Assembly: GCA_903840265.1 (NCBI GenBank)
Contig: CAIMFH010000107.1
Span: 1 to 64,000 of the forward strand
Source of the DNA: an uncultured Schlesneria sp.
Lineage (GTDB): Bacteria; Planctomycetota; Planctomycetia; Planctomycetales; Planctomycetaceae
Direction: 5' to 3'
DNA: 64,000 nt
A program made the translations under genes and the position numbers. The notes under the pieces are model-generated. The model had not been told where the DNA came from. It worked only from the letters and a program-made list of their open reading frames with translations, and ran no database searches. This document shows, piece by piece, positions 1-64,000 of the stretch. How positions within the stretch are numbered: position 1 is the first letter of the stretch; each line of letters starts with the position of its first letter.

Positions 1-125
1 CAGCCGGGAGGTTCTGTCACACAGCCGGGAGGTTCTGTCACACAGCCGGGAGGTTCTGTCACACAGCCGGGAGGTTCTGTCACACAGCCGGGAGGTTCTG
101 TCACACAGCCGGGAGGTTCTGTCAC
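1..125. repeat. 21-bp tandem repeat, six copies
   Basis: Six head-to-tail, essentially identical 21-bp units open the window. The core is AGGTTCTGTCACACAG, and the array probably continues upstream of base 1. There are no spacers, so it is not CRISPR. The unit is a multiple of three and frame 1 stays open to the TGA at 220-222, giving a QPGGSVT heptapeptide repeat. An isolated core copy at about 389-405, outside that frame, suggests a dispersed DNA repeat rather than protein-coding sequence, though a repeat-protein 3' end cannot be excluded. Confidence 0.9.
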
Positions 126-145
126 CTATATATACGACCGCCTGT

Positions 146-360
146 CCTCAGGCCCAACGGGCCGGCAGTTTTCCCAGCCAGGGTCGAAGGCCCTGGAACC
201 GGCCACCCCAAATCTCACTTGAGGCCTGTAGGGCCGCTCTTTCTGTAGACTACCGTGAGAGAAACGTCCGGCCCTTCAGGCCTCCCAAATCGTTTTTAAA
301 CGCCGCATTCCTGGGCCGTCGACCCAGGCTAGGCAAACGTCCGACCCTTCGGGCCTGAGG
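146..360. repeat. Nested imperfect palindromes
   Basis: This is a compound inverted-repeat block. The outer arms at 146-163 and 343-360 are imperfect reverse complements. Inside are a hairpin at 151-163 (GGCCC/GGGCC), one at 178-196 (CCAGGG/CCCTGG), a 15-bp pair at 221-235 and 270-284 matching at 14 of 15 positions, and a CCTGGG/CCCAGG hairpin at 310-328. No convincing gene overlaps it. It looks like a structured intergenic repeat; its function is unknown. Confidence 0.7.
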
Positions 361-587
361 AATCTCTCGTCGTCGAGTCGCCCGTCCAGAGGTTCTGTCA
401 CACAGACGACCGCACTATCTGAAAGCCACCGAAGCACTCAGGGTGATCGAGTTCGGTTCGCTCTGCATGAATTTAAGTTGGCTCTGCCTGAATACGTTCG
501 ATAATAGCAGTCCTTGACCGTTACAACCCCACTGAGCAGAGATTCGACAATGAATGAAGTGGCGGCACATCCATTGCATTACAGGTA

Positions 588-854
588 ATGGATCTTGCCG
601 AACCTCAGTCAGGGATCGATACCATGCTAATGCTCCAACAAATTCGCCCGTTCTCGTTTCGACATCGGTACGCCCTCGTGTATTGGGCCTCTTTCTCTCG
701 GCTCAATCTGATTACCAGCTACTGGAATCACACGGAACGATCTTGGGTGAAGACGCCGGACGAAGCGACTCTGTTTGAGACGGAAGCGGGAGCCCTCGTC
801 TATCGGCGTGGCAACGCAGAACGGATGCAGAAATCATTGGAAGGCGCGGCCTAG
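588..854 (+). CDS. Small hypothetical protein
   Basis: A possible 88-residue protein; I do not recognise the family. The C-terminal half (about residues 45-88) has a balanced composition and reads like a real folded segment, while the N-terminal part is less convincing. A second in-frame ATG at 624 would give a 76-residue product. There is no strong ribosome binding site at either start. It lies in a repeat-rich stretch with an overlapping alternative frame, so it may be spurious or a gene remnant. Confidence 0.35.
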   Translation: MDLAEPQSGIDTMLMLQQIRPFSFRHRYALVYWASFSRLNLITSYWNHTERSWVKTPDEATLFETEAGALVYRRGNAERMQKSLEGAA

Positions 855-993
855 CGAGGCAGTTGCGGGCGTGATCAAACGTTCTCGATGCCCACACACA
901 CTGGAAGCATGATGAAAGTTTGAGGCTGGTCCAGCCTGGTTCAGTCCCGGCCACCCGTTCGAGAGGTTGTCGGAATCGACGGAGCGGATTCCT

Positions 994-1098
994 GACCCCT
1001 TCGAGCTTGCCTCGACGGACCCGGGCTTGTGCACTATGTCGCCGCCCGCCCACTCAGTAGTGCAAAGGCCCACTTCCACCGAGATGAACTCGGTGGGG
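994..1098. repeat. REP-like pair, diverging
   Basis: Two copies of an approximately 42-bp palindromic unit lie back to back: a reverse copy at 994-1036 and a forward copy at 1058-1098. The unit starts TAGTGCAAAGGCCC and carries an internal hairpin (CCACCGAG/CTCGGTGG in the forward copy). The same two half-units occur at 9540-9650 in the opposite, head-to-head order. This matches the general REP/REPIN layout. No REP-associated tyrosine transposase gene is present in the window. Confidence 0.8.
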
Positions 1099-1121
1099 TG
1101 TCATGTAATAATCGTCTCAAA

Positions 1122-1216
1122 ATCCGTGTTTCATCCGTGTCAATCCGTGGCTCGCCTTCTCTTCTTCCGTCTTCCAATTTGCAATTTTCATTTTGCAATT
1201 CGCAATTTGCAATGTC
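1122..1216. repeat. Solo right arms of two dispersed repeats
   Basis: Bases 1122-1153 match the right arm of the TAGCCACGGAT family in reverse (ATCCGTG repeated, ending TCCGTGGCT). Bases about 1175-1216 match the AT-rich arm also found at 41510-41557 (TTGCAATTCGCAATTTGCAA). I found no matching left arms upstream, so this is a degenerate or composite remnant. It runs into the likely start codon of the next gene. Confidence 0.75.
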
Positions 1217-1925
1217 CCTTCCTTCCTCAACCAAAAAGGTCTCCCAATTGCCCGCGATCCCCATCCTGATGAGCTGGAGCGGTGGCAAAGATTGCTACCT
1301 GGCTCTGAACGCCCTGCGTCAGGATCCGCAGTACGAAGTCGTCGAACTGGTCAGCAGCGTCTGTCGCGAGACCGGTTGTGTCGGCATCCACGAAGTGCGG
1401 CGCGAGTTGATCCGCCAGCAGGCCGCGTCGCTCGGTCTGCCGCTGGCCGAAATCGACTTGTCCAGCGGGGCGTCGAACCAGGCTTACGAATCCGCTTGGC
1501 AGGGGTACTACTCCAGATGGCTGGCGGCCGGGGTGACTCGGGTCGGGTTTGGCGACCTCTTCCTGGAGGACATCCGAGCCTACCGCGAGCAGTTTTTGAC
1601 GCGGCTGGGGCTGTCCGCCATCTTCCCTCTGTGGGGGCGTTCTACGTCGAGGCTGGCAGCCGACGCGATCGCAAGTGGAATGAGGGCCGTGCTTTGCAGT
1701 TGCGACTCCCAGAGGCTGGGGGCTCAGTTCGTGGGGCGAATATTCGATCAGGAGTTGCTCAACGACTTGCCCGCGGGGTGTGACCCCTGCGGGGAAAACG
1801 GCGAGTTTCACACGTTTGTGTTTGATGGGCCGGGGTTTGCCCAGCCGATACCGTGGCAGCGCGGCGAAGTTTGTCGCCGCGGTTCTGTCGACTTTTGCGA
1901 TCTGCTTCCGGTACAACATGGGTAA
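1212..1925 (+). CDS. Dph6-like ATP-binding protein (adenine nucleotide alpha hydrolase)
   Basis: A member of the COG2102/DUF71 family of PP-loop ATP pyrophosphatases, the family that includes diphthine-ammonia ligase. Residues 21-27 hold the nucleotide-binding motif SWSGGKD. The middle has the family signature GDLFLEDIRAYRE followed by FPLWGR, and the C-terminus has DPCGENGEFHTFVFDGP. Length (237 residues) is normal for the family. Bacteria lack diphthamide, so the substrate is unknown; an amide-forming ATP-dependent reaction is inferred. The reading frame is open upstream to 1029, but that extension is translated repeat sequence. ATG 1212 falls at the edge of the repeat and ATG 1269 (just before SWSGGKD) is an alternative start. 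Confidence 0.9.
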   Translation: MSLPSSTKKVSQLPAIPILMSWSGGKDCYLALNALRQDPQYEVVELVSSVCRETGCVGIHEVRRELIRQQAASLGLPLAEIDLSSGASNQAYESAWQGYYSRWLAAGVTRVGFGDLFLEDIRAYREQFLTRLGLSAIFPLWGRSTSRLAADAIASGMRAVLCSCDSQRLGAQFVGRIFDQELLNDLPAGCDPCGENGEFHTFVFDGPGFAQPIPWQRGEVCRRGSVDFCDLLPVQHG

Positions 1926-1947
1926 TGTAATAGGGTGAAAAGGCGTC

Positions 1948-2079
1948 GACCACGAATCTCACGAATTTGCACGAATCAAGAATGATGCAGGATGGCGTGC
2001 AGTAAGATGTGAAGGAGTGAGACAATTTCCTCCTCGACATATTTGTATTGATTCGTGGAGATTCGTCAGATTCGTGGTC
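1948..2079. repeat. Inverted-repeat element, CACGAAT family
   Basis: Arms at 1948-1980 and 2048-2079 are near-perfect reverse complements, each starting with GACCACGAATCT and containing CACGAAT-type iterations about every 10-11 bases. They enclose about 67 bp with no gene. The layout parallels the TAGCCACGGAT family seen elsewhere in the window, but with a different arm sequence. It lies between the Dph6-like gene and the DUF6580 gene. Confidence 0.85.
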
Positions 2080-2155
2080 AAAGTCTTCAGTGATTTCACG
2101 GGGTGCGATTCGATAGCAGTCGCCTCGGCCGGTCGATTGATTTGAAAGAGTACTA

Positions 2156-2830
2156 ATGCCTCAGCCGAAGTTTCAGTTTTTGATCAGCCTTTTGGTGTAC
2201 ACGGTTATCGTCCGACTGCTGCCGTACGTCTTGATGAACTGCGATATCAAGTCCGACCCTTCGGTGCTGTACTACCCCTGGAACTTCTCGCCGCTGACCG
2301 CCGTGTGCCTGTTCGGTGGTGCGTTCCTGGCAAGCCGACGGATGTCGTTCGTACTGCCGCTGGCGACGTTGTTCATCAGCGATGTGGTTATCGCGTTGGT
2401 CTCGGGACATCCAGACTGGGGCTTCCCGCTGACCCCCGAGGGAACGTTCACGATGGCCCGCTTCGGCCGTTGGATGTTCACGTACGCCTGCTTCGGATTG
2501 GCCGTCGTCCTGGGATCGCTATTAAAGGGACAAAAGCCGAAAGGTCTGCCAGCGAAAGCCCTCGCCCTGGGCCTGTCGTTTGAAGTCGTGTTCTTCCTGG
2601 CATCCAACTTCCTGGTCTGGACCAACTTCGGCATGACCGAAGCCCCGATCTATCCCATGACCTTCGCCGGCCTGTTGACCTGCTACTACGCCGCATTGCC
2701 CTTCGTCGTGAAGTCGCTACTCGGCACGACCGCGTTCACCCTGCTGCTGTTCAGCCCACTGGGTGTGCGAGCTGCGACCGAATCCGATGAAGAACAGCAC
2801 GGCAAGCTGGCCCATGTCCGCGTGAAGTAA
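2156..2830 (+). CDS. DUF6580 family membrane protein
   Basis: A 224-residue integral membrane protein with about five or six hydrophobic helices. Family-type motifs are NFSPLTAVCLFGGAFL near residue 43, a short LFISDVVIAL helix near residue 76, and FFLASNFLVW near residue 147 followed by a GLLTCYYAALPF helix. These fit DUF6580, whose fold resembles the S-component of ECF transporters. A role in small-molecule or vitamin uptake is inference only; no ECF energising genes are nearby. It stands alone and is followed by a strong hairpin that probably terminates it. The ATG start at 2156 fits the first helix. Confidence 0.8.
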   Translation: MPQPKFQFLISLLVYTVIVRLLPYVLMNCDIKSDPSVLYYPWNFSPLTAVCLFGGAFLASRRMSFVLPLATLFISDVVIALVSGHPDWGFPLTPEGTFTMARFGRWMFTYACFGLAVVLGSLLKGQKPKGLPAKALALGLSFEVVFFLASNFLVWTNFGMTEAPIYPMTFAGLLTCYYAALPFVVKSLLGTTAFTLLLFSPLGVRAATESDEEQHGKLAHVRVK

Positions 2831-2860
2831 GCGAACGCGGCTGTCGCAACGATGAATAAC

Positions 2861-2897
2861 AAGAGCCCGGATTGGAGTCATTCCAACCCGGGCTCTT
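2861..2897. terminator. Bidirectional terminator hairpin
   Basis: A long stem, AAGAGCCCGG pairing with CCGGGCTCTT, with an inner TTGGA/TCCAA extension. It sits between the converging DUF6580 (+) and DUF1501 (-) genes, consistent with a shared rho-independent terminator, although there is no long T tract. Confidence 0.75.
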
Positions 2898-2923
2898 GAG
2901 TTGCCTTGAGGGAGGCAGTTGCT

Positions 2924-4225
2924 TCATGCGAACAGGCCATCGACCGGCTTACCGCCATCGACGATCTTCATCGGCCGGCCGAGGGGGCTCATGTTTTCCT
3001 TGGAGGGATTCACCTCCAGCGACTTGCAGATCGAGCAGAACAGGTCGGGCACACTGACCGGATCTTTGACCAGGCTGGTTCCATCCTTCGATGTCTCGCC
3101 GATCACCTGTCCACCCTTGACGCCCCCACCAGCCAGCAGCGCATTGAAGTTGCGAGGCCAGTGATCGCGACCGGTGCGCGGGTTGACTCGCGGAGTCCGT
3201 CCGAACTCGCCAGTCCAGACGATCAGCGTCTTATCGAACAGGCCCCGCTGCTTGAGGTCGGCAATCAAGGCCGCCAGGGCCGGATCACACTGGCGAGCCA
3301 GTCCCTTCACCGCATCGAAGTTATCCTGATGAGTGTCCCAGTTCCCTAATCGCACCTCGACAAACGTGACTCCCGATTCGACCAGCCTTCGAGCCAGCAG
3401 GCACCCACGACCGAAGTCCGTGTTGCCATAGCTCTCACGAGTCGCCGCCGATTCATGGCTGAGATCAAACGTCTTGGTGAGCGGGCTGAGGACCAGCTTG
3501 GAAGACTTATCCGTGATGCGGCGATGATTCTCAACAACGGTGGCTCCCCCTTGAGACGCGAATTCGCCTTCCAGCTTGTCGAGCAATCCCAATCGCCGCT
3601 TGAAACGTGATTCGTTAACAGTCATCGCGACGTTCTCCGGCAGCTTACCCGGGTTGGCCACATGGAACGGTTCATAGTCGACCCCCAGGAAGCCCGCACC
3701 GCTGCCACCGATCCCCGCCGCGCGTCCATTGCCGATGGAAACGACCGCTGGCAATTCGCGTTCGGCGTGCGAGAGTTCATGAGCCAGATTGCAACCCAGG
3801 GCAGGGTGCTTGATCGAGCCCGAGGGAATGTAGCCGGTGTGCATCTGATAGACGGCTCGATCGTGCTGACCTTCTTTGTTGGTCATCGATCGAATGACCG
3901 CGATGTCCTGCATCTGCTTCGCGGTCTCTTCCCAGCCCTCGGCGATCTGAATGCCCGGCGCGGCAGTGCTGATCGCTTTGGTTGGCCCGCCACTATCGGT
4001 GCCGGGCTTGGGATCGAAGGTCTCTAACTGAGACGGACCACCCTGCATGAACAGCAGGATCATGGCTCGGCCCTGCTTGCGCAGATCGGCCGCTTGAGCG
4101 GACATCACGTCGTGAAAATTGAACGCCCCCGCCGCGGCAGCAGCCGATGTCCCGTAGAGGAACCCTCGCCGCGAAACGGATTGCCGATGGAGCGTGACAT
4201 CTTCGTGCCAGGAGAATGCAGACAT
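2924..4225 (-). CDS. DUF1501 domain-containing protein (Tat-exported)
   Basis: A 433-residue DUF1501 protein of the alkaline-phosphatase/sulfatase-like superfamily, abundant in planctomycetes and of unknown substrate. The N-terminus has a twin-arginine signal (SRRGFLYGTSAAAAAG). Family motifs follow: LFMQGGPSQLETFDPKPG, HTGYIPSG, a mid-protein FGRGCLLARRLVESGVTFVEV, NWDTHQDN, and TGEFGRTPRVNPRTGRDHWP near the C-terminus. The ATG at 4225 has a GGAG motif at 8 nt; a TTG at 4243 is possible but abuts the upstream stop codon. The start lies 18 nt after the DUF1549 gene, so the two form an operon. This DUF1549-DUF1501 pairing is a standard planctomycete arrangement. Confidence 0.92.
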   Translation of the reverse strand: MSAFSWHEDVTLHRQSVSRRGFLYGTSAAAAAGAFNFHDVMSAQAADLRKQGRAMILLFMQGGPSQLETFDPKPGTDSGGPTKAISTAAPGIQIAEGWEETAKQMQDIAVIRSMTNKEGQHDRAVYQMHTGYIPSGSIKHPALGCNLAHELSHAERELPAVVSIGNGRAAGIGGSGAGFLGVDYEPFHVANPGKLPENVAMTVNESRFKRRLGLLDKLEGEFASQGGATVVENHRRITDKSSKLVLSPLTKTFDLSHESAATRESYGNTDFGRGCLLARRLVESGVTFVEVRLGNWDTHQDNFDAVKGLARQCDPALAALIADLKQRGLFDKTLIVWTGEFGRTPRVNPRTGRDHWPRNFNALLAGGGVKGGQVIGETSKDGTSLVKDPVSVPDLFCSICKSLEVNPSKENMSPLGRPMKIVDGGKPVDGLFA

Positions 4226-4243
4226 GAACAGGACTCCGATCAA

Positions 4244-6088
4244 TCATCGTTTGGAGAGGAACTCGCTGGAGTTCAGCAGACTCCACATCAGGTCTTCATA
4301 GGCTTCGCCGCGCAGACCGACATCCTTGATGTAGGTCTGGCAGATCTCGATCTCGTGCTTCGACGGTTCGCGCGCCAGCACCAGCAGATAGAGTTCGCCC
4401 AACGCATCATTTTCATGCTTGTTCTCTCGCAGGATCTTGCCGAGTCGCGTGTTGTTGTTAGCTGTGAGAGCCGCTCGCAGAGCGTTGGAGTTCATCAGGT
4501 ACAGCGACTGTGGCACGTTGCCGGTGATGTCGTCCTTGGGGACCGAGGGGTCGACTCCGAACAGGAAGTCGAACTGGAACCGAGGTTCGCGTTGATAGGC
4601 CCGCGGTCCCCCCATCGCATCGCGCCCTTCATTGGAATCTTCGTTGATACCCAGGACTTGGAACAACGAGTTGAACACCAAGTCCGCTCGCAGTCGCGTG
4701 GGTGTAACCGCAGCAAAGGGCAGGGCATCCTCGGCGACTGGCTTGGCAGCGACCTTCCGCTGATAGGTCTGAGTCATGGCGATCGTTCGCACCAGCCAGC
4801 GTATGTCGTGATCGTTGGAGACGAAGCCTTTCGCGAGTGCATCGATCGCTTCGGGGAAGCGGGCCGTTCGCGTTGGTCCCATGTCATCAATCGGCATGTA
4901 GAACCCTTCGCCCAGGAACTCGGCCCAGATGCGGTTGACGATGGCTCGCGCGAACCACGGGTTTTTGCGAGAGGTGAAGGACTCCGCGACGGCGGCTCGC
5001 CGGCCTTCGTCAGAGAGGCCTTGTCCGGGAGACGAGTCATCGACAAAGAACTTGGGCTGGATCAATTTCCCTTTGGAGGCGGGATCGTTCAGGTCGGGCA
5101 TGTAGTGTTCGGTGGAACCTCGTCGAGCCTGATTCGGAACAGGCATGGATTTGATTTCTTCAGCTGTCAGTGCACCATCTTTGTTGGTGTCACCTTGCTC
5201 GAAGATGCGGTCCCGCAGTTGTGCGGGGATGCTTCCGCCGGGTGCTTGGGCCGCACGGTCACGCATCTCGTCCTTGGTGACCTTGCCGTCGCCATTGCGG
5301 TCGTTGAATCGGACGAACTGCTCGGGGTTCTCGCGGAAGAAGAAGCCGCGTCCACGGTCAGCGTCGACCGAAGCGATTTCGAACGCGAGTGGTTGCCGAG
5401 TCTGTCGGACGGCGATGCGAGGGAAGTAGGCGGCCAGTTCGTGGAACTGATTCCGTTTCCAGACATCCGACGGATGATCATGGCAGTTCGCGCATTGCAT
5501 CTGGATGCCGAGGAAGATGCGACACGCTTCCGCGGCGACTTCCGCGGGTTGAGCTCCCTGTGCGATCAGCAGGGCGGTCTCGGGATGCTCATGGACATCG
5601 CCGGTGGCGGTGAGCATTGCAGTGACGATTCGATTCCAGCCGGCTCCCGAATTCAGTTTGTCCGCCATCCAAGTTTCGAAGTCGGCCTGCGCGATTCGAG
5701 CCCGATTTTCGGTGGCGGGCATGTAGACCACGTCGCGCCAGTAGCGAGCCCAATTCTTGCCGTACTCGGGCGATTGTAGCAGTTGCTCGATTAGGACTTG
5801 GCGTTTGTCCGCATCCGGGTCGAGCGAAAAGATCGTGACATCACGCGGTGAAGGGAGCTGGCCCGTGATGTCGAGAGTGGTTCGTCGTAGAAAATCAGCA
5901 TCGTTACAACGATCCACCGGATTGACCCCGCTGTGGCGGAGATCGGTCAGAATCAATCGGTCGACCTCGGCAGCGACCGCGTTGGAATCAGCAGGTGTTC
6001 GATTGTCCGCTGCGCAGGCCGCGGCGGTGACGCCGCAACTCAATGTCAGGGCCAGGCCCACTGAAAACCATCGACTTCGCACGATCAT
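4244..6088 (-). CDS. DUF1549/DUF1553 protein with EF-hand insert
   Basis: A 614-residue secreted protein (signal peptide in residues 1-27, ending ACAADN). The DUF1549 part occupies about residues 35-235 and includes DFLRRTTLDITGQLP and a haem-binding-type CANCH at 199-203. Residues about 255-320 hold two EF-hand loops (DRNGDGKVTKDE at 263-274 and DTNKDGALTAEE at 300-311). The DUF1553 part follows, with the family motif NPWFARAIVNRIWAEFLGEGF and a C-terminal LLNSSEFLSKR. It is the first gene of an operon with the DUF1501 protein. The pair is thought to act in the periplasm or on the cell surface; the biochemical role is unknown. The calcium-binding insert splits the two domains. Confidence 0.92.
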   Translation of the reverse strand: MIVRSRWFSVGLALTLSCGVTAAACAADNRTPADSNAVAAEVDRLILTDLRHSGVNPVDRCNDADFLRRTTLDITGQLPSPRDVTIFSLDPDADKRQVLIEQLLQSPEYGKNWARYWRDVVYMPATENRARIAQADFETWMADKLNSGAGWNRIVTAMLTATGDVHEHPETALLIAQGAQPAEVAAEACRIFLGIQMQCANCHDHPSDVWKRNQFHELAAYFPRIAVRQTRQPLAFEIASVDADRGRGFFFRENPEQFVRFNDRNGDGKVTKDEMRDRAAQAPGGSIPAQLRDRIFEQGDTNKDGALTAEEIKSMPVPNQARRGSTEHYMPDLNDPASKGKLIQPKFFVDDSSPGQGLSDEGRRAAVAESFTSRKNPWFARAIVNRIWAEFLGEGFYMPIDDMGPTRTARFPEAIDALAKGFVSNDHDIRWLVRTIAMTQTYQRKVAAKPVAEDALPFAAVTPTRLRADLVFNSLFQVLGINEDSNEGRDAMGGPRAYQREPRFQFDFLFGVDPSVPKDDITGNVPQSLYLMNSNALRAALTANNNTRLGKILRENKHENDALGELYLLVLAREPSKHEIEICQTYIKDVGLRGEAYEDLMWSLLNSSEFLSKR

Positions 6089-6107
6089 TGCCGACTCCTT
6101 GGAGTCC

Positions 6108-6203
6108 TAGTGCAGGTAGCACTTAAGTGTCGCGTTGAAACATGGGTTAGACTAAGCGGTTTTCTGCTCGCGGGACGCCACAGTTACGTGGGATGCGCTC
6201 TAG
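6108..6203. repeat. ~95-bp dispersed repeat, copy 1
   Basis: This stretch is homologous to 22027-22119. It begins with a small hairpin (TAGTGCaggtaGCACT), then a shared CGCGTTGAAACA block and a shared CTCGCGGGACGCCACAGT block. It starts 20 bp upstream of the ATG of the DUF1549 gene. The rest of the gap up to 6490 shows no gene or clear repeat, and presumably holds promoters for the two divergent genes. Confidence 0.85.
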
Positions 6204-6490
6204 AGGGCCGCACCGACATCGTCCGGGACGGACTATCCGTGATTGCTCAGATCATACTTTAAACCCCTGCATCCTCCAAAAGGTTTCGATGGTGAGGTGG
6301 CTCTACAGGAAAAGTTAAGGTAATCGCAGAACTCCACGTCACAACCGGTCTGGCTGCGTTGCGGGAATGGCCTGTCCGACCGTAAACTTTCAGGGAATCC
6401 AGACAAACATCCGATTTCCGCTGTGTTGCCGGACGGCATTCGCTGTCCTCAATGTCCGGCAGCAGCCTGTAAATCCCGAAAGCGACTTCT

Positions 6491-8272
6491 ATGCCCGTCA
6501 AGGTTCGCTGCTCGAGCTGCGACAAAGTGTTGACTGTTCCCGACGCCGCACGTGGCAAAGCGGTCAAGTGCCCTCAATGCGACACCAAAATCGCTGTGCC
6601 GGCTGGTGATGCTGACGATTCCAAAGTCATCAAGCCGAAAAAGAAGCCCGCCGCTGCGGCTGCAGCCCCTAAACCGAAGAAGCGTGTCGATTCTGAAGAC
6701 GCCCTGATGGCGCTCGATTTGCGCCGCGCCGAAGATACCAATGCCCGCATCTGCTCGAAGTGTGGCTTCGACATGCATGAGATGGACGAGGAAGAGACGG
6801 AATGTCCCAAGTGTGGCTTCGATATCGAAGCAGGGGGCATGGGCGTCAAGGCGAGAAAGCGAGCACTCAGAGGCCCGGATCCGGCGGACTTCTATCCGGG
6901 GTTGGCCAAGGACGCGGGCAAGTTCGTCGGCAAGAACATCATGCTCGCCTGGCGGACCGATGCTTATACGTTGGTTTCCCTGCTCATTTCACTTTTCTGT
7001 GCGTTCATGTATCTGTGGCTCTCGGCGTGGCCTCCGCGATACTTCTTCGCGCTGTGCTTCTCTGTTTCGTTCTTGGTGATCCCCGGCTGGCTATGGTACC
7101 TGGATACCGAAGTCATCAAGCTGACTTTGGAACGCAAAGATAAATTCAAGAAGCTCAATTTCGATTTCTTCCTGGCCAGTTCCAAGGGTGTGATTGGTGT
7201 TGCCTGGGCTTTGGTCGGGGCCGGGCCCATTTTGCTGTTGCCCGCCATGTTGGGCTATTACCTGGTCCACTACAGCGGGCAGCCAGAGTGGATGCTGCCA
7301 GTCTGCATCGGAATCGGCTTGCTGCCCATCGTCTGGATGCTGCCCATTACGATGTCTCACATGACGATGCCCATTTCCGTCCCGGCCTGGATGTTCTGGA
7401 AAGTCATTCAATTCTGGGGACGAACGCTGGGTGGTTGTTCGGTCTGGCTGATGTGGATTCTGGTGACCAACATCCCCAACTTCGCCGCGGCCGGATTGAT
7501 CGCCGGGGTGTGGGGGAATGACATTCAAAACATCGTGCAGACGATGGAATCGAATGCGGATATCAATCGCCAGCTGCTTGCCGCAGAGAACGCTCCGAAG
7601 GGGAAGAACGCCAAGCCTGTCGATATCACGGCGATCGGCAAGCCCGTCGATGTCGACCTGAAGCCGTTGATCGGCCCGGTGATCATACTGATGGTGATGT
7701 GCCTGCCGATCGGCTTCATCGCCATGTTCAACATGCGTATCAATGGGCTGTTCACGTATTACTTCCGAGACCGCCTGGAACTGGTGGACAAGGCGAAGGA
7801 TTACAAGTACGTCGCGAAAGCACGCCGCGATCCGAATGACGACGAGGAAGCACCGCGGACACTCCAGAAAGACGCCACCGAAGGGGTTGTGCTTGTTCTG
7901 GTCTTTGTGATCATGGGGTGCATCGGCGGAATGCTTTATGGAACACTGACCGATGCCGGCGTGACGAAGGGCGTCCTGGTTGGGGCTCGAATCGGGACTG
8001 CTCTCGCGAGCATCACCACGGGCCTCGCGCTGCTCACTAAGGCGTTTCAAACGAGCATCGGTTGGGGCTTCGCGTACCTTATTCCTTGCGTTGGACCTAT
8101 CCTCTTCATCTCCAAGCACTGGGAATTAACGCGAAAAGAGTTCTTCCAGGCAATCGTCGTGTTTGTTCTTTCAGCGACCCTGGAGGTTCTGATGGCCGTT
8201 ATGCTCGTGGCACCAGTGGAAGCACCACCACCCGTAGCGGCACCGGCCGCCGCGATGCCTGGTGCGCCATAG
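6491..8272 (+). CDS. Zinc-ribbon multi-pass membrane protein
   Basis: A 593-residue protein. Residues 1-40 form an MJ0042-like zinc ribbon (CSSC at 7-10, CPQC at 27-30). A Lys/Ala/Pro-rich linker follows, then a second pair of CxxC motifs (CSKC near 88, CPKC near 105). From about residue 150 there are around eight or nine hydrophobic helices, ending in an Ala/Pro-rich tail. The N-terminus is therefore probably a cytoplasmic metal-binding module attached to a membrane domain. I know planctomycete proteins of this layout but no function. It stands alone on the + strand with ATG 6491 as start. Confidence 0.8.
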   Translation: MPVKVRCSSCDKVLTVPDAARGKAVKCPQCDTKIAVPAGDADDSKVIKPKKKPAAAAAAPKPKKRVDSEDALMALDLRRAEDTNARICSKCGFDMHEMDEEETECPKCGFDIEAGGMGVKARKRALRGPDPADFYPGLAKDAGKFVGKNIMLAWRTDAYTLVSLLISLFCAFMYLWLSAWPPRYFFALCFSVSFLVIPGWLWYLDTEVIKLTLERKDKFKKLNFDFFLASSKGVIGVAWALVGAGPILLLPAMLGYYLVHYSGQPEWMLPVCIGIGLLPIVWMLPITMSHMTMPISVPAWMFWKVIQFWGRTLGGCSVWLMWILVTNIPNFAAAGLIAGVWGNDIQNIVQTMESNADINRQLLAAENAPKGKNAKPVDITAIGKPVDVDLKPLIGPVIILMVMCLPIGFIAMFNMRINGLFTYYFRDRLELVDKAKDYKYVAKARRDPNDDEEAPRTLQKDATEGVVLVLVFVIMGCIGGMLYGTLTDAGVTKGVLVGARIGTALASITTGLALLTKAFQTSIGWGFAYLIPCVGPILFISKHWELTRKEFFQAIVVFVLSATLEVLMAVMLVAPVEAPPPVAAPAAAMPGAP

Positions 8273-8329
8273 CAGCGACGGATAATGCTTGCCTTCCACT
8301 CGACCGCTGAATATCGATGGCGTCAATCG

Positions 8330-8602
8330 CTATTTACGTTCGTCGACGGTCACTTCTTCAAGGATCTGCCACTCCCCACAGGCGGCAACGCGCAGGTCGT
8401 CTAAGGCCACGTCGACTTCTTCCCCTTCGTCGCGAGGAGTGAAGTAGACGATGCCCGCCACTTCGTCCTCGCCGTTTCGCCACGCTCCATTTTCAAATTT
8501 CGTGTCCGAAATCTTGTTTGCGGGAGACCAGCCGATCGGATGGCACCAATGAGCACCGACCATGGGGGCCTGGTGCCCGATCTTAATGCGGAGAGCGTCC
8601 AT
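8330..8602 (-). CDS. Small conserved-looking hypothetical protein
   Basis: A 90-residue soluble protein with Trp, His and acidic residues (for example GAHWCHPIGWSP) and no recognised domain. The start is well supported: GAGGTG lies about 5-6 nt before ATG 8602. The protein is acidic and shows no signal peptide or membrane helix. It is transcribed toward the converging zinc-ribbon membrane gene. The region upstream of it (8603-8817) contains no gene I can support. Confidence 0.55.
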   Translation of the reverse strand: MDALRIKIGHQAPMVGAHWCHPIGWSPANKISDTKFENGAWRNGEDEVAGIVYFTPRDEGEEVDVALDDLRVAACGEWQILEEVTVDERK

Positions 8603-8817
8603 GATTCACCTCGGTGAGAAACAGTTGTGAATGAAAAACCGACGTGGCTGCCGTCTTGGGGCCGATGATCTTTCCGAGACGCCGTTGTCAAATCATCTCG
8701 GGCGGGTGCAAGGAAGGTGCTGAAACATTGCATCCAGATACCGAGCCGCCTAAGACAGCCTGACGCACCTGATCTTTGTGGAAGCCACGTCGGTTGTAGG
8801 AAGTGGCGGTCAGTTCA

Positions 8818-9267
8818 TTAACGAGTGGCGGCATTGATCGCTTGTCTCGTCGATCCGCCGTCCGCTGAGAAGTTTGCAAAGTCTCCGCGACAGACCTTCA
8901 ACGCAATGCGTTCGGACTCGATCTCTTGAGTCGTGCGTATTCCCAATCGTCTCATCACGGGAATCGGCGGACACCAGCCTTGCAGGGCATGCTGCAGGAA
9001 GAAGCCTTGGACGACGGCCGACAGGAAGAACCAGCGCTTATTCGTCGTAATGCCCAAGCCAATCCCAGTCAGAGTCAGGATAGGTGCCACGGTCTCCAGG
9101 CAACGCTCGATATCCCACTCGGCATCGAGTTCGTTCAGGCGCCGAGTGATCGCCTGCGCACCCATGCGGCCATAGTGCTCGATATTTGCTTCAGTCTGGC
9201 GACGAATACGAGCGTTTGTTTCTTCGCAAGTATTGTCGGCGACTCGGTCTGCAGTCTTCGTCAACAT
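8818..9267 (-). CDS. DUF2892 (YgaP-like transmembrane domain) protein
   Basis: A 149-residue protein with an N-terminal charged, helical section (about residues 1-50) and a helical hairpin at about residues 58-100, followed by GWCPPIPVMRRLGIRTTQEIE. The segment from TGIGLGITTNKRWF to HALQGWCPP is the DUF2892 inner-membrane domain, which in YgaP is joined to a rhodanese domain. Here the rhodanese is absent. A strong GGAGG ribosome binding site lies 8 nt before ATG 9267. The function of stand-alone DUF2892 proteins is unknown. Confidence 0.8.
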   Translation of the reverse strand: MLTKTADRVADNTCEETNARIRRQTEANIEHYGRMGAQAITRRLNELDAEWDIERCLETVAPILTLTGIGLGITTNKRWFFLSAVVQGFFLQHALQGWCPPIPVMRRLGIRTTQEIESERIALKVCRGDFANFSADGGSTRQAINAATR

Positions 9268-9539
9268 TTTGAAAACCTCCCCACCAGAATGCGAATGTCA
9301 TTCTCTAGGCGCTTCGTGGAAACATTATTTTGAGAACGTCACCAGTTGGTGCGGCATTTTCTGTTCCAACGGCTCAGGCGGGCCCTCGCCGCTGATTGCG
9401 ATCGAAGATTGTCACTTTGCGATTCGCTTTGCTTTGCGAAGTATCAATCGGTGCCATTTATGCTCAGCGTGCAGATGATTGTGTGAATGTCGGGTTTGAG
9501 AGTTTGAGACGGTGCAACGGTTTTGGGATCTCGTCGGCC

Positions 9540-9650
9540 TAGTGCAAAGGCCCGCCTCCACCGAGATGAACTCGGTGGGGGTTGTCGGGTTGACGAAGCT
9601 GACTCTCGACCCCTTCGAGCTTGTCTCGATGGATACGGGCCTCTGCACTA
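9540..9650. repeat. REPIN-like element
   Basis: Two approximately 42-bp REP-like units lie in head-to-head inverted orientation, making an element of 111 bp whose outer ends match (TAGTGCAAAGGCCCG and, inverted, TAGTGCAGAGGCCCG). Each unit has an internal hairpin, CCACCGAG/CTCGGTGG in the left unit. The same units occur at 994-1098 in the reverse order. It lies just upstream of ligD. Confidence 0.85.
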
Positions 9651-9683
9651 CGGCAACAAAGATCAGCTTGAAGGAGCCACTCG

Positions 9684-12356
9684 ATGGGCCTCGTGGAATA
9701 CAAACGCAAACGCCACTTCACGGAGACACCTGAACCGCGCGGCGTCCAGAACAAGGTGAGTGGGTCGCAGTACGTCATCCAAAAGCATGAGGCCAGCCAT
9801 CTGCACTATGACTTCCGTTTGGAAATGGATGGCGTCCTCAAGAGTTGGGCGGTTCCGAAGGGGCCCAGTCTAGATCCTGCAACCAAGCGACTGGCTGTCC
9901 AGGTTGAAGACCATCCGGTTGCCTACGGCGGTTTCGAAGGAATCATTCCCGCGGGTCAATACGGCGGCGGCACTGTGATGCTGTGGGACACCGGGACGTG
10001 GGAACCGATTGGCGATGCCGAGGCAGGGCTGCGTGCGGGGAAACTGAAGTTCATCCTGCACGGCGAGAAACTGCGCGGCGGCTGGACGTTGGTGCGCACT
10101 CGCAGCAGCAAATCGAGTGACAAACCACAATGGCTGCTGATTAAAGAACGCGACGATGAGGCAGACAGCGATCACGACATTGTCGAAGAGCAACCACTGA
10201 GTGTCGCTTCTGGTCGAGATCTCAGCGGCATCGCTTCATCCAAGGAACGCGTCTGGGAATCAAAGGGGAAGAAGGGGGAAACGAACGCGGCGGCGGCCTC
10301 GCCGATTGTGAAGGCGACGAGACGCAAAGTGGCCAAGGCGAAGGAGACCGCCGCGGCTGAAAGCGATAGCGGCGTCAAGCAGACAATGCCGAAGAAGACG
10401 GAGGTGCAACTCGCGACGCTGACGGAAAAGCCTCCCGAAGGAGATGAATGGCTGCATGAGATCAAGTTTGACGGCTATCGCATGATCTGCCGGATCGACA
10501 ACGGCAAGATCACCTTCACCAGTCGCAATCAGTTGGATTGGACGAATCGCCTGTCGGGGCTCGTGAAAGCGACGGGTCGTATTAAAGCGAAGCAGGCGAT
10601 TCTCGATGGCGAGGTCGTGATTGTTCAGCCGGACGGCACGACCGATTTCCAGGCGTTGCAGAATGCTTTCCGTGAAGGTCGCAGCGATGACATGAAATAC
10701 ATCGCCTTCGATCTACTCTATCTGGATGGCCGCAGCCTGATCGAGTTGCCATTAGAAGAACGCAAGCAACTATTGCAGACGCTGCTTAAGGAATCCGGTA
10801 CCAACAAGGCGCTTCAGTTCTCGGAACACGTCGATGGCCGCGGTGATGAGTTCAAGCAGCAGGCCTGTCGTCTGCATCTGGAAGGGATGATCTGCAAGCG
10901 GCGAGACCAGCCGTATCGGCCCGGACGAAGCTTGGACTGGCTGAAGGTCAAATGCCTGCAGAAGGATGAATTTGTCATCGGGGGTTACACGGACCCGAGC
11001 GGCTCGCGGTCGGGATTCGGTGCTTTGCTCGTCGGTTATCATGACGAGCAGGGTGAGCTGCACTATGCCGGAAAGGTCGGCACGGGGTTTAACGAACACG
11101 ACCTGAAGGATCTGGGTGATCGACTTCAGCAGCTTGAACAGGCTAAGTCACCGTTCGTCGATCTGCAGCAGAAGAAGGGGGACGTTCGTACTGCGCACTG
11201 GATCAAGCCGGAACTGGTTGGCCAGTTCAACTACGCAAATCGGACAAAAGAAGGTCGCCTGCGGCATGCGTCATTCCAGGGATTGCGAGAAGACAAGGCG
11301 GCGACAGAGGTGACGCTGGATGAGCCGACGCCAATCGCGACTGCCACGAAGCGGGCCAGCAAGACTGCCACAGCCAAGAAAGAATCAGCGAAGGCAAAAC
11401 CGGCAGCCGCGCAGAAGAAGACCAAATCTGACGTTGCAGATGCGGCGAAAGCAGACGCCGATACGTTCGAAGGAGTCCGGCTGACCCATCCCGAGAAGGT
11501 GCTTTATCCCGAGGATGACATCACGAAGCTGGAGTTGGCCGAATACTACCGCGACATTGCCGATTGGCTGTTGCCTCATCTGGTGCATCGACCTGTCGTG
11601 CTGGTTCGTTGTCCGGACGGGCAGGGGAAGGAAACCTTTTATCAGAAGCATCCCGGCGTAGGCAGTCCCGACAATCTGCGGCAGATTCCGATCAAGGAGA
11701 AGCAGAAAACTGCGAACTACCTGTTGGTTGATGACGCAGCGGGGTTGATCTCGCTCGCTCAAGTCAGTGCTCTCGAACTGCATGCCTGGGGTTCGCGTGA
11801 AGATAAGCTGGAACTGCCTGATCGACTGATCTTCGACCTCGATCCTGCTCCCGATGTGCCGTGGAGTCAGGTGATCGACAGCGCGAAACAAGTGAAGCAG
11901 TTTCTGGAAGATCTAGGCCTGCGCAGCTTCGTGAAGACCACGGGAGGGAAGGGGCTGCATCTGGTTGTTCCCATTGAGCGACGGCACGACTGGAACGAGG
12001 CGAAAGCTTTCTGCAAGCAAGTCGCCGAGTCCATCGAAACGGCAGCGCCCACTCGATTCACTTCGAACATGTCGAAGGCGGCGCGTCCGAAACGGATCTA
12101 CATTGATTATCTGAGAAACGGCCGCGGCTCGACGGCAGTGATTCCGTATTCACCGCGAGCTCGAACGGGAGCTCCGGTCTCGACGCCTCTGGCATGGGAC
12201 GAACTCAGTGAAAAGATGTATTCGGATCACTTCACGATCCGCAACGTCCTGCGCCGGCTCGCTTCCATCAAACAAGATCCGTGGGAGGAGCTGAGTACGA
12301 CTCGACAGAGCCTGTCGCAGCCGATCAAGAAACTGAAATCACTGACTCAAGGCTGA
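9684..12356 (+). CDS. ligD: Multifunctional DNA ligase D (NHEJ)
   Basis: An 890-residue LigD with all three activities. The 3'-phosphoesterase domain is at about residues 10-160, with the motif HLHYDFRLE at 39-47. The ATP-dependent ligase domain is at about 240-550, with the nucleotidyl-acceptor lysine K261 in EIKFDGYR. The primase/polymerase domain runs from about residue 594 to the end and contains LIFDLDPAPD and a C-terminal SNMSKAARPKRIYIDYLRN. Order PE-LIG-POL is one of the known arrangements. Lys/Ala-rich linkers separate the domains (about 185-240 and 550-590). It repairs double-strand breaks with Ku, whose gene starts 31 bp downstream on the same strand, so the two form an operon. Confidence 0.97.
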   Translation: MGLVEYKRKRHFTETPEPRGVQNKVSGSQYVIQKHEASHLHYDFRLEMDGVLKSWAVPKGPSLDPATKRLAVQVEDHPVAYGGFEGIIPAGQYGGGTVMLWDTGTWEPIGDAEAGLRAGKLKFILHGEKLRGGWTLVRTRSSKSSDKPQWLLIKERDDEADSDHDIVEEQPLSVASGRDLSGIASSKERVWESKGKKGETNAAAASPIVKATRRKVAKAKETAAAESDSGVKQTMPKKTEVQLATLTEKPPEGDEWLHEIKFDGYRMICRIDNGKITFTSRNQLDWTNRLSGLVKATGRIKAKQAILDGEVVIVQPDGTTDFQALQNAFREGRSDDMKYIAFDLLYLDGRSLIELPLEERKQLLQTLLKESGTNKALQFSEHVDGRGDEFKQQACRLHLEGMICKRRDQPYRPGRSLDWLKVKCLQKDEFVIGGYTDPSGSRSGFGALLVGYHDEQGELHYAGKVGTGFNEHDLKDLGDRLQQLEQAKSPFVDLQQKKGDVRTAHWIKPELVGQFNYANRTKEGRLRHASFQGLREDKAATEVTLDEPTPIATATKRASKTATAKKESAKAKPAAAQKKTKSDVADAAKADADTFEGVRLTHPEKVLYPEDDITKLELAEYYRDIADWLLPHLVHRPVVLVRCPDGQGKETFYQKHPGVGSPDNLRQIPIKEKQKTANYLLVDDAAGLISLAQVSALELHAWGSREDKLELPDRLIFDLDPAPDVPWSQVIDSAKQVKQFLEDLGLRSFVKTTGGKGLHLVVPIERRHDWNEAKAFCKQVAESIETAAPTRFTSNMSKAARPKRIYIDYLRNGRGSTAVIPYSPRARTGAPVSTPLAWDELSEKMYSDHFTIRNVLRRLASIKQDPWEELSTTRQSLSQPIKKLKSLTQG

Positions 12357-12387
12357 CCCAATAAAGTCACATGCAGGAGAGAGCGAA

Positions 12388-13254
12388 ATGGCGAAAAAAG
12401 CAGCCGCAGTCAAACCAGCAGGCGAACGCGCCAGTTGGAAGGGTCAACTGAATTTCGGACTGGTCTCCTTCGCGGTCGAGGCGTTCAACGCCCTCAATCG
12501 ACAAAAGGGCGATGTCCATTTTCACCAATTGCACGCCAAGTGTCACAGCCGCATTCATTACCAGAAGGTCTGCCCGGTTCACGGCGAGGTCCCCAATGAC
12601 GAAATCGTTTCCGGCTACGAAGTGAGCAAAGGGAAGTACGTCGAATTCGATCCCGAAGAACTCGACAAGCTGCGGACGGACAGCGAGAAGGCATTGAACA
12701 TCGACGCCTTCATCCCGCCCGAGACGATCGATCCGCTCTATTTCGACGGAAGGATGTACTACCTGCTGCCGGCCAATTCGGGATCGCATGAAGCGTTCAG
12801 CGTCGTTGTCAGTGCCATGGAAAAGGAAGGCCAGTACGGAGTCGGCCGGATCGTGATGTCCGGCAAAGATCAAATCGTGCTACTGCGCCCGATGGACGGC
12901 TTGTTGCACATGGCGATGCTGAACTACTCAGCCGAAATCCGCCCCGCCACCGAGATGAAAGTGGCGAAGGCCAAAGCCGGCAAAGACCAGGCCAAGCAAC
13001 TCAAGATCGCCCAGTCCCTGATCCAACAATGGACCGACGACAAATTCGATTTCGCGCAATACAAAGACGACTACAAACAACGAGTCGAAAAGCTGATCGC
13101 CTCCAAGGTGAAAGGCCGCAAGATCGAAGCCCCGAAAGAAGAGGCCGAAGAACCGGTCACGTTGAACCTGATGGAAGCACTGCAGAAGAGCCTGGCGAAA
13201 TCCGGTGCGCCCAAGAAGAAGAGTTCGACATCGCGAAAGTCACGTTCGGCGTGA
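12388..13254 (+). CDS. ku: Ku, non-homologous end-joining protein
   Basis: A 288-residue bacterial Ku that forms the DNA-end-binding ring and recruits LigD. The core beta-barrel domain spans about residues 15-235, starting with SWKGQLNFGLVSFAVEAFNA and including PVHGEVPNDEIVSGYEV and GRIVMSGKDQIVLLRPMDGLL. The C-terminal tail is Lys/Ser-rich, as is common for non-specific DNA contact. An AGGAGAG ribosome binding site precedes ATG 12388. It is the second gene of the ligD-ku operon. I see no defects. Confidence 0.97.
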   Translation: MAKKAAAVKPAGERASWKGQLNFGLVSFAVEAFNALNRQKGDVHFHQLHAKCHSRIHYQKVCPVHGEVPNDEIVSGYEVSKGKYVEFDPEELDKLRTDSEKALNIDAFIPPETIDPLYFDGRMYYLLPANSGSHEAFSVVVSAMEKEGQYGVGRIVMSGKDQIVLLRPMDGLLHMAMLNYSAEIRPATEMKVAKAKAGKDQAKQLKIAQSLIQQWTDDKFDFAQYKDDYKQRVEKLIASKVKGRKIEAPKEEAEEPVTLNLMEALQKSLAKSGAPKKKSSTSRKSRSA

Positions 13255-13346
13255 ATAGAATATGAGTCCACCCCGTTACGATGTTGTCAGTCCCGTTGCT
13301 GGAGGCCGCGAACCCTAAGATCAAGAGATAGAAATGTTGGTGACCT

Positions 13347-13892
13347 TTGATCGATGAGAATATCTGTCTAATAATCGTCGCGGTTTTCGTAACCGCTCTG
13401 GCGGGCGCGCTGAGTTATACGCGTTCTGAGAAAACGGATGCTTCCACCCTTCAAGCCTCCCCGGTCACCGGAATTCTCGCGATATTGATGGGCTTGTTTC
13501 CGTTTGGCTTCGGTCTGTACGCGTTCTTGGTGTCTTTCCCTGCACTGATGAAACCGAAGCCGGCGTCCCCGACTCTCACCGACCACGACATCGTGCCGTT
13601 CATTTTGATTGCTTGCGCGGTGATGGCGGGTGTTTATTTTCTGGCGGCGGCAAATACACTTTACCGACCACAAATCGCTTGGCGACTCCATCTCGCTCTG
13701 GCAATTCCATGGATCCCATTCGAGTTCGGAGTGCTGATCTTCATCTTGACTTCCTTTTCTCGGAATAATCAATCTATAAGTGAGCCGCTCGATTGGCGAG
13801 GATTACTGCTCATGTATCCAATATTGATCGCTCCATTTCATTCCTTCTTTGCCTTTCGAGACACTTGGCGGGTGTTTCGAGCTCGCCGTTGA
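13347..13892 (+). CDS. Hypothetical membrane protein
   Basis: A 181-residue protein with four predicted hydrophobic helices (about residues 5-22, 42-66, 85-104 and 117-137) plus a hydrophobic stretch near 153-170. No family is recognised. The start is TTG 13347; there is no in-frame ATG near it, so the N-terminus is uncertain. It is the first of a series of short, unrelated, same-strand genes running to 17140 that look like an accessory region. Confidence 0.6.
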   Translation: MIDENICLIIVAVFVTALAGALSYTRSEKTDASTLQASPVTGILAILMGLFPFGFGLYAFLVSFPALMKPKPASPTLTDHDIVPFILIACAVMAGVYFLAAANTLYRPQIAWRLHLALAIPWIPFEFGVLIFILTSFSRNNQSISEPLDWRGLLLMYPILIAPFHSFFAFRDTWRVFRARR

Positions 13893-14024
13893 GCGTGGGA
13901 AAACTGTCGCCGCTTTAGTCCATCGCAAGGCCGAGCCAGCAGGGGGTTCAAAAGTATCGCGTGTTGATCCGAAGCCCGTTGTTTATCGAAGGCGATTTAC
14001 CTTTGACGTTCGAGAGGAGGAGCG

Positions 14025-14417
14025 ATGGCGAAATGGCGGCGAGAGTTCGCAGAGCTTTTCCCCGACGTAGGCAGACGCCTCAGCGGCGACTATAAGTCGA
14101 TTCATGCCGCATTTATTGAACTCCGTTGTGAATTGCCTGGCCGAGTAGCCGCGGGGGACACCGAGTTCCTTCGGCGAATGTTCTTGTTCGCAGAATCCTC
14201 CCTCGAATCAAAAAACGAAGCCTTTGTTAACGCCGTCTATACTTGCCTATTGGAACACGTGTTCCAAGATGTCACCGAATCACAGTACCCGGCGATCCGT
14301 CCCTATTTGACACCACGGATGCTGAATGCAATTGAGACATGGGGCTTTTCAAAAATTCCCGACGCTTTCAAGAAGATCATGCAACATTCAGTTCGAACAA
14401 TACGAACCCTCCAATGA
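14025..14417 (+). CDS. DUF7674-like small protein
   Basis: A 130-residue soluble, alpha-helical protein. The layout (FAELFPDVGRRL near the N-terminus, LFAESSLESKNEAFVNAVYTCLLEHVF in the middle, a tail about a final helix) resembles DUF7674-type proteins, a family of small proteins often found in accessory regions. This assignment is from memory of the family and is tentative. The start ATG 14025 is supported by a purine-rich GAGGAGGAGCG just upstream. Function unknown. Confidence 0.6.
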   Translation: MAKWRREFAELFPDVGRRLSGDYKSIHAAFIELRCELPGRVAAGDTEFLRRMFLFAESSLESKNEAFVNAVYTCLLEHVFQDVTESQYPAIRPYLTPRMLNAIETWGFSKIPDAFKKIMQHSVRTIRTLQ

Positions 14418-14434
14418 CACATGTTCCCAATCGC

Positions 14435-14461
14435 CTGTGGGCGACGAAACGTAGACCACAG
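14435..14461. repeat. 27-bp hairpin repeat, copy 1
   Basis: CTGTGG and CCACAG close a 15-base loop containing GCGACGA. A near-identical copy lies at 17239-17265, and the similarity extends a little on both sides (AATCG before, a C-rich run and CCGG after). Both copies lie in gaps between genes of the 13.3-17.5 kb accessory stretch. Confidence 0.7.
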
Positions 14462-14497
14462 TCACCCTGCCGGTCGGCCTAGTTTTGGAGACCCAAC

Positions 14498-14983
14498 ATG
14501 TCTGCAATCTTTTCGGGTGACGCTGATTCGATTTTGTCGCGGGCAAAAAGCATCGCTCACGAAGCATCTCACGAGTACGTCGGCACCGACCATATCTTTG
14601 CAGCGATCTGTGAGAGGGGTGTTGTGGTGCTTAGTGAGTTTCTCACGAGACGAAGCATTTCCGTTGCTACGGTTATTGAGAAGGTCCGCGAAATGGGGTT
14701 CGGCCGCGTCTTCCCCGCATCCGAATTGCCGTTTACACCGAAGGCTAAGGACGTACTCTGTCGTGCAATCAGGCTGACGCACTGTTTTCCCGTCACTGCG
14801 GAGAGAATTCTATACGCCATCTTAGAAGGGGCTTGTCGCGCGAAAGGGAATGACGGCACTGTCTGGCTGCTGACGCGGCTTGGAATTTCTGTTTCGGAGA
14901 TGCATAGCCTATTGCAGAGGATCGAACCTCCCACGTGTTGGCCTCCGGATGATCCACCTCTGCGTGCGGGGCAAGGCGAGTAG
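14498..14983 (+). CDS. Stand-alone Clp N-terminal (Clp R) domain protein
   Basis: A 161-residue protein made up mainly of a Clp repeat domain. It shows SIAHEASHEYVGTDHIFAAI near residue 18, then LPFTPKAKDVLCRAIRL near residue 77 and a second half-repeat with AERILYAILEG. In ClpA/ClpB/ClpC this domain binds adaptors or substrates; here the AAA+ ATPase modules are missing. It could act as an adaptor-like or ClpS-independent regulator, but this is inference. Short ATG start with no clear strong ribosome binding site. It sits in the accessory gene run. Confidence 0.75.
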   Translation: MSAIFSGDADSILSRAKSIAHEASHEYVGTDHIFAAICERGVVVLSEFLTRRSISVATVIEKVREMGFGRVFPASELPFTPKAKDVLCRAIRLTHCFPVTAERILYAILEGACRAKGNDGTVWLLTRLGISVSEMHSLLQRIEPPTCWPPDDPPLRAGQGE

Positions 14984-15101
14984 GGCCATTAAATGGATGT
15001 TGGTGATAGTTCAAACTCATTCATGTCAATTGAAGGCTTGAAGCTGCCCTTTCCCTTTTCTGGAGTGACAAAACGCGTTTTTGCGTCGAAAGAAATCGGC
15101 A

Positions 15102-15602
15102 ATGACAACAGGCGAAGTCGAAGTGGGCCGCGCCACTGAGAGCGATCTGGATGGGATTGTGGAGCTTCAAGCGGCGAATCAGCCTGACCGGGGCGGGATG
15201 CTCTCTGCGAGTCTCTCTCGCTCTCGCATCGCCGAGATGATTCGCGAGATGCCGTTGATTGTGGCTCGCCGTGACGGTCGCATTGTGGGCTTTCTGATGA
15301 CTGGTTCGCGGGCGATGGCCGCTGAGGTTCCGATCGTTAATGCGATGCTAGCGGTGTACCCTGGCGCGTCCGATGCTTATGTGTACGGCCCCACCTGCGT
15401 CGCTGCCGAAGAGCGGGGCAACGGGTTGGCTCAGGCGATGTTCGCGGAGTTGCAGCGATTGCTGCCAGCACGTGAAGGGATTCTTTTCATTCGACGCGAC
15501 AACGCGGCCTCACTGCGGGCTCATCATAAGATGGGAATGAACGAAGTCGGTCGCTTTGTGTTTGCTGGGAATGATTTTTCGATTCTTTCGTATGTTGGGT
15601 GA
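15102..15602 (+). CDS. GNAT-family N-acetyltransferase
   Basis: A 166-residue GNAT enzyme. The order of elements fits the fold: an N-terminal RATESDLDGIVELQ strand-helix, a central PLIVARRDGRIVGFLM beta pair, VYGPTCVAAEERGNGLAQAMFAEL carrying the acetyl-CoA-binding R/Q-x-x-G-x-G/A-like segment (ERGNGLA), and a C-terminal ASLRAHHKMGM. The substrate is unknown. ATG 15102 is preferred to an upstream in-frame TTG at 15081 because the domain begins right after it. Confidence 0.85.
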   Translation: MTTGEVEVGRATESDLDGIVELQAANQPDRGGMLSASLSRSRIAEMIREMPLIVARRDGRIVGFLMTGSRAMAAEVPIVNAMLAVYPGASDAYVYGPTCVAAEERGNGLAQAMFAELQRLLPAREGILFIRRDNAASLRAHHKMGMNEVGRFVFAGNDFSILSYVG

Positions 15603-15713
15603 AGCGGCAGAGGTCGAGCAGTTGCTCATTTCAGCGGGTGCTGCACGGATATCGTGATTCCTGCAGTGTTGTTAGTATCACGGCACCCGAATTCTTCATA
15701 ATTTAAGATCCAG

Positions 15714-15959
15714 GTGGTGATTGTGAGCCCGGAAGAGTCGACGCGCATTCGTGATCTGGAACGGAAAGTGGAACTCCTGACCTATGCCTCTATCGTCCAA
15801 GTCATTGGACTGGCATACCTCTTGGGGCTCCTCTCATTCGCGATTCTCTGTTTTCTGCTGTTGCTGCCAATACTCTTCTTCATGCACAAGAGACTTCCGG
15901 CAATGGCTCGACGATGCGGACGATGGTTCTCGTTCATTTTCGCTTCACCCAGACCATGA
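15714..15959 (+). CDS. Small membrane protein with N-terminal coiled coil
   Basis: An 81-residue protein: a short charged helix with heptad-like spacing (about residues 8-22, RDLERKVELL), then one long hydrophobic stretch (about 24-56) that may form one or two membrane helices, and a basic tail. No family is recognised. The start is GTG; an AGGTGG sequence at the start region could serve as binding site for the second GTG at 15723. It is seven bases upstream of the SnoaL-like gene. Confidence 0.5.
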   Translation: MVIVSPEESTRIRDLERKVELLTYASIVQVIGLAYLLGLLSFAILCFLLLLPILFFMHKRLPAMARRCGRWFSFIFASPRP

Positions 15960-15974
15960 ATTATCGTGTTGACT

Positions 15975-16352
15975 ATGCCAAACGCACCAGCAGAGATCTC
16001 TTCATCACACATCGAACTACTCCGCGCGGCCTATGCGGCTTTCAATGCACGGGACATTGATGTGGCCCTCGCCCTGATGACGCCGGATGTGGCTTGGCCG
16101 TGCGCGTTCAAAGGGGGCTTTGTCCGCGGGCCGGAAGAGGTTCGTGCTTACTGGACGGAGCAGTGGAGCGAGATCGACCCGCATGTGGAGCCGCTGTCGT
16201 TTCACGCTGAGGATGGCGGGCAAATCCTGGTCGAGGTGCATCAGGTCGTGCGTGACATGGAGGGAACCCTTCTTGCCGATGATCGCGTCGGTCATCGTTT
16301 CTCCGTTGAGAAGGGTTTAATTCAACGCATGGAGGTCTGTTCGCTTCCCTAG
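15975..16352 (+). CDS. SnoaL-like / NTF2-like protein
   Basis: A 125-residue protein of the NTF2-like superfamily. It begins with helix LLRAAYAAFNARDIDVALALMTPDVAWP, a classic SnoaL opening, continues with a GPEEVRAYWTEQW helix, and ends in beta strands (VEVHQVVRDMEGTLLADDRVGHRFSVE). Such proteins bind small hydrophobic ligands or act as isomerases or hydrolases; the substrate is unknown. ATG 15975 is chosen; GTG 15966 is an alternative start. It lies in the accessory gene run. Confidence 0.8.
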   Translation: MPNAPAEISSSHIELLRAAYAAFNARDIDVALALMTPDVAWPCAFKGGFVRGPEEVRAYWTEQWSEIDPHVEPLSFHAEDGGQILVEVHQVVRDMEGTLLADDRVGHRFSVEKGLIQRMEVCSLP

Positions 16353-16384
16353 GCCAACCGAGTCAACGAGGCGAAGGCAACGAA

Positions 16385-17140
16385 ATGAATCACGATGAGT
16401 TAGCAGCGATCGAAGAACGGCTTGGGGTGCGATTCCCGCAGCCGTATCGCGATTCACTTCTTAAAGGTGTGCAAATCGACGACGACGATCCTGAACCCTA
16501 TTTCCATCAAGATCCAACTGAGATACTGATCACTAATCTCGAATTGCGAATGTCTCCAGGCTCAGGTATCTTTGCCGGCGCGGCATGGCCGAGCAACTAC
16601 ATCTGCATCGGGAAGGATGGCTGCGGCAACTATTACTCAATTCCCACATCCGATCTGCAATGTGCCGTCTGGTTTTTTGACCACGAAGCCAACACATTCG
16701 AGACGATCAGCGCTAACCTTGATGGCTATTTTGCATACCTCACGGATCTGTCTAAAAAGTTCGCTAGCTTGTATGGGAGCCGAACTCCTGTTGCTCCTCC
16801 CGCCATCTCAGGTGTGAAAGATCCCGATGCTGTACTAGCTCGCTCAAAGACTCCACGGGAAAGCATCCTTAACCCAATTGCTCTGGATGAATGGGCGGCA
16901 TTCGTTGATTCGGATGTCGACTTAGAAATGCAGGGATACAGCACTCGGATGAATCCCTTCAGGGGGGGAGAAATCCGAATCGACTATCCCGGCTTGGCAA
17001 TAATGCGCGTTGACGGTCACGTTTGCGAATTTAAGTATATCTTTGGCCGCATCGTGGCGACGCGTCCCGTCGCCGCCGTAATCGCAAAGCTCGAACTGGC
17101 GGCGGTGGCGCTCAATGGCAGAGTGCTCACTGGTCGGTAG
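16385..17140 (+). CDS. SMI1/KNR4 (SUKH) family protein
   Basis: A 251-residue protein. The N-terminal half (residues 1-140) is an SMI1/KNR4 domain: IEERLGVRFPQPYRDSLLKG, SNYICIGKDGCGNYYSIPT and VWFFDHEANTF are the usual landmarks. In bacteria this superfamily often provides immunity to polymorphic toxins. The C-terminal half (about 140-251) does not match a domain I know. No toxin gene is adjacent, so it may be an orphan immunity gene. ATG 16385 starts just before the domain. Confidence in the fold is good; the role is inferred. Confidence 0.8.
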   Translation: MNHDELAAIEERLGVRFPQPYRDSLLKGVQIDDDDPEPYFHQDPTEILITNLELRMSPGSGIFAGAAWPSNYICIGKDGCGNYYSIPTSDLQCAVWFFDHEANTFETISANLDGYFAYLTDLSKKFASLYGSRTPVAPPAISGVKDPDAVLARSKTPRESILNPIALDEWAAFVDSDVDLEMQGYSTRMNPFRGGEIRIDYPGLAIMRVDGHVCEFKYIFGRIVATRPVAAVIAKLELAAVALNGRVLTGR

Positions 17141-17522
17141 TTGCATGCGGCCAGCGGCTTAACAACCGCCCCGGCGGCTCGGATCGAGTGGATTGCTTGC
17201 CCGCGGAGGACAGTGCTCGAATCTCATTACCGAATCGACTGTGGGCGACGACGCGTTGACCACAGCTACCCCCCCGGCGACCGCAGCGAAACTCTTAGAA
17301 TTCCTTCTCGGCTGGACAAAGCTGGCGGATCGCTTAGAATCTAGTTGTCCCGCTCACCTGCCTGGCCACCTTGCCGGGCCTTCCGAGTGGATACCGCACA
17401 GTCGACGCAATCCGTGCGATTGAACTGATTCGCGGCACTCATCCGTTCAGCTCCTTGTACTCGGCTTGCGTCCGCTCTGTTGCTGCTTCAAGATGCGGCG
17501 ACTGCGCAATCGGAGAGACCCC
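17141..17522. other. Gap between SUKH gene and tatC
   Basis: About 380 bp without a supported gene. It holds copy 2 of the CTGTGG/CCACAG hairpin repeat at 17239-17265. A short open frame at 17193-17423 crosses that repeat and has no recognisable features. The tatC ribosome binding site GGAGAG lies at its right end. Confidence 0.6.
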
Positions 17523-18587
17523 ATGGCGACCGAAAAAGATCTGTTTGATGACTCGACCATGACGTTTGGCGAGCATCTGGAAGTCCTGCGGACTCATTTG
17601 ATCCGGGCTCTGCTGGGCCTGTCCATCTGTGTCATTCTGGCATTGATGTATGGCGAGAACCTCGTGCGGCTGATTCGCCAACCGGTCGACGCGGCACTGC
17701 GTCGAGCCAACTTTGTCGCCAAAGTGGAAGACAACGTCAAAGGGGTCACTTTCTGGGACTCGATCAAAGGCTGGTTTTTACCGCCCGACACGTCGGCGTC
17801 GCTGCTGCCAGAGAACGCTCCGCTGGTAACTCCGGAAGCGCGTCGCACGATTTCGCTCCAGCTTCCTGCGTATGAATTGGCCGACCAGTTGCATGAGGCG
17901 GCACCAGACAGCTATCCAGCGCCTCCGGAAGTGTTGAAGGAGCGGATGCTGACATTGCACGCTCAGTCTGACGCCTTTCTGCAGTTCCGCACGGAAATGG
18001 ACAAGATGTCTCGGCCGGTGACGCTGAACGTGCAGGAAGCGTTCGTCACGTACATGAAGGTGTCGTTCGTCGCCGGTCTGATCGCAGCCAGTCCGTGGGT
18101 GCTGTACCAGTTGTGGCTGTTCATCGCTGCCGGCCTGTATCCGCACGAACGTAAGTACATCTATACCTACCTCCCCATGAGCATCGTGTTGTTCCTGGGA
18201 GGCGTCGGCTTCTGCTTCTATGCCGTGTTGCCGACGGTGCTGGACTTTCTGTTGGGCTACAACGCTCGTATCGAGCTGACGGCGCAGATCCGGATTTCGG
18301 AGTGGATCAGCTTTGCCATCATGCTGCCGCTGATGTTCGGGCTGAGTTTTCAGTTGCCGTTGATCATGCTGTTCCTGGCGAAGATCAATATCTTCACCGT
18401 CGAGCAGTATCTGGGTCAGTGGCGGATCGCGGTGATGGCAATCGCGATCATCTCGATGTTGCTGACGCCGACGCCGGATCCGATGACCATGATCATGATG
18501 ATGGTCCCGCTGCTATTGCTGTATGCGTTGGGCGTCCTGCTGTGTCATTGGAGCAAGCCGAAGCCGACCGTTGAAGTCGCGACGTAA
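17523..18587 (+). CDS. tatC: Sec-independent protein translocase TatC
   Basis: A 354-residue TatC, longer than the usual approximately 250 residues. The cytoplasmic start TFGEHLEVLRTHLIR precedes helix 1, and the conserved EAFVTYMKVSFVAGLIAASPWVLYQLWLFIAAGLYPHERKY opens the remaining five helices, including SEWISFAIMLPLMFGLSFQLPL and LLTPTPDPMTM. TatC is the receptor for twin-arginine signal peptides in the inner membrane. The extra length is in the first periplasmic loop, about residues 50-170. GGAGAG lies 7 nt before ATG 17523. No tatA or tatB is adjacent. Likely substrates include the DUF1501 proteins in this window. Confidence 0.95.
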   Translation: MATEKDLFDDSTMTFGEHLEVLRTHLIRALLGLSICVILALMYGENLVRLIRQPVDAALRRANFVAKVEDNVKGVTFWDSIKGWFLPPDTSASLLPENAPLVTPEARRTISLQLPAYELADQLHEAAPDSYPAPPEVLKERMLTLHAQSDAFLQFRTEMDKMSRPVTLNVQEAFVTYMKVSFVAGLIAASPWVLYQLWLFIAAGLYPHERKYIYTYLPMSIVLFLGGVGFCFYAVLPTVLDFLLGYNARIELTAQIRISEWISFAIMLPLMFGLSFQLPLIMLFLAKINIFTVEQYLGQWRIAVMAIAIISMLLTPTPDPMTMIMMMVPLLLLYALGVLLCHWSKPKPTVEVAT

Positions 18588-18617
18588 CGGATTATTGCGG
18601 AAGTAAGTGGTTAAGGC

Positions 18618-18644
18618 GGAGCCACGGATTTTCACGGATAGAAC
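18618..18644. repeat. Partial TAGCCACGGAT-family arm
   Basis: A single degenerate arm (AGCCACGGATTTTCACGGAT) lies about 30 bp after tatC on the + strand. I see no matching right arm nearby. Confidence 0.6.
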
Positions 18645-18800
18645 ATAGCGATGAACTAAGTGACGTTACTCAAGCGTCATGGGATTGATGTCGACGAGAA
18701 GTACGTCCGGGGCCGAGTGCGAAAGGCTTGTTGGCACGGCCGCGGGCAATCTTCGGCCCAATCTCTTGGCGAGATTGGCTACAAGGTCGGACTACCAAAA

Positions 18801-18837
18801 CAAACAGGGCGTCGCATTGGCGACGCCCTGTTGTTTG
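18801..18837 (-). terminator. Terminator hairpin of the downstream minus-strand gene
   Basis: A perfect stem, ACAGGGCGTCGC pairing with GCGACGCCCTGT around a four-base loop, with A-rich sequence on the left side that is a T tract on the minus strand. It lies 23 bp beyond the stop codon of the 18860-20644 gene and fits a rho-independent terminator. Confidence 0.85.
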
Positions 18838-18859
18838 AACTAGGGACGATCTGCAATCG

Positions 18860-20644
18860 CTATTGCATGTCCTTGGCGAAGTCGGCGGTGACTGCACCGA
18901 TGAACTTCAGCACGCATTCACTGACGTCCATCCAGCCGTCGACCTTGTTTCCGTCCTTCTTAATTTCACCACTGAACAAGGAATCGCATCCTGCCGTCGC
19001 TTCGACAGCCAGCTTGCGAACTCGTTCGAGGTCTTTGTCACGCTGCTTGATGCGAGCCTTCTCGTCCTTCGTCAGCTTTTCATCAATGGGCTGTTCTTCC
19101 GGGCGAAGGATATCCATCACCTCGATCAAGCGAGCCGCATTGGCCGTGAAGTAGACCACTCGCGGATCGACCGCTTCAGGAGCAGGTTTCGCCGCTTCCT
19201 TGATTGCTGCTTCCAATTCCTTCAGCGCATCGACGCCAGCAGCACCCCAGACCGTGTCCTTCGATGTCGCGACGTAGATCGTTTGTTCGCCGGGGAACAG
19301 CTTCTGAAAAGCGGCCTTGCGATGGTCAGGGATACCCACCGAGTGAACGCTGAAGTCATCGCCGATCTTATGCATGTCGAGCTTGATGTCGCGGCTGGCA
19401 TTCACTTGTGGCAGCAACTTGACGATCTCGTCTGCCTTTTTGCCGTCGGCCACGCGAGCTCCACAGACCAACGTGTGTTTGCCATCGCCGGCAGAATGGA
19501 GATCCATGAAGAGATCTGCCACGCCGAGTGCAATGGTATCGTTGAGCATATCGATCAGGATATTGGATGCTGCCTTGACTGCCTTCTTCTGCTCAGCAGT
19601 CTTAAAGGTGACTCGCCGATCGATCTGCAGTTCCAGTGTCGGTCGCACCGTCTTGTAGAACTCTTTCAGATGATCTTCTCGCAGTTTATCCAAGCCGAAG
19701 TTGATCTTGCCCGAGACGGCAGGCTCTTTGTGAAGCGTGACGTTGGCAAAGTGGCTGGACTTCGTGGCCAGCGCCTGGGCGCTCTTCTCGAGATCGCTAT
19801 TGGGCAATGCGGTCAGACTGAACTCGGAGCGACCCTTTCCGGCCATCCCGTTGGCACCGATCGTCGTGGTCCAGCCAGCCAGGAATTCATCGATATCCAC
19901 CACGAAGCGTTCGGCTTCGTTCAGATTTTGTTCCATGGACAGTTTGCGCAGCGCGAATTCGCTCTTGTCTTCGCTGCGCTTCGTGGAGAGTCCGGCTTCG
20001 AGTTGCTTGCGCAGCTCTTTGAAGCTGGCTTTGCGAGCGGCGACGTCTGCGGGGGCCGCGCTGTTTTTCAACGAAACGGCGACATCATAGCCTTTTGCCA
20101 GCAGGGCTTTCACACCCTTTTCAGGGTCTCCAATCGGGTCAGGAAGATTCGCTGGAACAGCGGCCTGATTGGGGGCGAATGATCCGTACCCGTTGAGGTA
20201 CCGCATGAAGAAGGGATTCTTGGCAGGCCCCCCCTTCTTGTTGTTTCCCTGGGTGACCGTATACAGGTTGCCACCTTGGCCGAGCGGCTTCACGTTGAAG
20301 CCCATGCCGTTCAAGTTGTTGAGGAAACTCTGTCCGCCGGCGAGCTTCTTAACAGGGAAGTGCATCTCGTAGTCGACGGTTTTGCCGATCAGGATATCAA
20401 CACGGATCGGCTTGGTCGGATCGAGACCTTCGGCGAAGCTGTCGAGCAACGGTTCGAGGGTCGTCCCCCATTGCTTCTTGAGGGCTGGGGTGGGGCTGAG
20501 CTCCACCAAGTATTTGAGATCGCTTTTCAGTTGATCGATGCCAGGTTGGACAACCTGGATCCTGGCTTCGGATTGGGCCAAAGCGGATTGCACCATCAAC
20601 AGTGCTGCGGTCAGGGTCAGAAATAGGGGTTTCCGCACGGACAC
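18860..20644 (-). CDS. Secreted planctomycete protein of unknown function
   Basis: A 594-residue exported protein with a signal peptide (hydrophobic core LFLTLTAALLMVQSALA, cleavage probably near residue 23). No known domain is recognised. The sequence is a mix of alpha/beta segments with a Lys/Glu-rich helical section near residues 535-570 and no membrane helix after the signal. It starts at GTG 20644 with an AAGGAG motif at 6-7 nt, and ends in a strong terminator. It appears to be a single-gene unit. The periplasmic location is inferred from the signal peptide. Confidence 0.75.
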   Translation of the reverse strand: MSVRKPLFLTLTAALLMVQSALAQSEARIQVVQPGIDQLKSDLKYLVELSPTPALKKQWGTTLEPLLDSFAEGLDPTKPIRVDILIGKTVDYEMHFPVKKLAGGQSFLNNLNGMGFNVKPLGQGGNLYTVTQGNNKKGGPAKNPFFMRYLNGYGSFAPNQAAVPANLPDPIGDPEKGVKALLAKGYDVAVSLKNSAAPADVAARKASFKELRKQLEAGLSTKRSEDKSEFALRKLSMEQNLNEAERFVVDIDEFLAGWTTTIGANGMAGKGRSEFSLTALPNSDLEKSAQALATKSSHFANVTLHKEPAVSGKINFGLDKLREDHLKEFYKTVRPTLELQIDRRVTFKTAEQKKAVKAASNILIDMLNDTIALGVADLFMDLHSAGDGKHTLVCGARVADGKKADEIVKLLPQVNASRDIKLDMHKIGDDFSVHSVGIPDHRKAAFQKLFPGEQTIYVATSKDTVWGAAGVDALKELEAAIKEAAKPAPEAVDPRVVYFTANAARLIEVMDILRPEEQPIDEKLTKDEKARIKQRDKDLERVRKLAVEATAGCDSLFSGEIKKDGNKVDGWMDVSECVLKFIGAVTADFAKDMQ

Positions 20645-20831
20645 TGGTCACTCCTTTCGTTCGCGTCGGTCGGCAGGACATCTATGCAAGTCGATCGGAT
20701 TCTAACGATGGGGGGCAGGTTGGGGAAGACGCGCGGGTCAGGTTTAGGCGGCTTACCGCAACCAAATCAGCCTATCTGGTTAACCTATATCCACTATCTT
20801 GGCGTGACTTGGCCGAAGTGGCCACGTTTGG

Positions 20832-22013
20832 CTACGACGGAAGTCGGCTGGGATAGCCGTAAAGATCGAACGATTTCTGCCAGCGTGAATAGACCTTCCG
20901 CATCGTCCCTTCGTCCATGTTGAACGAGTTCTTGCGATATTCGTTCAGTGAAGGAAGCTCTTTCTGCAGAGTTGGTTCTACCTTGTCCCAACCACCCAGA
21001 CTGAGCGCATCGTAGACCTGTTTCATCTGACCCATTGGATCCGCTTCCAGGTCTTCGAATTTAATCTCGTGCAGGCGGCCGGCTGGGATCAACTGCTTGG
21101 TATTTTCGTATGTGTCGATGCAGTCGCTGTAGACCTGGAAGATCTCTTCATCCATCCCTTTGAGATTCGCTGTGCCCAGTCCGTTTTCCAGGAACAAGGT
21201 CTTTCGCAGATGCATGCTCGAACTGAAGACTGCATACGGATCACGATAAATGTAGACGAACTTGGCGTCCGGAAACATTTCCAGCAATACAGGAACGCGG
21301 AATGTATGTGACGGTGATTTCAACACGATCGGCTTGTTATCTCGCACGGTCAGCTTCTTGACGAACGTCATGAAAGCGTCTTGCCAGCGGCGGCGTTCGT
21401 CGGGCGTTAACTGCTTCAGATCGAAGAAACGGCACGTTTTATCGGGGGCTCCCTGATGAGCCAGCATCAGATACGGAGACATCAGTGTCAGCAGCAGCAG
21501 TGCCATTTCATCTTCCTGCGGCAGACTCCAGCCGGCAGGAATGTTGTCCATGGGTCGCGTTTTCGGCAGCACCCAGCCGGTCAGTCGCGTGACGATTTTC
21601 TCGGTCAACAGAAAGTTGCCCGGATACATCACCTGATACAAGTTGGGGTAGGTGAACTGGGGATCGAGCGTCATCAGGTTGTGCAGCAACGTGGTGCCGC
21701 TGCGCCAGTGTCCCAGAATGAAGATGGGGGGATGTTCGATCTTCTGCCGAGCGATCTTGCCGCCGAACAGCACTGATTCCCAAAGATCACTCGACGAATT
21801 CAGCATGCTCAGCGGCGTGATGGTCGCCATCCGTGGCAAGGCTGCCAAACCCATGGGGGGACGACTGGCGAGCAATCGCAACCACGTTCCGAACGTCAGT
21901 CCATGCCAGACGCAAAAATGGCCCTGTTTTTTCGGTTTGCTTTCCGGCCGGTTGGTTTTCAGTTCGGCGGCGGGTGATTCGGCGATTGGGCTGGTCGGGG
22001 GAGTCGAAGTCAC
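20832..22013 (-). CDS. Sulfotransferase family protein
   Basis: A 393-residue PAPS-dependent sulfotransferase-type protein. The 5'-phosphosulfate-binding loop is IFILGHWRSGTTLLHNLM (about residues 98-114) and the 3'-phosphate-binding region is FVYIYRDPYAVFSSSMHLRK. The acceptor is unknown; lipids, glycans or small metabolites are all possible in this family. It is cytoplasmic apart from a moderately hydrophobic segment near residues 55-70. GTG 22013 is the start, with a GGAAGAG motif upstream. A 95-bp dispersed repeat begins only 14 bp before the start. Confidence 0.9.
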   Translation of the reverse strand: MTSTPPTSPIAESPAAELKTNRPESKPKKQGHFCVWHGLTFGTWLRLLASRPPMGLAALPRMATITPLSMLNSSSDLWESVLFGGKIARQKIEHPPIFILGHWRSGTTLLHNLMTLDPQFTYPNLYQVMYPGNFLLTEKIVTRLTGWVLPKTRPMDNIPAGWSLPQEDEMALLLLTLMSPYLMLAHQGAPDKTCRFFDLKQLTPDERRRWQDAFMTFVKKLTVRDNKPIVLKSPSHTFRVPVLLEMFPDAKFVYIYRDPYAVFSSSMHLRKTLFLENGLGTANLKGMDEEIFQVYSDCIDTYENTKQLIPAGRLHEIKFEDLEADPMGQMKQVYDALSLGGWDKVEPTLQKELPSLNEYRKNSFNMDEGTMRKVYSRWQKSFDLYGYPSRLPS

Positions 22014-22026
22014 TCGGCACTCTTCC

Positions 22027-22119
22027 TAGTGCGGGTCGCACTTCCGTGACGCGTTGAAACAGGGGTTAGACACAGTGGGTTTCCGCTCGCGGGACGCCAC
22101 AGTCAGGCAGCGCTCTTAG
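22027..22119. repeat. ~95-bp dispersed repeat, copy 2
   Basis: Homologous to 6108-6203, including the opening hairpin (GTGCgggtcGCAC), the GACGCGTTGAAACA block and the CTCGCGGGACGCCACAGT block. It sits 14 bp upstream of the sulfotransferase start. Confidence 0.85.
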
Positions 22120-22245
22120 GTGGTGAACAGAGTCGACACCATGCCCATCAGGTCGACACGCGATCCTTCGCAACAGCTTGCGAAGGTCCGCAAATTAGCA
22201 GGTTTTCACGGTCCATGCGAGTTCGGATGCGGGTTTCGCAGGTGA

Positions 22246-22333
22246 GTGTGGCACGCCCTGAGTCTTCGAAGGGCGTGGGATTTCGGTTTCATTCAAGACC
22301 ACGCCCTTCGCAAAGCCTCAGAGCGTGCCACCC
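22246..22333. repeat. Inverted-repeat element
   Basis: Arms at about 22246-22278 and 22299-22333 are near-perfect reverse complements (GTGGCACGC outer, GAAGGGCGTGG inner) around a loop of about 20 bp. No gene lies in it. The spaces on both sides (22120-22245 and 22334-22467) show no other feature. Confidence 0.85.
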
Positions 22334-22467
22334 AAATTGAAAAAAGCGATTGCCCTGGCGGGTTTCGACCCCTTCCTATCGACCACGAGTGATTTCAACT
22401 GGAATCATAGACTCGACGGCGAGCAACTCGGTCATTGAGAGCCGTGCCACCGATCAAATGGTGATAA

Positions 22468-23037
22468 TCAGGCCAGTCGCTCTTCGAAAATCGCGGTTCG
22501 GTACATGGTTCGGACAACTCGGAATCCGATACTTCGATACAGGTCCACGGCGGGCTGATTGGTGGCGGTGACTTCCAGCACGATGCGGTGGCGACTGGCG
22601 AGTGCAAAGCCTTCGAGCGACTTCAACACGAGGGCTCGACCCAGTCCCAGTCCACGATGCTCGGGAACAACACCGACGTTTTGGATGGCCCCGTTGATTG
22701 GTGAGGGACCCAAGCCCTGAATCGTGCCACAGTCTTCCGGAATTCCGTGCTGATTGCGACAGACGATCAACCACGTCGCCGGGCCCAGGAAGCTGTCCTG
22801 CTGACTGATTTCATGCATCAACCTGACGCAACCGAAATATTCACCCAGACTCGGAAAGACCTCCGCATCCATCTCGTCGCGAAAACTGCGATGCTTGGTG
22901 AGGGCATGTCGTTCGACATCGGCCTCATCCCATTCGTTCCAGTCATACCCTTCAGGCAATTCCGCGACCGGGATCGGCGTGTTCGCCAGATCGATCTCCA
23001 TGCGGTAGCGTTTGAAGTAGTGCAGTCGCGTTGACAT
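22468..23037 (-). CDS. GNAT-family N-acetyltransferase
   Basis: A 189-residue acetyltransferase. The catalytic domain is in the second half: GAIQNVGVVPEHRGLGLGRALVLKSLEGF carries the acetyl-CoA-binding R-x-x-G-x-G motif (HRGLGLG), followed by VTATNQPAVDLYRSIGFRVVRT. The first 100 residues hold a longer substrate-side region. Start ATG 23037. The target is unknown. It is transcribed in the same direction as the neighbouring methyltransferase and sulfotransferase genes but separated by more than 100 bp from each. Confidence 0.88.
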   Translation of the reverse strand: MSTRLHYFKRYRMEIDLANTPIPVAELPEGYDWNEWDEADVERHALTKHRSFRDEMDAEVFPSLGEYFGCVRLMHEISQQDSFLGPATWLIVCRNQHGIPEDCGTIQGLGPSPINGAIQNVGVVPEHRGLGLGRALVLKSLEGFALASRHRIVLEVTATNQPAVDLYRSIGFRVVRTMYRTAIFEERLA

Positions 23038-23153
23038 GCCTCGATTCTAAACTGCGAAATCGCCTCGTCAAACGCTGCCGATTGCGGTTTTGCGAACGAT
23101 TATCGCGGAGTTTTCCGGAGAGGTCGAAGATATCGATTTCGACAGGACGCTGC

Positions 23154-23969
23154 TTACGGCAGCCAAAGTTTTGCGGTCCCTTCCGTGGTTCGCTGGCGAG
23201 CGACTCGACGAGCCTTCAGGCGGACATACGGGGGGACAAAGCGGCCTCGATAGCCGAAATGGTCGACGGCGGCTTTGTAGTCGGCTCGGCGAGGTTCGCG
23301 CAGGTCTTCCAGCACGAAGCCGGTGCGGCATAAACCTCCAACCAGTTCGTCCCAGCGATGCAGGTATTCGACCGCTCCCGATTCGCGATACGACGTGTCT
23401 TCGACCTTGGGCAGCGGTCCTTCGTGAAAGTATTCGATCCCGACGACGAAGTGATTACGCGGAGTCCGTTCGGTGATCTGGGCACAGATGGGCTGCTTGT
23501 GTTGACTGATGTAGAGGCCGCCGTCTCGCAACAGCCGTGCGATCTGTTCGTAGACCGACACGATGCTGGGGACGTAACAGGTGCTGACCGGCTGGTGGAC
23601 GATGTCGAAGCTTTCTTCGGGCAGCATCGACAGGTCATCCATCGAGGCTTCGAGGGTGGTGACAGTCAGGCCGCGCCGGGTCGCTTCACGCCGATCAAGC
23701 TCCAGCATGCCGGGGCTAAGATCGACCACGGTGACGTGAGCCCCCGCTCCGGCGTACAAGATCGACTGCCAGCCGCCACCTGAGGCGAGACACAGCACGT
23801 GCAGGCCGGCGACGCTGGCGGGGAGCCAATTGCGGCCATCGAGCGCTTTGAGCGGATCGCGAAGCTCTTCGTCGGAAGCGACCTTGGCAAACTGACTACC
23901 ATCGGACAGCCTGTTCCACGCCGCCTGATTCTGTCGGCGATAGCTGTGCGACGAAAACTCTTTCGACAT
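23154..23969 (-). CDS. Class I SAM-dependent methyltransferase
   Basis: A 271-residue methyltransferase. Motif I is VLCLASGGGWQSILYAGAGA, motif II includes VTVVDLSPGMLELDR, and the region ASMDDLSMLPEESFDIVHQPVSTCYV covers motifs III-IV. This is the Methyltransf_11/25 type. The C-terminal half (EYFHEGPLPKVEDTSYRESGAVEYLHRWDELVGGL) probably shapes the substrate site. Substrate unknown. ATG 23969 is chosen because the family sequence begins there; the frame is open upstream to 24107 but that part is unlike a protein domain. An AGG motif is weakly placed. Confidence 0.88.
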   Translation of the reverse strand: MSKEFSSHSYRRQNQAAWNRLSDGSQFAKVASDEELRDPLKALDGRNWLPASVAGLHVLCLASGGGWQSILYAGAGAHVTVVDLSPGMLELDRREATRRGLTVTTLEASMDDLSMLPEESFDIVHQPVSTCYVPSIVSVYEQIARLLRDGGLYISQHKQPICAQITERTPRNHFVVGIEYFHEGPLPKVEDTSYRESGAVEYLHRWDELVGGLCRTGFVLEDLREPRRADYKAAVDHFGYRGRFVPPYVRLKARRVARQRTTEGTAKLWLP

Positions 23970-24116
23970 CGGCCTGCGACCTTTTCCAGAGATTGCTCGA
24001 AACAATCGAGCGCGAACTGGGAAGTCTACCGCTTGGATGAAGTGTTGTCGTGCTAATTCATCAGGATGGGGTGCAGTTATCCAACCGCAGCGATAGCAAT
24101 TTTGCATCGCGGCGGA

Positions 24117-24229
24117 TTCAACGCAAAGGCGCGAAGGCGCCGAGACGCAAAGAATGAAAGGGGCGAAGGCCTTTCTGAATGATCAGGTTCTTCCTTTGCG
24201 ACCTTGCGCCTTCGCGCCTTTGCGTTGAA
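24117..24229. repeat. Inverted-repeat element, AACGCAAAGGCGC family
   Basis: Arms at 24117-24153 and 24190-24229 are near-perfect reverse complements (TTCAACGCAAAGGCGCGAAGG on the outside). They enclose about 35 bp. There is no gene inside. Confidence 0.9.
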
Positions 24230-24268
24230 AACCCTATTTTTCAATGAGGCGACTGCGAAGTTAAATCA

Positions 24269-24592
24269 TCACGACGAGCGTCGCTGACCACGGATGAATT
24301 CGTGCAACTTGCGGATGGCTGGGTCCCATTGGCCTTGGCGTGCTTCGTCGATGTACGACTTCAACTGCCGATGAGCGGCATCGGGAAGTTCTTTGCTGGA
24401 GTGCAGTCCTTCGATGCGGGCGGCACTCTTGTCCAAGAGTTCCACTCGGCGCGATGAGATCGCCGTGTACAAGGCATCCACAGCCGACATGACTTCGTCG
24501 CTGGGACCCATCTGCGCGGGGCGTCCGCAACCGATGATCAAGGAGAGAAGCAGCAGGATCACCAACCTAATGCGATGGGCAGGGCGGTTCAT
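24269..24592 (-). CDS. Small putative lipoprotein
   Basis: A 107-residue protein with a type II signal: hydrophobic LVILLLLSLIIGC with a lipobox cysteine at residue 22, so probably membrane-anchored in the periplasm or outer membrane. The rest (about 85 residues) is helical and charged with no known domain. It starts 2 nt after the stop codon of the DUF1559 gene, so the two are co-transcribed and probably translationally coupled. This adjacency is common in planctomycetes. Function unknown. Confidence 0.75.
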   Translation of the reverse strand: MNRPAHRIRLVILLLLSLIIGCGRPAQMGPSDEVMSAVDALYTAISSRRVELLDKSAARIEGLHSSKELPDAAHRQLKSYIDEARQGQWDPAIRKLHEFIRGQRRSS

Positions 24593-24594
24593 CG

Positions 24595-25605
24595 TTAGAA
24601 GTCCCCCACGATTTCGCTGCCGTTTCGCGTCGACAGGGCGATCCAGGTGAATGGATCGATGAACTGTGACACGAAGCGAACGGACCCGTCGCCCATCAGG
24701 ATGTGAGCCCCACCAACGTGTTCCGAATACATCTCGTCGGTATGCCCAAACGGATTGTTCGGGGCGTGAATAATCACCTGGGGATGGTCATGTGTATCCG
24801 GTCCACTATGAGCCCCGACCAGACAACCACCACTATTGCAGTCCGAAGGAAACGGCGGCTTGGGACAGGTGGCTGCAAACGGAACCACTCCGACCCAGGT
24901 CTTGTTGCTGAGGATCGAACTGTGTTCGCCGAGGAACACGGTTTGTGACAGCCCGTCGGAGACACTCGCAGAAGAGATTCGCGAGTTCCGATAGAACGGT
25001 CCGTCGATGACCGCGGGCAGGTTGCCATTGGCCGGGATTGGTTCGGGAATCGAGAAGTCATCGTAATCGGCGACTCGGCCCCAAGGCTGGTGGATGCCGG
25101 CATTCGTCAGGTAGTGCGAATGAGCAAAGTAAACCGCGGGACTGAGCGGCGTCGGGTTACGAGGAGCGGTCGCTGTTGATCCGTTGTAACGCTCCACGAA
25201 AAAACCATCGCTGCCCCCTGTCGCCGAAGGACACAGAAAGGCCGCCAGCTTGGTCCGAGCGGCTGTGGCGTTCGCTGCGGACCAACAGGCCTGGTTCAGA
25301 TCGAACGCATTGTAAAGAGGTGCTTGATCGAGGGCCGGCAACAACAGCGTTCCCCACGCCAAGCCCGAAGAGCCGTTTCCATTGTCGTCCGGATACGTGA
25401 CTCCGTTCACCGTTCCCGAGACATACGGATTGCCCACATAGGCGGGCGGAAAAACCGAATTGCTGTCGTGATAATTGTGCAACGCCAGCCCCAATTGCTT
25501 CAGATTGTTTTTGCATTGAGTCCGCCGGGCTGCTTCACGCGCCTGTTGGACGGCGGGCAGCAGTAATGCCATCAAGACGGCGATCACAGCGACGACGACC
25601 AGCAA
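24595..25605 (-). CDS. DUF1559 protein, prepilin leader broken by an amber codon
   Basis: A DUF1559 (SBP_bac_10-like) pseudopilin-type protein. The N-terminal hydrophobic helix runs [47 protein letters not shown], and the C-terminus has [19 protein letters not shown], both standard. The normal leader reads back through KGFTLIE to an ATG at 25659, but the eighth codon of that frame is TAG (25636-25638). Starts downstream of the TAG are TTG 25605 or an ATT just before it, with AGGAAAGG upstream. Either would lose the GF cleavage site. So it may be a recent pseudogene, an amber read-through or a sequence error. Operon with the lipoprotein. Confidence 0.8.
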
Positions 25606-25659
25606 TTCAATGAGCGTAAAGCCTTTCCTGTAATGCTATTTTGTTTCTTTGAAAACCAT

Positions 25660-26121
25660 TGTTTGATTCCAGTGGAAGATGTCAGTTTGTTTTGCAAAAC
25701 TGTTATTTTGAGTAATCAAAATATCGAGAATGGAATCTACAAATCGTAGGACGGTACGTCAAGCGGGATCTCCTGCGTGAGACGGTGAATCTGGCGCAGG
25801 GAGGTGCGACGACACTGCTGTCACGTTTCGGAATTCACCGGTCAGTAACCGACCGGCGCGGGCGATTTTCGTGGGCGTTTTTTTACGTTCGCTCAGACTG
25901 GGTTTCGGGCCTTACTCGCTGACGAACGATATCCGCCCCTCGTGGTTGACGATCGACCCTCAATTCGCAGCAAAGTCACCGTTTTATGATGTTTTCCCCT
26001 CGGTACAGCTTTTGCGAACTATGCTTCCCACGGAACGACTAGGGCGAAGAGGTGGGGTTGCAGCAAAGTCCGACAATCCACCCGTGTCGGCAGAACCCTC
26101 AGTACTCGCGAGGCACACCAA
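25660..26121. other. AT-rich intergenic region
   Basis: About 460 bp between the divergent DUF1559 (-) and DUF1571 (+) genes. The left third is AT-rich, with a perfect palindrome GTTTTGCAAAAC near 25690-25701 that could be an operator. A frame open at 25871-26125 has no recognisable protein features. I support no gene here; promoters for both neighbours are expected. Confidence 0.5.
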
Positions 26122-27075
26122 ATGAAATTCATCGGAACTTTGCTCGTTGGACTCGCCAGCCTGATTGCTTGTGGCGTCGGCCGACTGTTTCCTTCGAACC
26201 CGACATCAAGTGGTACGACTCAATCAGCCACGTGTGTCGAACCGCAGCAAGTCGTGACGCGGCGTATCGAGTTCGATCCCGAACCAGCAAACTCGGCGAA
26301 CGATACCCAATCTGACCATGCGATCGCTTCGGATGCCGGCCAGACAGAGGATTCAGAATCCTTGGCGACGTTGAAGCGTAAGGTCGATTTGCTCGAGCAA
26401 GGTGAGAAATTCCTGGCCGGAGTCGATTGCTACACGGCGACGCTTGCGAAGCAGGAAATGGTCGGCACCGAACTGCTGGACGAGCAAACGATGCAACTGA
26501 AATGTCGCCAGAAGCCATTCAGTGTCTACTTAGTCTGGACGGCCGGTGATACGGGTCGCGAAGTCATCTATGTCGAGGGTGAGAACGATGGCAAGATGAT
26601 CGCCCACGATGGTGGATGGAAAGCTCGCCTCCCGGCATTCAACTTGGATCCCAATTGCCGATTGGCGATGCGGGATGCTCGGTATCCTGTCACCAGCGCG
26701 GGTTTTGCTGCTCTGACTACCATGATGCTGGAACTGCATCGCGAAGATGTCGCGAAGAATAGCGGCTTGGCTTCGTGCCGTGCCGAAGAGGATCAGACTT
26801 TCGACGGACGTCCCTGTACTGTTTTCACAACGGAATACAGTTCACAAGCTTCGTCACCAACCTATCGTAAGTCGATCACCTACATCGACAACGAATGGAA
26901 GCTGCCTGTTCATTCGAAGCATTTTGAATGGCCAGCGACTGGCAAGAATGGCGACAATGCCAATCCCGATGACTCGACACTGATTGAGTCCTACTCCTTC
27001 ACGGATGTGGATTTGGAATGTCCTCTGAGTGAAAGTGATTTCGATCGCGACAATTCCGACTATCGTTTTCGCTAA
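26122..27075 (+). CDS. DUF1571 domain-containing protein
   Basis: A 317-residue exported protein with a signal-like N-terminus (MKFIGTLLVGLASLIACGV, with a cysteine at 17 that may be a lipobox). Residues about 25-85 are a low-complexity, disordered linker. The DUF1571 domain is about 90-300, with FLAGVDCYTATLAKQEMV, PFSVYLVW, REVIYVEGENDGKMIAHDGG and LAMRDARYPVTSAGF. This planctomycete/proteobacterial family has no known activity but has a LolA-like lipoprotein-carrier appearance in the middle part (inference). It stands alone. Confidence 0.85.
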   Translation: MKFIGTLLVGLASLIACGVGRLFPSNPTSSGTTQSATCVEPQQVVTRRIEFDPEPANSANDTQSDHAIASDAGQTEDSESLATLKRKVDLLEQGEKFLAGVDCYTATLAKQEMVGTELLDEQTMQLKCRQKPFSVYLVWTAGDTGREVIYVEGENDGKMIAHDGGWKARLPAFNLDPNCRLAMRDARYPVTSAGFAALTTMMLELHREDVAKNSGLASCRAEEDQTFDGRPCTVFTTEYSSQASSPTYRKSITYIDNEWKLPVHSKHFEWPATGKNGDNANPDDSTLIESYSFTDVDLECPLSESDFDRDNSDYRFR

Positions 27076-27100
27076 AAAGACCGTGCGCTCTAAGTATTTT

Positions 27101-27180
27101 CAGGACGAGGCTCCTGCCGAGCCGCGCCCGTGATTGAGATCGCGTCGACATGCGCGTTTCGGCGGGAGCCTCGCCTGCCC
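27101..27180. repeat. Inverted-repeat element, CGAGGCTCCTGCCGAG family
   Basis: Arms at 27101-27127 and 27154-27180 share GGCGAGGCTCCTGCCGAG-type sequence in inverted orientation, a degenerate copy of the perfect element at 36135-36218. Confidence 0.85.
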
Positions 27181-27319
27181 AAAGCCGTCTTCACCTCTGA
27201 TTGACCTTGCCCCGAAGTTGCCTTACAGTATTTCTGTCGCAACTTATTGAGGGCACGGTCGATGCGCTTGCAGCAGCGTCCACGCTCAGCATCAAACAGC
27301 GAACGGAGTGAATCGGGGC

Positions 27320-27826
27320 ATGTCCAGCAGTTTCAGTGGTGGTGAATTTACCGAAGCCGAAACGATGCGTGGCCGAACTTGGCCATGCCTGCGTCAGTTC
27401 TGCGTCTTCCTGGAAAACCGCGTCGGACGCTTAAATGACTTGATGCGGCAGGTGGAATCTCTGGACACGCGAGTCCTCGCCATGAGCATCGTCGATTCCG
27501 TCGACTTTGCGATGGTCCGGCTGATCTTTAACGACACGGATCGGGCTCGCGAGAAGCTGGAACTTTCCGGCTTCATGTTCAGCGAAAGCGATGTCGTCGG
27601 CGTCCAGCTTCCCGAGGGCGAGCAGCCGTTCCACAATATCTGTTCGACGCTGATGAAGGCCGAAGTCAATATCCATCATGCCTATCCGTTGCTCTTCCGA
27701 CATCGGGGACAGGGGGCGGTGGCGATTTATGTTGATGACGTCGATACAGCGACCAATGTCCTGAACGCGGCCAAGCATCGCGTCATTACGGAAACCGACC
27801 TGCAGGACGACGACGAATTCATGTGA
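27320..27826 (+). CDS. ACT-domain protein
   Basis: A 168-residue cytoplasmic protein of two ACT-like halves. The first (about residues 20-90) begins LRQFCVFLENRVGRLNDLMRQVESLDTRVLAMSIVDSVDFAMVRLIF, a clear ACT opening; the second (about 95-160) has a weaker repeat, AYPLLFRHRGQGAVAIYVDD. ACT domains bind amino acids and regulate enzymes, but here no catalytic domain is fused. ATG 27320 is chosen; GTG 27308 is an in-frame alternative. It lies 48 bp before the next DUF1501 gene. Confidence 0.8.
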   Translation: MSSSFSGGEFTEAETMRGRTWPCLRQFCVFLENRVGRLNDLMRQVESLDTRVLAMSIVDSVDFAMVRLIFNDTDRAREKLELSGFMFSESDVVGVQLPEGEQPFHNICSTLMKAEVNIHHAYPLLFRHRGQGAVAIYVDDVDTATNVLNAAKHRVITETDLQDDDEFM

Positions 27827-27874
27827 TCCCGCGCGGACACCACTGTCCACTCGCGCACGCTTTGGAGATCTATC

Positions 27875-29329
27875 ATGACTCGACCCGAAATCTCAGAAGC
27901 GATCGCTCGACGGACGTTTCTGAATCAACTGGCCGCTGCCTCGACCGCCGCGCTGATGTCCGGCGCTCCGCGCCTGGTGGCCGGCAGCGAGCACGAAGCG
28001 GTTACTCATCCCGAGCCCACTGCCGACTCCTGTATTCTGCTGTGGATGGCGGGGGGCATGGCCGCGCCCGAAACATTCGATCCCAAGCGATATCATCCCT
28101 TCGAAATCGGGACGCCGGTCGACAAGGTGATGAGCACCTTTAAGTCGATCGATACTGTCGTCGACAACATCAAGATTTGCGAAGGGCTGGAACAGATTGC
28201 CAGCGTGATGGACCGCGCGACGCTGATCCGGTCGCACTATCAGCCCGACCTGGGCAGCATCTTGCATTCGCGGCATCAGTATCACTGGCACACGGGCTAC
28301 GTCCCGCCACAGACCGTCGCCGCGCCTCACATCGGTGCGTGGATGGCACGAGTCCTGGGACCTCGCAATCCCGTCATGCCCGCATTCATCAATATCGGTC
28401 AACGGCTGGAAGGGATCGGCGAAAACGAAGAGATCAAGGCGTTCACGCAGGCCGGCTTCTTCGGCAGCGAATTTGGTCCGATGAACTTACCCTATCCCGA
28501 CGAAGCGGCCCGCGCGGTCCGTCCACCGAAGGGAATGGAGCCCGGACGCTTCGAAAGTCGACAGAAACTGTTCCGCAAGTTGCTCGATCAAAACCCACAA
28601 CGCGAATATCTCAGCGACTATCACCAGCAATCGATGTTGCGATCGCTCGAGAATGCACATCGCTTGCTGAGCTCCAAAGATCGTGATGCGTTTGATCTGT
28701 CGCTGGAACCGAAAGAGAGCTACGAGAAATACAACACGGGTCGATTCGGTCAGGGCTGTTTGCTGGCTCGTCGACTGGTTGAGTCGGGAGCTCGCTTCGT
28801 CGAAGTGACCACCGAATACATTCCGTTCGTGCATTGGGACACTCACGCCGACGGACATGCTGCGGTGGATCGCTTGCACAAAGAGATTGATCGACCGATC
28901 TCGCAATTGATCCTCGACCTGGAATCGCGCGGGTTACTCGACCGGACTCTGGTGATCATCGCCAGCGAATTCAGTCGCGACATGATCATCGAAGGGGTAC
29001 CGGGATCGAATGCGCGTGATCAAGCGACGGCCCCGACGGATATTCTGAAAGAGCCCAAGCACTACGGCCTGCATCGCCACTTCACCGGCGGCACGTCGGT
29101 CGTCATGTTCGGTGGCGGCGTGAAGAAAGGCTTCCTCTACGGCGAAACGGCTGCCGAACGGCCCTGCCTGGCGATTAAAAACCCAGTCTCTGTCTCAGAC
29201 ATGCACGCCACGATCTTTTCCGCGATGGGGATCAGTCCCAAGACGCAATACGACGTGGAAAAGCGCCCGTTTTATGCGACGGAAGACGGAAAAGGGAAAG
29301 CGGTGAAAGAGGTTTTTAGCCACGGATGA
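27875..29329 (+). CDS. DUF1501 domain-containing protein
   Basis: A 484-residue DUF1501 protein. The N-terminus has a Tat-like signal (ARRTFLNQLAAASTAAL). Family landmarks include LLWMAGGMAAPETFDPKRY, HTGYVPP, YNTGRFGQGCLLARRLVESGARFVEV, HWDTHADGH, and a C-terminal GGTSVVMFGGGVKKGFLYGET. It lacks the usual DUF1549 partner next to it. The last residues (FSHG) and the stop codon TGA are read from the edge of an inverted-repeat arm (AGCCACGGATGA), so the native end of the gene was probably altered by the repeat. Confidence 0.92.
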   Translation: MTRPEISEAIARRTFLNQLAAASTAALMSGAPRLVAGSEHEAVTHPEPTADSCILLWMAGGMAAPETFDPKRYHPFEIGTPVDKVMSTFKSIDTVVDNIKICEGLEQIASVMDRATLIRSHYQPDLGSILHSRHQYHWHTGYVPPQTVAAPHIGAWMARVLGPRNPVMPAFINIGQRLEGIGENEEIKAFTQAGFFGSEFGPMNLPYPDEAARAVRPPKGMEPGRFESRQKLFRKLLDQNPQREYLSDYHQQSMLRSLENAHRLLSSKDRDAFDLSLEPKESYEKYNTGRFGQGCLLARRLVESGARFVEVTTEYIPFVHWDTHADGHAAVDRLHKEIDRPISQLILDLESRGLLDRTLVIIASEFSRDMIIEGVPGSNARDQATAPTDILKEPKHYGLHRHFTGGTSVVMFGGGVKKGFLYGETAAERPCLAIKNPVSVSDMHATIFSAMGISPKTQYDVEKRPFYATEDGKGKAVKEVFSHG

Positions 29330-29901
29330 ACACGGATGAAACACGGATAAAGGCAAAAGAAAGCGGGAGAGGTGGAAGAGGATAAAGCCGGGGAGATGGG
29401 GGATGGTGGAGTTGGTGCATCAGGAGATTACGCAGGCGATCATTGGTGCTGCGTTTGAGGTGCATAAGGTTTTGGGGTATGGATTTCTGGAGCGTGTCTA
29501 TCAGAAGTCGATGCAGGTCGAATTGATTTCACGCGGATTCCGAGCAGAGATCGAATTTGAAATCAGCGTTCAATACAAGGGCGTTGAAGTTGGCTTCTAT
29601 AAGGCCGATTTGCTTGTGAATAAACTGGTCCTCGTCGAATTGAAAATCGCGAAGACCTATGCGGTCGACGACGAACCACAGCTTCTCAACGAGTTGAAGG
29701 CCACCGGAATCAAAGTCGGCCTCCTCATCAACTTCGGAAAAAGCAAAGTCGACTTCAAACGCTTCGCCTATTAACTCTCTTCATGTCTCTCCGCATTACC
29801 TGTCAAATCAAGTATCCCGCAGCCACCTGCATTCCTGATCTTCATCCCCTCTATTCCTTTATCCTCTTTATCCGTGTTGATCAGTGTCAATCCGTGGCTA
29901 C
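29316..29901. mobile_element. GxxExxY gene flanked by inverted repeats (putative element)
   Basis: Imperfect arms of about 36 bp at 29316-29352 and 29862-29901 are reverse complements (TAGCCACGGATGAACACGGA type) and enclose the GxxExxY gene. Iterations of CACGGATGAA give an approximately 10-11 bp period. Gene-free elements of the same arms are at 32268-32425, 46299-46437 and 51469-51612. Both converging neighbours end inside this element's arms. The mobile-element reading is inference; no transposase is known for this family. Confidence 0.6.
29403..29774 (+). CDS. GxxExxY protein (PD-(D/E)XK-like)
   Basis: A 123-residue protein of the GxxExxY family, with the naming motif GFLERVY at 27-33. 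It belongs to the PD-(D/E)XK nuclease-like group: D69, then E79-L-K81 (LVELKIAK), then a Q93-containing helix QLLNELKAT and a C-terminal GLLINFGKSKVDFKRFAY. Length is typical. Catalysis is inferred from these residues, not shown. An AGATGGGG-rich segment and GGGGAGA precede ATG 29403. It lies alone between the two arms of an inverted repeat, and the same arms occur without a gene elsewhere in the window. Confidence 0.9.
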   Translation: MVELVHQEITQAIIGAAFEVHKVLGYGFLERVYQKSMQVELISRGFRAEIEFEISVQYKGVEVGFYKADLLVNKLVLVELKIAKTYAVDDEPQLLNELKATGIKVGLLINFGKSKVDFKRFAY

Positions 29902-31706
29902 TTCTTGATTTGCCCGTTCTTCGGGTTCACAGCGATCCCAAGCTGTTCTGTTTCGTCCACGAAGAACACGAAGCCGTTGAACATTTCGTCGTAGGTTTGC
30001 TGGCCCCAGGGGACGGTTCTTTTTGGGTCGGGGTTATACGGGTTGAAGGCCGAGTTGTCGTAGTGGGCGACTGCTTCGATCACGGTTCCCTTGGATAGGC
30101 GCTTTTGTCCCGGTTCGATTTCGTAACCGAGTTGCCATTCGAAATTGTAGTTGGCGATCTGCAGCAGCGTTTCCCGCGATTTGTCTGGAGCGACTGCGAA
30201 GAAGGTCATGTCCTTGCCGCGAACGTGCATGTGCGAAAACATCCCCATCAGGGTGATGTCGCGATCGAGGGTCTTGCCCGCTTGAATGGCAAAGGCCCCA
30301 TGGCCTGGTGGAATCGCGATCCGATGCGGGTCGAGCAAGAGATGTCGCAGTTGCTTCTGCACAGGTCGTCGAGGAAAACGCAGCCCGACTTGAATCCGAC
30401 AGGTCTCTTCTTTGCCGGTCGTGGTGTAGTGGATTTGTAGTCCTAACGCGGCCAGTTTTGGAATGAGAATCGCGGAGCCGTTGTCGAACCGGCCCATGTC
30501 CATCGGCTGCCCTCCGGGGACGTGACCCGTGATAAAGGTGTGCTCACCAGCCCCCTTGGGCGTGACAAACGCCATGTTGCAGTGATGCACGACGGCGGGG
30601 TTCTGGGGCCGGATTTCAATGGCTTCGACCCACGTATCGGCCAGGAAAATGTGAGGCAGCAACGCATTTCGATAGGGGACGAATCCTGTGGCCGGGATCG
30701 TATGTTCTTCGAGCATCGTCACGATCAGATCTGGTTCGCCGATCCGCCAGCGAGTTGCGGCTTTCGCTGGTTCCGCGGCGGTCTCCGGCGCATCGCCTTC
30801 GGCTCGACCTGATCGCACCCAGTTCGCGATCGTTTCTCGCTCGGTCGTGGACAACGAAGGGTCGTTCTGAAACTTGCCATGCTTGGGATTGGCAAACCAA
30901 GGCGGCATCCGCTGATCGGCGACGACTTCGGCGATCATCTCGGCATGGGATACCGCATTGCGATAGGTCAGCAACGCGAACGGAGCGGCTGTTCCCTCGA
31001 CGTGACAGTTGACGCACCGCCGCTGCAGGATCGGGGCGACATCCTGATGATAGGTCGGATCGGGCTGCTTCGCCGACGGTGGCAGCGGTGCCTCAATTGT
31101 GCAGCCGTCCACAGCAGTCTCCGCCACCGAGACAGCTTGACCGGCGAGCGTCTCGCGAATCGCTTCTTCCAAGTCTCGACGAGTCGGCTCGGGTCGAGCA
31201 CCACCAAGGCGAAGCTGATCGTCGATGCGACCTCGATAGATTAGTTTCCGGTCGGAATCAAGAACCGCGACACCGGGCGTTCGCGTCACGCCAAGAGATT
31301 TCGCACACGAGAGATCAACGTCTTTGACGAAGGCGAATGCCGCGTCGAGTTCAATCGCCTGCGCCGCCATATCGCGAATCGTGTCATCGGCCCCCACGTT
31401 GACCGCCAAAAACTGAACGTCTTGAGGTGTGTAGCGAGAATCCAGGTCAATCAGTTTCGGGATCGAGCGGCGGACCAATGGGCACGACGTGGTCGTAAAG
31501 ACAAAGACGTACGCTCGTTTCTTGCCAAGGTCCGAGAGCGTTCGCGGTAAGGCGCGGATATCCTTAAATCGCAACTCGGGAACGGTATCGCCGATCTTGG
31601 GCGGTTGGGCCTGCGCCTGTGCGAGTTGACCCAGCATGGCCACAACGAGCAACACCATCGCTCCGCGCATCGTCAATCCCCTGGAAATCGACTGGAATCG
31701 AATCAC
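29898..31706 (-). CDS. Redoxin-cytochrome c-copper monooxygenase-like fusion
   Basis: A 602-residue exported protein. After a signal peptide (about residues 1-34) comes a thioredoxin-like domain (about 35-195) with TTTSCPLVRR; only C75 is present, so it is not a CxxC thioredoxin. A c-type haem motif CVNCH is at 231-235. From about 325 a dopamine-beta-monooxygenase-like domain follows, with the HHC at 374-376, an HYTTTG strand and FSHMHVRGKDM as probable copper ligands. The combination is seen in planctomycetes and related groups; substrate unknown. The stop codon TAG is the first three bases of the TAGCCACGG inverted-repeat arm. Confidence 0.88.
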   Translation of the reverse strand: MIRFQSISRGLTMRGAMVLLVVAMLGQLAQAQAQPPKIGDTVPELRFKDIRALPRTLSDLGKKRAYVFVFTTTSCPLVRRSIPKLIDLDSRYTPQDVQFLAVNVGADDTIRDMAAQAIELDAAFAFVKDVDLSCAKSLGVTRTPGVAVLDSDRKLIYRGRIDDQLRLGGARPEPTRRDLEEAIRETLAGQAVSVAETAVDGCTIEAPLPPSAKQPDPTYHQDVAPILQRRCVNCHVEGTAAPFALLTYRNAVSHAEMIAEVVADQRMPPWFANPKHGKFQNDPSLSTTERETIANWVRSGRAEGDAPETAAEPAKAATRWRIGEPDLIVTMLEEHTIPATGFVPYRNALLPHIFLADTWVEAIEIRPQNPAVVHHCNMAFVTPKGAGEHTFITGHVPGGQPMDMGRFDNGSAILIPKLAALGLQIHYTTTGKEETCRIQVGLRFPRRPVQKQLRHLLLDPHRIAIPPGHGAFAIQAGKTLDRDITLMGMFSHMHVRGKDMTFFAVAPDKSRETLLQIANYNFEWQLGYEIEPGQKRLSKGTVIEAVAHYDNSAFNPYNPDPKRTVPWGQQTYDEMFNGFVFFVDETEQLGIAVNPKNGQIKK

Positions 31707-31873
31707 GAACGATCACGATAACCGCACTTGATCGGAACGCCAATTGGAATGTGAGAATGCGTCATTCGCCAAGCCATCAACGGCTGCGACTTCACAGATG
31801 GTTTCCAGCAGCGATAATGTCTCTCAGAGTCGCATTGCGAGAAATCGAGTCGAGACTATCAGCGAGAGAATTC

Positions 31874-32245
31874 ATGGCCAACCATTCACCGCGGTTCCTG
31901 CAAATCGTAGATGCTGTACGCGTTAATATTCGCGAGTGTACCGTCAGCGAAATCCAGGATCGGCTAAAACGGGGTGAGCAGTTTTTGTTGTTCGACGTTC
32001 GCGAAGAGAGTGAGTATGCGGCAGGACACTTGCCGACCGCGAAGTGGCTGGGGAAGGGGATCATCGAACGCGACATCGAATCGATCGTGCCCGATCCCGA
32101 TACCGAGATGGTGCTGTACTGCGGCGGCGGGTTCCGCTCGGCGTTGGCGGCAGACAACCTGCAGAAGATGGGCTACACCAATATCATCAGCATGGATGGC
32201 GGCTTTCGGGGTTGGAAAGATTCTGGGTCTGAAATCGTCAAATAG
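31874..32245 (+). CDS. Rhodanese-like domain protein
   Basis: A 123-residue single-domain rhodanese. The active-site loop is LYCGGGFRS, with the persulfide-forming cysteine; preceding landmarks are LLFDVREESEYAAGHLP and a LGKGIIERDIES segment. It transfers sulfane sulfur in the cytoplasm; partner unknown. The frame is open upstream to 31619, but the domain begins just after ATG 31874, which has a GAGAGA region before it. It diverges from the redoxin-monooxygenase gene. A degenerate repeat arm follows soon after the stop codon. Confidence 0.9.
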   Translation: MANHSPRFLQIVDAVRVNIRECTVSEIQDRLKRGEQFLLFDVREESEYAAGHLPTAKWLGKGIIERDIESIVPDPDTEMVLYCGGGFRSALAADNLQKMGYTNIISMDGGFRGWKDSGSEIVK

Positions 32246-32267
32246 CTAGGCCACGGAGAAGAACTTT

Positions 32268-32425
32268 TAGCCACGGATTGACACGGATGAAACACGGATT
32301 CGGAGGAAGAGATTAAGAGGGGAAGTTGGAAGAAGCTGACACGGCGGATTGCGATGCAGATCCAAGTCAGAGATCAAGATTTCTCTGCTCTTAATCCGTG
32401 TTTCATCTGTGTTCATCCGTGGCTA
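32268..32425. repeat. Inverted-repeat element, TAGCCACGGAT family, gene-free
   Basis: Arms at about 32268-32305 and 32389-32425 are reverse complements with few mismatches. The 83-bp interior has no gene. Same family as the arms around the GxxExxY gene. Confidence 0.9.
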
Positions 32426-32461
32426 CCGCTGTTGTTTTAGGAATTCGTCAAGGAAGAAGAT

Positions 32462-33997
32462 ATGACCTCACTGACTTATGCACTTGAGCGACTGGGGATT
32501 GGTTCGCAACCCAATGCTGTCTGGATCGGTGGCAGCGGGGCCGTGGGTTCGGGGGATGAACTGCGCAGTAGGTCGCCGATTGATGGATCGGTGCTGGCGA
32601 CGTTTGCCTCGGCGACCTCGGCCGATGTTCCGGCGGTGCTGACGGCGTCGATCGAGGCGTTTCGGACGTGGCGGACTGTCCCCGGTCCACAGCGGGGCGA
32701 GTTCGTGCGGCGAGTTGGCAATCGGTTCCGCGAGTTCAAAGACGACCTGGCCAGTGTCATCTCATGGGAAGCGGGCAAGATTACTCAAGAGGCACTCGGT
32801 GAGGTACAAGAGGTCATTGACATCTGCGACTTCGCCGTGGGCCTCAGTCGACAATTGCATGGACTGACAATCACCAGCGAGCGGCCGCAGCATCGGCTGT
32901 CGGAGCAATGGCATCCGTTGGGGCCGGTCGGTGTGATCACGGCGTTCAACTTCCCGATGGCGGTCTGGGCCTGGAACGCCGCATTGGCGTGGGTCTGCGG
33001 TGACCCCGTCGTCTGGAAGCCTTCCGAGAAGACGCCGCTGTGTGCCATCGCGTGTCAGGCGATTGTGGCGGGCGTGCTGAAGGAGATGCCGAACGTTCCG
33101 CCCGGTGTTTCAACGCTGATCGTCGGTGGACGCGATGTGGGTGAATCGTTGTCCGTTGCTCCCGAGTTACCGTTGATCTCGGCCACCGGATCAACGGCGA
33201 TGGGGCGAGCGGTTGCTGAAAGCGTGGCGACGCGACTGGGTCGATCGCTGCTCGAACTGGGTGGCAACAACGGCATGATCGTGGCGCCGTCTGCGGACCT
33301 GGACCTGACCATTCGAGCGATCGTGTTCTCGGCGGTGGGGACTTGCGGGCAACGATGCACCACACTGCGACGCCTGATCGTTCACGAGAGCCTGGCGGAT
33401 GATGTCGTGAAGCGGCTGCGTTCGATCTATGACCGGTTGCCGATTGGGAATCCATTGGAGCAGGGGACGCTGATCGGACCGCTGATTGATGAACAAGCCT
33501 CGTCGGCCATGCATCTGGCATTGATCCGCGCCAAGGTCGAAGGAGGGCGTGTCCATGGTGGCGAACGTCTGCAGGAGGGCGTGCCGTCGGGCGGGGTCTA
33601 TGTTCGACCAGCTCTGGTCGAGATCCCCACGGGCGATGGCATTGTGCAGCAGGAAACGTTCGCTCCGATCTTGTATGTCCTGCGATACAAGACGTTCGAA
33701 GAAGCGATCGCAATTCACAACGATGTCCCTCAGGGGCTGGCCTCGTCGATCATGACGAGTGATATGCGCGAAGCAGAACGCTTCTGCGCGGCGGCGGGAT
33801 CAGATTGCGGCATCGTGAACGTGAACGTCGGTCCCAGCGGAGCCGAGATCGGCGGGGCATTCGGTGGTGAAAAGGCCACCGGTGGCGGTCGTGAATCAGG
33901 ATCGGATAGCTGGAAGGCGTACATGCGACGCGCGACGAATACGATCAATTACTCAACTGAGCTGCCACTGGCGCAAGGGATTCGATTCGATATCTAA
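32462..33997 (+). CDS. ALDH7-type aldehyde dehydrogenase
   Basis: A 511-residue NAD(P)-dependent aldehyde dehydrogenase. The catalytic cysteine is C299 in GTCGQRC, and the glutamate is in LLELGGNNG. The pattern around SERPQHRLSEQWHPLGPVGVITAFNFPMAVWAWNAALA and the ending NYSTELPLAQGIRFD fit ALDH7 (antiquitin/piperideine-6-carboxylate dehydrogenase AmaB type), which oxidises aminoadipate semialdehyde. Neighbouring genes are for a hydroxyproline-type epimerase and a D-amino-acid-like dehydrogenase, so a related ring-amino-acid semialdehyde is also possible. ATG 32462 follows GGAAGAAGAT. A family match is strong; the exact substrate is not settled. Confidence 0.92.
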   Translation: MTSLTYALERLGIGSQPNAVWIGGSGAVGSGDELRSRSPIDGSVLATFASATSADVPAVLTASIEAFRTWRTVPGPQRGEFVRRVGNRFREFKDDLASVISWEAGKITQEALGEVQEVIDICDFAVGLSRQLHGLTITSERPQHRLSEQWHPLGPVGVITAFNFPMAVWAWNAALAWVCGDPVVWKPSEKTPLCAIACQAIVAGVLKEMPNVPPGVSTLIVGGRDVGESLSVAPELPLISATGSTAMGRAVAESVATRLGRSLLELGGNNGMIVAPSADLDLTIRAIVFSAVGTCGQRCTTLRRLIVHESLADDVVKRLRSIYDRLPIGNPLEQGTLIGPLIDEQASSAMHLALIRAKVEGGRVHGGERLQEGVPSGGVYVRPALVEIPTGDGIVQQETFAPILYVLRYKTFEEAIAIHNDVPQGLASSIMTSDMREAERFCAAAGSDCGIVNVNVGPSGAEIGGAFGGEKATGGGRESGSDSWKAYMRRATNTINYSTELPLAQGIRFDI

Positions 33998-34068
33998 TTC
34001 AACCTGGTGATTCTGCTCACCCGAAGTTAAATCAATCCGTCAACGACATCACGTGAAAGAGAATCTCA

Positions 34069-34848
34069 GTGACTCAACCATTTGCTGGAACCCCCTTTGA
34101 TCTGACCGGACGAGCCGCCCTGGTGACGGGGGCCGGTGTCGGCATTGGCAGTGCGACGGCAATGGCGCTTGCCAAGGCCGGGGCGATCGTCGGAGTTCAC
34201 TATCACTCCAGCAAAGACGAAGCGGCGGAGACGCTGGTGGCCATCGAAAAATTGGGTGGTCGCGGGATCCTGTTGCCCGGTGATTTGACAGACGAAACAG
34301 CCGCGAATCGGGTTGTCGATACGTTTCACGCGTTCGCCGGTCGGATCGACATCCTGTTCAATAATGCCGGCAATCCGCTGACGCGATCTACGATTGAGAA
34401 CTGTCCGACGGATCTGTGGAAACAGGCGTTCGATGTGAATGTTCACAGCGCGTTCCTGGTTACTCGTCGAGCCATTCCCGCTCTGAAGGCCAGCGGCAAC
34501 GGCAGCATCATCAACAACCTGTCGCTGTCGGTTCAAACAGGTGGCTCAGGCGGAGCAGGGCCGTACGCTGCGGCGAAGGGAGCTTTGCAGGTCTTCACGC
34601 GGACGTTGTCGAAAGAGCTGGCTCCCATCGTACGAGCCAACGCGATCATGCCGGGTGTCGTGGAGACGCGGCATCACGAAGTCTTTACGACCGCCGAAAA
34701 GATGGAAGACTATCGTCGCCAGACCCCGCTGGGGCGCAACTCGCAAGCGGACGAAATTGCGCAAACAGTGCTGTATCTGGCGAGCGACGCCTCAAAGTTC
34801 GTGACGGGCGGTCTGATCGATCTGAACGGCGGACGGTTCTTGCGATAG
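34069..34848 (+). CDS. SDR-family oxidoreductase
   Basis: A 259-residue short-chain dehydrogenase/reductase. The cofactor-binding motif is TGAGVGIGSAT (near residue 20), followed by NNAG near 100, the active-site serine and YAAAK (near 167-171), and a C-terminal GGLIDLNGGRFL. The substrate is unknown; the neighbours suggest a keto or hydroxyl group in amino-acid breakdown. The start is GTG 34069 with weak AGAGA upstream. It lies 71 bp after the dehydrogenase gene and converges with the oxidoreductase gene. Confidence 0.92.
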   Translation: MTQPFAGTPFDLTGRAALVTGAGVGIGSATAMALAKAGAIVGVHYHSSKDEAAETLVAIEKLGGRGILLPGDLTDETAANRVVDTFHAFAGRIDILFNNAGNPLTRSTIENCPTDLWKQAFDVNVHSAFLVTRRAIPALKASGNGSIINNLSLSVQTGGSGGAGPYAAAKGALQVFTRTLSKELAPIVRANAIMPGVVETRHHEVFTTAEKMEDYRRQTPLGRNSQADEIAQTVLYLASDASKFVTGGLIDLNGGRFLR

Positions 34849-34862
34849 GCGCGAGATCGTAT

Positions 34863-36104
34863 TCAATTCAACGTTGCGAATGGTTTTGGGTCGATCGATG
34901 TGGGGCGTTCGCTGAGTAAGTCTGCAACCAGTCGGCCGGTCCCGGTTGCCATCGACAGTCCCAGCATGTTGTGACCGGCGGAAACCAGGACGTTGCCGAA
35001 CGACTTGAGGCGATCGATGATCGGCAGGCTGTTCGGTGTCATCGGCCGCCAGCCGTACCATTGTTCGATGACCGGTTCGGCGGTCGGTTCTTGCAGGTAG
35101 TGACTGGCTCCGGATCGCAACATCTCCATGCGACGCGGGTGGATCGAGGAATCGTAGCCGGCAAACTCCATGATCGAACCCAGGCGATAGCCTGACAGCA
35201 TCGGAGTCACAGCCACACGGTGTTCTTCGAACATTAAGGGAATCGTCGGGCACTTGGCGGGACGAGCCATCGTCATCGAATAGCCCTTGCCCGGCTGAAT
35301 CAGGATCTTGCAACCGAGTTGTTGATTCAGCAGCGGTGTCCAGGCACCCGTCGCGACGACGAATGCATCCGCTTCGAATTCGCCGGTGCTGGTGATCGCG
35401 CGAGTCGCCTGTTGGTTCATCGACGCGAAGCCGCGGAATTCGCAGTTCTCGTGAATCGTCACGCCGCGCGATTCCAATAGTCTTCGCCATGACGACATCA
35501 GCTTGTCGGGACGCAGATGAGCGTCACCTGGATAATGCCAACCACCGGCCAGCCCCGTCTTCAAAGCGGGCTCTAATTTCGAAACTGCATCTCCTTCATA
35601 CTTGTCCGCCCGCATCCCGAATTTCTCGGACAGCAGATGCACTGTGTGGCCATGATGCTCCATCGCGGCTTTCGTCAGGAACGTGAACAGCAAGCCCAAG
35701 GTTTGCCATTCGACATCCAGTTTCTCAGTCTCGAACAGTTCGTCATACCGGCGTCGTGATTCGGCAAGTAGCGCGTTGATGCTTTGGGCTGCTGCCAGCA
35801 TGTCCGTCTCATTGCAGCGGCTGGCGAACCGCAGCAACCAGCTCCACAAGGTCGGATCGAAACGAGGCTTGATTGAAAACGGTGAGTTTGGGCTGAACAT
35901 CGCCTTCAGCGTGCTGCCCATCACCCCAGGTCCGGCCAATGGTAAAACGTGGCTGGGGCTGACATAACCGCAGTTCGCGTGAGACGCTCCACTGCCGACC
36001 GTTTTTTGCTCGACGATGGAGACCGTCCAGCCTGCTTGATTCAGATAGTAGGCACACGCCGTTCCGACAACCCCGCCGCCAATCACGACCACTCGCTGAG
36101 CCAC
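34863..36104 (-). CDS. DadA-like FAD-dependent amino-acid oxidoreductase
   Basis: A 413-residue member of the D-amino-acid dehydrogenase/DAO family. The FAD-binding GGGVVGTACAYYLNQAG is at the N-terminus, followed by the GSGASHANCGYVSPSHVLPLA segment typical of DadA-like enzymes, and AGHNMLGLSMATGTGRLVADLL at the C-terminus. It probably oxidises a D- or cyclic amino acid such as cis-4-hydroxy-D-proline, given the epimerase gene upstream on the same strand. GTG 36104 has GGAG at 7 nt; TTG 36110 is too close to it. The inverted-repeat element at 36135-36218 separates it from the epimerase gene. Confidence 0.9.
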   Translation of the reverse strand: MAQRVVVIGGGVVGTACAYYLNQAGWTVSIVEQKTVGSGASHANCGYVSPSHVLPLAGPGVMGSTLKAMFSPNSPFSIKPRFDPTLWSWLLRFASRCNETDMLAAAQSINALLAESRRRYDELFETEKLDVEWQTLGLLFTFLTKAAMEHHGHTVHLLSEKFGMRADKYEGDAVSKLEPALKTGLAGGWHYPGDAHLRPDKLMSSWRRLLESRGVTIHENCEFRGFASMNQQATRAITSTGEFEADAFVVATGAWTPLLNQQLGCKILIQPGKGYSMTMARPAKCPTIPLMFEEHRVAVTPMLSGYRLGSIMEFAGYDSSIHPRRMEMLRSGASHYLQEPTAEPVIEQWYGWRPMTPNSLPIIDRLKSFGNVLVSAGHNMLGLSMATGTGRLVADLLSERPTSIDPKPFATLN

Positions 36105-36134
36105 GAACAAATCTCCGTACGAATCAAAGTCTTC

Positions 36135-36218
36135 TGGGAGGGCGAGGCTCCTGCCGAGCCGCGCATGTCGATGATCTCACAATCACTCAGGTGGCTCGGC
36201 AGGAGCCTCGCCCTCCCA
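36135..36218. repeat. Perfect 26-bp inverted repeat, CGAGGCTCCTGCCGAG family
   Basis: Arms at 36135-36160 and 36193-36218 are perfect reverse complements (TGGGAGGGCGAGGCTCC outside, TGCCGAGCC inside) around a 32-bp loop. A degenerate copy is at 27101-27180. It lies between two minus-strand genes of the hydroxyproline-type cluster and could act as a terminator for the upstream one. Confidence 0.95.
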
Positions 36219-36226
36219 CAAGCACG

Positions 36227-37237
36227 CTATGCTCGAATTCCCATCTGAAACGGATCGATCGGATCGAGCAGTAGTGTGGCCTCGGCATTCACATAGGCCG
36301 AACCTGTAATGCGAGGCAACAGTTGATCGCCGTCTCGGCGAACAGATCCCTCAAACATGCTCCCCAGGATGCTTTCCTGCCGCCACGTTTGCCCCGGTTG
36401 CAGTTTGCCATCCTCGACCAGGCAAGCCAGCTTCGCCGACGTTCCCGTTCCGCAGGGCGACCGATCATAGGCGCTGCCAGGGCAAAGGACGAAGTTGCGG
36501 CTGTCGTTGGCGGGGTCGCCCGGCGGGCCGAATAGCTCGATATGATCGATCTCAGCACCATCGGCTCCCGTAATCCCACTCTCGCACAGAGCGCTGCGGA
36601 TTCGTTTGGCGATGTCGCTCAACCGTTCGGCATCGGCGACTCCGAACGGAATCGGGTGCCCCATCTTGTCGGACCGGATGCTGAACACGGGATTGGGCGC
36701 ATGGGCACGATGTTCGGCGTCGACCAGAAAGAACCAGTTGCCACCCCAGGCGATGTCGCCCACAACTTCGCCGATCCCAGCGACATCGATGCTGACTTCT
36801 TTCGCGAGTCGATAGCTGGGAACGTTTTCCAGGCTGACGCGATTGGCACCGTCGTATTCGAAGGTCACGATCCCGACGGGCGTCTCCAGGCGATGCGTGC
36901 CGGCCGAGATTCGACCGAGATGCCCCAGCGTTACGCCCAGGCCGATGGTGCCGTGGCCACACATCCACAGCGGCCCGGCATTGTTGAAGAAGATCACTCC
37001 GGCGGCATTGGCCGGGTCGACTGGCTCGCACAGAATGGCCCCGACCAGCACGTCCGAGCCGCGCGGTTCGTTGACGACGGCACAGCGAAAATCATCGTGC
37101 TGCTCGCTGAAAATCATCCGCCGCTCGGCCATCGACCCCTGACCCAGATCGGGGAATCCATCGATCACAATTCGAGTCGGCTCACCCCCCGTATGCGAAT
37201 CGACGACGCGAACCCGGCGAATCATGGCATTAGTCAT
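36227..37237 (-). CDS. Proline racemase family; likely 4-hydroxyproline 2-epimerase
   Basis: A 336-residue proline racemase-family protein with both catalytic cysteines, C93 in WMCGHGTIG and C262 in DRSPCGTGTSAKLA. A Cys/Cys pair marks a racemase or epimerase and excludes the Thr-type dehydratase. DSHTGGEPTRIVI opens it. Epimerising trans-4-hydroxy-L-proline to cis-4-hydroxy-D-proline is the usual role when a DadA-like oxidase is next door, which is the case here (34863-36104, same strand). The DHDPS-like deaminase usual in that pathway is not in the window. An alternative start is the in-frame ATG four codons in (MIRRVRVV). Confidence 0.9.
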   Translation of the reverse strand: MTNAMIRRVRVVDSHTGGEPTRIVIDGFPDLGQGSMAERRMIFSEQHDDFRCAVVNEPRGSDVLVGAILCEPVDPANAAGVIFFNNAGPLWMCGHGTIGLGVTLGHLGRISAGTHRLETPVGIVTFEYDGANRVSLENVPSYRLAKEVSIDVAGIGEVVGDIAWGGNWFFLVDAEHRAHAPNPVFSIRSDKMGHPIPFGVADAERLSDIAKRIRSALCESGITGADGAEIDHIELFGPPGDPANDSRNFVLCPGSAYDRSPCGTGTSAKLACLVEDGKLQPGQTWRQESILGSMFEGSVRRDGDQLLPRITGSAYVNAEATLLLDPIDPFQMGIRA

Positions 37238-37515
37238 CGTGGATCTGCCTTCCCACCGAAACCGTGCTATTTAACTCAGCCTAGTTTTGTACAACGTCTC
37301 CGGTCGCGTCGCTATGACAGAAAGAGCGGTAAGACGAAGTTCGGCGCCTAGTCGGCAATGGCAGGAAAGTGCGACGGATCGACAGATCAGGCAGGAATGC
37401 AGAGCAGAAGAAGAGACCCAGGTATAGTCCTGTCTGGTATTCAATCGGCCTCTGCTCTGACTTCTTAGTCCGTGGCTAGACCTCTTGCTTCTTCAATTCA
37501 AATCGCCGAATGCAA

Positions 37516-37752
37516 TCAACGACGGCGATGGCGGCGATGCACGACGTGATTGAATTGCTGAGGCGCAGGCGCTGCCGTTCGCATTTGAGATCGAGCGTGA
37601 TCCTTTTCCCATTGCTCAGATCCGTAATTGATGCCGCTCAGATTGTAGCTGCGATAGGGGTTCATCAGACTGATCGGTCCCGCCTCAGTTGTGGCCACCG
37701 CCAGCACGCCGAGGATTGCCAGGACGAGAAGTACACGAATTGCGCTGGTCAT
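37516..37752 (-). CDS. Small secreted peptide
   Basis: A 78-residue protein with a clear signal peptide (VLLVLAILGVLAVATTEAG). The mature part is about 55 residues, has SLMNPYRSYNLSGINYGSEQWEKDH and ends in a basic His/Arg-rich tail (HRRHRRR). No family recognised. GGAG precedes the ATG at 37752 well. The gene upstream of it (the epimerase) is separate. A role in the cell envelope is possible but unsupported. Confidence 0.65.
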   Translation of the reverse strand: MTSAIRVLLVLAILGVLAVATTEAGPISLMNPYRSYNLSGINYGSEQWEKDHARSQMRTAAPAPQQFNHVVHRRHRRR

Positions 37753-37843
37753 AATGGTCTCCATGGTGATGGTGGGTGAGGCACAGTCATTCTAGTCGTA
37801 TTGATCCCGAATAGTGTCTGCAATTGCGAGAGGGCTCAAAGAA

Positions 37844-37889
37844 AAGAACTGGCCGACCTGAAAATTCAGGCCGGCCAGCCGGAGTTCTT
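37844..37889 (-). terminator. Terminator hairpin after porin gene
   Basis: A two-part stem: inner CTGGCCGACCTG with CAGGCCGGCCAG at 37849-37878, and outer AAGAACT with AGTTCTT. It is 20 bp past the stop codon of the minus-strand porin gene and has the shape of a rho-independent terminator, without a long T run. Confidence 0.75.
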
Positions 37890-37909
37890 AACGTCTCATC
37901 AGCTGTCGA

Positions 37910-39400
37910 CTAGAACGTGAAGATGGCATCGATACCAACGACGGTCTGGTTGAACAGGCCGATGGTCTGGCCCTGCGATCCTGCACCACTGTACTGGTCG
38001 TGGTTTGGCGAAAACATGTGTCGCACTTCAGGACGGATGGTCAGGTTGGCGATCGGCTTGTAGTTCAGGCCGTATGTCGCGGTGTAGTACTGCTGTCCGT
38101 CAGCATGGTACAATTCGCCGCGGACACCAGCCTTCCAACGCGTGTTGATATCATAGAACCCGTAGTTGATGAAGCCGATCGAGTTCCGAGGGGTAAACCC
38201 ACCAGCCGCCGTGTTGAAGTTGGCTGGAATATTGCCTTGGCGTGGAACGCCGTTGGCGTCCACAGTCAAGTTGCTGTTCAGCACGTCGAACTGATGCACG
38301 GTGCTGAATTTGCTGGTCCACTTCTGGGACAGAATCCAGCTGTTGATCGCACCGTCACCACGCCAGCCGAGGTCACCAGCAATCACCGAGTAGACGATGT
38401 TGGTGTTTTCAGTGGCTTGATAGACGAAACCGCCCAGGAATGAGCTTCCGCCAGCGTACTGATAGAAGCCGGAGTCCATACCAAGCACATAACCACCGTT
38501 GACGGTCAGCTTGTCGTTGACCTTGTAGGTGGCCAAGGCCCCGGTATGAGTAAATGGCTCGCTATTCCAGAACGTCAGCTGACGGCTGAGGAAGAACTGG
38601 CCGGTCGAAGGGACCACTTCGTAACCAATGATGGTATAGAAGTGACCTGCTTTAACCGACAGATTGCCGGCAGCGACTTCGGCATACATCTGGGGCAGAG
38701 CCCATTCGTAGATACCGTGGTTGAAGCCGTTCAAGTAGTCGTAGTGTCCAGCGTTGACGTTACCGAATGCCTGGCCTTCGTTACCGTCGACACCGAACAT
38801 GGCGTCCATGCGGAAGCCCCAGTCGAGGCCCTTGCTGCCGTCGGCAACCTTGCCCAGGAAGAAGTACTGCTGATTCAGGTTCAGCTTGCCCCATTCCTTC
38901 TGGCTCAGGAACGGACCGTTACCAGTGAAGGCACCGTCTGGCTTGTTCTGATAGCCAAACTGAGTATGACCACCCAGAATCCAGCCATTGTCCTTCAGAC
39001 GGTTGCCGCCGCATCCGTCATCGAAAATGCTGATCAGGGTCCAGGGATCACCCAGTTCGCCGGTGAACATCCCGCCGAGTCGGCTGCCACAACCACCAGC
39101 TGCAGCAGCGCATCCCCCATTGCCGAACACGTTACCGGGTTCGCAAGCGGGAGCTGACTGAATGCAGGATGGCCCCGCTGGAGCCGCACAGGCACTGCCG
39201 CCCGACACACTTGTGTAATTCCTGAGACGTTCACCTGCGTCTTCAAAAATCTTGTCATTGCAAACCGCCGGGCCGCTTGGATAAGCACACCCTGGATCGG
39301 CTGCGTGCAGGGCGCTCGCGGCGAGAATCCCTGCGCTGGCGATCATCATGGACAATCCTGTCCCGATGTCGACAAATCGCATTTTCCTGAGGCCAAACAT
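37910..39400 (-). CDS. Outer membrane beta-barrel protein (porin-like), Cys-rich N-terminus
   Basis: A 496-residue exported protein with a signal peptide (IGTGLSMMIASAGILAASALHA). After it, about 100 residues are a low-complexity Cys/Gly/Ala/Pro region with about 11 cysteines, then many amphipathic beta strands (for example GWILGGHTQFGYQNK, VKAGHFYTIIGYEVV, KLTVNGGYVLGMD), ending in FTF, an aromatic terminus typical of outer-membrane barrels. It fits the OmpL/BBP2 type (PF07642) seen in planctomycetes. A GAGGAG site precedes ATG 39400; an earlier in-frame start at 39424 is unlikely. A hairpin terminator follows. Confidence 0.8.
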   Translation of the reverse strand: MFGLRKMRFVDIGTGLSMMIASAGILAASALHAADPGCAYPSGPAVCNDKIFEDAGERLRNYTSVSGGSACAAPAGPSCIQSAPACEPGNVFGNGGCAAAAGGCGSRLGGMFTGELGDPWTLISIFDDGCGGNRLKDNGWILGGHTQFGYQNKPDGAFTGNGPFLSQKEWGKLNLNQQYFFLGKVADGSKGLDWGFRMDAMFGVDGNEGQAFGNVNAGHYDYLNGFNHGIYEWALPQMYAEVAAGNLSVKAGHFYTIIGYEVVPSTGQFFLSRQLTFWNSEPFTHTGALATYKVNDKLTVNGGYVLGMDSGFYQYAGGSSFLGGFVYQATENTNIVYSVIAGDLGWRGDGAINSWILSQKWTSKFSTVHQFDVLNSNLTVDANGVPRQGNIPANFNTAAGGFTPRNSIGFINYGFYDINTRWKAGVRGELYHADGQQYYTATYGLNYKPIANLTIRPEVRHMFSPNHDQYSGAGSQGQTIGLFNQTVVGIDAIFTF

Positions 39401-39909
39401 CGTGAACTCCTCTTGATTTTTCACTTACTGACGGCCGTCTTGACCGCCAGAACCAACAAAGTCTCGGTGGTGCCACGATCCACGCAGACAGGCGTTGGCC
39501 CCAGGCGTGTGCGGCGGAAATCCCCTCAGTCCCATCCAGTGAGCGCTGTGAAGGTCGTCAGGTCTCATCCCATTTATCGAGTGGCTTTTTTTTTGCTTCT
39601 AACGTTTCTGCTATGCCAATTGTCGCCTACGTGACCCAAAGGATCGTTACAGCCGTAAAGTCCCCCGCAAACTACCTGTGTTCACTGGTGGATTACACTG
39701 CGGCTACAACCTACATTTGACGTAACAGTCGTACTGGTAATGAGAAACGAAAGTTCTCAGGTGGCTTGCAGTCTGGTGCGATACGGCTTAAAATCCTGAG
39801 TCCCCCACAGGGTGCTGCGGGGATTGAACGGCCAGATGATTTTCGGGTTTCCACAGAAATCCAATTCTGAGCCACGCTCTAAGACTCTTTTTCTTCCAGG
39901 CAGCGGATC
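39401..39909. other. Divergent promoter region of the porin and rpmE genes
   Basis: About 510 bp without a gene. It contains a T-rich run near 39586-39595 and, at 39766-39794, a sigma70-like promoter for rpmE. No repeats of the window's families are seen here. Regulatory sequences for the porin are expected at the left end. Confidence 0.45.
39766..39794 (+). promoter_or_regulatory. Candidate promoter of rpmE
   Basis: TTGCAG and TAAAAT are separated by 17 bp, close to the sigma70 pattern, and lie about 115 bp upstream of the rpmE start. No transcript evidence is available. Confidence 0.4.
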
Positions 39910-40191
39910 ATGAAAGACGGCATTCATCCCAAATACAACGAGGTCGTGTTCCAAGACACTTCCACGGGTGTTCAGTTTGTCACTCGCTCGACGATCAAGG
40001 CCGAGCGTACTTGCGAAGTCGACGGCAAGACGTTTCCGCTGGTGATGGTCGATATCAGTTCCGCTTCGCATCCGTTCTACACGGGCAAGCAGAAGTTCGT
40101 AGACGCCGCTGGTCGCGTCGAAAAATTCCAACGCAAGTACAATTGGGGCCAGAAAGACGCTGCTCCTGCTGAAGGCGATAAGGCCCAGTAG
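39910..40191 (+). CDS. rpmE: Ribosomal protein bL31, type B
   Basis: A 93-residue bL31. It starts [20 protein letters not shown] and has [28 protein letters not shown]. The sequence lacks the zinc-binding CxxC motif of the standard form, so it is the zinc-independent C-minus type B variant; this form supplies L31 when zinc is scarce. The C-terminus has a short Ala-rich tail. It is the first gene of a translation cluster with prfA and prmC, all on the + strand. A GGCAGCGGA sequence precedes ATG 39910. Confidence 0.95.
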
Positions 40192-40217
40192 CGCGGTCGC
40201 GTCTGTCTGTGGTGTTC

Positions 40218-40244
40218 GCCGCCAGCCTTCCACTGGCTGGCGGC
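40218..40244 (+). terminator. Hairpin between rpmE and prfA
   Basis: A perfect 10-bp stem (GCCGCCAGCC with GGCTGGCGGC, 7-base loop) lies after rpmE. There is no T tract, so it may be a weak terminator, an attenuator or an mRNA stabiliser. Confidence 0.5.
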
Positions 40245-40331
40245 TGGAATGCCACTGCTTTGACGCTGGATTGGCGTGAGCATCCGTTGCCCGCCACACC
40301 GACCGCCTCCTGATTTCTCTGGCCAACCATC

Positions 40332-41405
40332 ATGTTTCCCGTGCTCCAGGCCAAACTCGTCCGCTACGAAGAGCTCGAACGCCTGCTTCAAGACCCGGAT
40401 GTCCTCTCTGAAACCTCGCGCATGCTGGACCTGCAGCGCGAACACGGCGGCCTAGGAAAGGTCGCTTTGACGGTTCGCGAGTTCAATCAACTCGAAGTCA
40501 ACCTGGCGACGGCCAAAGAGATGTTCGAATCGGCAGACGATGCCGAAACGCGCGAGTACGCTCAGGCCGAATGCGCTGAACTCCAAGCCAAGTTCGATGC
40601 CCTGCGTGTCGAGCTCGAAGATATGGTGACGGCCGGCGATTCGATCACGCGTGGCAGTCTGATCATGGAAATTCGAGCAGGAACCGGTGGCGACGAAGCG
40701 GCCTTGTTCGCTCGCGACTTGTTCGAGATGTACACCAAGTTCGTGGAGAAGAAGCACTGGAAGTTCGAGGTTCTGGAAATCTCGGCGACCGAACTCGGCG
40801 GACTCAAGGATGTCGTGTTGTCGATCACCGGGTCCGGGGCCTATCACCAGTTGCAGTTTGAAAGCGGCGGGCACCGCGTGCAGCGCGTTCCCGAAACCGA
40901 AACGCAAGGTCGAGTTCACACCAGTGCGGCTACCGTCGCCGTGATGGCCGAAGCGACCGACATCGATGTCGAAGTCCGCGACGAAGACCTGAAGATCGAC
41001 ACGATGCGAGCCGGCGGACCTGGCGGCCAGAAGGTCAATAAGACCGAATCGGCAGTCCGGATCACGCATATGCCCACCGGTATCGTCGTCCGAATCCAGG
41101 ACGAAAAGAGTCAGCACAAGAACAAAGCGAAGGCGATGCGAGTGCTCCGCAGCCGTCTGCTGGAACAGCGACAAGATCAGGCGAACAAAGAACGGTCCGA
41201 CTTCCGCCGTACGCTGGTTGGTTCCGGCGATCGTAGCGAACGGATTCGCACCTACAATTTCCCGCAAAACCGACTGACCGATCACCGCATTAATCTGACC
41301 GTCCACAAGCTGGATCAGATCATCGCCGGTGACATGGACGACGTGGTGCAGGCGATGGTGAATTACGATCGTGAAGAACGACTTCGCGGTGTGGTGCAGG
41401 GCTGA
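40332..41405 (+). CDS. prfA: Peptide chain release factor 1
   Basis: A 357-residue RF1. The GGQ motif that triggers peptide release is in [15 protein letters not shown], and the codon-recognition loop reads [14 protein letters not shown], giving a P-E-T tripeptide of the PxT type for UAA/UAG. The N-terminal coiled-coil domain occupies about residues 1-100. The GGQ glutamine is the target of PrmC, whose gene is next on the same strand after 176 bp. Start ATG 40332. No defects. Confidence 0.97.
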
Positions 41406-41426
41406 TCGCGGAAGCTGAGAGAAGGC

Positions 41427-41557
41427 ATTGCAAATTGCGAATTGCAAAATGCAAATTGAAAAATGTCAGACAGAAATGCGAAGCAACCAGGCTTGGCTTT
41501 CGGGTCTCTTCCAATTTGAAATTTGCATTTTGCAATTCGCAATTTGCAATCTCTTCC
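41427..41557. repeat. AT-rich inverted-repeat element (TTGCAAATTGCG family)
   Basis: Arms at about 41427-41465 and 41510-41555 are near-perfect reverse complements (ATTGCAAATTGCGAATTGC outside). A solo arm of the family is at about 1175-1216. It separates prfA and prmC and has no gene. Confidence 0.9.
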
Positions 41558-41581
41558 TTCTCTTCATCAACCGAGTGACCC

Positions 41582-42520
41582 GTGGCCGAAGAAACCACCT
41601 CCCCAGCACCAGCGCCTGCCAACGAGTGGACGGTTCGCAAGGTGTTGGAGTGGACCACGGGGCATCTGAAGAAGCACGGCAGCGACACCCCGCGCCTCGA
41701 TGCCGAGATTCTGCTGGCGTTCGCTCGCGGATGTCAGCGTATTCAGCTCTACACGGCGTATGACGAAACGCTGACCGATGCGATTCGCGGCAAGATGCGA
41801 GAGCTTGTCCAACGACGAGCCCAAGCCGAACCTGTGGCGTATCTCGTCGGACACCGCGAATTCTTCAGCCTCGATTTCCGCGTCACTAAAGACGTGCTGA
41901 TCCCGCGACCGGATACCGAAACGCTGGTGATCGAAATCATCGAAGGTGTGAAGCAACTGGCAGCCGCGCGTCATGAAAGCGGCGATACATCGCCCGTTCG
42001 CGTGATTGATCTGTGCACCGGTTCCGGCTGTGTGGCGGTGAGCGTCGCCAAGCGTTCTCAAATGGCGAAGTTAAAGGTGCAGATCACAGCGACCGACATC
42101 AGCCCCGCGGCGCTCGCGATTGCCGCGGAAAATGCCGCCAAGCACGGCGTGCAAGATCTGATCACATTCGTCGAAGGCGACCTGTTCGCACCTGTCGCCG
42201 CTGATAGTCGGTTCGACATCATCGCCAGCAATCCCCCTTATATCCCCACCGCCGAGATCGCGACGCTGGATGCGGAAGTTGCCAAGCACGAACCCCTATT
42301 AGCACTCGACGGCGGAGCCAGCGGATTCGACGTGATCGACCGTCTGATCGCCGCGGCACCTGGTTTTGCCGTTTCCAAGGCACTGTTCTTGATGGAACTC
42401 TCTCCAGAACAAGCAGACACCGCCAGTCAGAAGTTGACCGCTGCTGGCAAGTACACCGACATCACCGTCCGCAGGGATCTGGCCGCGCGTCCGCGCGTGA
42501 TGAAAGCGCGATTGCCGTAG
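41582..42520 (+). CDS. prmC: Release factor glutamine methyltransferase
   Basis: A 312-residue PrmC (HemK) that methylates the GGQ glutamine of release factors. The N-terminal helical domain (about 20-110) includes RLDAEILLAFARGCQRIQLYT and PVAYLVGHREFFSLDFRVTKDVLIPRPDTE. The methyltransferase domain has VIDLCTGSGCVAVSVAK (SAM binding) and the catalytic NPPY in IIASNPPYIPTAEI. Its start is GTG 41582, only 27 bp after the AT-rich repeat. It follows prfA on the same strand, so the enzyme and its substrate are co-located. Confidence 0.96.
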   Translation: MAEETTSPAPAPANEWTVRKVLEWTTGHLKKHGSDTPRLDAEILLAFARGCQRIQLYTAYDETLTDAIRGKMRELVQRRAQAEPVAYLVGHREFFSLDFRVTKDVLIPRPDTETLVIEIIEGVKQLAAARHESGDTSPVRVIDLCTGSGCVAVSVAKRSQMAKLKVQITATDISPAALAIAAENAAKHGVQDLITFVEGDLFAPVAADSRFDIIASNPPYIPTAEIATLDAEVAKHEPLLALDGGASGFDVIDRLIAAAPGFAVSKALFLMELSPEQADTASQKLTAAGKYTDITVRRDLAARPRVMKARLP

Positions 42521-42578
42521 GGGTCAAAGATTATGGACCCCACTTCCGTGCCTGTGTCTTCATCGGTCTCATGAGTCT

Positions 42579-42624
42579 CATCAGTCCCATCTTGAGGGGA
42601 CGGATAGGACCTAGGGGACTGATG
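42579..42624. repeat. Short inverted repeat after prmC
   Basis: CATCAGTCCC at 42579-42588 is repeated as GGGACTGATG at 42615-42624, with GTCTCAT iterations just before. It lies between converging prmC and modC and may be a terminator or a small member of the intergenic palindrome group. Confidence 0.6.
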
Positions 42625-42639
42625 TTTGGCGGCAAGAGT

Positions 42640-43854
42640 TCAATCATGCGGGATCAAGTGGATCGCCGGTGCCTTCAGACTAGCGGTCACACGATCACCG
42701 ACTTGTAATCGCAACTCTTCGCAGGCGGGTCGAGTGACGAGCGCAGTCAACTCGAAACCGCAGTCGAGCGTGATGCGGACGAGAGGTCCTTCGGGGACGA
42801 TCGATTGAATGACTGCCGGCAGTTGATTGCGGACGCTACTTTCGCTCGAAGTCCCTTTCTGAATTGCGACGTCTTCACCGCGAATGCAGACATGGACCAT
42901 TCGCGAAGTCTCTGCGGGTGCCACGGCGAGCAGTATCGCCGAACCAACTTGAACCGTGGCGAGTCCTTCAAGAACCTTCAAGATGGTTCCTACGGCGACG
43001 GTTTCCACACCGACGATGCGCGCCACGTTCAGATCATTCGGCTGAGTGATCACCTGCTGGACCGTTCCTGTCTGTCGAATCCGCCCCGCCTCCATCACCA
43101 CGATCTGATCGGAGAGCGCGATCGCCTCGGTGCGATCATGAGTCACGATCACAACTGGAATCTGAAACTCGAGGAGTAATCTTCGCAACTGTGTTCGTAG
43201 TTGTTCGCGCAGTGTGGCATCCAGTGCCGATAGCGGCTCGTCCAGCAGTAGCAGTTTGGGACGACGAACCAGCACACGAGCCAAGGCGACTCGTTGTTGC
43301 TGTCCTCCCGAGATCTGGCCGGGTCGACGATGTTCCAATCCGAGCAGATCGAACACCTGCAGCATTTCCAGCACGCGCGGATCGACCGCGGCCTCTTGCC
43401 TTCGCCCGGGTGGCACTGGCGACGGCTTTGCGTTGCCAGTGTCTTCTCGCGTCGTCACAGGAAGTTTTCTTTTAGCCCAAAGCCGCCTCAGCGGGCCCCG
43501 TGTCCCTGCGTCCCGAAGTCCATAACCGATGTTCTCAGCCACAGTCATGTGCGGGAACAGAGCGTAGTCCTGAAACAAGAAGCCGATATCGCGTTGTTGT
43601 GGAGTCAGGCTGATCCCCCGACGAGAGTCGAACCAGGTTTCCCCATCTGCTTGAATCATTCCGTCATTGGGAGTTTCCAACCCAGCCAGGCACCGCAGCA
43701 CAGTGGTCTTGCCACAGCCCGAAGGGCCAAACAGCGTCGTCACCGAGAACCCGCTCGGGATCTGCAGGTCTGCGACAATGCGCGGGCCACGCACAAACTG
43801 CTTGTCGAACCTGGCCACAAGTTGCGTCTCAGGCAGACTCTGTACGTTGCTCAC
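42640..43854 (-). CDS. modC: Molybdate ABC transporter ATP-binding protein
   Basis: A 404-residue ABC ATPase. Walker A is GPSGCGKTT (about 43-51), the Q-loop is in FLFQDYALF, the signature is ISGGQQQRVALAR and Walker B is LLLLDEPLSALD. The C-terminal third is the MOP/TOBE-type regulatory part. Together with ModB it drives molybdate (or tungstate) uptake. The Q-loop to signature region has about 45 extra residues (RDAGTRG to AAVDPR), longer than usual. GTG 43854 overlaps the modB stop by 4 bases, so the genes are coupled. A further upstream start in the frame overlaps modB and is less likely. Confidence 0.92.
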   Translation of the reverse strand: MSNVQSLPETQLVARFDKQFVRGPRIVADLQIPSGFSVTTLFGPSGCGKTTVLRCLAGLETPNDGMIQADGETWFDSRRGISLTPQQRDIGFLFQDYALFPHMTVAENIGYGLRDAGTRGPLRRLWAKRKLPVTTREDTGNAKPSPVPPGRRQEAAVDPRVLEMLQVFDLLGLEHRRPGQISGGQQQRVALARVLVRRPKLLLLDEPLSALDATLREQLRTQLRRLLLEFQIPVVIVTHDRTEAIALSDQIVVMEAGRIRQTGTVQQVITQPNDLNVARIVGVETVAVGTILKVLEGLATVQVGSAILLAVAPAETSRMVHVCIRGEDVAIQKGTSSESSVRNQLPAVIQSIVPEGPLVRITLDCGFELTALVTRPACEELRLQVGDRVTASLKAPAIHLIPHD

Positions 43855-44513
43855 GTCAGGTTCTCCCGTCGACCCAGTGCATGCGTGAAGCACAGCACCG
43901 TGAACGAGAACCCGACCAGTAACATTGCCGTCCGTCCGGCTGTCGCGTAGTCCAAAGCTTGAACATTGTCATAGATCGAGATCGAAAGTGTGCGCGTGAT
44001 GCCGGGGATGTTGCCTCCCAGCATCAAGACCACTCCGAACTCACCCACGGCATGAGCGAACGTCAGCACCAGCCCAGTCAGGATGCCAGGCCAACAGAGG
44101 GGCAGGGTGACTCGACAGAAGGTCTCCAATCGCGATGCACCCAGACACCACGACGCTTCAATCAGGCGACGGTCCATCGCCGAAAAGGCAGCAATAAAAG
44201 GCCGAATCGCGAAAGGGAGGTTGCCCAGCACCGATCCCACAAGGATCCCCGCAAACGAAAACGGCAGGCGTCCCCCGGTCAGTTGCTCGTACCAATGACC
44301 CAGCGGGCTATGCGGCCCAAGCGCGACCAGCAGATAAAACCCCAGTACCGTCGGCGGCAGAATCAGCGGCAGCGAGACGATCGCTTCGAGGACAAATCGT
44401 CCCGACCAGCGAGATGTCGCCAGCCAGTACGCCAGTGGCAATCCGAGCACGAATAAAATGGCAGTGGTGCTGCTGGCCAGTTGCAGCGTCAACCAAATTG
44501 CCTGCCAGTCCAC
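43851..44513 (-). CDS. modB: Molybdate ABC transporter permease
   Basis: A 220-residue permease with five or six membrane helices, beginning AIWLTLQLASSTTAILFVLGLPLAYWLA. The coupling-helix region is in EASWCLGASRLETFCRVTLPLCWPGILTGLVLTFAHAVGEFGVVLMLGGNIPG, the EAA-type loop typical of ModB. Its stop overlaps the modC start by 4 bases. The start, ATG 44513, is 58 bp after the end of a nucleotidyltransferase gene that separates it from modA. Confidence 0.95.
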   Translation of the reverse strand: MDWQAIWLTLQLASSTTAILFVLGLPLAYWLATSRWSGRFVLEAIVSLPLILPPTVLGFYLLVALGPHSPLGHWYEQLTGGRLPFSFAGILVGSVLGNLPFAIRPFIAAFSAMDRRLIEASWCLGASRLETFCRVTLPLCWPGILTGLVLTFAHAVGEFGVVLMLGGNIPGITRTLSISIYDNVQALDYATAGRTAMLLVGFSFTVLCFTHALGRRENLT

Positions 44514-44571
44514 TCGGTTGCTCCAGTTGTGATTGAGGCTAGTTTGCCTGACCTAATACGGATCTTTTCAT

Positions 44572-45036
44572 CTAGATCGAATCGCTCGGAGGCTTGTGCG
44601 CTTCAAGCCACTCTGCGTCGGCGCGATCTTTCGTGCGTCCAGTGTTCCACTTGTTGCGAAGAAGTTCTTCGCGTCCAATGATCGGAATTGGTATTTGATC
44701 CACTTCAATGGATTTGCGCCGTGGCCAAGCTTCGTCAAATGCGACTCCAGTAATTGAAGTCAAGACATCGATTCGGCGTGGCACCACTCCGATTTGGAAA
44801 ACTAACTCTGGAGTGGTGAGGTCAGCGATTGTCAGGCCTTGGAGCGGTGCGCCGAATCGTCGGAGGGCCCGCCATACTCGTTGAGCATTCTCTTCTGAGC
44901 ATCGAATCCAGAGGTCAATATCGCCTGTGGCCCTCGGATAGCCATATGCTGCAAGAGCGTGAGCACCGACGACCAGGTACTCAGCTCCCTCCTCGTTTAA
45001 CATGCACAACATGTCGCGGTAGTCGGGATTGAGCAA
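44572..45036 (-). CDS. DUF6036-like nucleotidyltransferase
   Basis: A 154-residue protein of the minimal nucleotidyltransferase fold. Family landmarks are AEYLVVGAHALAAYGYPRATGDIDLWIRC, with the catalytic-type G-x-x-D-x-D (GDIDLW), and IPIIGREELLRNKWNTGRTKDRADAEWL near the C-terminus. Such proteins are found in toxin-antitoxin and abortive-infection contexts, but activity here is inferred. TTG 45036 is favoured because AAGGAG lies 6 nt before it. It overlaps the end of the upstream small gene by 56 bp. The pair is inserted between modA and modB. Confidence 0.8.
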   Translation of the reverse strand: MLNPDYRDMLCMLNEEGAEYLVVGAHALAAYGYPRATGDIDLWIRCSEENAQRVWRALRRFGAPLQGLTIADLTTPELVFQIGVVPRRIDVLTSITGVAFDEAWPRRKSIEVDQIPIPIIGREELLRNKWNTGRTKDRADAEWLEAHKPPSDSI

Positions 45037-45178
45037 TATCTTCTCCTTGCATCGCCCACGCCTCAATTGTCAGTGGCCAGACCATCATTAACCGCTCGGC
45101 CGGAGATGCCGCTGTTGGTGGCGAAGAGTCGTCGCGGAGCGACTTACGCTCAATCGTCACAGCGCGATCGGAATTCAT
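44981..45178 (-). CDS. Small partner of the nucleotidyltransferase
   Basis: A 65-residue protein (start MNSDRAVT) with a C-terminal motif AERLMMVWPLTIEAWAM and SRLPRHVVHVKR. From memory this ending recurs in short proteins encoded next to similar nucleotidyltransferases. GGAG is 6-7 nt before ATG 45178. Its end overlaps the start of the nucleotidyltransferase gene, which suggests coupled expression. A toxin-antitoxin role is a reasonable guess, not shown. Confidence 0.65.
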   Translation of the reverse strand: MNSDRAVTIERKSLRDDSSPPTAASPAERLMMVWPLTIEAWAMQGEDIAQSRLPRHVVHVKRGGS

Positions 45179-45275
45179 GGTCATCTCCAAAACGGACCCA
45201 GGTCGGTCACAAGTTAGATCCTATCACGTTCGGATCAATTGCGGCAAATCTTCGACCGAGACGAAAGCGATGCCT

Positions 45276-46178
45276 TCAATTCTCCAGCTTCATCGGCTCG
45301 TCAAACCCATACTTCAGCAGCACCTCACGCCCCGCCTTGGATGTCATGTACTCTCGAATGGCATCGGCAGCTGCACGGTCTTTCACCCAAGAGAGGATCA
45401 CGCCTGCTTGCTCAATGGGGGGATGGGCCGTCACTGGAATCTGCCAGTAACGACCTTTCTCTTTCAGTGTCGGGGCCATTGCTAGGGACAGGGAAATAAT
45501 CCCGATGTCGGCGGCTCCGGTTTCGATGAACTGAGCCGTCTGAGCGATGTTCTCGGCCAGGACGAGTTTGTCTTCGATCTGCTCGTGAATCTTCTGTGAC
45601 TTCAATGCCGCGAGTGCCGCGCGGCCGTAGGGGGCGTGCTGTGGGTTGGCGATTGCGATTCTTTTGATCGACGGGTCGATCAAAGTCTGCATCCCTTCCT
45701 GCTCGACTTTCAGCGGCGAGTCTTTGGGAACCCAGACGACGATATGGCCGACCGCGTACCGAAACTCGGACTCGCGAATCGCCAGATCCTGCTCAATCAA
45801 CTTCTTCGGGTAATCGATGTCCGCCGAGAGATACAGATCGAACGGGGCCTTGTTGGAAAGCTGCGCGAAGAAATTCCCCGAAGAACCGTAGGTCGCCGTG
45901 GCCTTAATCTCGGGATGCTCTTTGCCGAACTCGACCAGTAACTCATCCAGCGCGAATTTCAGATCGGCAGCGGCTGCAATCGCGACTTGATTGGATTGAG
46001 TCGTTTCCGCTGGCTTCGCTGGAGCCGGATTCGTTTCGACTGCGGCAGTCGTTGCCGGTGACGAATTGGCAGCTGGTTTTGAGGGAGCCGGCTGTCCGCA
46101 ACCCACCCACGACAATGTCAGAACCGCTGCGAACAGAGACAGCCAACGGGGCTGATATCGACCAGGGAATTGAATCAT
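45276..46178 (-). CDS. modA: Molybdate-binding protein (lipoprotein)
   Basis: A 300-residue substrate-binding protein. Residues 1-27 carry a lipoprotein signal with lipobox LSWVGC. A Pro/Ala/Thr-rich linker (about 30-65) precedes the domain. The ModA fold starts at about 68: VAIAAAADLKFALDELLVEF, ATYGSSGNFFAQLSNKAPFDLYLSADIDYP and, later, AIANPQHAPYGRAALAALK. It captures molybdate in the periplasm. It is the first gene of the mod operon; ATG 46178 is favoured over GTG 46187. The nucleotidyltransferase pair follows before modB. Confidence 0.93.
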   Translation of the reverse strand: MIQFPGRYQPRWLSLFAAVLTLSWVGCGQPAPSKPAANSSPATTAAVETNPAPAKPAETTQSNQVAIAAAADLKFALDELLVEFGKEHPEIKATATYGSSGNFFAQLSNKAPFDLYLSADIDYPKKLIEQDLAIRESEFRYAVGHIVVWVPKDSPLKVEQEGMQTLIDPSIKRIAIANPQHAPYGRAALAALKSQKIHEQIEDKLVLAENIAQTAQFIETGAADIGIISLSLAMAPTLKEKGRYWQIPVTAHPPIEQAGVILSWVKDRAAADAIREYMTSKAGREVLLKYGFDEPMKLEN

Positions 46179-46298
46179 CGCAATCACGTCCGATAGAGAG
46201 GATCACTGCAGCGGCATCAATGCGATCAATGGACAAATCGTGTGCTGCAGCACGAACGTGATGATACAACGCGCGACAGCGGTTTCAAAACGGAGTCG

Positions 46299-46437
46299 AG
46301 CCACAGGTGAAACACAGATTGAACACGGATGAAGATGAGAAACCAGTTCATTGAACACGCGAGCGGATGCCTCAGCCACCACAGCCTTGAATCACCTACT
46401 CTTCATCCGTGTTCAATCAGTGTTTCATCCGTGGCTA
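46299..46437. repeat. Inverted-repeat element, TAGCCACGGAT family, gene-free
   Basis: Arms at about 46299-46339 and 46400-46437 match in reverse complement (AGCCACGGATGAAACAC and GAACACGGATGAAG blocks). It lies between the divergently transcribed modA and GH32 genes. The rest of that approximately 375-bp gap shows no other feature, so their promoters must lie around or within it. Confidence 0.9.
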
Positions 46438-46555
46438 AAAATGTCTTCCGCTTTTCTGCTCGGACCTTCATCCGTGGCATCGTTTCGACAATTGGCTTGT
46501 CGGATGTGGCAAGCTACGATGCGGTTCCTGAACGTCATCTCTCTGGAGTCACATC

Positions 46556-48676
46556 GTGCGAAACATTCTGGTGGCTGCGTCTTTGATCGTCTTGTCGTCA
46601 TCCCTGTTTGCCGACGAACCCGATCTGGTGATCGCTGATTTCGAAGGCGAGACCTACGGCGAGTGGAAAGTGACCGGCGATGCCTTCGGACCGGGACCGG
46701 CTCGCGGAACATTAGCAAACCAGATGGCTGTCGAAGGGTTCGAAGGGAAGGGGCTGGTGAATTCGTTCTTCAAAGGGGACGCCAGCACAGGCACGCTGAC
46801 CTCGCCCGAGTTCACCGTCGAACGCAAGTTCATCAACTTCCTGATCGGCGGCGGCAAGCATGAGAATGAAACCTGCATCAACCTGCTGGTCGATGGAAAA
46901 GTGGTGCGCACGACCTCTGGTCCCAACGATAAATCAGGCGGAACCGAGCGTCTCGATTGGCAAGCCTGGGATGTGGCCGATCTGAAAGGAAAGCGCGCGA
47001 CGATTCAGATCGTTGATATGGCTAAGGGAGGCTGGGGTCACGTGAACGTTGACCAGATCGTGCAAAGCGATAAGCGGCGCGGGAACCAAATCACCCGGCG
47101 TGAGTTCGTCATCAATCAAGACTATCTGCTGCTGCCCGTCAAAAACGGGGCCGCCATGCGACGGATGAAGCTGCTGGTCGATGGGCAACCTGTCCGAGAG
47201 TTTGAGATCGAACTCGCCGATCAGAAAGCGGATTTCGTCGTCTCGTCCGATGTGCAAGCTTTCAAAGGCAAGACCCTGATCGTCGAAGTCCCGTTGCCGA
47301 CAGACTCCACAGCGCTGGACGCGATCGAGCTCTCGAAGTCAGCACCCGCAGCGATGGAATCGGAACAGCGACGGCCGCAGTTTCACTTTACCAGTCGTCG
47401 CGGCTGGCTGAACGATCCCAACGGTCTCGTTTATCTCGACGGGGAATGGCATCTGTTCTATCAGCACAATCCATTCGGCTGGAACTGGGGCAACATGCAT
47501 TGGGGGCATGCCGTCAGTCGCGACCTGCTCCATTGGCAAGAGCTACCTGAGGCGATCTATCCACATCAATGGGGCGACTGGGCTTTCTCGGGCAGTGCTG
47601 TCGTCGATGAACGCAACACCAGCAGCTTGAAGACCGGCAATGAACCTCTGCTGATCGCTGCATATACCAGCACGGGGCGCGGCGAATGCATCGCGTTCAG
47701 TAATGATCGCGGTCGGACCTGGAAAGACATCGCCACGAATCCCGTCGTCAAACATGGGGGTCGCGATCCCAAAGTGATCTGGCATGCACCGACCAAGCTC
47801 TGGGTGATGGCCGTCTACGATGAACAGCCGAACGTCGAGCAGGGGATCTCGTTCTATTCATCGCCAAACTTGAAGGACTGGACCTTCACCAGTCGTATTC
47901 CTGGGTTCTTCGAATGCCCCGACTTGTTCGCGTTGCCCGTCGATGGCAAAGCCGATCAACAGCAGTGGGTGCTGTATGGTGCCGACGGCAAGTACCTGCT
48001 TGGTGATTTCGACGGCAAGAAGTTCCACCCGGCTGGCCCCAAGCAACAAGTCTGGCACGGCAACTTCTACGCAGCGCAAACGTTCAGCGATGCGCCGGAC
48101 GGACGACGCGTTCAAATCGGCTGGGCTCAAGGAATCATCTTTCCGGGCCAACCGTTCAATCAGCAGATGACCATTCCCGTCGAACTCACTCTGCGATCGA
48201 CACCAGATGGCATTCGGATGTTGGCGTGGCCGGTGAAAGAAGTCGCCGCGGCAAGCCAGCAGAAACAACTCGCCACCGTGCTCAGCATCGATCGTTTGAA
48301 ATTGCCTGCAGGTCACCTGAGCCAGGTGCTCCCCTCGGGGTCGGGCCTGGAATTGTTCGACATGAGCTGCGAACTGGAACTGCAGCAGGCGAACAAGATC
48401 ACGCTCACCTTCCGAGGAACGCCCGTGGTCTACGACGTGAAGACGCACAAACTCTCTTGCCGCAACGTTGTGGCCACCGTCGCACCGGTGAATGGTCGAT
48501 TGGGACTGCGAGTCATCGGTGATCGTGGTTCGCTGGAAGTCTTCGCGAACCAGGGTCAAGCGGCGATTTCAGTCGGTTATGCACCGGCCGATGGCGATCG
48601 AGGCTTCAGCATTATGGCCGAAGGGGGCGAGGCGACTTTGATCAACCCGCAATTCGGCGATCTGAAGACCCCGTGA
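46556..48676 (+). CDS. Glycoside hydrolase family 32 (fructan-active)
   Basis: A 706-residue secreted enzyme with a signal peptide (about 1-19). Residues about 20-270 form an N-terminal beta-rich accessory part. The GH32 domain starts near 272, with the nucleophile D287 in WLNDPNG, the transition-state stabiliser D404 in RDP (403-405), and the acid/base E453 in FECPD (452-456). The C-terminal beta-sandwich follows (about 560-706). It cleaves beta-fructosides such as levan, inulin or sucrose; which one is not clear. GTG 46556 has GGAG upstream. It stands alone. Confidence 0.93.
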   Translation: MRNILVAASLIVLSSSLFADEPDLVIADFEGETYGEWKVTGDAFGPGPARGTLANQMAVEGFEGKGLVNSFFKGDASTGTLTSPEFTVERKFINFLIGGGKHENETCINLLVDGKVVRTTSGPNDKSGGTERLDWQAWDVADLKGKRATIQIVDMAKGGWGHVNVDQIVQSDKRRGNQITRREFVINQDYLLLPVKNGAAMRRMKLLVDGQPVREFEIELADQKADFVVSSDVQAFKGKTLIVEVPLPTDSTALDAIELSKSAPAAMESEQRRPQFHFTSRRGWLNDPNGLVYLDGEWHLFYQHNPFGWNWGNMHWGHAVSRDLLHWQELPEAIYPHQWGDWAFSGSAVVDERNTSSLKTGNEPLLIAAYTSTGRGECIAFSNDRGRTWKDIATNPVVKHGGRDPKVIWHAPTKLWVMAVYDEQPNVEQGISFYSSPNLKDWTFTSRIPGFFECPDLFALPVDGKADQQQWVLYGADGKYLLGDFDGKKFHPAGPKQQVWHGNFYAAQTFSDAPDGRRVQIGWAQGIIFPGQPFNQQMTIPVELTLRSTPDGIRMLAWPVKEVAAASQQKQLATVLSIDRLKLPAGHLSQVLPSGSGLELFDMSCELELQQANKITLTFRGTPVVYDVKTHKLSCRNVVATVAPVNGRLGLRVIGDRGSLEVFANQGQAAISVGYAPADGDRGFSIMAEGGEATLINPQFGDLKTP

Positions 48677-48698
48677 TCATTAATCAATCCGACGGCAA

Positions 48699-49019
48699 TC
48701 AAGAAGCAATCGTGTCGGCAGTTCCGCGATCCCACGCACAGGCGATGCGCCGGACGACGCGGATCATTTCGGCAACTTGCATGGCCTGGTCTTCGATGCT
48801 CGTCAGCGATTGATGAACTTCCGTCGTCGCTGGCGAACGTCCGACCAACTCTCGGCAGAACCAGACATGATTGACGATTTCACTCAGTGGCTGAATCAAA
48901 TCGTGAGTGATTCGGCTTGCTAACTTCTCGACGGATTCAATCGCCAGCCATTCCACGAGCTGTTCGGGAGGGACGGCACTGGACACGGACAGATCGTCAG
49001 GGCTAATGAGTTCGGTCAT
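48699..49019 (-). CDS. Histidine-kinase dimerisation-like small protein
   Basis: A 106-residue soluble helical protein. The segment LASRITHDLIQPLSEIVNHVWFCRELV looks like the phospho-acceptor helix of a histidine kinase (an H-box with HDLxQPL), and the following HQSLTSIEDQAMQVAEMIRVVRRI resembles the second helix of a DHp hairpin. There is no ATP-binding domain. It may be a stand-alone phosphotransfer or dimerisation module, or a remnant. Start ATG 49019. It converges with the GH32 gene 22 bp away. Confidence 0.65.
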   Translation of the reverse strand: MTELISPDDLSVSSAVPPEQLVEWLAIESVEKLASRITHDLIQPLSEIVNHVWFCRELVGRSPATTEVHQSLTSIEDQAMQVAEMIRVVRRIACAWDRGTADTIAS

Positions 49020-49460
49020 CGGGTCACCCTCCAGTCACTTGGCTGTCGGCGTCATGCCTCCTTAAGGCACGACGAATACGAAGTCGCGGCCCGACCTAAA
49101 ACATACGTCACAGTTAGCATTATCACTGATTTTTTGGCCCTGAGCTCACTGCGAGGCAGCCTCTCTGATGTCACATGTGTGATGTAAGATATTATTTTGA
49201 ATGATGTTGCGAATTTTATGAGGATTTCGTAACGCATCAAACGAAGTAAATTCAGATAATTTTCAGATTCTGTCCAAAGCCCTGTTGAGGGGCGAGTTCG
49301 ATATTCGTTTTTCACCCTGCAGCCACTGGTCAAGTGGTTGCCACTCATCTCAGACGCCTGGCTTCGTGCTTTTCGGTGCACCGGACATCGACAAGTCGTC
49401 GCATCTCAGGCATTGCACCTATGCTCATTTCTCGCCCTCTCGCTTTGAGGAGATCTACCC
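49020..49460. other. AT-rich gap upstream of the di-haem protein gene
   Basis: About 440 bp with a notably AT-rich middle (about 49120-49270). No repeat of the known families and no supported gene. An open frame on the minus strand at 49052-49381 runs through the AT-rich part and has no recognisable protein features. Confidence 0.5.
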
Positions 49461-50729
49461 ATGTCGTCGACTAGGCAAGGTCCGTCCATAGAACGGCAAA
49501 TTCACTCGGTCACACCATGGCTGGTTGTGTCGGCGATGCTTTTGATGAGCATTTCCACCGCATCGGGCCAGCAAAAACCGCCGCCACCACCTCCACCTCC
49601 ACAACAACCGCCGAAACAACCACCGCAGGCGACGCCGCAGTTTGGTGACCCCGTGGCTGGGCTGACCGGTCAACAACTGGCAGCGTTCAATGCCGGCAAA
49701 GGTGAGTTCACAGACCGTGAAACACCTGCGGATGGACTGGGGCCAATCTTCAATCGCGACTCGTGCGTTGCTTGTCATTCAGGGCCGGCAGTCGGAGGCA
49801 GCAGCAATATCACGGCAACTCGGTTTGGCAGGGTCTCTGGTAGCACGTTCGATCCGCTCACCTCTTTAGGGGGATCGCTCTTACAAGAGAAGGCGATCAG
49901 TCCCGAGGGACTGGAGAAGATCCCTGCTCAAGCGAACGTCACGGCACTTCGGCAGACCACGGCTCTGTTCGGCATGGGTCTAATTGAAGCGATCCCTGAC
50001 GCAACGATCCTGAAAGGGGTGCGGACCAAGGCGGTCGATGGAGTGCTCGGCAGGGCCGCAATGGTGCAAGACGTGGCCAGCGGCAAAACGATGGTCGGGC
50101 GCTTTGGCTGGAAAGCTCAACAGGCAACACTGCTGGCGTTCGCCGGCGACGCCTACGTCAACGAGATGGGAATCACCAATCGGTTATTCCCGACCGAGAA
50201 CGCTCCGAATGGAAACCTCGATCTGTTGAAGAAGCTCGACAAAGTGAAAGACCCGGAAGATCCGGTCAATCCGGCAACGGGCAAGGCGGGCATCGATGCT
50301 CTGGCCGACTACATGCGAATGCTGGCTCCGCCGCCAACTCAATCGACGACCGCGTCGACCGTTTTCGGAGCGAAGTTCTTTTTGGATTGCGGCTGCACGA
50401 GTTGTCACACACCGTCCATGACAACAGGCGGCAGTCCGATCACCGCATTGAATAACGTCACTGTTTCGCTGTACTCCGATCTACTGCTGCATGACATGGG
50501 CAGCCTCGGCGATGGCATCGTGCAAGGGGCCGCGAACGCTCATGAGATGAAAACGCCGCCGCTCTGGGGTGTCAGAGCCAGCGCTCCCTATCTGCATGAC
50601 GGTCGCGCCAAGACTCTCGACAACGCGATTCAAGCTCATGATGGCGAAGCGAAGTCGTCTCGCGACAAGTATCTGAAATTGTCTTCGGATCAACAGAAAC
50701 TACTTGTCGAGTTCCTGAATTCGCTTTGA
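49461..50729 (+). CDS. Di-haem oxidoreductase (DUF1111/DHOR type)
   Basis: A 422-residue exported cytochrome-like protein. After a signal sequence (about 20-36, ending ASG) comes a Pro-rich linker (about 38-58). Two haem c motifs are present: CVACH (with FNRDSCVACHSGPAVGGSS) and CTSCH. The C-terminus has MKTPPLWGVRASAPYLHDGRA, a landmark of the DHOR (thiol oxidoreductase-like) group. It is probably a periplasmic electron-transfer enzyme; the substrate is not known. A GAGGAG site lies 9 nt before ATG 49461. It stands alone. Confidence 0.9.
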   Translation: MSSTRQGPSIERQIHSVTPWLVVSAMLLMSISTASGQQKPPPPPPPPQQPPKQPPQATPQFGDPVAGLTGQQLAAFNAGKGEFTDRETPADGLGPIFNRDSCVACHSGPAVGGSSNITATRFGRVSGSTFDPLTSLGGSLLQEKAISPEGLEKIPAQANVTALRQTTALFGMGLIEAIPDATILKGVRTKAVDGVLGRAAMVQDVASGKTMVGRFGWKAQQATLLAFAGDAYVNEMGITNRLFPTENAPNGNLDLLKKLDKVKDPEDPVNPATGKAGIDALADYMRMLAPPPTQSTTASTVFGAKFFLDCGCTSCHTPSMTTGGSPITALNNVTVSLYSDLLLHDMGSLGDGIVQGAANAHEMKTPPLWGVRASAPYLHDGRAKTLDNAIQAHDGEAKSSRDKYLKLSSDQQKLLVEFLNSL

Positions 50730-50735
50730 GAGTGT

Positions 50736-50866
50736 TCGTTTAACGGCGTGGGCATTGCCCGCGCGTCGGAGTGGGTGGATGACCACAGTTGTTCAATCGG
50801 CACTCGAGTCGCTTCAGATGGAGACCTCAGCGCACGCGCGGGGCGATGCCCGCCCGGTTAAACGAC
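50736..50866. repeat. Inverted-repeat element, GTTTAACGGCG family
   Basis: Arms at about 50736-50768 and 50829-50866 match in reverse complement (CGTTTAAC outside, GGGCATTGCCC-type inside). The interior has no gene. The rest of the gap to 51099 has only short unsupported frames. Confidence 0.75.
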
Positions 50867-51099
50867 GACAGGACGAAGATTGGGATCGGGGCTCTTGCTG
50901 AGTCCTTCTGGCGAAGCGAAAGGGTCACCCTTTCTCGACTTGGCAGGAGCTCCGGTCTTTTCATTAATGGTGGTCTCAATCTCACCAGCTAAGATGCTGT
51001 TTGTCAGCAGGCATCAGCCGCCCTAAGATGGACCTAAGATTCGAGCCTGGCATCGTCGGCCGGGCTTCAGTTTCAGTGTCCATCAACGAGGTCTTCTCG

Positions 51100-51462
51100 A
51101 TGTCTGCACAATCTGTCGAACAACTGCGAGCGAAAAAATGCGTCCCGTGCGAAGGGGGCGTTCCGAAGCTGACACCCGATGAAGCGGCGGCTCAACTCGC
51201 CAAACTGCAAGGTTGGACGGTTACTCACGACGGCGAACGAATCCGCAAAGAGTGGGTCGTCAAAAACTTCATGGCCGCCATGAACTTCTTCGGTAAAGTC
51301 GCCGAGATCGCCGAAGCAGAAGGGCATCATCCCGATCTGCATCTGGTCGGCTATCGCAACGTCGCCATCGAAATCTGGACGCACGCCATCGGTGGACTCT
51401 CCGAAAACGATTTCATCCTGGCAGCCAAGATCGATGAGCTGCCGGTTGAATTGAAGAAGTAA
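51100..51462 (+). CDS. phhB: Pterin-4a-carbinolamine dehydratase
   Basis: A 120-residue dehydratase of the PCD/DCoH family that recycles 4a-hydroxytetrahydrobiopterin. The active-site region is EAEGHHPDLHLVGYRNVAIEIWTH, with the H-H-P pair, and the N-terminus has the common CVPCEGGVPKLTPDEA. A GAGG sequence precedes ATG 51100; the frame is open further upstream to 51001 but that part is unlike the family. No phenylalanine hydroxylase gene is nearby, as is common; the role may be in molybdopterin or other pterin metabolism. Confidence 0.92.
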   Translation: MSAQSVEQLRAKKCVPCEGGVPKLTPDEAAAQLAKLQGWTVTHDGERIRKEWVVKNFMAAMNFFGKVAEIAEAEGHHPDLHLVGYRNVAIEIWTHAIGGLSENDFILAAKIDELPVELKK

Positions 51463-51468
51463 AAGAGG

Positions 51469-51612
51469 TTTAGCCACGGATGAACACTGATGAAACACTG
51501 ATAAGCAATAAATGCAGCGGAGAAGCTGTCGGAGCAAATGAAGTCAGATCGTGACGATGAATCTGCTTCTCATTCCTGATCCGTGTTTATCTGTGTGAAT
51601 CCGTGGCTAAAC
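51469..51612. repeat. Inverted-repeat element, TAGCCACGGAT family, gene-free
   Basis: Arms at about 51469-51506 and 51576-51612 are reverse complements (TTTAGCCACGGAT outside). The interior of about 69 bp has no gene. It begins 6 bp after the stop codon of the pterin dehydratase gene. Confidence 0.9.
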
Positions 51613-51721
51613 CAATCTTCTCTGATTCAGCCGTGATCCGTGGCGAACTTTCGCCGTTCCCGATAGTTTCATGAGACATCCTGTCTTCTGACTCGGGTCC
51701 ACATCCACGGCGAGGCTGAAC

Positions 51722-52654
51722 ATGCTGGCGGTCGACGTGCGCGATTTGCGCGTGAAGTATGGTCGTTTGGAAGCCGTCAAAGGGATCACACTCGAAATAC
51801 CACCGGGTGAAGTCTTCGGCTTTATCGGGCCGAACGGGGCGGGCAAGTCTTCGACGATTCGCGTGCTGGCAACGCTGCAGCCGAAGTTCGAAGGCCGGGC
51901 TCGCATCATGGGTCTGGACATCCGATCCAAGCCGCATCTGGTCCGTGAGAAGATCGGCTATGTTCCCGACTTCTTCGGCGTTTACGAAGACCTGACCGCT
52001 CGAGAATACCTGCACTTCTTCGCAGCCGCCTATCGCCTGCCTGTTTCCAAACGCAAGGGCGTGGTTGATGACGTGCTGCAACTGACCGACCTGACTAACA
52101 AGATCGATTCGCCCGTCGATTCCTTATCACGCGGGATGAAGCAGCGGCTGTCGCTGGCTCGAGTCTTGTTACACGACCCGGCCGTGCTGCTGCTGGACGA
52201 ACCCGCTTCGGGACTGGACCCGCGGGCGCGAATCGAAATGCGAGAACTGCTGAAAGCGTTGAAGGAGATGGGCAAGACAATCCTGATCTCCAGTCACATC
52301 CTGCACGAGCTCGCTCAGTTGTGTACTCGCATCGGCATCATCGAAGCCGGACGTATGGTGACGCAGGGGTCTGTTGCCGAGATCTACCGTGAACTAGGTG
52401 TGCTGAAGATCGTCCATGTGCAAGTTGCCAATCAGACACCCGAACTGATCGCCAGCTTAAAGGGACTGGCCGGGATCACGCAGGTCGAAGATCAGGCCGA
52501 TCGCATCTCGATTCGGTTCGAAGAAGGAAGTATCGAGGTCGAAGATATCCACGACTTCATTCACAACCAGGGGGCACGCATCCGCATGTTCCAGCCAGAA
52601 GTGATGGATATGGAAACGGCATTCATGAAGCTGACCGAAGGGCAGACCGCGTGA
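51722..52654 (+). CDS. ABC-2 exporter ATP-binding protein
   Basis: A 310-residue ABC ATPase. Walker A is GPNGAGKSS (near 39-47), the signature is LSRGMKQRLSLAR, Walker B is LLLDEPASGLDP and the H-loop is SSHIL. It lacks the usual LSGG form (SRG instead), as in some ABC-2 systems. It powers the two permeases encoded directly downstream, whose starts overlap stop codons. Start ATG 51722. Substrate unknown; export of a polymer, lipid or peptide is typical of this type. Confidence 0.92.
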   Translation: MLAVDVRDLRVKYGRLEAVKGITLEIPPGEVFGFIGPNGAGKSSTIRVLATLQPKFEGRARIMGLDIRSKPHLVREKIGYVPDFFGVYEDLTAREYLHFFAAAYRLPVSKRKGVVDDVLQLTDLTNKIDSPVDSLSRGMKQRLSLARVLLHDPAVLLLDEPASGLDPRARIEMRELLKALKEMGKTILISSHILHELAQLCTRIGIIEAGRMVTQGSVAEIYRELGVLKIVHVQVANQTPELIASLKGLAGITQVEDQADRISIRFEEGSIEVEDIHDFIHNQGARIRMFQPEVMDMETAFMKLTEGQTA

Positions 52655-54423
52655 GTGCTCCCGGATGGTCATTCGGATTGCCGCTGCTGACCAAAGACCT
52701 GATCGAGCAGGCCGCGCACAGGCGCACCTACATCCTGCGCGTCGTGTATGCCGCCGTGCTGTATGGTGCGGCGCTCTGGATCTACGCTGACATCTCGGGC
52801 GGAGGATCTCAGGCCGAAGTTCTTAGCCGCGGACAAGGTCGGCAAATGTTTCTGACCCTGGTCGCCGTGCAACTCGCCGCGGTGATCATTCTGCTGCCCG
52901 CGATCAGTTCGGGGGCGATCACGTCGGAAAAGGAACGTGATACGCTGGGATTGCTGCTGCTGACGAAACTCAGTCCGACCACGATCATCCTCGAAAAGCT
53001 GATCAGTCGCATGGTGACGATGGGGACGTATCAGCTACTTTCACTGCCGCTGTTCGCCGTCGTTTACGGTCTGGGAGGCGTCGAACTCTTCGAGATCCTG
53101 GCGGCGATTTGGTATCTGGCCTGGTGGAGTCTGGTGATTGGAGCCATCAGCATTGGTTGTTCGGCTTGGCACCGCACGACTGCCGGGGCGTTCATTTCTG
53201 CTTATGCCATTATGCCACTGGTAGTCTGCTTCGCGATGTCATGTCAGAGCGTTCTGTCACCCGCCGTCGCTGAGATCTGGCGGCCCAGTGGTGAGATGTC
53301 GACGATGCAGTACTTTGTTGCCTCACTGGGGACAATCGTTCTGCTTCTGGCAATGTCCGTTCCGATGCTGATCGTGACCTGGTTCGTCGTGGCGTTTGCT
53401 CAGATGCATCTGTTGCAGCGCGCATTCGTTCCTCCGCGCAATCTGCTGCTGGAATTCTTCAAAGGCTTGGACAAGTTCTTCGAGGATCTGAACAACCACA
53501 CCACGAGTGGGATCCTGCTGGTGCGGGATGTTGATACGGGACCGATGTTCGATCCGATCGCCTGGCGTGAGACTCGCAAACGCTCGCTGGGGACCGTTCG
53601 ATATCTCTTCCGCTTGCTGATCGTTCTGGAAGTGCCATTGGCAATCGCGATTTCCTGGACCGTTACCGATCATCAGTCGAGTTCTTTTGACGGGCCGACG
53701 ACATTCTTCCTCTGTCTGCTGTGGCCGATTGCCGCGTTGGCGATCGTCGTTCACACGACAAACGTGATCTTTGCCGAACGTTCGCGCCAGACGCTGGATG
53801 TGCTGCTGGTCGCTCCGCTGACGGCACGGGAACTGGTCACGCAAAAGCTGGCGGGCGTGCGTCGATTGATCGCCGTCCTATCGGTCCCCTTTTTGACACT
53901 GATCATCTTTCAGGCGACGTGGACGCTGTATGTCGTTCGCGGCTTGGGCTCGTTTAGTCGTGGTAGTGACAATGCCGGCGTGTTCGTTCACGAAATCCTG
54001 GGGATGACGCTGGCCGTGCTTGTCTATCCGCGCGTCGTGCAATGGCTGTCGTTTCATCTCGCCTTACGTGTCAGAAATCAGACGCAGGCCGTGTTGTGGT
54101 CGCTGGTGACGATCATCGGGTTGTGCGGTGTTCCTTATCTGGTCGTCTATCTCGTCGGCGTGGTTTTCTCGATTGACCCAAATGATGCGACCCTCGCTTG
54201 GATCACCTGGTTCAGCCCAATCCGAGTCCTGTTTCATCGGAAGATTGCCCAACCATCCCCATGGTCGGGGGCCAACATCAATCAAGTCCTGCAAGACCAT
54301 GGGTTTTTCGGTTTGACACTGAATGCGGTCACCTGGGTCGGCCTGTGGCTGTTTCTGCGGTACCGTGCGATGCGTGACTTCTCGAGTTCGATGGGTCGCG
54401 CCGAACCATCGGGAGCCGAGTAA
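52651..54423 (+). CDS. ABC-2 type permease (1)
   Basis: A 590-residue membrane protein with about 10-12 hydrophobic helices. The N-terminus (SFGLPLLTKDLIEQAAHRRTYILRVVYAAVLYGAALWIY) and AITSEKERDTLGLLLLTKLSPTTIILEKL are typical of ABC-2 permeases. It overlaps the ATPase gene by 4 bp (GTG start in GTGA) and the next permease by 1 bp. The two permeases share the core layout (for example EKERDTL, WRETRKRSLGTVRY) and probably arose by duplication. Substrate unknown. Confidence 0.9.
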   Translation: MSAPGWSFGLPLLTKDLIEQAAHRRTYILRVVYAAVLYGAALWIYADISGGGSQAEVLSRGQGRQMFLTLVAVQLAAVIILLPAISSGAITSEKERDTLGLLLLTKLSPTTIILEKLISRMVTMGTYQLLSLPLFAVVYGLGGVELFEILAAIWYLAWWSLVIGAISIGCSAWHRTTAGAFISAYAIMPLVVCFAMSCQSVLSPAVAEIWRPSGEMSTMQYFVASLGTIVLLLAMSVPMLIVTWFVVAFAQMHLLQRAFVPPRNLLLEFFKGLDKFFEDLNNHTTSGILLVRDVDTGPMFDPIAWRETRKRSLGTVRYLFRLLIVLEVPLAIAISWTVTDHQSSSFDGPTTFFLCLLWPIAALAIVVHTTNVIFAERSRQTLDVLLVAPLTARELVTQKLAGVRRLIAVLSVPFLTLIIFQATWTLYVVRGLGSFSRGSDNAGVFVHEILGMTLAVLVYPRVVQWLSFHLALRVRNQTQAVLWSLVTIIGLCGVPYLVVYLVGVVFSIDPNDATLAWITWFSPIRVLFHRKIAQPSPWSGANINQVLQDHGFFGLTLNAVTWVGLWLFLRYRAMRDFSSSMGRAEPSGAE

Positions 54424-56381
54424 TGAGCCCCTTCACTCGTCGTCTATTCGCGCTGCCAGGTTCGCTTGGCGACATGGCCACCTGGGGCACCGGCAATGTG
54501 TTTCCGTTGCTCTCACGTGAATTGACCGAGCAGGCGGCCCGTCGACGGACGTTTGTCGTGCGAGTCGTCTATGCCGTCGTGCTGTACGTCGTCGCGGTCT
54601 GGATTTTCTATAGTCAAGTCCATAGTTGGTCGAGCCAGGCGTTCAATACGTTGGGGCAGGGTGAGCCGATCTTTCAAGGACTTGCGGGGCTGCAATTCTT
54701 AGGGATTTACCTCTTCCTCCCTCCCATGACGTGCGGGGTGTTAACTGCGGAAAAAGAACGAGACACGCTCTCGCTGTTACTGCTGACTCGCTTGGGACCG
54801 TGGTCGATTCTGATCGGCAAGCTGTTCAGCCGCATGGTCACGATGGCGTCCTTTATCTGTCTGTCGCTCCCCTTGTTCGCGGTTGCCTATAGCTTCGGAG
54901 GGGTCGAAGCGGGGCGGATCCTGGGGCTCGGATGGACCTTGGCAGTCACTATCCTGCAGATTGGCTCGCTGGCCCTGGCCTGTTCGGCGTGGTGTCGCAC
55001 GACCGGTTCCGCTTTCATGGCAACTTACTTGATCGGCGCGTTGTTCATCATCGGGCCACCCTTTATGACGCAAGGAGGTGAACGAGACCCCTTTGGCATC
55101 GTCGAATTTCTTGTGGAATACTGTCGCACGACGGGGTTTGCAGGTGGAGATCTCGGCCGGGAGGATGTCACGTTCGTGTTGTTCGGGCCGTGGGTTTGTC
55201 TCGCTCCACAATCATCCACGGGACAGCTTTCCGTCACCGTATCACGGTCCGTTCCGATGTTGCTTTCGGCGGCGGCGTGCCTGCTCTTCGCTCGAGTGGT
55301 GCTCTGGCGACGCGCGTTCGTGGCCCCGTCGAATGTCATGCTGAAGATGTTCCGGTCGCTCGACACGCTGTTTCATCGACTGAACCAGAACAGGCTGACA
55401 CGCGGAATCGTGCTGACTCGCGAACATGTCCAGCTGCCGCTGTACGATCCGATTCGTTGGCGCGAAACGAAGAAGCGTTCATTGGGAACCACGCGATATC
55501 TCGTCCGCCTGCTGCTCGTGCTGGAGATTCCGGTCCTGTTCGGAATGCTGATCCCATTCTACGGCGACTACAACTCGAACTACGCGCCGGCGTTTGTCGC
55601 GGCGTGGATCGTCTGGGTCATCTCCGCTCTGGTCATCGCGATCCACGCCACCGGTTTGATCGGGCTGGAACGATCTCGGCAGACGATGGATGTTCTGCTG
55701 ACCACTCCGTTGACCAGCGAGTCCATCGTGAAAGAAAAGTTCGCCGGAATCTCGCGAATGATCGTCGTGCTGTGGATCCCGCTGGTGACGGTCTATCTGT
55801 ATCAGGTCTGGTGGACAGGTTGGGTCGGCAGCTTTCAACCGGGCGAGATCCTCTTTGGGATCATTCGCAGCCTGATGGCCATGGCGATCTATCCCTGGCT
55901 GATCGCCTGGATCGGATTTCATTTCGGCATGCGCTGTCGCTCGCAGGCTCAAGCAGTCCTTGTAACACTTGGCATCCTGACCGCGGTCTGCGTGATACCG
56001 GCGGCGCTCGCTGCTTACCTCAATTCGAATGGACTGTGGACACTCGGCGAAATCGGTTGGTTAAGCCCTGCGATGGTGTTGATAGAGAGTACGCATGGTC
56101 GCCAGATGTTTTCGGATTACCGCTATTCCTACAACTACAATAGCTACCTCCAGAACAGGGACTACCTAGTCCTCATGGCATGGGGAGGCCTGTTCTGTCA
56201 CTTCTTCCTGGCTTGCCTGCTGCTGCTCTGGCTGAGACTTCGGGTGCTGAGAACATTTGCTCACCGGCTCGGACGTAACGACGGACAGATCATCGATGAT
56301 GATGACATCGAACGCCTCTCGGAACTCCGTCGCCAGATTGTCATAAGTGGAATCTTCCGAGCGAATCCGAACGACGAGTGA
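54423..56381 (+). CDS. ABC-2 type permease (2)
   Basis: A 652-residue membrane protein, homologous to the preceding permease: VFPLLSRELTEQAARRRTFVVRVVYAVVLY, VLTAEKERDTLSLLLLTRLG and WRETKKRSLGTTRYLVRLLLVLEI match its segments. The start ATG 54423 overlaps the stop of the upstream gene (TAATG). A charged cytoplasmic tail ends the protein. It completes an ATPase + two permease operon; the transported molecule is unknown. A short GTTCAGtcacaGCTGAAC hairpin follows the stop codon. Confidence 0.9.
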   Translation: MSPFTRRLFALPGSLGDMATWGTGNVFPLLSRELTEQAARRRTFVVRVVYAVVLYVVAVWIFYSQVHSWSSQAFNTLGQGEPIFQGLAGLQFLGIYLFLPPMTCGVLTAEKERDTLSLLLLTRLGPWSILIGKLFSRMVTMASFICLSLPLFAVAYSFGGVEAGRILGLGWTLAVTILQIGSLALACSAWCRTTGSAFMATYLIGALFIIGPPFMTQGGERDPFGIVEFLVEYCRTTGFAGGDLGREDVTFVLFGPWVCLAPQSSTGQLSVTVSRSVPMLLSAAACLLFARVVLWRRAFVAPSNVMLKMFRSLDTLFHRLNQNRLTRGIVLTREHVQLPLYDPIRWRETKKRSLGTTRYLVRLLLVLEIPVLFGMLIPFYGDYNSNYAPAFVAAWIVWVISALVIAIHATGLIGLERSRQTMDVLLTTPLTSESIVKEKFAGISRMIVVLWIPLVTVYLYQVWWTGWVGSFQPGEILFGIIRSLMAMAIYPWLIAWIGFHFGMRCRSQAQAVLVTLGILTAVCVIPAALAAYLNSNGLWTLGEIGWLSPAMVLIESTHGRQMFSDYRYSYNYNSYLQNRDYLVLMAWGGLFCHFFLACLLLLWLRLRVLRTFAHRLGRNDGQIIDDDDIERLSELRRQIVISGIFRANPNDE

Positions 56382-56679
56382 GGTTCAGTCACAGCTGAAC
56401 ATGTTGCCGAATTCCCACATGTCGGAATCCTGCGATTAGTCGGAAACGCAGGCCCGGCGCGGAAGTTCTGGTAAAGTCTGCCGGCGACTTCCTCCATTCG
56501 ACAAGTCGCCATGTGGCACGACCTGACAAGACGCGGTAGACTTCTGCGCGACAGCCCGATCTCTCGACATTAGATTTCTGCGAAGCGTGTCGATCTCTTT
56601 TTTGACGCAAAATGCGTCTCAGCGATAACTCATGCGACGTCCAATCTACGATTCCCCTTCGCTCATCAAGAGACATCCC

Positions 56680-57447
56680 ATGGTGACACCGACTCCCGTT
56701 CGCTCCGGGTTTCGCGTAGCTGGGCAGGACACACCGTCGACGATTTACGCGCATCCACCGCTCGTCGAAAGCTGGCTGGGTGTCGACTTCGCGACGCCGG
56801 TCGATCTGGCGTCCGCCGGTCTTCAGGCGTTGCGTGAGCAGTTGGGCCCCGAATGGATGGGCAACTGGAAGCCCGTCGAATTGGGTTCTGCCCGGCAACT
56901 GACGAACGTCATGGGCGATCGAGCTCTCCGCCTGACACCTCAAGGCTTCGCCTTCGGCTGGCTCGGCTATAGCGGCGAACGCTATCCCCGCTACGAATCG
57001 ATCCGCGACGGATTCGTCTCTGTGTTTAGTGCCGTCCAATCGATGGGCGCCAAAGCTGACCAGCCGCGAGTTCCCCACACCTGGTCCGTCGGCTACCTCA
57101 ACCGGATCCCGCAAGGGACGGTCTGGTCGACCGCTGACGATTGGGGTTTCTTCGGCCTCTGGCAGCCCGTCCCGTTGCAGGGATTGGGCATCGAACCAAC
57201 CGGCTTTCGCGCGGAATGGGAACTGCCGCTGGAAGCGGAACGCGGCACGTTGAAGATCAGCTTTCAGCATCAACCGGCCGATGAAACCGAAAACGTCTGG
57301 ATCAATCTGACCGCTCGTGGCCCCGTGGAAGATGCCGAAACAGGTGTCTTCGACGGCCTGGACTACGGTCGCGAAGTGATCGTCCGCAGCTTCAACGACT
57401 TGGTCTCACCTGACGCCAAGAAATATTGGGGCGTTCAGCCACGCTGA
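56680..57447 (+). CDS. TIGR04255-family-like protein
   Basis: A 255-residue soluble protein. Features such as GWLGYSGERYPRYESIRDGFVSVFSAV near the middle, HTWSVGYLNRIPQG and the C-terminal GLDYGREVIVRSFNDLVSPDAKKYWGV resemble TIGR04255 proteins, a sporadically distributed family of unknown function. The match is from memory and moderate. ATG 56680 is chosen; ATG 56632 is in frame. The last codons (QPR) and the TGA stop come from a partial inverted-repeat arm. Confidence 0.65.
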   Translation: MVTPTPVRSGFRVAGQDTPSTIYAHPPLVESWLGVDFATPVDLASAGLQALREQLGPEWMGNWKPVELGSARQLTNVMGDRALRLTPQGFAFGWLGYSGERYPRYESIRDGFVSVFSAVQSMGAKADQPRVPHTWSVGYLNRIPQGTVWSTADDWGFFGLWQPVPLQGLGIEPTGFRAEWELPLEAERGTLKISFQHQPADETENVWINLTARGPVEDAETGVFDGLDYGREVIVRSFNDLVSPDAKKYWGVQPR

Positions 57448-57459
57448 ACACGGATAAAT
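57437..57459. repeat. Partial TAGCCACGGAT-family arm
   Basis: AGCCACGCTGAACACGGATA-type sequence at the end of the TIGR04255-like gene; its TGA is that gene's stop codon. No complete partner arm was found. Confidence 0.6.
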
Positions 57460-57507
57460 CAGCGTAGGTTATGCTTTAGCATATCTCTCCAACTCCCGTT
57501 CGCGAAG

Positions 57508-59907
57508 CTAATCCTCGACACTCTCGGTGGCTATCTTCGTATAGATCTCTTTCGCCTGATCATAGGCGGCTTTGGCCGCAGTGCGTTCTTTTTCGCGGAT
57601 CTGGTTGACCTTGGAGTTCCAGCAGACATCAACCGCTTTCGCACACCAGTCGGCACTCTTACGGCTGGCCCGGATCGGTTTGCCGTCCAGTTCGACGAAG
57701 ATCGGATTGGTGTGACACGATGGCAGGATCCGCAGTGCCACCCAACTCGACTGCTTCAGATCCAGGTTGAACTTCAAGTTGTGGACTGATCCATCCGCAG
57801 GGACGTTCTTCGTCTGGACCGACTTCCCGTTGACGATCAGATCCACGGGAACCGTCCGACTCTCACCGATGCGGCTACGTTCCAGATGCCAGTACGGTTG
57901 TTCATCCAGGCGTTTGGCTCGGATCGCTTCGGTCTGCGGCGTTGGCTTTTCGGCCAACAGCGCCGTCGCATCGCAGGTGATGCGAACCGTGTCAGCCTTG
58001 GCCAGAGACAGGCGACTTGGTTTAGAGCCTTCCTTGTCTGCTTCTCCCACACCCAGTCCGTTCAGCTTGAAGTCGAAGAGATGGCTCAGGCCATCGCCGC
58101 AGTAGCTGCGTCCTGCTTTGACACCCTGGATCCACGCTTCGTATGTCAGCGGTTGATCCTGGGGGAGCTTCACATAGATGCGGCCGAGGCCCACTTTCTC
58201 ACCATAGATGCAGGGGAAATCGGTTTCACCGCTGATGCGAGTTTCCATACCACAGTTCAAAGTGTGATACCAGATATTCAGTTCCCAGATGGCCGGAGTA
58301 TCCACTGCCGAGATGAAATCGCAGACCCCTTGAGTCGTCGTGACGATGAACTCGTTCGCACCGATGCCGTCAAAGCGAGGCATCGCATAGTCAGGCAAGG
58401 TCGATACCGCTTTGCCAGCCCAACCGTTGGGCGCACCACCCCAACTCCGTTCGACGAATTTGCGAGATCCATCCGGCATGTTGTCAGGCAGCGCCAGACC
58501 CCAACCACTGTGACTGTAACCGACCACGCCGCCTTGCATCTGGCCCCACTTCAGAACCGGCTGTGTCCAACTGGGCCAGTCTTCCAGCAAAGTTGTTCCC
58601 GGGTAGTCATCTTCCTGCAGGTTCAGCAGACACAAGTGGCCCGCATGCGACGAGGGGAATCCCGAGACTTCGACATCGTAGCGCATCAGGTTCGTCGGCC
58701 GCGACAGGGCCGATGTCTTTCCTTCGAAGTATCGCTTCTGCGTGTACCAGCAGGGGCCCCAACTGAGCACGCAGCCAATATTCAGGTCTTCGCCCAAGAT
58801 GTGGCGCATCATGTCGCCGGGAGTGACTCCTTCGGTCGGACTGTCGTAGTGCTTGCAACCGGCAGCGTGAATATGATGATCGCCCGAATACCAGTCTCGC
58901 TTGGCAGCATGAATCCAACGCCGCAATTTCACCTCGAAGCGCTGGCTGGCTCCGTCGGTCCGCACTGTCAGCGGATGTGTGTCGACAAAATATTCGGGAC
59001 CGCGCTGCACTGCGACGGTGTAGTCACCCGGAGGGAGATGGACGGACTCGCCATCCATGCGATAGATCTGCTCGTGGAAGAAAAAATCTGGCGCGAGTCG
59101 GCGATAGACGTTGGGATAGACGCGCCCCGCCTTGTCGCGAATCGTCAGCGCCGCGGTCGTGGCGGTGTCGTCGACGTCTTTGATTCCCAGCACCACTTCC
59201 ACCGAAGGGACGCCGACGAACAGGATCGGGACCGAGTTGCGAAAGCCCAGGTCCTGCGTCCCTTGGCCGACATGAAAACCCAACTGAGCTTCGCGACGAC
59301 CGACATCGCGGCTGAAGAGTTGGATGATGCGGTATTCCAGTTCCAATCCCGACAGGCCCGCCTTCAGTGGTTGCTTGTCGAACATCTGAGCGTCGAGGAA
59401 CCGATTGGGAACGTCGCTGGGTTGCACCAGCTTTTCGTCGGTCATCGGTTTTTCGCGAGCGTTCTCTTTCCCCTGCTGATAGACGGGCAGTAGATTGGGA
59501 CTTTCGGGGACCAGCGGTGCTGTGACCCCCGCTTCGTTGTGAACTTTCACCAGAAATGTTCGCCATCCCTGCTGCACCAGTTCCTTTTTCACGGGCCCTT
59601 CGACGACCGAGACTCGACTTTCCGGGTTGATGCTGACCCCCGCGACACAGTACTGGTCGAGCACCTTCTGGATTGCTGCGGTGCACGCCGAAGCTCTCTC
59701 TAATTTGAACGCTTGCTCAAGGCTCTGGCGATCCTCTACGCCGAGCGGGGTGCCTATGAAATCGAGGGCCTGGATCAACCGTTCTGTTGCCGCAATCAAG
59801 GGTTGCGTCTCGACCTTGGCGACCGTTGGCCATTTGTCATCGGCGGCAAAACCGTGGCCGATCAGACAAGAAAAGACCAGAACTTGCGCTGCGACTGAGC
59901 GAAACAT
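57508..59907 (-). CDS. CehA/McbA family metallohydrolase
   Basis: A 799-residue secreted protein with a signal peptide (VLVFSCLIGHGFA). The PHP-type metal-binding motif is GDHHIHAAG at 342-350 (H344/H345/H347), with further conserved residues downstream (VVGYSHSGWG, NIWYHTLNCG). The family includes CehA carbaryl hydrolase and McbA; here the substrate is unknown. The N-terminal half (about 30-320) is a non-catalytic region and the C-terminal part is a beta-rich domain. ATG 59907 start. It converges with the TIGR04255-like gene. Confidence 0.88.
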   Translation of the reverse strand: MFRSVAAQVLVFSCLIGHGFAADDKWPTVAKVETQPLIAATERLIQALDFIGTPLGVEDRQSLEQAFKLERASACTAAIQKVLDQYCVAGVSINPESRVSVVEGPVKKELVQQGWRTFLVKVHNEAGVTAPLVPESPNLLPVYQQGKENAREKPMTDEKLVQPSDVPNRFLDAQMFDKQPLKAGLSGLELEYRIIQLFSRDVGRREAQLGFHVGQGTQDLGFRNSVPILFVGVPSVEVVLGIKDVDDTATTAALTIRDKAGRVYPNVYRRLAPDFFFHEQIYRMDGESVHLPPGDYTVAVQRGPEYFVDTHPLTVRTDGASQRFEVKLRRWIHAAKRDWYSGDHHIHAAGCKHYDSPTEGVTPGDMMRHILGEDLNIGCVLSWGPCWYTQKRYFEGKTSALSRPTNLMRYDVEVSGFPSSHAGHLCLLNLQEDDYPGTTLLEDWPSWTQPVLKWGQMQGGVVGYSHSGWGLALPDNMPDGSRKFVERSWGGAPNGWAGKAVSTLPDYAMPRFDGIGANEFIVTTTQGVCDFISAVDTPAIWELNIWYHTLNCGMETRISGETDFPCIYGEKVGLGRIYVKLPQDQPLTYEAWIQGVKAGRSYCGDGLSHLFDFKLNGLGVGEADKEGSKPSRLSLAKADTVRITCDATALLAEKPTPQTEAIRAKRLDEQPYWHLERSRIGESRTVPVDLIVNGKSVQTKNVPADGSVHNLKFNLDLKQSSWVALRILPSCHTNPIFVELDGKPIRASRKSADWCAKAVDVCWNSKVNQIREKERTAAKAAYDQAKEIYTKIATESVED

Positions 59908-60073
59908 GGTGAATGTCCTGAGTGGCTACAGTGTCGTCGCGACCCCTGCCGGGGCGGGTTGGGTGTTGCCCGAAGGTGACGGAATTAATATACTCCGATC
60001 CAGATTAACTTCTATGAAGTCGGTACTGGAATGCGAGGTGCGCCCCTTGTCAAACCAACCAGCGGATCAAGCT

Positions 60074-60523
60074 ATGCATTGCCCCTCGTTGTTGGAGATG
60101 CTCGCCGAGAGCATTCTCCCTCATGCCCGCGAAGAAATCGATCGCCACAAATGGATCGAAAGTGAGAAGGCCCGGCGCGACTTAGGTCAAAAGGCGGTCG
60201 AAGACTGGCTGCGTCGATTCTGGTGGCGTTTCTGTCGCTGGCGACGACTCGAACATATCGAAGGCCAGCGCTGCTGGCGCGAATTCAACGATCTCGACTT
60301 CGCCATTCTCCGTCGCATCTCGATGGAACGTGGTCTGCTTGAATCGATCATGTATCGCATGAAGGGCGACGGCATTCATATTCACGACAACCTGGAAATC
60401 ATCCTGTGGGCCTTGGACCAGGGTGAGATCCAGTATCAACGCGTGGAAGAGTTTCTGCTGCTGATTGATATCAACTCCGCTCGACTGCCAGTCCCTCGCG
60501 AATTGCGTTTGACGGTGGCATGA
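60074..60523 (+). CDS. Hypothetical protein coupled to murJ
   Basis: A 149-residue soluble protein. No family is recognised. It is rich in Trp, Arg and Glu (for example WLRRFWWRFCRWRR near 45-58), and has a helical C-terminal half (LEIILWALDQGEIQYQRVEEFLLLIDIN). It overlaps the murJ start by 4 bp (ATGA), so the two are co-translated, which suggests a related job in envelope or peptidoglycan precursor handling. ATG 60074 is the preferred start; ATG 60014 is in frame upstream. Confidence 0.65.
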   Translation: MHCPSLLEMLAESILPHAREEIDRHKWIESEKARRDLGQKAVEDWLRRFWWRFCRWRRLEHIEGQRCWREFNDLDFAILRRISMERGLLESIMYRMKGDGIHIHDNLEIILWALDQGEIQYQRVEEFLLLIDINSARLPVPRELRLTVA

Positions 60524-62166
60524 GTGATTCGCTGAAGAACGTCTCGCGGAACTTGCGTCTCGTCAGCCTCTGCACTTTCATCAGTCGCATCTTTGGGTTG
60601 CTGCGCGATCAGGCGATGGGAACGCTGTTCGGCGCGGGGCCTGTGCTGGACACATTCACCGTTGCCTTCCGCCTGCCAAATCTGGCGCGCGTCTTACTCG
60701 GCGAAGGGGCCTTGACCACAGCGTTCCTGCCGATCTTCGTCGAAGAACTGAACGAGCGTGGTCGCGAGTCGGCGGCGCGAGTGACTTGGGCCGTCTTCGT
60801 CACGCTGGCGGCGGTGCTGTGCGGACTGGTCATCGTCGTGGAACTGGGGTTGGCGGCACTGGTTTCGTTCGTCGATCTTGCCGCGGAAACGCGGCTGCTC
60901 TGTCAGCTCACGGCGATGCTGTTGCCATATGTCATTCTGATCTGCCTGGCGGCTCAACTGGGAGCCGTCCTCAATGCCTTGGGCCGGTTCGTCTGGCCAG
61001 CTCTGGTTCCGGTCGTGCTGAACGTCGTCTGGCTGGCCGCGCTCTGGTGGGTAATCCCGATCTACTGGTCCGATCCCCTGCAGCAGGTGCAGGCGACGTC
61101 GGTGTTCGTCGTGGCGGCCGGAGCACTGCAACTGGCGTTTCTGCTGCCCGTCGTCTGGCGCTGTGGTTTTGGATATCGATCCGACTGGCGATCGGCGACA
61201 GGTGTCGTGGGACGGATCGCTCGCGTGATGCTGCCGGTCGTCGTCGGACTCTCGATCACGCAACTGAACGGAATGCTCGACAGTTTCATCGCCTGGGGAT
61301 TCGCTCGACCGGAAGGAGCCGGCCCAAACATGCCGCTTCCCGGCTCGCCCGCTTATCCCCTTCACGCCGGCACGGCCACGGCGCTGTATCTGGGACAACG
61401 GCTGTATCAGTTCCCGTTGGGTGTCTTCGGTGTGGCGTTAGGGACGGTGCTGTTTCCGCTGTTCACTCAGCATGCGCAACGAGGCGAATTCGATAAGCTG
61501 CGCGGCGACTTGTCACTGGGGATTCGACTGGTGCTGGCGATCGGCCTGCCTGCCAGTGCCGGGCTGATGCTGATCGCTCATCCACTGGCAACGCTGTTCT
61601 TTCAGTACGGCAAATTCGACGCAGCGGCGGCGGCGATGACGGGTGACATGATCGTGTGCTATGGGTCAGGCGTCTGGGCTTACTGCGCGCTGCTGATCCT
61701 GCAACGAGGCTTCTACGCCATCGGCGATCGTCTGACACCAATGTATGTCGGGCTCGTCGCGATGTTGCTGAATGTGGCTCTGAATCTCACGCTGATCTGG
61801 CCGCTGGGAGGACGAGGCCTGGCCCTATCAACGGCACTGGTTGCGGCCCTGCAATGTGCGGTGACCTGCCTGCTGCTACAGCACAAAGTGGGACAGTTGC
61901 TCTGGAAAGAAGTCGCATGGACCGCCGTCCGCACACTGATTGCGGTGGCAGTCATGAGCGTCGTCTGCCTGCTGCTCACGCTACCATCTGCCCCCGAAGA
62001 CGGACTCAAACTTCGCGGCCTGAAGTTGCTGGTCCCTCTCGCGGCCGGCGGCCTGACATTCCTGGCGATGGCCTGGCTATTGCGACTGAAAGAGCCGTGG
62101 TCAGTAATCTTCGCACGCGGTCAGATCGGGAAAGAGATCAAGGAAATGAATCACGGAATACACTGA
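60520..62166 (+). CDS. murJ: Lipid II flippase MurJ
   Basis: A 548-residue MOP-superfamily flippase with about 14 membrane helices. The start NLRLVSLCTFISRIFGLLRDQAMGTLFGAG and AFRLPNLARVLLGEGALTTAFLPIF are standard MurJ segments. It moves lipid II across the inner membrane for peptidoglycan synthesis, relevant since planctomycetes were once thought to lack peptidoglycan. It overlaps the preceding small gene by 4 bp. The C-terminus (NHGIH) and the stop codon are encoded by the edge of an inverted-repeat arm (AATCACGGAATACACTGA). Confidence 0.93.
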   Translation: MSDSLKNVSRNLRLVSLCTFISRIFGLLRDQAMGTLFGAGPVLDTFTVAFRLPNLARVLLGEGALTTAFLPIFVEELNERGRESAARVTWAVFVTLAAVLCGLVIVVELGLAALVSFVDLAAETRLLCQLTAMLLPYVILICLAAQLGAVLNALGRFVWPALVPVVLNVVWLAALWWVIPIYWSDPLQQVQATSVFVVAAGALQLAFLLPVVWRCGFGYRSDWRSATGVVGRIARVMLPVVVGLSITQLNGMLDSFIAWGFARPEGAGPNMPLPGSPAYPLHAGTATALYLGQRLYQFPLGVFGVALGTVLFPLFTQHAQRGEFDKLRGDLSLGIRLVLAIGLPASAGLMLIAHPLATLFFQYGKFDAAAAAMTGDMIVCYGSGVWAYCALLILQRGFYAIGDRLTPMYVGLVAMLLNVALNLTLIWPLGGRGLALSTALVAALQCAVTCLLLQHKVGQLLWKEVAWTAVRTLIAVAVMSVVCLLLTLPSAPEDGLKLRGLKLLVPLAAGGLTFLAMAWLLRLKEPWSVIFARGQIGKEIKEMNHGIH

Positions 62167-62407
62167 ACACACGGAATGAGGACCAGGTGAAGAATAATAG
62201 CCTTCCTCTGTGATCTTTGTGCCTCAGTGTTTCTCTCTCTTGCTTCTTCTACAACACGGGGAGAATTGAAACACAGAGACACGAAGGCCACAGAGAAATC
62301 GTGCAACCTGATTCTGACTTAATTCCGTGTGTTCAGTGTATTCCGTGGTTCAACTCTGATTTGCTCTTCTCTGCGCACTTCGCGCCTCTGTGTCTCAATT
62401 CTCCGAT
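62146..62407. repeat. Compound inverted-repeat element
   Basis: Arms at 62146-62181 and 62318-62353 form a near-perfect inverted repeat (CACGGAATACACTGAACACA). Nested inside and overlapping are further copies of a GAGAATTGAAACACAGAGAC type motif, at about 62206-62239, 62260-62299 and, inverted, 62369-62404. So two palindrome families overlap. The rest of the gap up to 62570 has no gene. Confidence 0.85.
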
Positions 62408-62570
62408 TTCGTAGTTCACTTCCTCTTCGTGGTTCAGTTCCTCCCGCTGCTTGAGGAAACCCGCACTTCCTTCTGGTATCGGCTTGCGTTAATGTATTAA
62501 CCCACGCCCGTGAATCCTGCCGATAGTGAATTCGCCCCGCCCAAGTCCGACCTGCCGAAAGTCGTCTGCT

Positions 62571-63980
62571 ATGAGCCTGCCGAATCCGTTTGATGGTTCG
62601 TTGTCTCGTCGTCGTGCGCTGCAAGTCGGCTCGGCGGGAGTGCTCGGGCTGTCGATGCCGCAGTGGTTGGCACTGCAGGCTCAGGCGGAATCCAGCGGGA
62701 TTAAGCCGGCCGCCAAGAACGTGCTGGTCATCCTGGAGCAGGGTGGCGTGTCGCAGATGGACACGTGGGATCCCAAGCCATTCGCTCCCGTCGATCATCG
62801 TAGCCCGTACAAGCCGATTTCCACGACCGCACCGGGAATGCAGTTCACCGAGTTGCTGTCGCATACCTCGCGCGTCGCCGACAAGCTGGCCGTGGTCCGT
62901 TCGATGCGGCATCCCAAATCCGGTGCGAACGGACATCCCGATGGCACACAGTACATGCTGTCGGGATCTCACCCCAGCAGTCCGTTGGAGATGCCCGACG
63001 TCGGCTGCATCGCCACCAAGATCCTGGGGAGTGAATGCCGCGACCTGCCGCCGTACATCATGGTTCCGGGCAATAGCGAACAGAACGCCGCCGCGCGAAC
63101 AGGGTTCCTGCCCGCCGCGTCACGCGTGTTCAAGACCGGTGGCCGCGATGTCTCGTCGCCCGATTGGAAGGTCGCCGACCTCTTGCCGCGTGGTGAAAAC
63201 AACGGGCGACGACTGGACGGTCGCCGACAGATGCTCAGTTCGCTCGACTCGCGATTCAGTTCGGGTCACGATGTGGAGGGGATGGACCGCTTTTACTCGC
63301 AGGCGTTCGATACGCTGACCAGTTCGCAGGTCTCCAAGTCATTCGATCTGAAGACCGAATCGCATGCGACCCGTGAGCTGTATGGCCGAGGACATCGCGG
63401 TGCTTGTTATCTGGTCGGCCGCAAGTTGATTGAATCGGGCGTTCGCTTTGTCACAGTCGACGTGCTGTGGCCGTTCTCGGAAGATCTGCCCGGTGGCTTC
63501 CTGCTGAACTGGGATCATCACGATTTGATCTACACCTCAGGCTCCTGCGGCACGGTCCGCAATAAGGCAGGTGGCGAAGGCCGCTACGGGATCGGCACGT
63601 GGGTGATGATGGGCAGCACCGACAAAGCGTTCGCCGGCCTGATCGAAGATATGGACCAGCGCGGCCTGCTGGCCGAGACGCTGGTCTGCTTCATCACCGA
63701 GTTTGGTCGCACGCCACGGCTAAACGGCTTCCAGGGTCGCGACCACTGGACCGACGCGTATTCGATTGTCTTCGCGGGTGCCGGCGTTCCCGGTGGCGTT
63801 GTCATCGGCAAAACCGATGACGAAGCGGGCTATGTGTTGGACTCGCCGCACACCCCGGAAGAATATGCCTCCACAATCTACCAGAAGCTGGGTATCGATC
63901 GCTCGAAGCCGCTCTATACGTCAGCTAATCGCCCGGTGTTCTTCGGCCATCATGCCGATCCGATTGCAGGTGTGATGTAG
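62571..63980 (+). CDS. DUF1501 domain-containing protein
   Basis: A 469-residue DUF1501 protein. The N-terminus (SRRRALQVGSAGVLGL) is a Tat-like signal. Landmarks are LVILEQGGVSQMDTWDPKP, SGSHPSSP, RGACYLVGRKLIESGVRFVTV, NWDHHD and ITEFGRTPRLNGFQGRDHWT. ATG 62571 is chosen; the frame opens at 62526. It has no DUF1549 partner within the window, but the window ends only 20 bp after its stop codon, so a partner may follow. Confidence 0.92.
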   Translation: MSLPNPFDGSLSRRRALQVGSAGVLGLSMPQWLALQAQAESSGIKPAAKNVLVILEQGGVSQMDTWDPKPFAPVDHRSPYKPISTTAPGMQFTELLSHTSRVADKLAVVRSMRHPKSGANGHPDGTQYMLSGSHPSSPLEMPDVGCIATKILGSECRDLPPYIMVPGNSEQNAAARTGFLPAASRVFKTGGRDVSSPDWKVADLLPRGENNGRRLDGRRQMLSSLDSRFSSGHDVEGMDRFYSQAFDTLTSSQVSKSFDLKTESHATRELYGRGHRGACYLVGRKLIESGVRFVTVDVLWPFSEDLPGGFLLNWDHHDLIYTSGSCGTVRNKAGGEGRYGIGTWVMMGSTDKAFAGLIEDMDQRGLLAETLVCFITEFGRTPRLNGFQGRDHWTDAYSIVFAGAGVPGGVVIGKTDDEAGYVLDSPHTPEEYASTIYQKLGIDRSKPLYTSANRPVFFGHHADPIAGVM

Positions 63981-64000
63981 AGGGAATTGGGTAGCGTCCA

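Follow-up and report, generated by a model that had tools for sequence, protein, structure and literature searches.

Matched inverted arms around GxxExxY genes suggest a tiny REP/RAYT-like mobile unit with a predicted PD-(D/E)XK nuclease

Background

In MITEs, terminal inverted repeats are common to autonomous, gene-bearing partners and to gene-free copies. For the REPIN/RAYT system, the pertinent sections of two papers describe a gene with palindromic repeats of its own on either side, repeats that match the gene, dispersed inverted doublets that lack it, and a location behind coding regions (PMC3116915, PMC3733652); tyrosine transposases flanked by TIRs are described in a section of the second of these (PMC3733652). 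The 23S rRNA intervening sequence (IVS) of Coxiella, as presented in part of its description, contains an S23p ORF and inverted ends, with tandem heptamers ahead of the ORF, and is cut by RNase III (PMC4990558). The cyanobacterial STRR heptamers are hairpin-capable, intergenic tandem units of 7 nt, according to the section of the source that deals with them (PMC2670836).

Here we analyze a small gene of the GxxExxY family that lies between two inverted arms in a stretch of 64,000 nucleotides (the window) from an uncultured planctomycete, Schlesneria sp., together with related loci from other genomes. The matched pairing of gene and arms recurs in many bacteria and archaea and appears to change in step, which suggests a hitherto undescribed tiny mobile element. 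We assign a probability of about 0.62 to the reading in which the GxxExxY gene is inherited and moves together with its two arms as a single unit, the gene-free doublets being its non-autonomous relatives, in a REP/RAYT-like arrangement that employs a PD-(D/E)XK nuclease.

The GxxExxY unit resembles REPIN/RAYT in that the gene is flanked by its own matched repeats, in the occurrence of gene-free inverted doublets and in its sites behind coding regions. The two differ in the encoded protein, which is of the PD-(D/E)XK type in the GxxExxY unit and an HUH tyrosine transposase in REPIN/RAYT; in the arms, which consist of three tandem 7-nt units without the GTAG/CGTC tag; and in copy number, RAYTs being described as single-copy in the sections at hand (PMC3116915, PMC3733652) whereas up to 14 GxxExxY genes were detected per genome and their sites turn over. 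Because the HUH enzyme and the GTAG tag are both missing, the window's unit is not a member of REP/RAYT. With the IVS, the ORF of which is of the S23p/PF05635 family, it shares a small ORF within inverted ends and, in the case of Coxiella, tandem heptamers (PMC4990558, in part); however, GxxExxY is a different protein family, the arms follow a different grammar and the unit lies outside rRNA, its neighbours in the window being protein-coding genes and not 23S rRNA. As in MITEs, terminal inverted repeats are common to the gene-bearing and the gene-free copies, but the GxxExxY unit encodes no known transposase family, and the gene-free interiors mostly show no relationship to one another or to the gene-bearing unit. 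Unlike the GxxExxY arms, the STRR heptamers have no gene tied to them in the part of the source concerned (PMC2670836). Literature searches that covered openly accessible journal articles returned no function for GxxExxY, no link between GxxExxY and repeats, and no match for TIGR04256, PDDEXK_3 or six arm strings; a GxxExxY match is mentioned beside a reverse transcriptase, nothing more being said of it in the relevant part of that paper (PMC8934634).

The unit in the window and its protein

The unit consists of the following features:

29317-29352, + strand: left arm, 36 bp, TAGCCACGGATGAACACGGATGAAACACGGATAAAG
29403-29774, + strand: GxxExxY/PDDEXK_3 gene, 123 aa, between the arms
29866-29900, - strand: right arm, 35 bp, inverted counterpart of the left arm

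The initial annotation, made from the letters alone, had placed the gene between inverted repeats of about 36 bp and had assigned it PD-(D/E)XK residues (D69, E79, K81), and both assignments are borne out. The left arm is built of three copies of CACGGAT, with gaps of 3 and 4 nt and the outer end TAGCC. Its pairing with the inverted right arm is imperfect, with one segment of 24 nt (83%) and another of 13 nt (100%). The upstream ORF (27875-29329) has its stop codon within the left arm, and the outer TAG of the right arm serves as the stop codon of the convergent ORF (29898-31706). With at most one mismatch, TAGCCACGGAT, which is one among many arm families, occurs at 12 sites in the window against 0.56 expected, a number that none of 100 shuffles reaches.

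The window's ORF matches the profiles PF13366 PDDEXK_3 (E 2e-34, 118.8 bits, cut-off 22) and TIGR04256 GxxExxY (E 3e-35, 121.3 bits, cut-off 35); these were the only two above curated cut-offs, no HUH Y1 transposase being found in the flanked gene. Six residues, G27, E30, Y33, D69, E79 and K81, are invariant across 88 aligned sequences, including that of the window, and the proposed catalytic residues thus stand. The AlphaFold2 model of the protein has a mean pLDDT of 96.5, and its best structural match is SSO0001, which we take to be a Cas4 protein (Z 10.1, 3.2 A over 98 residues); archaeal Holliday-junction resolvases match with Z 6.0-7.4, among them Hjc 1gef (Z 7.4, 3.4 A over 86 residues), and restriction-endonuclease-like proteins with Z of about 8. 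Sequence searches for relatives in the PDB yielded one chain with phmmer (E 0.43) and one with the profile (E 0.58), neither of them meaningful. By its residues and predicted fold, the protein is a member of the PD-(D/E)XK superfamily, and a nuclease role is predicted for it. The gene was detected in 139 of the 294 genomes sampled in Planctomycetota, with up to 14 genes per genome, and record titles add hosts among archaea, Chloroflexota, Bacteroidetes, Acidobacteria, cyanobacteria and Gammaproteobacteria.

Inverted arms around GxxExxY genes

Enclosure was scored by aligning the 250 bp upstream of a gene with the reverse complement of the 250 bp downstream. The phylum set comprised 93 genes, namely, the best-scoring among the matches listed and the three genes of the window's genome (G000; assembly of 7.49 Mb in 204 contigs), and is not a random draw; 92 of the 93 were scored, L027 being dropped for its short flank. 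Among these listed matches, the median score was 25.5, whereas 252 offset pairs gave 13 and 1000 cross pairs gave 12; 66 of the 92 genes exceeded the 95th percentile of the offset pairs, 28 exceeded every offset pair (the best cross pair scored 36), and 26, including two of the three in G000, fell below the threshold. Relative to an inverted-repeat threshold of 21.9, the window's gene (L002, score 36) is the only one in G000 to stand above; L001, with a score of 19, is below it and has CCACGAAT-type arms by eye, and L003 (score 10) has GCAAAG-type repeats on one side, the other side being cut by the contig end.

A second set consisted of the best 80 of 587 loci retrieved with an 8-row, single-clade alignment as the query. 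Its named records are mostly from other phyla, archaea included; 4 of the 80 have Planctomycetes or Planctomycetota in their titles, and a further three (two Sedimentisphaerales and one Stieleria) presumably belong to Planctomycetota as well. The set is nearly one clade, with G at unit position 7 in 63 of the 66 loci with a readable unit (best 80 of 587). Of its loci, 76 were scored (L205, L245, L262 and L277 were dropped), and among these best-scoring loci 58 lay above the 95th percentile of the controls, 46 above all 172 controls, and 18 below the threshold.

The arms mostly consist of three units of the form C-R-C-N-R-A-(G/T/A), usually preceded by one extra C, and a recognisable three-unit arm was present at 137 of the 173 loci of the two sets, among the matches listed. 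The C at position 3 and the A at position 6 were fixed by the search pattern, which allowed more at the first two positions; nonetheless, position 1 was C in 647 of 663 units and position 2 was A or G in 653 of 663. The exact grammar was found on either side of 59 of the 92 phylum loci compared with 4 of 88 and 1 of 84 offset windows. When one mismatch was allowed, the grammar was present on both sides of 54 of the 92 loci, compared with none of the 88 and 84 offset windows and none of 30 PF05635 loci; these counts pertain to the matches listed, and the test is partly circular because the pattern was written after the phylum loci had been seen. In the second set (best 80 of 587), a looser grammar appeared on both sides of 40 of the 80 loci. 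The arm ends, by inspection, are mostly CACC, AACC or TAGCC, with no GTAG or CGTC tag.

An absence of arm enrichment at GxxExxY genes elsewhere, relative to random genes, had been named in the initial annotation as one of two observations that would speak against it; enrichment is what we observed, with offset windows and the PF05635 and Y1 loci standing in for random genes. Chance as the source of the arms is disfavoured by the offset windows, the cross pairs, the reversed-pattern controls and the shuffles.

Association of the arms with the gene

The arms are tied more closely to the gene than to the genome. In 22 genomes with at least two sampled genes, the best partner of the upstream arm was the element's own downstream arm in 45 of 53 cases. 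A genome-wide repeat that merely lies near the gene is an unlikely source, given that the arms differ between the genes of one genome and match within the element. For pairs across host families, protein identity correlates with arm similarity (rho 0.46; 0 of 500 permutations in a Mantel test that kept 77 of the 92 loci, those with an inverted-repeat score below 18 being left out). Offset flanks correlate with protein identity as well (rho 0.33), so part of this value reflects composition or relatedness; given GC difference and offset similarity, the partial rho for the arms is 0.42.

The strongest clade signal lies in the last base of the unit. In the phylum set (71 loci, among the matches listed), position 7 is G in 46 loci, T in 19 and A in 6, and it changes 3 times on the protein tree of these loci, compared with a mean of 22.6 and a minimum of 18 in 300 shuffles; with foreign loci added, there are 5 changes against 26.7 by shuffling. 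Position 2 gave no clade signal within the phylum (22 changes against 22.8 shuffled), and positions 4 and 5 gave little (19 against 24.3 and 11 against 14.7). Host family requires 48 changes on the same tree, where 27 is the least possible and 57 the shuffled value, so the protein tree is far from the host tree; in four genomes, genes of different position-7 type occur side by side. The position-7 signal arises because gene and arm share descent, and base-specific recognition may be one reason for it to last. Mutual information, applied to find residues that determine the unit base, picks out only those that separate two deep clades, with no single determinant to be named.

Gene-free copies and turnover at orthologous sites

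A sister genome, G300, aligns with most of the window and contains the unit at the same place, with alignable flanks and arms, the right arm being shorter than in the window. The gene-free copies in the window, and one site that differs in occupancy, compare with G300 as follows:

32268-32425: gene-free palindrome with arms as in the window's unit; in G300 too, with the arms kept and inner indels of 6 and 26 nt
46298-46437: gene-free palindrome with a degenerate left arm; interior aligns poorly with G300
51471-51609: gene-free palindrome; its flanks and arms align with G300, but most of its interior does not
56401-56403: site without an element in the window; G300 is about 144 bp longer here, with a gene-free CCACGGAT palindrome

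Three gene-free copies had been recorded in the initial annotation, of which those at 32268-32425 and 51471-51609 are real and that at 46298-46437 is weakened by its degenerate left arm. Two of the three have interiors that are poorly alignable with the corresponding copy in G300. Across G000, arms were collected by hand at 57 places, degenerate arms being left out; all 13 adjacent pairs less than 700 bp apart are in + then - order, like REPINs, and with these arms there are 12 close doublets to one gene-bearing pair. The inner sequences, taken from seven gene-free doublets and from the two non-coding parts of the window's unit, are for the most part unrelated (4 of 36 pairings with p < 0.05 against base shuffles).

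Counted wherever they lie relative to genes, matches to the strict arm pattern number 6,538 in the 294 genomes, compared with at most 3 per genome for the reversed pattern. At least 3 matches were found in 106 of the 139 genomes with the gene and in 21 of the 155 without it, and shuffling gene presence within 19 hand-picked families (127 genomes) gave p = 4e-4. Zero strict-pattern matches were found in 25 of the 139 gene-bearing genomes, and at least 10 in 12 of the 155 without a detected gene. Among genomes with no detected GxxExxY gene, at least 3 matches occur in 14 of 42 that carry PF05635 and in 7 of 113 that do not. The proposed relation of an autonomous element to MITE-like derivatives therefore holds in part: the arms are shared and gene-free doublets are common, but the interiors are mostly unrelated and those 12 gene-less genomes are arm-rich.

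Comparison of filled and empty orthologous sites, which the initial annotation had recommended, indicates that units come and go. For the L065 site, 15 genomes of one family were searched, 12 had a good flank match and 11 spacers were readable (G088 was dropped because its left flank lay outside the locus, and G275, G248 and G267 because the matches were short only). A GxxExxY gene with CCGCAGAG-type arms occupies the site in G122, G217, G049 and G258, and an apparently decayed unit with such arms is found in G106. G168 has a different PF13366 gene (E 1e-32) with CCACAGAT arms; in G153, G070 and G292, the spacer contains what by eye are truncated or decayed relatives. G153 and G122 have flanks with 85-91% identity, yet G153 has the other unit between them. 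G239 has a PF05635 gene instead (E 1e-28), with other flanks, and G195 has 36 bp with an apparent arm relic.

At the L035 site, which was read in 15 of 16 genomes (G215 was dropped), the GxxExxY gene is present in 3 of the 15 spacers, and others hold gene-free palindromes of unrelated sequence, some of which begin with GTAGCGCAGGC, as GTAG-REPs might; accordingly, palindromes may be gathered by the site itself rather than by the nuclease. Inverted repeats with z of at least 3 (40 shuffles) were detected in 12 of 15 spacers at this site and in 6 of 11 at the L065 site; at L035, 9 of these spacers are gene-less, and in two, G247 and G151, one of the 40 shuffles matched the observed score. Part of the excess at both sites may be a general trait of such gaps. 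No target-site duplication was clearly seen in the filled and empty comparisons (L065, L035 and 56401), in which the spacers are highly variable. The L035 spot (L177-L192) recalls the 'highly variable but structured intergenic regions' of which the title of Jackman and Mulligan 1995 reportedly speaks.

Between the conserved arms, the window's ORF and its counterpart in G300 differ with pS 0.76 and pN 0.20, compared with pS 0.30-0.36 for four neighbouring genes (the rhodanese neighbour was left out). Together these values fit replacement under purifying selection, and a locally raised mutation rate could also account for them.

A replaced ORF between conserved arms is what would be seen if the gene were a homing-like rider, that is, if the palindromes were spread by another process and the endonuclease gene entered and converted existing ones. 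The preponderance of doublets over the single gene-bearing pair in G000, and the L035 site, with the gene in 3 of 15 spacers and structured, gene-less spacers in 9 others, point the same way. However, the unit base goes with the protein clade and the best match of the upstream arm lies within the element in 45 of 53 cases, so that it is more a matter of arms accompanying the gene than of the gene entering existing palindromes; on balance, we regard this explanation as rather unlikely, albeit with an appreciable share of the probability.

Orientation and expression

Neighbours were called by the longest ORF at 80 phylum loci and 51 second-set loci. In the phylum set, 45 genes run along both neighbours and 8 against both, with 17 co-directional with the downstream and 10 with the upstream neighbour only; the corresponding numbers in the second set (51 loci of the best 80 of 587) are 37, 3, 4 and 7. 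Between co-directional genes, the ratio of with to against is thus 82:11 in the two sets combined, where random orientation predicts equality. The first arm unit begins at a median of 13.5 bp after the stop codon (98 loci with a co-directional open frame of at least 100 codons ending nearby). Given the co-orientation and the nearness to the stop codon, the unit apparently relies on read-through transcription. The left arm shares the reading frame of the gene, with no stop between, in 65 of 112 loci; at L032, L034 and others, predicted N-termini (e.g. NHRDTEAQR) represent translated arm sequence, which means that annotated starts may be incorrect.

If gene and arms indeed form one mobile unit, read-through of the host operon would express the GxxExxY protein, which would recognise the units, probably as a hairpin or cruciform formed by the inverted arms, and cut at the unit ends; the cut unit, or a gene-free doublet in trans, would then be copied into a further gap that follows a stop codon.

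The same setting could be selected for expression and not for mobility, the arm stem in the operon mRNA shielding or releasing the small ORF. Co-orientation, the 13.5 bp median and the RNA fold of the window's unit (z -4.25) are compatible with such an RNA-level element, as is the Coxiella IVS, in which an S23p ORF, inverted ends and tandem heptamers are combined in an RNA that, according to the part of the paper concerned, is cut by RNase III (PMC4990558). By itself, however, this explanation leaves the gene-free copies, the presence and absence at orthologous sites and the clade-linked arm base unaccounted for, and an Rfam scan of 28000-34000 gave no match up to E = 1; we consider it improbable.

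Related families

For comparison, 30 PF05635 and 50 Y1_Tnp loci were taken from the matches listed. Among these, inverted arms above the GxxExxY control threshold flank 20 of the 30 PF05635 genes (L117-L146), compared with 4 of 84 controls; these arms are tandem short units with a grammar of their own, e.g. AGTGGTTAGTGGATAGTG, and 18 of the genes run along co-directional neighbours and none against (25 called). At the Y1_Tnp/RAYT loci, 31 of 50, among the matches listed, have inverted repeats above the control 95th percentile, of a third sequence kind, so the method picks up the known link between RAYT and REP, which serves as a positive control.

That another transposase, such as RAYT/TIRYT, moves the arms in trans with GxxExxY as cargo is very improbable: Y1_Tnp genes are present in 185 of the 294 genomes of the phylum and TIR-flanked tyrosine transposases are described in part of one source (PMC3733652), but the GxxExxY grammar, on any side and in either orientation, occurs at only 2 of the 50 Y1_Tnp loci, and the inverted repeats printed for the 31 are of different sequence, among the matches listed.

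A broader extension of the preferred reading, to which we would give somewhat less than even odds, is that a REP-like class of mobile palindromes in bacteria and archaea is driven by GxxExxY proteins acting as PD-(D/E)XK nucleases matched to the repeat sequence; together with RAYT/REP and the PF05635 tandem-unit palindromes, they would form a guild of unrelated small proteins, each with its own hairpin grammar, that are rivals for the same post-stop intergenic sites. The pairing of GxxExxY with a defined repeat that has a clade-linked base would give a protein so far annotated as hypothetical a candidate role as a nuclease with a substrate that can be tested, and it provides a possible source of the thousands of dispersed arm copies; if the nuclease does move the repeats, it would be a second enzyme class behind REP-like dispersal.

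Other palindromes in the window

Single or partial arms are present at 18619, 37468 and 57433, including a short palindrome, GTTCAGCCACGCTGAAC, beside an arm-like remnant. At 36116-36216, and at 20829, 23154 and 57450, further palindromes are present in one of the two sister genomes and missing in the other, a GAGGCTCCTGCCGAGCC type being found in the window only and a CATTCCCGCGCAGGCGGGAATCCAG type in G300 only. At 62132-62452, the palindromes mix CACGGAAT-type and CACAGAG-type arms and are partly different in G300.
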